Under the pieces are notes generated by a model. The model did not search any database, had not been told where the DNA came from, and worked only from the letters and a program-made list of their open reading frames with translations. Source: Candidatus Eiseniibacteriota bacterium (GTDB taxonomy: Bacteria; Arandabacterota; Arandabacteria; JAGLYR01). Taken from it: a stretch of 8,678 bases of DNA. How positions within the stretch are numbered: the stretch's first letter is position 1; each line of letters opens with the position of its first letter. A program made the translations under genes and the position numbers. Positions 1 to 8,678 of this stretch are shown here, one piece after another. Location of the stretch: the NCBI GenBank assembly GCA_023132135.1, contig JAGLYR010000078.1:1-8678 (forward strand), written 5' to 3'.

Positions 1-147
1 GCCAGTTGCCGGAGTCAGAATCCTTACCCTTCGACCCGACACCGTGTTCATCCCGCGGGGCCCTCAATACCATGAACAACCCTTACTACCCGGATCACTC
101 GCGGTCTCCGCTGGTTCAGGCTGGTGTGAAACGCAGGTTTTCGGTTT
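1..147 (-). other. Left-edge flank downstream of the activator; possible start of a minus-strand gene
   Basis: No complete gene is visible here. Read on the minus strand it lies just past the stop codon of the sigma-54 activator. An ATG at 73-71 has a fair ribosome-binding site (AAGGG, six bases upstream) and stays open to the edge for 24 codons. A second ATG at 51-49, in another frame, gives 17 open codons with a weaker site. Either could start the next gene of an operon with the activator, but so few residues allow no product call. No terminator-like hairpin with a T-run was seen between the activator stop and these starts. Confidence 0.25.
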
Positions 148-1608
148 CTATGGCCGGGATTGCTGTTTCTTCAGGCGCCGGTAGAGGGTTCGTTCGGAGA
201 TGCCCAGCAGTTTCGCTGCCTTGCGGCGGTTCCCGCTGGTCTTGCGGATGGCTTCGTCGATCATGCGGGACTCGGCTTCGTCCAGAGTGCGGGGTGGCGC
301 CGGTCCGGTTTCCGAGGGTTCCACGGGAACTCCCCGGAGCGCGCCCAGGAGGATGGACTTCAACTCCGCCAGTTCAGAGCGGAGGGCCAACAGGGTGCGG
401 TAGATAATCTCTCGCTCCGCGTCGTCCTTGGCGGAACTCAGCGATACAGGGAGATTCCGGTGCACCTCGGCACGAACGGTGAGATGGGGAGCCACGTCGT
501 CCACCGTGACAAGTGTGTGCTTCACCAGTACGGTCAACGATTCGATCAGGTTCTTGATCTCCCGGACGTTTCCCGGCCACTCGTTCTGCACCAGCAGTTC
601 CATGGCCTCCGGGGAAAAGCTCTTCCGGGGTGAGCCGTGCCGCGCCGAGGCTTCGGTCAGAAACCGGTCCACCAGAAGCGGGATATCTTCTCGCCGTTCC
701 CGGATCGGCGGGAGCAGGAGACTGACGACTTTCAGGCGGAAGTACAGGTCCCGGCGGAAGGTTCCCTGAGAGACTGCTTCTTCGAGGTTGCGGTTCGTGG
801 CAGCGATCAGCCGCACGTCCGAGCGAATGAGTTGACTTCCTCCCACCCGGTAGTACGCCTGATCCTCAAGCGCTCTCAGTAGCTTCACTTGGAGATTCAG
901 AGGTGTTTCGCCGATCTCGTCGAGGAGCAGCGAGCCGCCGTCGGCCTGTTCGAACCGTCCGGCGTGTCTCGTGGCCGCGCCCGTGAATGCACCCTTCTCG
1001 TGGCCGAAGAGATCTGATTCGAGAAGACCCTCCGGGATGGCCCCGCAGTTCACGGCCACGAAAGGTCCGTCGGACCGGGAGCTCATACGATGAATAGCGT
1101 GGGCCACCACCTCCTTGCCCGTCCCCGACTCACCGGCGATGAGCACCGTGATGCGGGTGGCCGCCACCTGGCGAATGGTCTCAAACACCTGGAGCATCCG
1201 GGGTGAGCGGCCTAGAAGGCCAGTCTCGTCGTCCATCCGTTTGGCGGCCAGCATTTGCTGGATTCGGTGCAGAAGTTGCTCGGAAGAGATTGGCATCTCC
1301 AGGTAGTCATCGACGCCGGAGGCCAGAATATCCGTTCTGCGCCCAAGCGAGACAGGAGGACCTATCAGGAGGATAGTGGCTCCCGGGTTTCGGGACCGGG
1401 CCCGGCGTGTGATCGTCAGTCCCGAAGTTCCCTCGAGCCTAGCCTGGATCATGACGAAATCGAAGGGGGCCTGATCCAGTTGCTTCATGGCGTCGACAGG
1501 AGAGTCGGCGAGCTCAATGCCGATACCTTCCTCAGTGGCCAGCCGGGCGACATCTGGCAGTCCGCTTGATGTTGATCCGACCAGAAGAACTCGGGGAGTT
1601 TCCGTCAC
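148..1608 (-). CDS. Sigma-54-dependent transcriptional activator, NtrC type, with degenerate receiver domain
   Basis: The 486-residue protein has the three-part NtrC layout. Residues 6-120 form a receiver-like domain, about 130-370 the AAA+ domain, and 444-482 a Fis-type helix-turn-helix. The AAA+ domain is intact: Walker A GESGTGKE at 159-166, the sigma-54 contact loop GAFTGA at 206-211, Walker B GGSLLLDE at 224-231, and arginine-finger region RRDLYFRL at 285-292. It should remodel sigma-54 polymerase at -24/-12 promoters. The receiver lacks the usual phosphorylation set: Q55 stands where the acceptor Asp is expected, G11-S12 replace the acidic pair, G83 replaces the Thr/Ser, and M105 precedes the conserved Pro instead of Lys. 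Activation by classical phosphotransfer is therefore unlikely. A helical linker at 395-422 may aid oligomerisation. The start is GTG, supported by GGAG seven bases upstream. No histidine kinase gene is visible in the window. The family call is firm; the target genes are unknown. Confidence 0.95.
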   Translation of the reverse strand: MTETPRVLLVGSTSSGLPDVARLATEEGIGIELADSPVDAMKQLDQAPFDFVMIQARLEGTSGLTITRRARSRNPGATILLIGPPVSLGRRTDILASGVDDYLEMPISSEQLLHRIQQMLAAKRMDDETGLLGRSPRMLQVFETIRQVAATRITVLIAGESGTGKEVVAHAIHRMSSRSDGPFVAVNCGAIPEGLLESDLFGHEKGAFTGAATRHAGRFEQADGGSLLLDEIGETPLNLQVKLLRALEDQAYYRVGGSQLIRSDVRLIAATNRNLEEAVSQGTFRRDLYFRLKVVSLLLPPIRERREDIPLLVDRFLTEASARHGSPRKSFSPEAMELLVQNEWPGNVREIKNLIESLTVLVKHTLVTVDDVAPHLTVRAEVHRNLPVSLSSAKDDAEREIIYRTLLALRSELAELKSILLGALRGVPVEPSETGPAPPRTLDEAESRMIDEAIRKTSGNRRKAAKLLGISERTLYRRLKKQQSRP

Positions 1609-1671
1609 GGAGTCGCTCCGTATCCTGAATACTACGTCATCTGACCTGAGCAGAAAGATGATGCTGGATTC

Positions 1672-1701
1672 AGGCTAGCACATGCCTGGAAAGCCGGTCA
1701 A
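1672..1701 (-). promoter_or_regulatory. Sigma-70-like promoter for the sigma-54 activator gene
   Basis: Read on the minus strand, TTGACC (1701-1696) is followed after 18 bases by TAGCCT (1677-1672), itself preceded by a TG as in extended -10 boxes. The predicted start lies about 55 bases before the GTG start codon. The -35 box falls inside the 20-bp palindrome at 1690-1709, so a protein bound there would be expected to block this promoter. Confidence 0.5.
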
Positions 1702-1709
1702 CCGGCTTT
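1690..1709. promoter_or_regulatory. Perfect 9+2+9 palindrome in the divergent intergenic region (candidate operator)
   Basis: AAAGCCGGT at 1690-1698 and its exact reverse complement ACCGGCTTT at 1701-1709 flank a CA centre. It lies between two divergent transcription units and overlaps the -35 box of the minus-strand promoter, about 30 bp before the -35 of the plus-strand promoter. A two-base loop is poor for an RNA hairpin, and neither gene would transcribe it from its mapped promoter. A dyad protein-binding site is therefore likelier than a terminator. The Fis-type HTH regulator encoded next door is a candidate ligand, by inference only. Confidence 0.6.
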
Positions 1710-1738
1710 TGCGCAATGCCTTATGAGTCCAAAAGCGC

Positions 1739-1767
1739 TTGACAGTCGCCCGGCGGTCTGATAGTTT
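1739..1767 (+). promoter_or_regulatory. Sigma-70-like promoter for the small protein - rpmI - flippase/GT9 operon
   Basis: TTGACA (1739-1744) matches the consensus exactly. After a 17-base spacer comes TAGTTT (1762-1767), a partial -10 match. A start near 1774 would give a leader of roughly 115 bases ahead of the ATG at 1891. Confidence 0.65.
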
Positions 1768-1812
1768 AGCCGACGTGTGTGTTGCGGGTGCGGGTTCGAG
1801 AAGGTGCTGGGG

Positions 1813-1870
1813 GTGTGCGAGAATGGTGGGGCCAGACGTGGAGTGGAGGGTGCCTGCTCGTCTTGCACAC
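1813..1870 (+). promoter_or_regulatory. Leader stem-loop just upstream of the first ribosome-binding site
   Basis: GTGTGCGAG (1813-1821) can pair with CTTGCACAC (1862-1870), nine base pairs with one G-U, extended by A1822-T1861. The stem closes a 38-base loop and ends six bases before the purine-rich ribosome-binding site AGAGGAGA (1876-1883). It could influence translation of an operon that carries a ribosomal protein. No known riboswitch or r-protein leader was recognised. Confidence 0.35.
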
Positions 1871-1890
1871 GGGTGAGAGGAGAAGCTGTC

Positions 1891-2076
1891 ATGGGTTCTG
1901 GCGACGCTATCCTGATCAAAAAAGACCGGACTAGCAGCACTTATGATATTCTTCTGCAGAAGGCTGTCAAAGAGGGGCGCGTGGGTGGGAAACACCGCTG
2001 CCCGGTGTGCGGGATGCGGTTCAGAACCGAGAAGGATGCATCCGCCTGTTGCGCCAAGGTGTATCTGAAAACCTGA
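1891..2076 (+). CDS. Small Cys-cluster (zinc-finger-like) protein, hypothetical
   Basis: The product has 61 residues. Its C-terminal half carries C-P-V-C, then GMRF, then a CC pair twelve residues after the second Cys. This spacing (C-x2-C-x12-CC, with an aromatic and an alanine between) suggests a single small metal site. The N-terminal 35 residues are basic and lack a signal peptide or membrane segment, so it is probably cytosolic and may bind nucleic acid. I chose the ATG at 1891 because AGAGGAGA lies at the right distance. The same frame stays open upstream to a GTG at 1777, which would add a Cys-rich 38-residue extension but starts almost at the predicted transcription start. The stop codon is seven bases before rpmI, whose ribosome-binding site overlaps it, so the two are co-transcribed and perhaps translationally coupled. 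A ribosome-linked role is guessed from context only. Confidence 0.75.
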
Positions 2077-2083
2077 GGAAGCA

Positions 2084-2281
2084 ATGCCGAAAATCAAGAC
2101 AAATCGAAGCGCGGCCAAGAGGTTCAAGAAGACCGGGGGTAGCGGTCTCAAGAGAGAAAGAGCATACGCGAGCCACTTGTTGAGCAGCAAGTCGAGGGGC
2201 CGGAAGCGGCGTTTGCGCAAAGGTACGTCCGTGTCTTCCGCGGACCTGAGGCGCGCGAAGCGGCTGCTCGGCCTGGGTTAG
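2084..2281 (+). CDS. rpmI: 50S ribosomal protein bL35
   Basis: The 65-residue product is the usual length and composition for bL35: it opens [21 protein letters not shown] and ends with the characteristic basic stretch and the LRRAKRLL helix. It is a structural protein of the large subunit. The ATG at 2084 has a Shine-Dalgarno AGGAA that overlaps the stop of the preceding small gene. In most bacteria rpmI sits between infC and rplT. Here neither neighbour is present: the gene follows a small Cys-cluster protein and precedes a membrane glycosyltransferase fusion after a 13-base gap. The usual L20-mediated autoregulation of the infC operon may therefore not apply. Identification is confident from the N-terminal signature and size. 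Confidence 0.96.
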
Positions 2282-2294
2282 ATCTGGCGACACA

Positions 2295-4337
2295 ATGCCC
2301 CATGGTCTTGAGAAGCAAAAGCTGATACGGGGTTCTCGAACCTTCGCGGCCATCACCATCGCCGCCTTCGCTCTGCTGGCGGTTCTCACTACTGATGCTA
2401 CGACGTGGAAGGGCCTTGCGCAAATGAGGCCCTTCGCCCTTCCTCTGGTCCTTGGACTGGTGTTCATCAGCTGGTTCGCAAACGCGGTCAAGATCCGGAT
2501 CCTGGCAGATGGCATAGGTTCCAGGATCAGTGTGTGGTCCTGTTTTCGCGCGCATATGGCCAACCTGTTCCTGTCGGCCGTAACACCGTTTCAGACCGGG
2601 GGCGGAGCCGCGCAAATCTACGTTCTATGGCGCGAGGGTCTGTCCGTTTCCCGCGCTACGGCAGCGAGCCTCGCTGGCGCACTGATCACCATCGTCTTCC
2701 TCTTCTCGGGCGGAGTCGCTGTTCTTGTGATCAGACCCGGCCTCGCGGAGAACATTGCTGTGAGGGTGGTCACGATTTTCGTGATCACCGTGTTCTGCTT
2801 TGCGTTTTTCCTCTTCTGGGTTGGGTTTTTCAAGCCACAGTGGGTGTCTGGAATTGTCCGGGTTGCGGCGCGCGTGGCGGAGCGAGTTCCTTTTGTCCCA
2901 AAGGACCGGGTGCGGGAATTCCACGACTGGTTTTCCCAGGAGCTGGCGGATCTCATTGCCTACCTCCGGATCTACCTGACGGACAGGTTGGGAGTTCTTC
3001 TCAAGGCGGCGCCGCTCGGCGGTATCTCTATCCTCGCCAATTGCCTCATTGCATATGCCATCATGTTCGGGATGCGAATCAGCCGTGATCCGGGCGAGGT
3101 TCTTATGGCCCAGATGCTGATCTACTTCATTGTCTACTTCTCGCCGTCGCCGGGGGGAAGCGGAGTAGCGGAAGCGGGGGGGGCATCCCTCATGGCTGCG
3201 CTGATTCCCCTCCAGCAGCTGTGTGTCTACATTGTCCTCTGGCGTTTCTTCAGCTATCTTCTGGGCGTCGGTCTGGGAGCCGTTGTGATCATGGGTTTGT
3301 TGCGGAGCGGGACACAAGACGCAGAGCGAATTCTTGTGATCCGGCCAGACCGTCTCGGTGATGTGGTTCTGGCCACTCCTCTCATTCATGCTCTCCGGGA
3401 CCGGTATCCCAACGCGTACATTGCCGCCCTCGTTCGACCCTACACAGAGGCCGTGCTCCTGGGGAACCCGCGGTTGGACAGGATTCTCCTGGACGATCCT
3501 GCCGGTAGGGACAGCGGTTTTCGGGGATTCTGGTCCCTGGTGTTCCGTCTGCGAAGGGAAAGATTCGGGACGTCCCTCATGCTCATGCCCACTCGCCGTC
3601 ATGCGCTGGCCGTGCTCCTGGGCGGGATCCCCCGCAGAATTAGTGTAGGGCGGAAGCCGTATGAAGTCCTGACGGGGAGCAAGCCCGCCGGCCGGAACCG
3701 GGACGATCCTGTGAGGCACGAAGCGGACTACTGTCTTGACCTTGGGCGGGTTGTCGGAGTCGAATGCGGGGATCTGCGGCCGGAGGTTTTTCTTGACGAG
3801 GAAGAGAGGGCCGAGGCGCGTGGTTTCCTGGAAGCGGCCGGCTTGGGAACGGGCACCGTTGTGGGGGTGCATCCGGGTAGTGGGGGCTCGGCTCCGAATT
3901 GGGACAGGGAGCGATACCGGACTCTGGTCCGGGGTCTTGTAGAGACGTTGGGAAGTTGGATTGTGGTGACGGGGGATGGGAGTGAGCCACGGATGGACTG
4001 GGGTGGGGAGGGTTGGGGGGAAAGGGTTTTGGATCTCACGGGTCAGCTGACCGTTCGCAGGCTGATGAGTGTCCTCTCGTGTTTCGACGTGCTGGTGTCT
4101 TCGAGTACCGGCCCGATGCATTTGGCCGCAGCCCTGGGCATTCCCTGCGTGGCGATGTTCTGCCCGCGCAAGGCTTGCAGTCCGGCCCGGTGGGGACCTC
4201 TGGGCAACGGTCACCGGATCATTGTTCCCGGTTCGGAGCGCTGTGGCCGCTGCGGGCCAACCCGCGATCCAGAGTGCAGGTTTCAAGATATCCCTGTTTC
4301 TGATGTGTTGGCAATGGTTTCGGGGATTGTCGGATAG
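2295..4337 (+). CDS. Flippase-like membrane domain fused to a GT9 heptosyltransferase-type glycosyltransferase
   Basis: This 680-residue protein joins two domains normally found apart. Residues about 15-340 are polytopic membrane protein with the look of the lysylphosphatidylglycerol synthase transmembrane/AglD-like family, including the TPFQTGGGAAQ loop and a late PSPGGSGVAEAG loop. Residues about 344-680 are glycosyltransferase family 9. This half opens with RILVIRPDRLGDVVLATPL, has the HPGSGG donor-site loop at 526-531 and TGPMH at 605-609, and ends with the Cys cluster C650, C653 and C661 seen in many heptosyltransferases. The GT9 part should act on the cytoplasmic face, adding heptose or a related sugar to a lipid-linked core; the membrane part may anchor it or move lipid. 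It starts 13 bases after rpmI with only a weak ribosome-binding site, suggesting coupling. A later start would remove the first membrane helix. The frame is continuous, so the fusion is not an annotation error within this sequence. Confidence 0.9.
   Translation: MPHGLEKQKLIRGSRTFAAITIAAFALLAVLTTDATTWKGLAQMRPFALPLVLGLVFISWFANAVKIRILADGIGSRISVWSCFRAHMANLFLSAVTPFQTGGGAAQIYVLWREGLSVSRATAASLAGALITIVFLFSGGVAVLVIRPGLAENIAVRVVTIFVITVFCFAFFLFWVGFFKPQWVSGIVRVAARVAERVPFVPKDRVREFHDWFSQELADLIAYLRIYLTDRLGVLLKAAPLGGISILANCLIAYAIMFGMRISRDPGEVLMAQMLIYFIVYFSPSPGGSGVAEAGGASLMAALIPLQQLCVYIVLWRFFSYLLGVGLGAVVIMGLLRSGTQDAERILVIRPDRLGDVVLATPLIHALRDRYPNAYIAALVRPYTEAVLLGNPRLDRILLDDPAGRDSGFRGFWSLVFRLRRERFGTSLMLMPTRRHALAVLLGGIPRRISVGRKPYEVLTGSKPAGRNRDDPVRHEADYCLDLGRVVGVECGDLRPEVFLDEEERAEARGFLEAAGLGTGTVVGVHPGSGGSAPNWDRERYRTLVRGLVETLGSWIVVTGDGSEPRMDWGGEGWGERVLDLTGQLTVRRLMSVLSCFDVLVSSSTGPMHLAAALGIPCVAMFCPRKACSPARWGPLGNGHRIIVPGSERCGRCGPTRDPECRFQDIPVSDVLAMVSGIVG
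4000..4020 (+). other. Potential G-quadruplex motif inside the GT9 domain
   Basis: Four G-runs of 4, 4, 3 and 6 bases are separated by loops of one, one and two bases on the coding strand. Short loops of this kind favour a stable parallel quadruplex in DNA or mRNA. A further GGGGG and GGG lie at 3971-3980. It encodes a Gly/Trp-rich surface stretch (WGGEGWGER) of the glycosyltransferase. Confidence 0.5.
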
Positions 4338-4350
4338 GCGGAGAAAGCGC

Positions 4351-4380
4351 TTGCAGGGGCGGCATTCCCTGTGATATACT
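4351..4380 (+). promoter_or_regulatory. Sigma-70-like promoter for the secreted protein gene
   Basis: TTGCAG (4351-4356) and TATACT (4375-4380, five of six consensus bases) are 18 bases apart. They begin just after the GT9 stop codon. The spacer contains a small inverted repeat, CAGGG (4354-4358) with CCCTG (4367-4371), which could be an operator half-site pair. Transcription would give a leader of roughly 140 bases. Confidence 0.65.
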
Positions 4381-4406
4381 CAAATCGGGTGAGTATCGGC
4401 TTTGAG

Positions 4407-4493
4407 ACTCGCAAGGTGCGCGAGTGTGTTGAGCGAAAGGGGGACAAGGCCTATCGAATCGTTGTTCCTGGTGTTGGAAGCGTGTTACAACAC
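4407..4493 (+). promoter_or_regulatory. Structured leader of the secreted protein mRNA
   Basis: The leader holds a six-base-pair hairpin, ACTCGC (4407-4412) with GCGAGT (4420-4425) around a seven-base loop. Farther down is a short dyad, GTGTT (4482-4486) and AACAC (4489-4493), around AC; the same AACAC region can alternatively pair with GTGTTG at 4471-4476. No known riboswitch was recognised. Function is unknown; the alternative pairings may be chance. Confidence 0.3.
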
Positions 4494-4525
4494 TGTAGAT
4501 ACGATGTGAAAGGTGGTAAGCGCAT

Positions 4526-5137
4526 ATGGGCAACCGCTACAGGCTGATTTCTCTGCTGGTCGTTGCGGTGGGGGCCCTGGTTGCTTCAACGGGTCCGGCT
4601 TTGGGGTTCACGCTTGAGGATTTTGAGGCGTACGTAAACAACGCCGAACTGAATGCAGCGTGGGTACCCTCGTCCAATGGAACGGAGTTCCTTGAAGCCA
4701 CCGCCGTCTTTGAACGTGAGTTGGCGATGGGCATTAGCTACAACTGCGGGCTGGGCGATTTCTCTACGGTATTCACGTATGATGTCGCCCAGGACTGGAC
4801 GTCTTTCACAACATTTTCGCTGATGTATCTGGGGACCGCAGGGAGCTCGAGCGAGAGACTCGTAGTCGAGCTCCGGGACCAGTGGGGCAATTACGTGAGG
4901 GGTCCCGCCGCGAGCGGCGCGACACAGGCACTTGGCTGGACAGAGTATTCGATGGATATCTCTGGCTGGGCCGATCGGGAGTGGATGAAGGAGATCAGGA
5001 TCTGGGTCGAGGCCGATGGCTCGGGATCGGGCAGTATCTACTTTGACTACCTTCTTCTACCCAACGCGATTTCCGTGGATGGAGACACCTGGAGCCGTAT
5101 CAAGTCTATCTACGGGAACAAGAAGCGCGGTCAGTAA
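4526..5137 (+). CDS. Secreted protein with a carbohydrate-binding-like beta-sandwich domain
   Basis: The 203-residue product starts with a typical Sec signal peptide: basic MGNRYR, a hydrophobic core to about residue 21, and a likely signal peptidase I site after A-L-G at 27. The mature part reads as one jelly-roll domain. It opens with EDFEAY and a later AAW, has alternating strands with W-T-S-F and L-G-W-T-E-Y, and closes with a SIYFDYLLL strand. This pattern resembles galactose-binding-like/CBM11-type modules, so glycan binding is plausible, but no catalytic residues are evident. After the domain comes a short tail, DTWSRIKSIYGN, then a basic end. The ATG at 4526 is preceded by AAAGGTGG at nine bases. 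It is monocistronic: its own promoter lies upstream and an intrinsic terminator follows 37 bases after the stop. It is not assigned to a named family. Confidence 0.85.
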   Translation: MGNRYRLISLLVVAVGALVASTGPALGFTLEDFEAYVNNAELNAAWVPSSNGTEFLEATAVFERELAMGISYNCGLGDFSTVFTYDVAQDWTSFTTFSLMYLGTAGSSSERLVVELRDQWGNYVRGPAASGATQALGWTEYSMDISGWADREWMKEIRIWVEADGSGSGSIYFDYLLLPNAISVDGDTWSRIKSIYGNKKRGQ

Positions 5138-5173
5138 GACGAGCAAGTGTTGAGACTGAAAGAAGCTCCAGGA

Positions 5174-5202
5174 GGGGGCGTCCATGCGGGCGCTCCCTTT
5201 TT
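5174..5202 (+). terminator. Rho-independent terminator of the secreted protein gene
   Basis: GGGGGCGTCC (5174-5183) pairs with GGGCGCTCCC (5188-5197), ten pairs including two G-U, around the tetraloop ATGC. Five T residues (5198-5202) follow directly. It sits 37 bases after the stop codon and just before the next promoter. Confidence 0.9.
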
Positions 5203-5205
5203 CTA

Positions 5206-5235
5206 TTGACAGTCTCAGACGAGGGACGATAAGGT
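5206..5235 (+). promoter_or_regulatory. Sigma-70-like promoter for the first HU gene
   Basis: A perfect TTGACA (5206-5211) begins three bases after the terminator T-run. TAAGGT (5230-5235) follows with an 18-base spacer; GATAAG with a 16-base spacer is an alternative -10. The leader would be about 135 bases long. It contains two hairpins: GCGGG/CCCGC (5272-5276 with 5280-5284) and GTTGC/GCAAC (5336-5340 with 5344-5348). Confidence 0.55.
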
Positions 5236-5377
5236 GGTTCAGCGCTTGGGGTTGCAGTCTTGGGCGCGGGAGCGGGATGCCCGCCCGGCCTGCTATGCCG
5301 TGGACGGACAGAGCGTTGTCACCGGACGGGAAGCGGTTGCTGAGCAACGGGATGCGTCAGTTGAAGGAGATAGTGCT

Positions 5378-5662
5378 GTGACGAAAGCCGATCTGGTTGA
5401 GGAAATCGCCAAGCGTACCGGTCTGACGAAGAAGGATATCGGGCAGGCTGTCGACGGATTCATCGAGGCGATGAAGAACGCCCTGACCGAAGGCCATCAC
5501 ATTGAAATCCGGGGATTCGGCACGTTCAGTGTGAAGGATCGCAAGGCGAGAACCGCCCGGAATCCTCGCACGGGGGAGGCAGTTCCTCTTCCTCCACGCC
5601 GTGTTCCGGTATTCAAGGTCTCCAGGGATCTGAAGGAACGGGTCCTCGGGAGCTGGGACTAG
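5378..5662 (+). CDS. HU/IHF-family DNA-binding protein (first copy)
   Basis: The product is 94 residues, the normal HU/IHF length. It begins TKADLVEEIAKRTGLTKKDI, the standard N-terminal helices, and carries the DNA-binding beta-arm with GFGTF and the hallmark RNPRTGE; the conserved Pro lies in this arm. These small dimers bend and compact DNA. The PLPPRRVPVFK segment after the arm is closer to IHF-like proteins than that of the second copy at 7638. I chose the GTG at 5378 because AAGGAGA sits seven bases upstream and the homology starts there. The frame stays open upstream to 5234, but that extension has no HU character and is part of the leader. It has its own promoter and no plausible operon partner; the next gene is over 300 bases away. 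Confidence 0.95.
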   Translation: MTKADLVEEIAKRTGLTKKDIGQAVDGFIEAMKNALTEGHHIEIRGFGTFSVKDRKARTARNPRTGEAVPLPPRRVPVFKVSRDLKERVLGSWD

Positions 5663-5707
5663 CCTGGACTATGCACAAATCCGGATGGATTCGCACAGAG
5701 TCCAGGC
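5662..5707 (+). repeat. Nine-base-pair inverted repeat directly after the first HU gene
   Basis: GCCTGGACT (5662-5670), beginning at the last base of the stop codon, is exactly complementary to AGTCCAGGC (5699-5707). Inside is a second small hairpin, AATCC/GGATT (5678-5682 with 5687-5691) around GGAT. No T-run follows, so this is not a classic intrinsic terminator. It may stabilise the mRNA 3' end or act in DNA. Confidence 0.55.
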
Positions 5708-5984
5708 AGAGCAATAGAGAAGTAGACAATAGAAAATAGATCCCGGACAAAAGCATCATAGAAACACTTTCACCCCGGTCACCTCTCTCCTTCTCTCCTC
5801 TCGCACTCCCGCAATCGTCGGAGCCAAGAGCCTGATATCCGCACTGGCTTCCGGCCGCTGGTGAGAAATGCAGGCTAATGTGTTGTTCTGGCAGGCCGAT
5901 GGATCCCACAGGGGGAGGATGTGATACAAAGCGGGCTAGGCCCTGCGGTCAAAGCAAACACGGTGACGCACCGAAGGTGTCGAA
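5708..5984. other. Intergenic region without a convincing gene
   Basis: This stretch is richer in A and T at its start than the rest of the window. AATAGA occurs three times (5713-5718, 5728-5733, 5735-5740). A pyrimidine tract of C/T runs occupies about 5780-5806. A small hairpin, GGGC/GCCC around TAG, lies at 5933-5943. I found no strong promoter for the downstream zinc-ribbon genes, and only an 18-codon ORF at 5868 with weak support. A minus-strand 48-codon ORF (5759-5613) is noted among the rejected items. Confidence 0.5.
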
Positions 5985-6272
5985 ATGCCTGAATGTCCAT
6001 TCTGCAACGAAAGCGCTGAGTCGGAGGATCGGTTCTGCGGGAAATGCGGGGCGGAGTTGACAATCTGCTGTTCGACTGAGCGGCACAGGGAGACCGTACC
6101 GGTCATGAGTGTGGCGCAAGTCCGTCGCCGCTTGGGAGCGGTGTACTACCGTCGGGGCAATCGCCGCGGGGCGATGGAGGTCTGGGCGAAATCCCTTGAG
6201 CTCGAACCCGACAATGAGGAGGCGCGGGCTCTCATGATCCAGGTCGAATTGGAACTGGACGCGGAGTCATAG
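5985..6272 (+). CDS. Small zinc-ribbon protein with a TPR
   Basis: The 95-residue product has an N-terminal zinc ribbon, C4-x2-C7 and C18-x2-C21. A single tetratricopeptide-like unit covers about residues 44-77 and contains LGAVYYRRGN, A-x2-W and LELEPDNEEA. Such proteins usually act as adaptors, the TPR holding a peptide partner. No signal peptide or membrane helix is present, so it should be cytosolic. The ATG is supported by GAAGGTG about eight bases upstream. The stop codon lies 12 bases before the FHA gene, which also begins with a zinc ribbon, so the two probably form an operon and may act in one complex. The partner is unknown. One TPR alone is rarely stable, so dimerisation or pairing with the FHA protein is likely (inference). 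Confidence 0.85.
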   Translation: MPECPFCNESAESEDRFCGKCGAELTICCSTERHRETVPVMSVAQVRRRLGAVYYRRGNRRGAMEVWAKSLELEPDNEEARALMIQVELELDAES

Positions 6273-6284
6273 GAAGGGTTGGGG

Positions 6285-6695
6285 ATGACCAGAGAATGCG
6301 CGTGCTGCGGGAGCCAGGTTCGTCCCGGGAATCACTTCTGCACCCATTGTGGAATTGCGTGGGGGCAGGGAAAAGCGCCGCGGGCTGCCGTCGTTCTGCT
6401 GCATGGTCGCAGGGAGTGGGGTCGGCGAGCCATCACGAATCGAGCTGTACAGATTGGCAGCGGCAAATTCTGCGAAATCGTGTTCAATGATCCACTTGTT
6501 TCGGAAAGACACGCCAGGATCGTCTACTCCGACGGTTCCTTCTGGATCGAAGATCTCGCCAGCCGGAACGGCACCTTCGTCAATGGCGGGCGGATCGACA
6601 GGCGGAATGTCCTGCGGGATGGGTATCTGGTGCGGGTAGGTTCCTCTATGCTTCGATTTGAGCAGCATCCGGCCGAGCGCATATCCATAACATAA
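6285..6695 (+). CDS. Zinc-ribbon and FHA domain protein
   Basis: The 136-residue product begins with a zinc ribbon, C5-x2-C8 and C19-x2-C22. A forkhead-associated domain follows at about 36-128. FHA domains bind phosphothreonine peptides. The key positions are IGSG at 57-60, S73 and H76 in SERHARI, and the SRNGTFVNG loop at 93-101 with N95, G96 and N100. Only the usual Arg of the IGR motif differs, being Ser59 here. This suggests phosphopeptide reading in Ser/Thr kinase signalling, but no kinase or phosphatase gene is in the window. ATG at 6285 is preferred because AGGAAGGG sits seven bases upstream; a TTG at 6279 would add only two residues. It follows the TPR gene by 12 bases and is probably co-transcribed with it. 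Confidence 0.9.
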   Translation: MTRECACCGSQVRPGNHFCTHCGIAWGQGKAPRAAVVLLHGRREWGRRAITNRAVQIGSGKFCEIVFNDPLVSERHARIVYSDGSFWIEDLASRNGTFVNGGRIDRRNVLRDGYLVRVGSSMLRFEQHPAERISIT

Positions 6696-6706
6696 TCTTT
6701 TCAAAC

Positions 6707-6735
6707 TTGACGGGTTCGCGCCCGGTGTGTACACT
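6707..6735 (+). promoter_or_regulatory. Sigma-70-like promoter for the XRE-cupin regulator
   Basis: TTGACG (6707-6712) and TACACT (6730-6735) are separated by exactly 17 bases, a strong pair. The start near 6742 gives a leader of about 128 bases before the GTG at 6870. Confidence 0.7.
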
Positions 6736-6785
6736 TGGCGCGGAGTTGCGAATACTGTAACGAGTATGGCGAAGTGAGTGTGGCT

Positions 6786-6797
6786 CTCACGTGTGAG
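6786..6797. promoter_or_regulatory. Short dyad in the XRE-cupin leader (candidate operator)
   Basis: CTCAC (6786-6790) and GTGAG (6793-6797) flank GT and include a CACGTG core. It lies about 45 bases after the predicted start. XRE-type regulators often bind short dyads near their own gene, so autoregulation is possible; the match is short and could be chance. Confidence 0.3.
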
Positions 6798-6869
6798 GGC
6801 CCGGTAGATACAACGCCGCAGCAGATGGCTGGTGAGCAACGCGGGCCAGGGAAGTGAAAGGGGGGTGCT

Positions 6870-7430
6870 GTGCTTTCAAAGGAGGAGCTCGGGAGGAGAC
6901 TGAAGCGAACTCGGGCCGCAAAAGATATGACGCTCAAGAATGTGGAATCGCTCTCGGGTGTTTCGGCGACGCATATCTCGCAGATCGAGCGCGGCATGAC
7001 CTCTCCTACGGTGGGTGCGCTTCAGAAACTGGCCCGTGCCCTGGAGAAGGAATCGGTCTATTTCCTTGAGGAAGTGGAACTGGAAGAGGTTTCGGTGGCG
7101 CGCGATCCTGTCAGTACGGTCATCCTCTCGGAGAATCCCGCGGTCATGTTCCGGAACCTCTCGCACGGCATCCCGGGTGGAAAACTCCACATCGGCCGTC
7201 TGGAACTGGAGCCTGGCAGTCGGGCAACGGGTGAACCGCACCACCATGAGGGTGAGGAATGCGGCGTCGTGGTGCGGGGGACCATGGAGATCCGGATAGA
7301 GGATCGGTCCTACACGCTGAATCCCGGAGATACGATTCACTTCAACGCGACCCGACCGCATTCCTACAGCAACCCGGGCGAGGAACCGGCAGAAGCGATC
7401 TGGGTTACCTCTGCACCGAGTTTCATCTAG
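6870..7430 (+). CDS. XRE-family transcriptional regulator with C-terminal cupin domain
   Basis: The 186-residue product combines an XRE helix-turn-helix (about 5-63, with TLKNVESLSGVSATHISQIE) and a cupin_2 sensor domain (about 105-180). Cupin motif 1 is visible as H124-H125-H126 with E130 and the following G-V-V-V-R-G. Motif 2 is PGDTIHF with H164 and N168 in PHSYSN. The layout is that of the PuuR/SutR-like group, which repress small-molecule metabolism genes and release on ligand or metal binding; the ligand here cannot be read. The start is GTG at 6870 with a G-rich ribosome-binding site (AAGGGGGG) just upstream. It has its own promoter, and no metabolic gene is adjacent, so it may act elsewhere or on itself. 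No clear intrinsic terminator follows. Confidence 0.95.
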   Translation: MLSKEELGRRLKRTRAAKDMTLKNVESLSGVSATHISQIERGMTSPTVGALQKLARALEKESVYFLEEVELEEVSVARDPVSTVILSENPAVMFRNLSHGIPGGKLHIGRLELEPGSRATGEPHHHEGEECGVVVRGTMEIRIEDRSYTLNPGDTIHFNATRPHSYSNPGEEPAEAIWVTSAPSFI

Positions 7431-7505
7431 CCCTCCTGTCATGCGGCGGAGCGGAAAACGGTGTGTGAGCAGTGTGTGTAGAGCGGGGTACGCGGGGACT
7501 GGCTG

Positions 7506-7521
7506 TGGCACATGGGTTGCG
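7506..7521 (+). promoter_or_regulatory. Sigma-54-like -24/-12 promoter upstream of the second HU gene
   Basis: TGGCAC (7506-7511) and TTGC (7517-7520) have the exact family spacing: ten bases lie between the invariant GG and GC. Only the base after TTGC (G rather than A/T) departs from consensus. Transcription would start near 7532, about 105 bases before the HU ATG. The window also encodes a sigma-54 activator, but no upstream activator site was recognised. A chance match in GC-rich intergenic DNA is possible. Confidence 0.45.
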
Positions 7522-7556
7522 CGCTGGGTGTTGCTGGTGACTGTGCTAGAAAAGGG

Positions 7557-7585
7557 TTGACAGCGCGGCATGTGTTGTATAGACA
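7557..7585 (+). promoter_or_regulatory. Sigma-70-like promoter for the second HU gene
   Basis: A perfect TTGACA (7557-7562) is followed after 17 bases by TAGACA (7580-7585). TATAGA at 7578-7583 is an alternative -10 with a shorter, 15-base spacer. It lies downstream of the sigma-54-like site, so this gene may have two tandem promoters. Confidence 0.6.
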
Positions 7586-7597
7586 TGTGGTGTATAG
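7568..7597. repeat. Tandem 15-bp repeat over the -10 region of the second HU promoter
   Basis: GCATGTGTTGTATAG (7568-7582) and ACATGTGGTGTATAG (7583-7597) are adjacent and identical at 13 of 15 bases. Each copy carries a TATAG core, so the duplication provides two possible -10 boxes or two side-by-side protein-binding sites. Confidence 0.6.
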
Positions 7598-7637
7598 GTT
7601 GTTTGGGTTTGTCAGCCTGCGAAAGTGAGGTGAGACC

Positions 7638-7901
7638 ATGAACAAGGCTGAGCTTGTTGCGGCAGTGGCGAAGGCGGCGAAGATGTCGAATCGCCAGGCG
7701 AGACTTACCGTGGATGCCACCCTGAATACCATCAGGAAGAACACGAAAAAGGGTGTGAACATTGCCGGCTTCGGCAGCTTCACGGTAACGCATCGCAAGG
7801 CAAGACGGGGGCGGAATCCTCGCACTGGCGAGGAAATCAAGATTGGCGCTCGGAGGAGTGTGAAGTTCAAGGCGGGCAAGGCGTACAAGGGTATGGTGTA
7901 A
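7638..7901 (+). CDS. HU-family DNA-binding protein (second copy)
   Basis: The 87-residue product starts MNKAELVAAVAKAAKMSNRQ, typical of HU. It has the GFGSFTV turn and the arm hallmark RNPRTGEEI, then IGARRSVKFKAGKAYKG. It is shorter and more basic than the copy at 5378, and the two differ widely outside the arm, so they are old paralogues rather than a recent duplication. A possible division of roles, one general HU and one IHF-like, is inference. The ATG has GAGGTGA upstream at five bases. Upstream lie a sigma-54-like site, a sigma-70-like site and a tandem repeat, which suggests regulated expression. A strong intrinsic terminator follows 23 bases after the stop. Confidence 0.96.
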   Translation: MNKAELVAAVAKAAKMSNRQARLTVDATLNTIRKNTKKGVNIAGFGSFTVTHRKARRGRNPRTGEEIKIGARRSVKFKAGKAYKGMV

Positions 7902-7924
7902 GCCTTTCGCTGTGAACTGGGGAG

Positions 7925-7955
7925 CAGGATGGGGTGTCACGTCCCATCCTGTTTT
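7925..7955 (+). terminator. Rho-independent terminator of the second HU gene
   Basis: CAGGATGGG (7925-7933) pairs perfectly with CCCATCCTG (7943-7951). The intervening nine bases can add further pairs (two G-U and one G-C) around TCA. TTTT (7952-7955) follows. It separates HU from the UDG gene, whose start codon is only 32 bases later. Confidence 0.9.
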
Positions 7956-7987
7956 CCTTGTCGGAAGAGCGGGCGACCGGGGGGAAG

Positions 7988-8575
7988 ATGCTACTGGATG
8001 AACTGCGGGAGAAGGCGATGGTCTGCCGTCGTTGTGATCTTGCGAACGGCAGAACGCACGTGGTTTTCGGAAGCGGCAACCCGAAGGCCGACGTGATGTT
8101 CGTGGGAGAAGCTCCTGGTTACCATGAAGACCGGGAGGGTGAGCCGTTTGTGGGTGCTGCGGGCCAGTTGCTGAGCCGTCTCCTGGAGAGCATCGGTCTC
8201 TCGCGGGCGGACGTCTACATCGCGAACGTGCTCAAGTGCCGGCCTCCAGAGAACCGGGACCCCACAACCCTGGAAGTGGAAACCTGCAAACCCTACCTTC
8301 TCCGGCAAATTGAGATTATCTCACCCCGGATTGTGGGAGCGCTGGGGAACTTCGCGACGCGGGTCCTGACCGGAAGACGGACAGGAGTGACAAAGCTGCG
8401 TGGTGAGCCGATCCAGATCGGCAACTTCTTCGTCCTGCCGATGCTGCATCCTGCGGCTGCCCTGCACCGCGGGAGTTTCCAGTCATCTGTGGAAGAGGAC
8501 TTCCAGTTCCTCAAGAACCTTCTGGCCGCAGATCTCGAGCCGGAGCCGAGGCCGGAACAGATCGATCTATTCTAG
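7988..8575 (+). CDS. Uracil-DNA glycosylase, family 4 (iron-sulfur)
   Basis: The 195-residue product excises uracil from DNA, the first step of base-excision repair. The four cluster Cys residues are in place: C13-x2-C16 near the start, then C84 and C100. The catalytic GEAPG motif is at 40-44 and the second active-site motif, HPAAALH, at 154-160. Length fits the family. The last five residues are QIDLF, after an acidic, Pro-rich linker (EPEPRPE); this matches the bacterial sliding-clamp-binding consensus QL(S/D)LF closely. I chose the ATG at 7988: an upstream GTG at 7934 lies inside the terminator hairpin and would add residues the family lacks. The ribosome-binding site GGGGGGAA is very close to the ATG. 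No separate promoter is obvious, so it may rely on read-through. Confidence 0.95.
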   Translation: MLLDELREKAMVCRRCDLANGRTHVVFGSGNPKADVMFVGEAPGYHEDREGEPFVGAAGQLLSRLLESIGLSRADVYIANVLKCRPPENRDPTTLEVETCKPYLLRQIEIISPRIVGALGNFATRVLTGRRTGVTKLRGEPIQIGNFFVLPMLHPAAALHRGSFQSSVEEDFQFLKNLLAADLEPEPRPEQIDLF

Positions 8576-8598
8576 CCTGTGTTTCTCACCAGTTTTCT

Positions 8599-8670
8599 GC
8601 TACGGTTCCGGTCCATGGGCTACGAGACGCCTTTTCCCTCATCGCTTCCTCAGCGTAGCCACGGCTACGC
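8599..8670. repeat. Palindromic GCTACG repeat cluster after the UDG gene
   Basis: GCTACG occurs at 8599-8604, 8619-8624 and 8664-8669, and inverted as CGTAGC at 8654-8659. The last two form a perfect palindrome: GCGTAGCC (8653-8660) and GGCTACGC (8663-8670) around AC. The GGCTACG at 8618-8624 can also pair with CGTAGCC at 8654-8660, giving alternative foldings. No T-run follows, so it is not an ordinary terminator. A dispersed REP-like intergenic element is plausible. Confidence 0.55.
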
Positions 8671-8678
8671 CTCCGGGA

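Follow-up and report, generated by a model that had tools for sequence, protein, structure and literature searches.

One gene at positions 2295-4337 (+) encodes, in an uninterrupted frame of 680 aa with an ATG start and zero internal stops, both a complete polytopic membrane domain of PF03706 and a complete glycosyltransferase family 9 (GT9) domain. This fusion looks lineage-specific and assembled from two formerly separate genes. By analogy with related systems, we lean slightly toward a protein whose GT9 half glycosylates a lipid and whose membrane half translocates the product; that the fusion protein is catalytically active, which donor and acceptor it uses, and that it translocates lipids are matters of inference. 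The window, meaning the whole stretch of DNA analyzed, is a complete contig of 8678 bases (C322) within a 3.4-Mb genome of 345 contigs, and its features are collected in the table below.

Features of the window discussed in the text (positions are those of the window)
Feature	Position	Strand	Basis or remark
rpmI (ribosomal protein bL35)	2084..2281	+	PF01632, E 4.7e-20; ends 13 nt before fusion gene
Fusion gene, 680 aa, PF03706 (MprF/PplT-type) membrane domain + GT9 domain	2295..4337	+	ORF and profiles
Membrane half, residues 1-338	2295..3308	+	Profiles, alignment, AlphaFold2 model
Junction	3291..3326	+	ATG codon 333 at 3291; TTG codon 335 at 3297; linker of about 6 residues, 338-343
GT9 half, residues 339-680	3309..4334	+	Profiles, PDB alignments, model
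203-aa ORF, directly after fusion gene	4526-5137		Signal-peptide-like start; no Pfam or NCBIfam match
IHF/HU-family DNA-binding genes, two, ~2 kb apart	5234-5662 and 7638-7901		

The fusion protein was scanned against Pfam, and only PF03706 and PF01075 were returned at E <= 0.01. The PF03706 match spanned residues 20-328 and positions 5-302 of the 302-position profile (E 5.5e-33; 115 bits versus a cut-off of 33.4), and TIGR00374 matched residues 20-338 (E 9.7e-24; 84 bits versus a cut-off of 43). PF01075 matched residues 487-653 (E 4.3e-13; 49.6 bits versus a cut-off of 22), while the N-terminal part of the GT9 half was covered by TIGR02201 (345-647) and TIGR02195 (345-644); PDB entry 3tov aligned with residues 342-644 (E 2.2e-18). 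These E-values rule out chance similarity and, since both Pfam matches exceed their curated cut-offs, they confirm the observation of a flippase-like domain joined to GT9. The preliminary description had placed an LPG-synthase/AglD-like polytopic domain at about residues 15-340, running without interruption into a complete GT9 domain at about 344-680. The single frame was borne out, the first domain proved to be a complete PF03706/TIGR00374 domain at 20-338, and GT9 homology extended over residues ~343-680.

The full-length AlphaFold2 model, for which 32 homologues were aligned, was confident in the membrane half, over residues 10-340 (pLDDT mostly 85-98). From its helix list we read six spanning helices (7-32, 48-73, 118-146, 154-179, 232-259, and 306-337) and two hairpins (80-96/102-113 and 266-282/287-300). 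When the modeled membrane half was compared with the PDB by Foldseek, ranks 1-6 were all MprF entries, and VIA gave six MprF entries with Z 16.4-19.8 over 252-269 residues, the next unrelated row scoring 6.6. A sequence profile search of the PDB with the membrane half returned only designed proteins, at E > 0.1, and the likeness to MprF came from the fold search. As modeled, then, the membrane half folds like MprF, both hairpins included; of the ~800 residues in an MprF chain, only the first ~300 match it. The TPxQTGGG motif is retained at residues 97-104 and YFSPSPGGSGVAE at residues 281-293. The fusion keeps every residue that is invariant across an alignment of 33 proteins (T97, P98, Q100, T101, and G102-G104), along with near-invariant positions such as P284, P286, G290, E293, and R317. 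The loops carry 17 Lys and Arg residues on the side of the N and C termini versus 5 on the opposite side. Because of this charge difference, an N terminus inside, and six spanning helices, the C terminus and with it the GT9 half are predicted to be cytoplasmic, a topology that follows our reading of the modeled helices.

GT9 is best known from LPS core synthesis. The GT9 half is complete at the sequence level, where it aligned with 3tov, WaaF, and WaaC. In the alignment, Asp356 (within RPDRLGD) sits at the position of WaaC Asp13, which we take to be the catalytic residue. An STGPMH motif lies at residues 604-609, in which Ser604 occupies the place of the Asp in the (D)TG..H or (D)SG..H motif of WaaC/WaaF; near relatives of the GT9 half often have Ser or Asn there too. 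The GT9 half was modeled weakly (mean pLDDT 63, from nine shallow alignment rows), and the best structural matches of this model were the GT9 enzymes 3tov, 1psw, and WaaC, of the WaaF/WaaC type. In the full-length model the GT9 residues had pLDDT values of mostly 25-60 and the GT9 half was unfolded, because the alignment had no GT9 rows; as a view of the interface between the halves, this model was therefore rejected. Distant viral GT9 rows added for that model were rejected, as they misaligned onto the membrane half. With a profile score above the cut-off and a matching fold, albeit in a weak model, the GT9 half qualifies as a member of the family. It fell below every LPS heptosyltransferase equivalog cut-off (TIGR02193, 24.9 of 185.3 bits; TIGR02195, 71.1 of 134.6; TIGR02201, 80.2 of 170.2) and, given also Ser604 in place of Asp, the sugar is therefore uncertain. 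In these two respects it departs from WaaF, WaaC, WaaQ, and the Veillonella protein 3tov, with which it shares the fold family and the Asp at the WaaC Asp13 position; those enzymes are, moreover, soluble or peripheral and have a single domain.

The two homologies meet at the junction. Membrane-domain homology stops at ~338 and GT9 homology begins at 335, the codon (TTG, 3297) to which the first residue of the stand-alone GT9 protein of genome G492 aligns. As they touch or overlap, there is practically no linker (about 6 residues), and so short a junction would place the N-terminal half of the GT9 domain, in which Asp356 lies, at the membrane surface. Two separate genes could also have been merged artificially, by a join in the assembly, an indel, or the loss of a stop codon, which we consider highly improbable. 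The gene lies on a single MAG contig with the nearest comparison genomes only at class level, stops occur in the other two frames within ~70 bases downstream of the junction, and the GT9 half is somewhat atypical in its codon use (0.089, where 24 genes of the same genome average 0.171 with an sd of 0.034). However, homology runs in one frame as far as the junction and onward from it, leaving no gap in which an indel could hide, a random in-frame join exactly at a domain boundary is unlikely, and two short window genes, at 4526-5137 and 6279-6695, show codon deviations as large as that of the GT9 half.

The source genome has five PF03706 copies, and 43 matches were found across the phylum comparison set of 8 genomes. 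Only the window copy has a 695-aa open frame, the next longest (503 aa, G007:C123) lying at a contig end. In a tree, five class relatives each contributed a single stand-alone gene to the group of the membrane half, which also took in two loci labeled Poribacteria (support 0.87), and the membrane half is orthologous to the separate-gene proteins of those five relatives. All 48 named-genome loci from a pattern scan were likewise stand-alone, with open frames of up to 499 aa, the shortest of them cut by a contig end, and no GT9 gene lay near any of the 48 within up to 6 kb on each side. The membrane protein of relatives thus has no GT9 partner nearby, and the partnership is therefore not ancient.

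The GT9 half has its closest relatives elsewhere. They were stand-alone in 16 of 16 genomes of another phylum, with best matches of 43-50% identity in 15 and 42% in one, and further stand-alone relatives were found in G211 (42% identity) and G209 (39%). A tree placed the GT9 half in one group with the G211 gene and those members of the 16-genome phylum that were sampled (support 0.98), separate from the remaining GT9 genes sampled in the source genome; the G209 gene grouped elsewhere. Most likely, the GT9 half was acquired horizontally and then fused.

Searches of 682 genomes, mostly at E <= 1e-40 and one of them with the membrane half alone, so that very divergent fusions could escape, found no second PF03706+GT9 fusion. 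In G253, G195, G023, G047, G038, and G495, matches extended through a stop and beyond the junction; they were considered as adjacent split pairs and rejected, since no membrane gene of the PF03706 family lay upstream, and in G495 a further GT9 gene occupies that position. Other long GT9 frames were also rejected as instances of the same fusion: they were Wzy_C+GT9, GT2+GT9, or GT9+HAD proteins, or had GT9 as their sole Pfam match. The preliminary description had taken separate genes in relatives, with a stop or start at the junction, as the mark of a sequencing or local fusion artifact. The halves are indeed separate in relatives, but they lie at different places in the genome and are not neighbors divided at the junction, which supports a lineage-specific gene fusion and gives no indication of a sequencing slip. 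The same description regarded a multi-pass partner as atypical for GT9; unusual it is, but not unique. In G010 (L013:456-2576), a PF04932 O-antigen ligase-type domain and GT9, tested with Pfam, form one protein of ~710 aa, and L143:3547-5691 of G157, from the same phylum, probably encodes the like, to judge from its similar length and GT9 match. These proteins share with the fusion a GT9 domain behind a polytopic membrane domain, and differ in that the membrane domain is PF04932. Two further GT9 architectures were a GT2 + GT9 fusion of 782 aa (L015:582-2927, G055) and a GT9 domain with a HAD-type hydrolase domain in 540 aa (L019:1369-2988, G016).

It is conceivable that the two halves act independently, the membrane half continuing in bulk lipid translocation and the GT9 half being a passenger, perhaps also translated by itself from ATG 3291 or TTG 3297 within the gene. 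The orthology of the membrane half to stand-alone proteins in the five class relatives fits such independence, as does the alignment of the stand-alone G492 protein from its first residue, and a GGGAG stretch stands 11 nt before ATG 3291. A purine stretch near an ATG, however, is no evidence of its use, and the other PF03706 copies of the genome are distant, so the functions are not shown to be separable. We judge independent halves to be quite unlikely.

No glycan genes lie beside the fusion gene, whose neighbors are rpmI, the 203-aa ORF, and an IHF/HU-like gene. Co-transcription of rpmI and the fusion gene is possible, and rpmI stands outside the proposed mechanism. In the window, rpmI has no rplT beside it, and a short ORF at 1777-2076 carries a CPVCGM..CC cysteine motif and has no family match.

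A lipid A/core cluster is found on contig C140, with LpxC and an MsbA-like ABC protein (L027:3687-5564), both recognized by profile, and several GT9 genes, together with proteins presumed from their sequence to be LpxB-like and BamA-like. RfaE domain II, encoded outside C140, and LpxC both scored above the family thresholds, which makes synthesis of lipid A and ADP-heptose plausible. In LPS synthesis the substrate of GT9 enzymes is lipid A-core, and the exporter of lipid A-core is MsbA. The main rival to glycosylation followed by translocation draws on this cluster: the membrane half would be a mere anchor or platform presenting the acceptor, the GT9 half would add a core sugar to lipid A-core, and MsbA would export the product. 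The occurrence together on C140 of the MsbA-like transporter, LpxC, the LpxB-like and BamA-like proteins, and several GT9 genes agrees with such an anchor, as does a GT9 relative in G003 that lies in a cluster with GT2 and O-antigen ligase genes (L101). Yet the fusion keeps all motif residues that are invariant in stand-alone members, which an anchor would not need, and its gene lies outside the core cluster; we hold an anchor to be rather unlikely.

Two other PF03706 genes of the source genome, on C29 (L080) and C101 (L082), adjoin a GT2 gene, so in this genome too the family is paired with glycosyltransferases. The arrangement is like that of AglD, whose glycosyltransferase is a GT2, but with separate genes. 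Among GT9 genes of the other genomes, two at L129:4894-7691 (G353), and similarly in L128 and L130, adjoin a phosphoribosyltransferase-domain gene, presumably an adenine phosphoribosyltransferase; the arrangement may possibly recycle adenine nucleotide freed by ADP-sugar use.

In the reading that we slightly favor, the GT9 half, a GT-B enzyme, would sit at the cytoplasmic membrane surface and add a sugar to an inner-leaflet lipid, the donor being ADP-heptose or a related nucleotide sugar. The attached MprF/PplT-type scramblase (flippase) half would then move the glycolipid to the outer leaflet, and selectivity would come from the proximity of enzyme and transport domain, as proposed for MprF. 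The protein may be the dedicated membrane glycan-assembly enzyme suggested at the outset, with a membrane half most like the lipid scramblase domain of MprF. Whether a single chain both glycosylates and flips independently of MsbA, its GT9 half making a new, possibly heptosylated, glycolipid for the scramblase half to export, is a narrower proposal and an unlikely one. If true, it would place a GT9 enzyme outside lipid A-core or protein substrates and equip it with a built-in translocase.

Known systems offer partial parallels. The fold of the membrane half, a C-terminal cytoplasmic lipid-modifying enzyme, and the proposed logic of modification followed by translocation are shared with MprF. 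There, in contrast, an aminoacyl-tRNA-dependent synthase (PF09924, not matched in the fusion) takes the place of the glycosyltransferase. PaMprF scrambles many lipids without added energy (PMC11980842), and the same paper, citing Hauser 2022, has the MprF transport domain also fused to O-antigen ligases and glycosyltransferases. AglD and PplT proteins are likewise single chains that unite a PF03706 membrane domain with a glycosyltransferase on the cytoplasmic side; in AglD the glycosyltransferase is N-terminal (PMC5898192), whereas in the fusion GT9 is C-terminal and GT2 was not matched. The gpgSDF operon of Pseudomonas aeruginosa pairs a membrane-lipid glycosyltransferase with a PF03706-type predicted flippase (PMC12713373), but in separate genes and with a family 4 type glycosyltransferase, and the fusion scored below the cut-off of NF053789 (GlcN-PG flippase GpgF; 62.1 bits, cut-off 320). 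A literature search, with a coverage that ended short of the PplT preprint (Hauser 2022), found no report of the Pfam pair PF03706+PF01075. Each part, and PF03706-glycosyltransferase fusions as such, is already known; GT9 as the C-terminal partner is not seen in the other genomes searched.

Fusions reveal which enzyme and transporter share a substrate. A GT9 enzyme joined to an MprF-type domain would bring the GT9 family among the enzymes attached to that domain, and would extend the idea that a promiscuous scramblase domain is adapted to its substrate by the attached enzyme. As the functions of the two halves are distinct, the model of selectivity by proximity could be tested by separating them.
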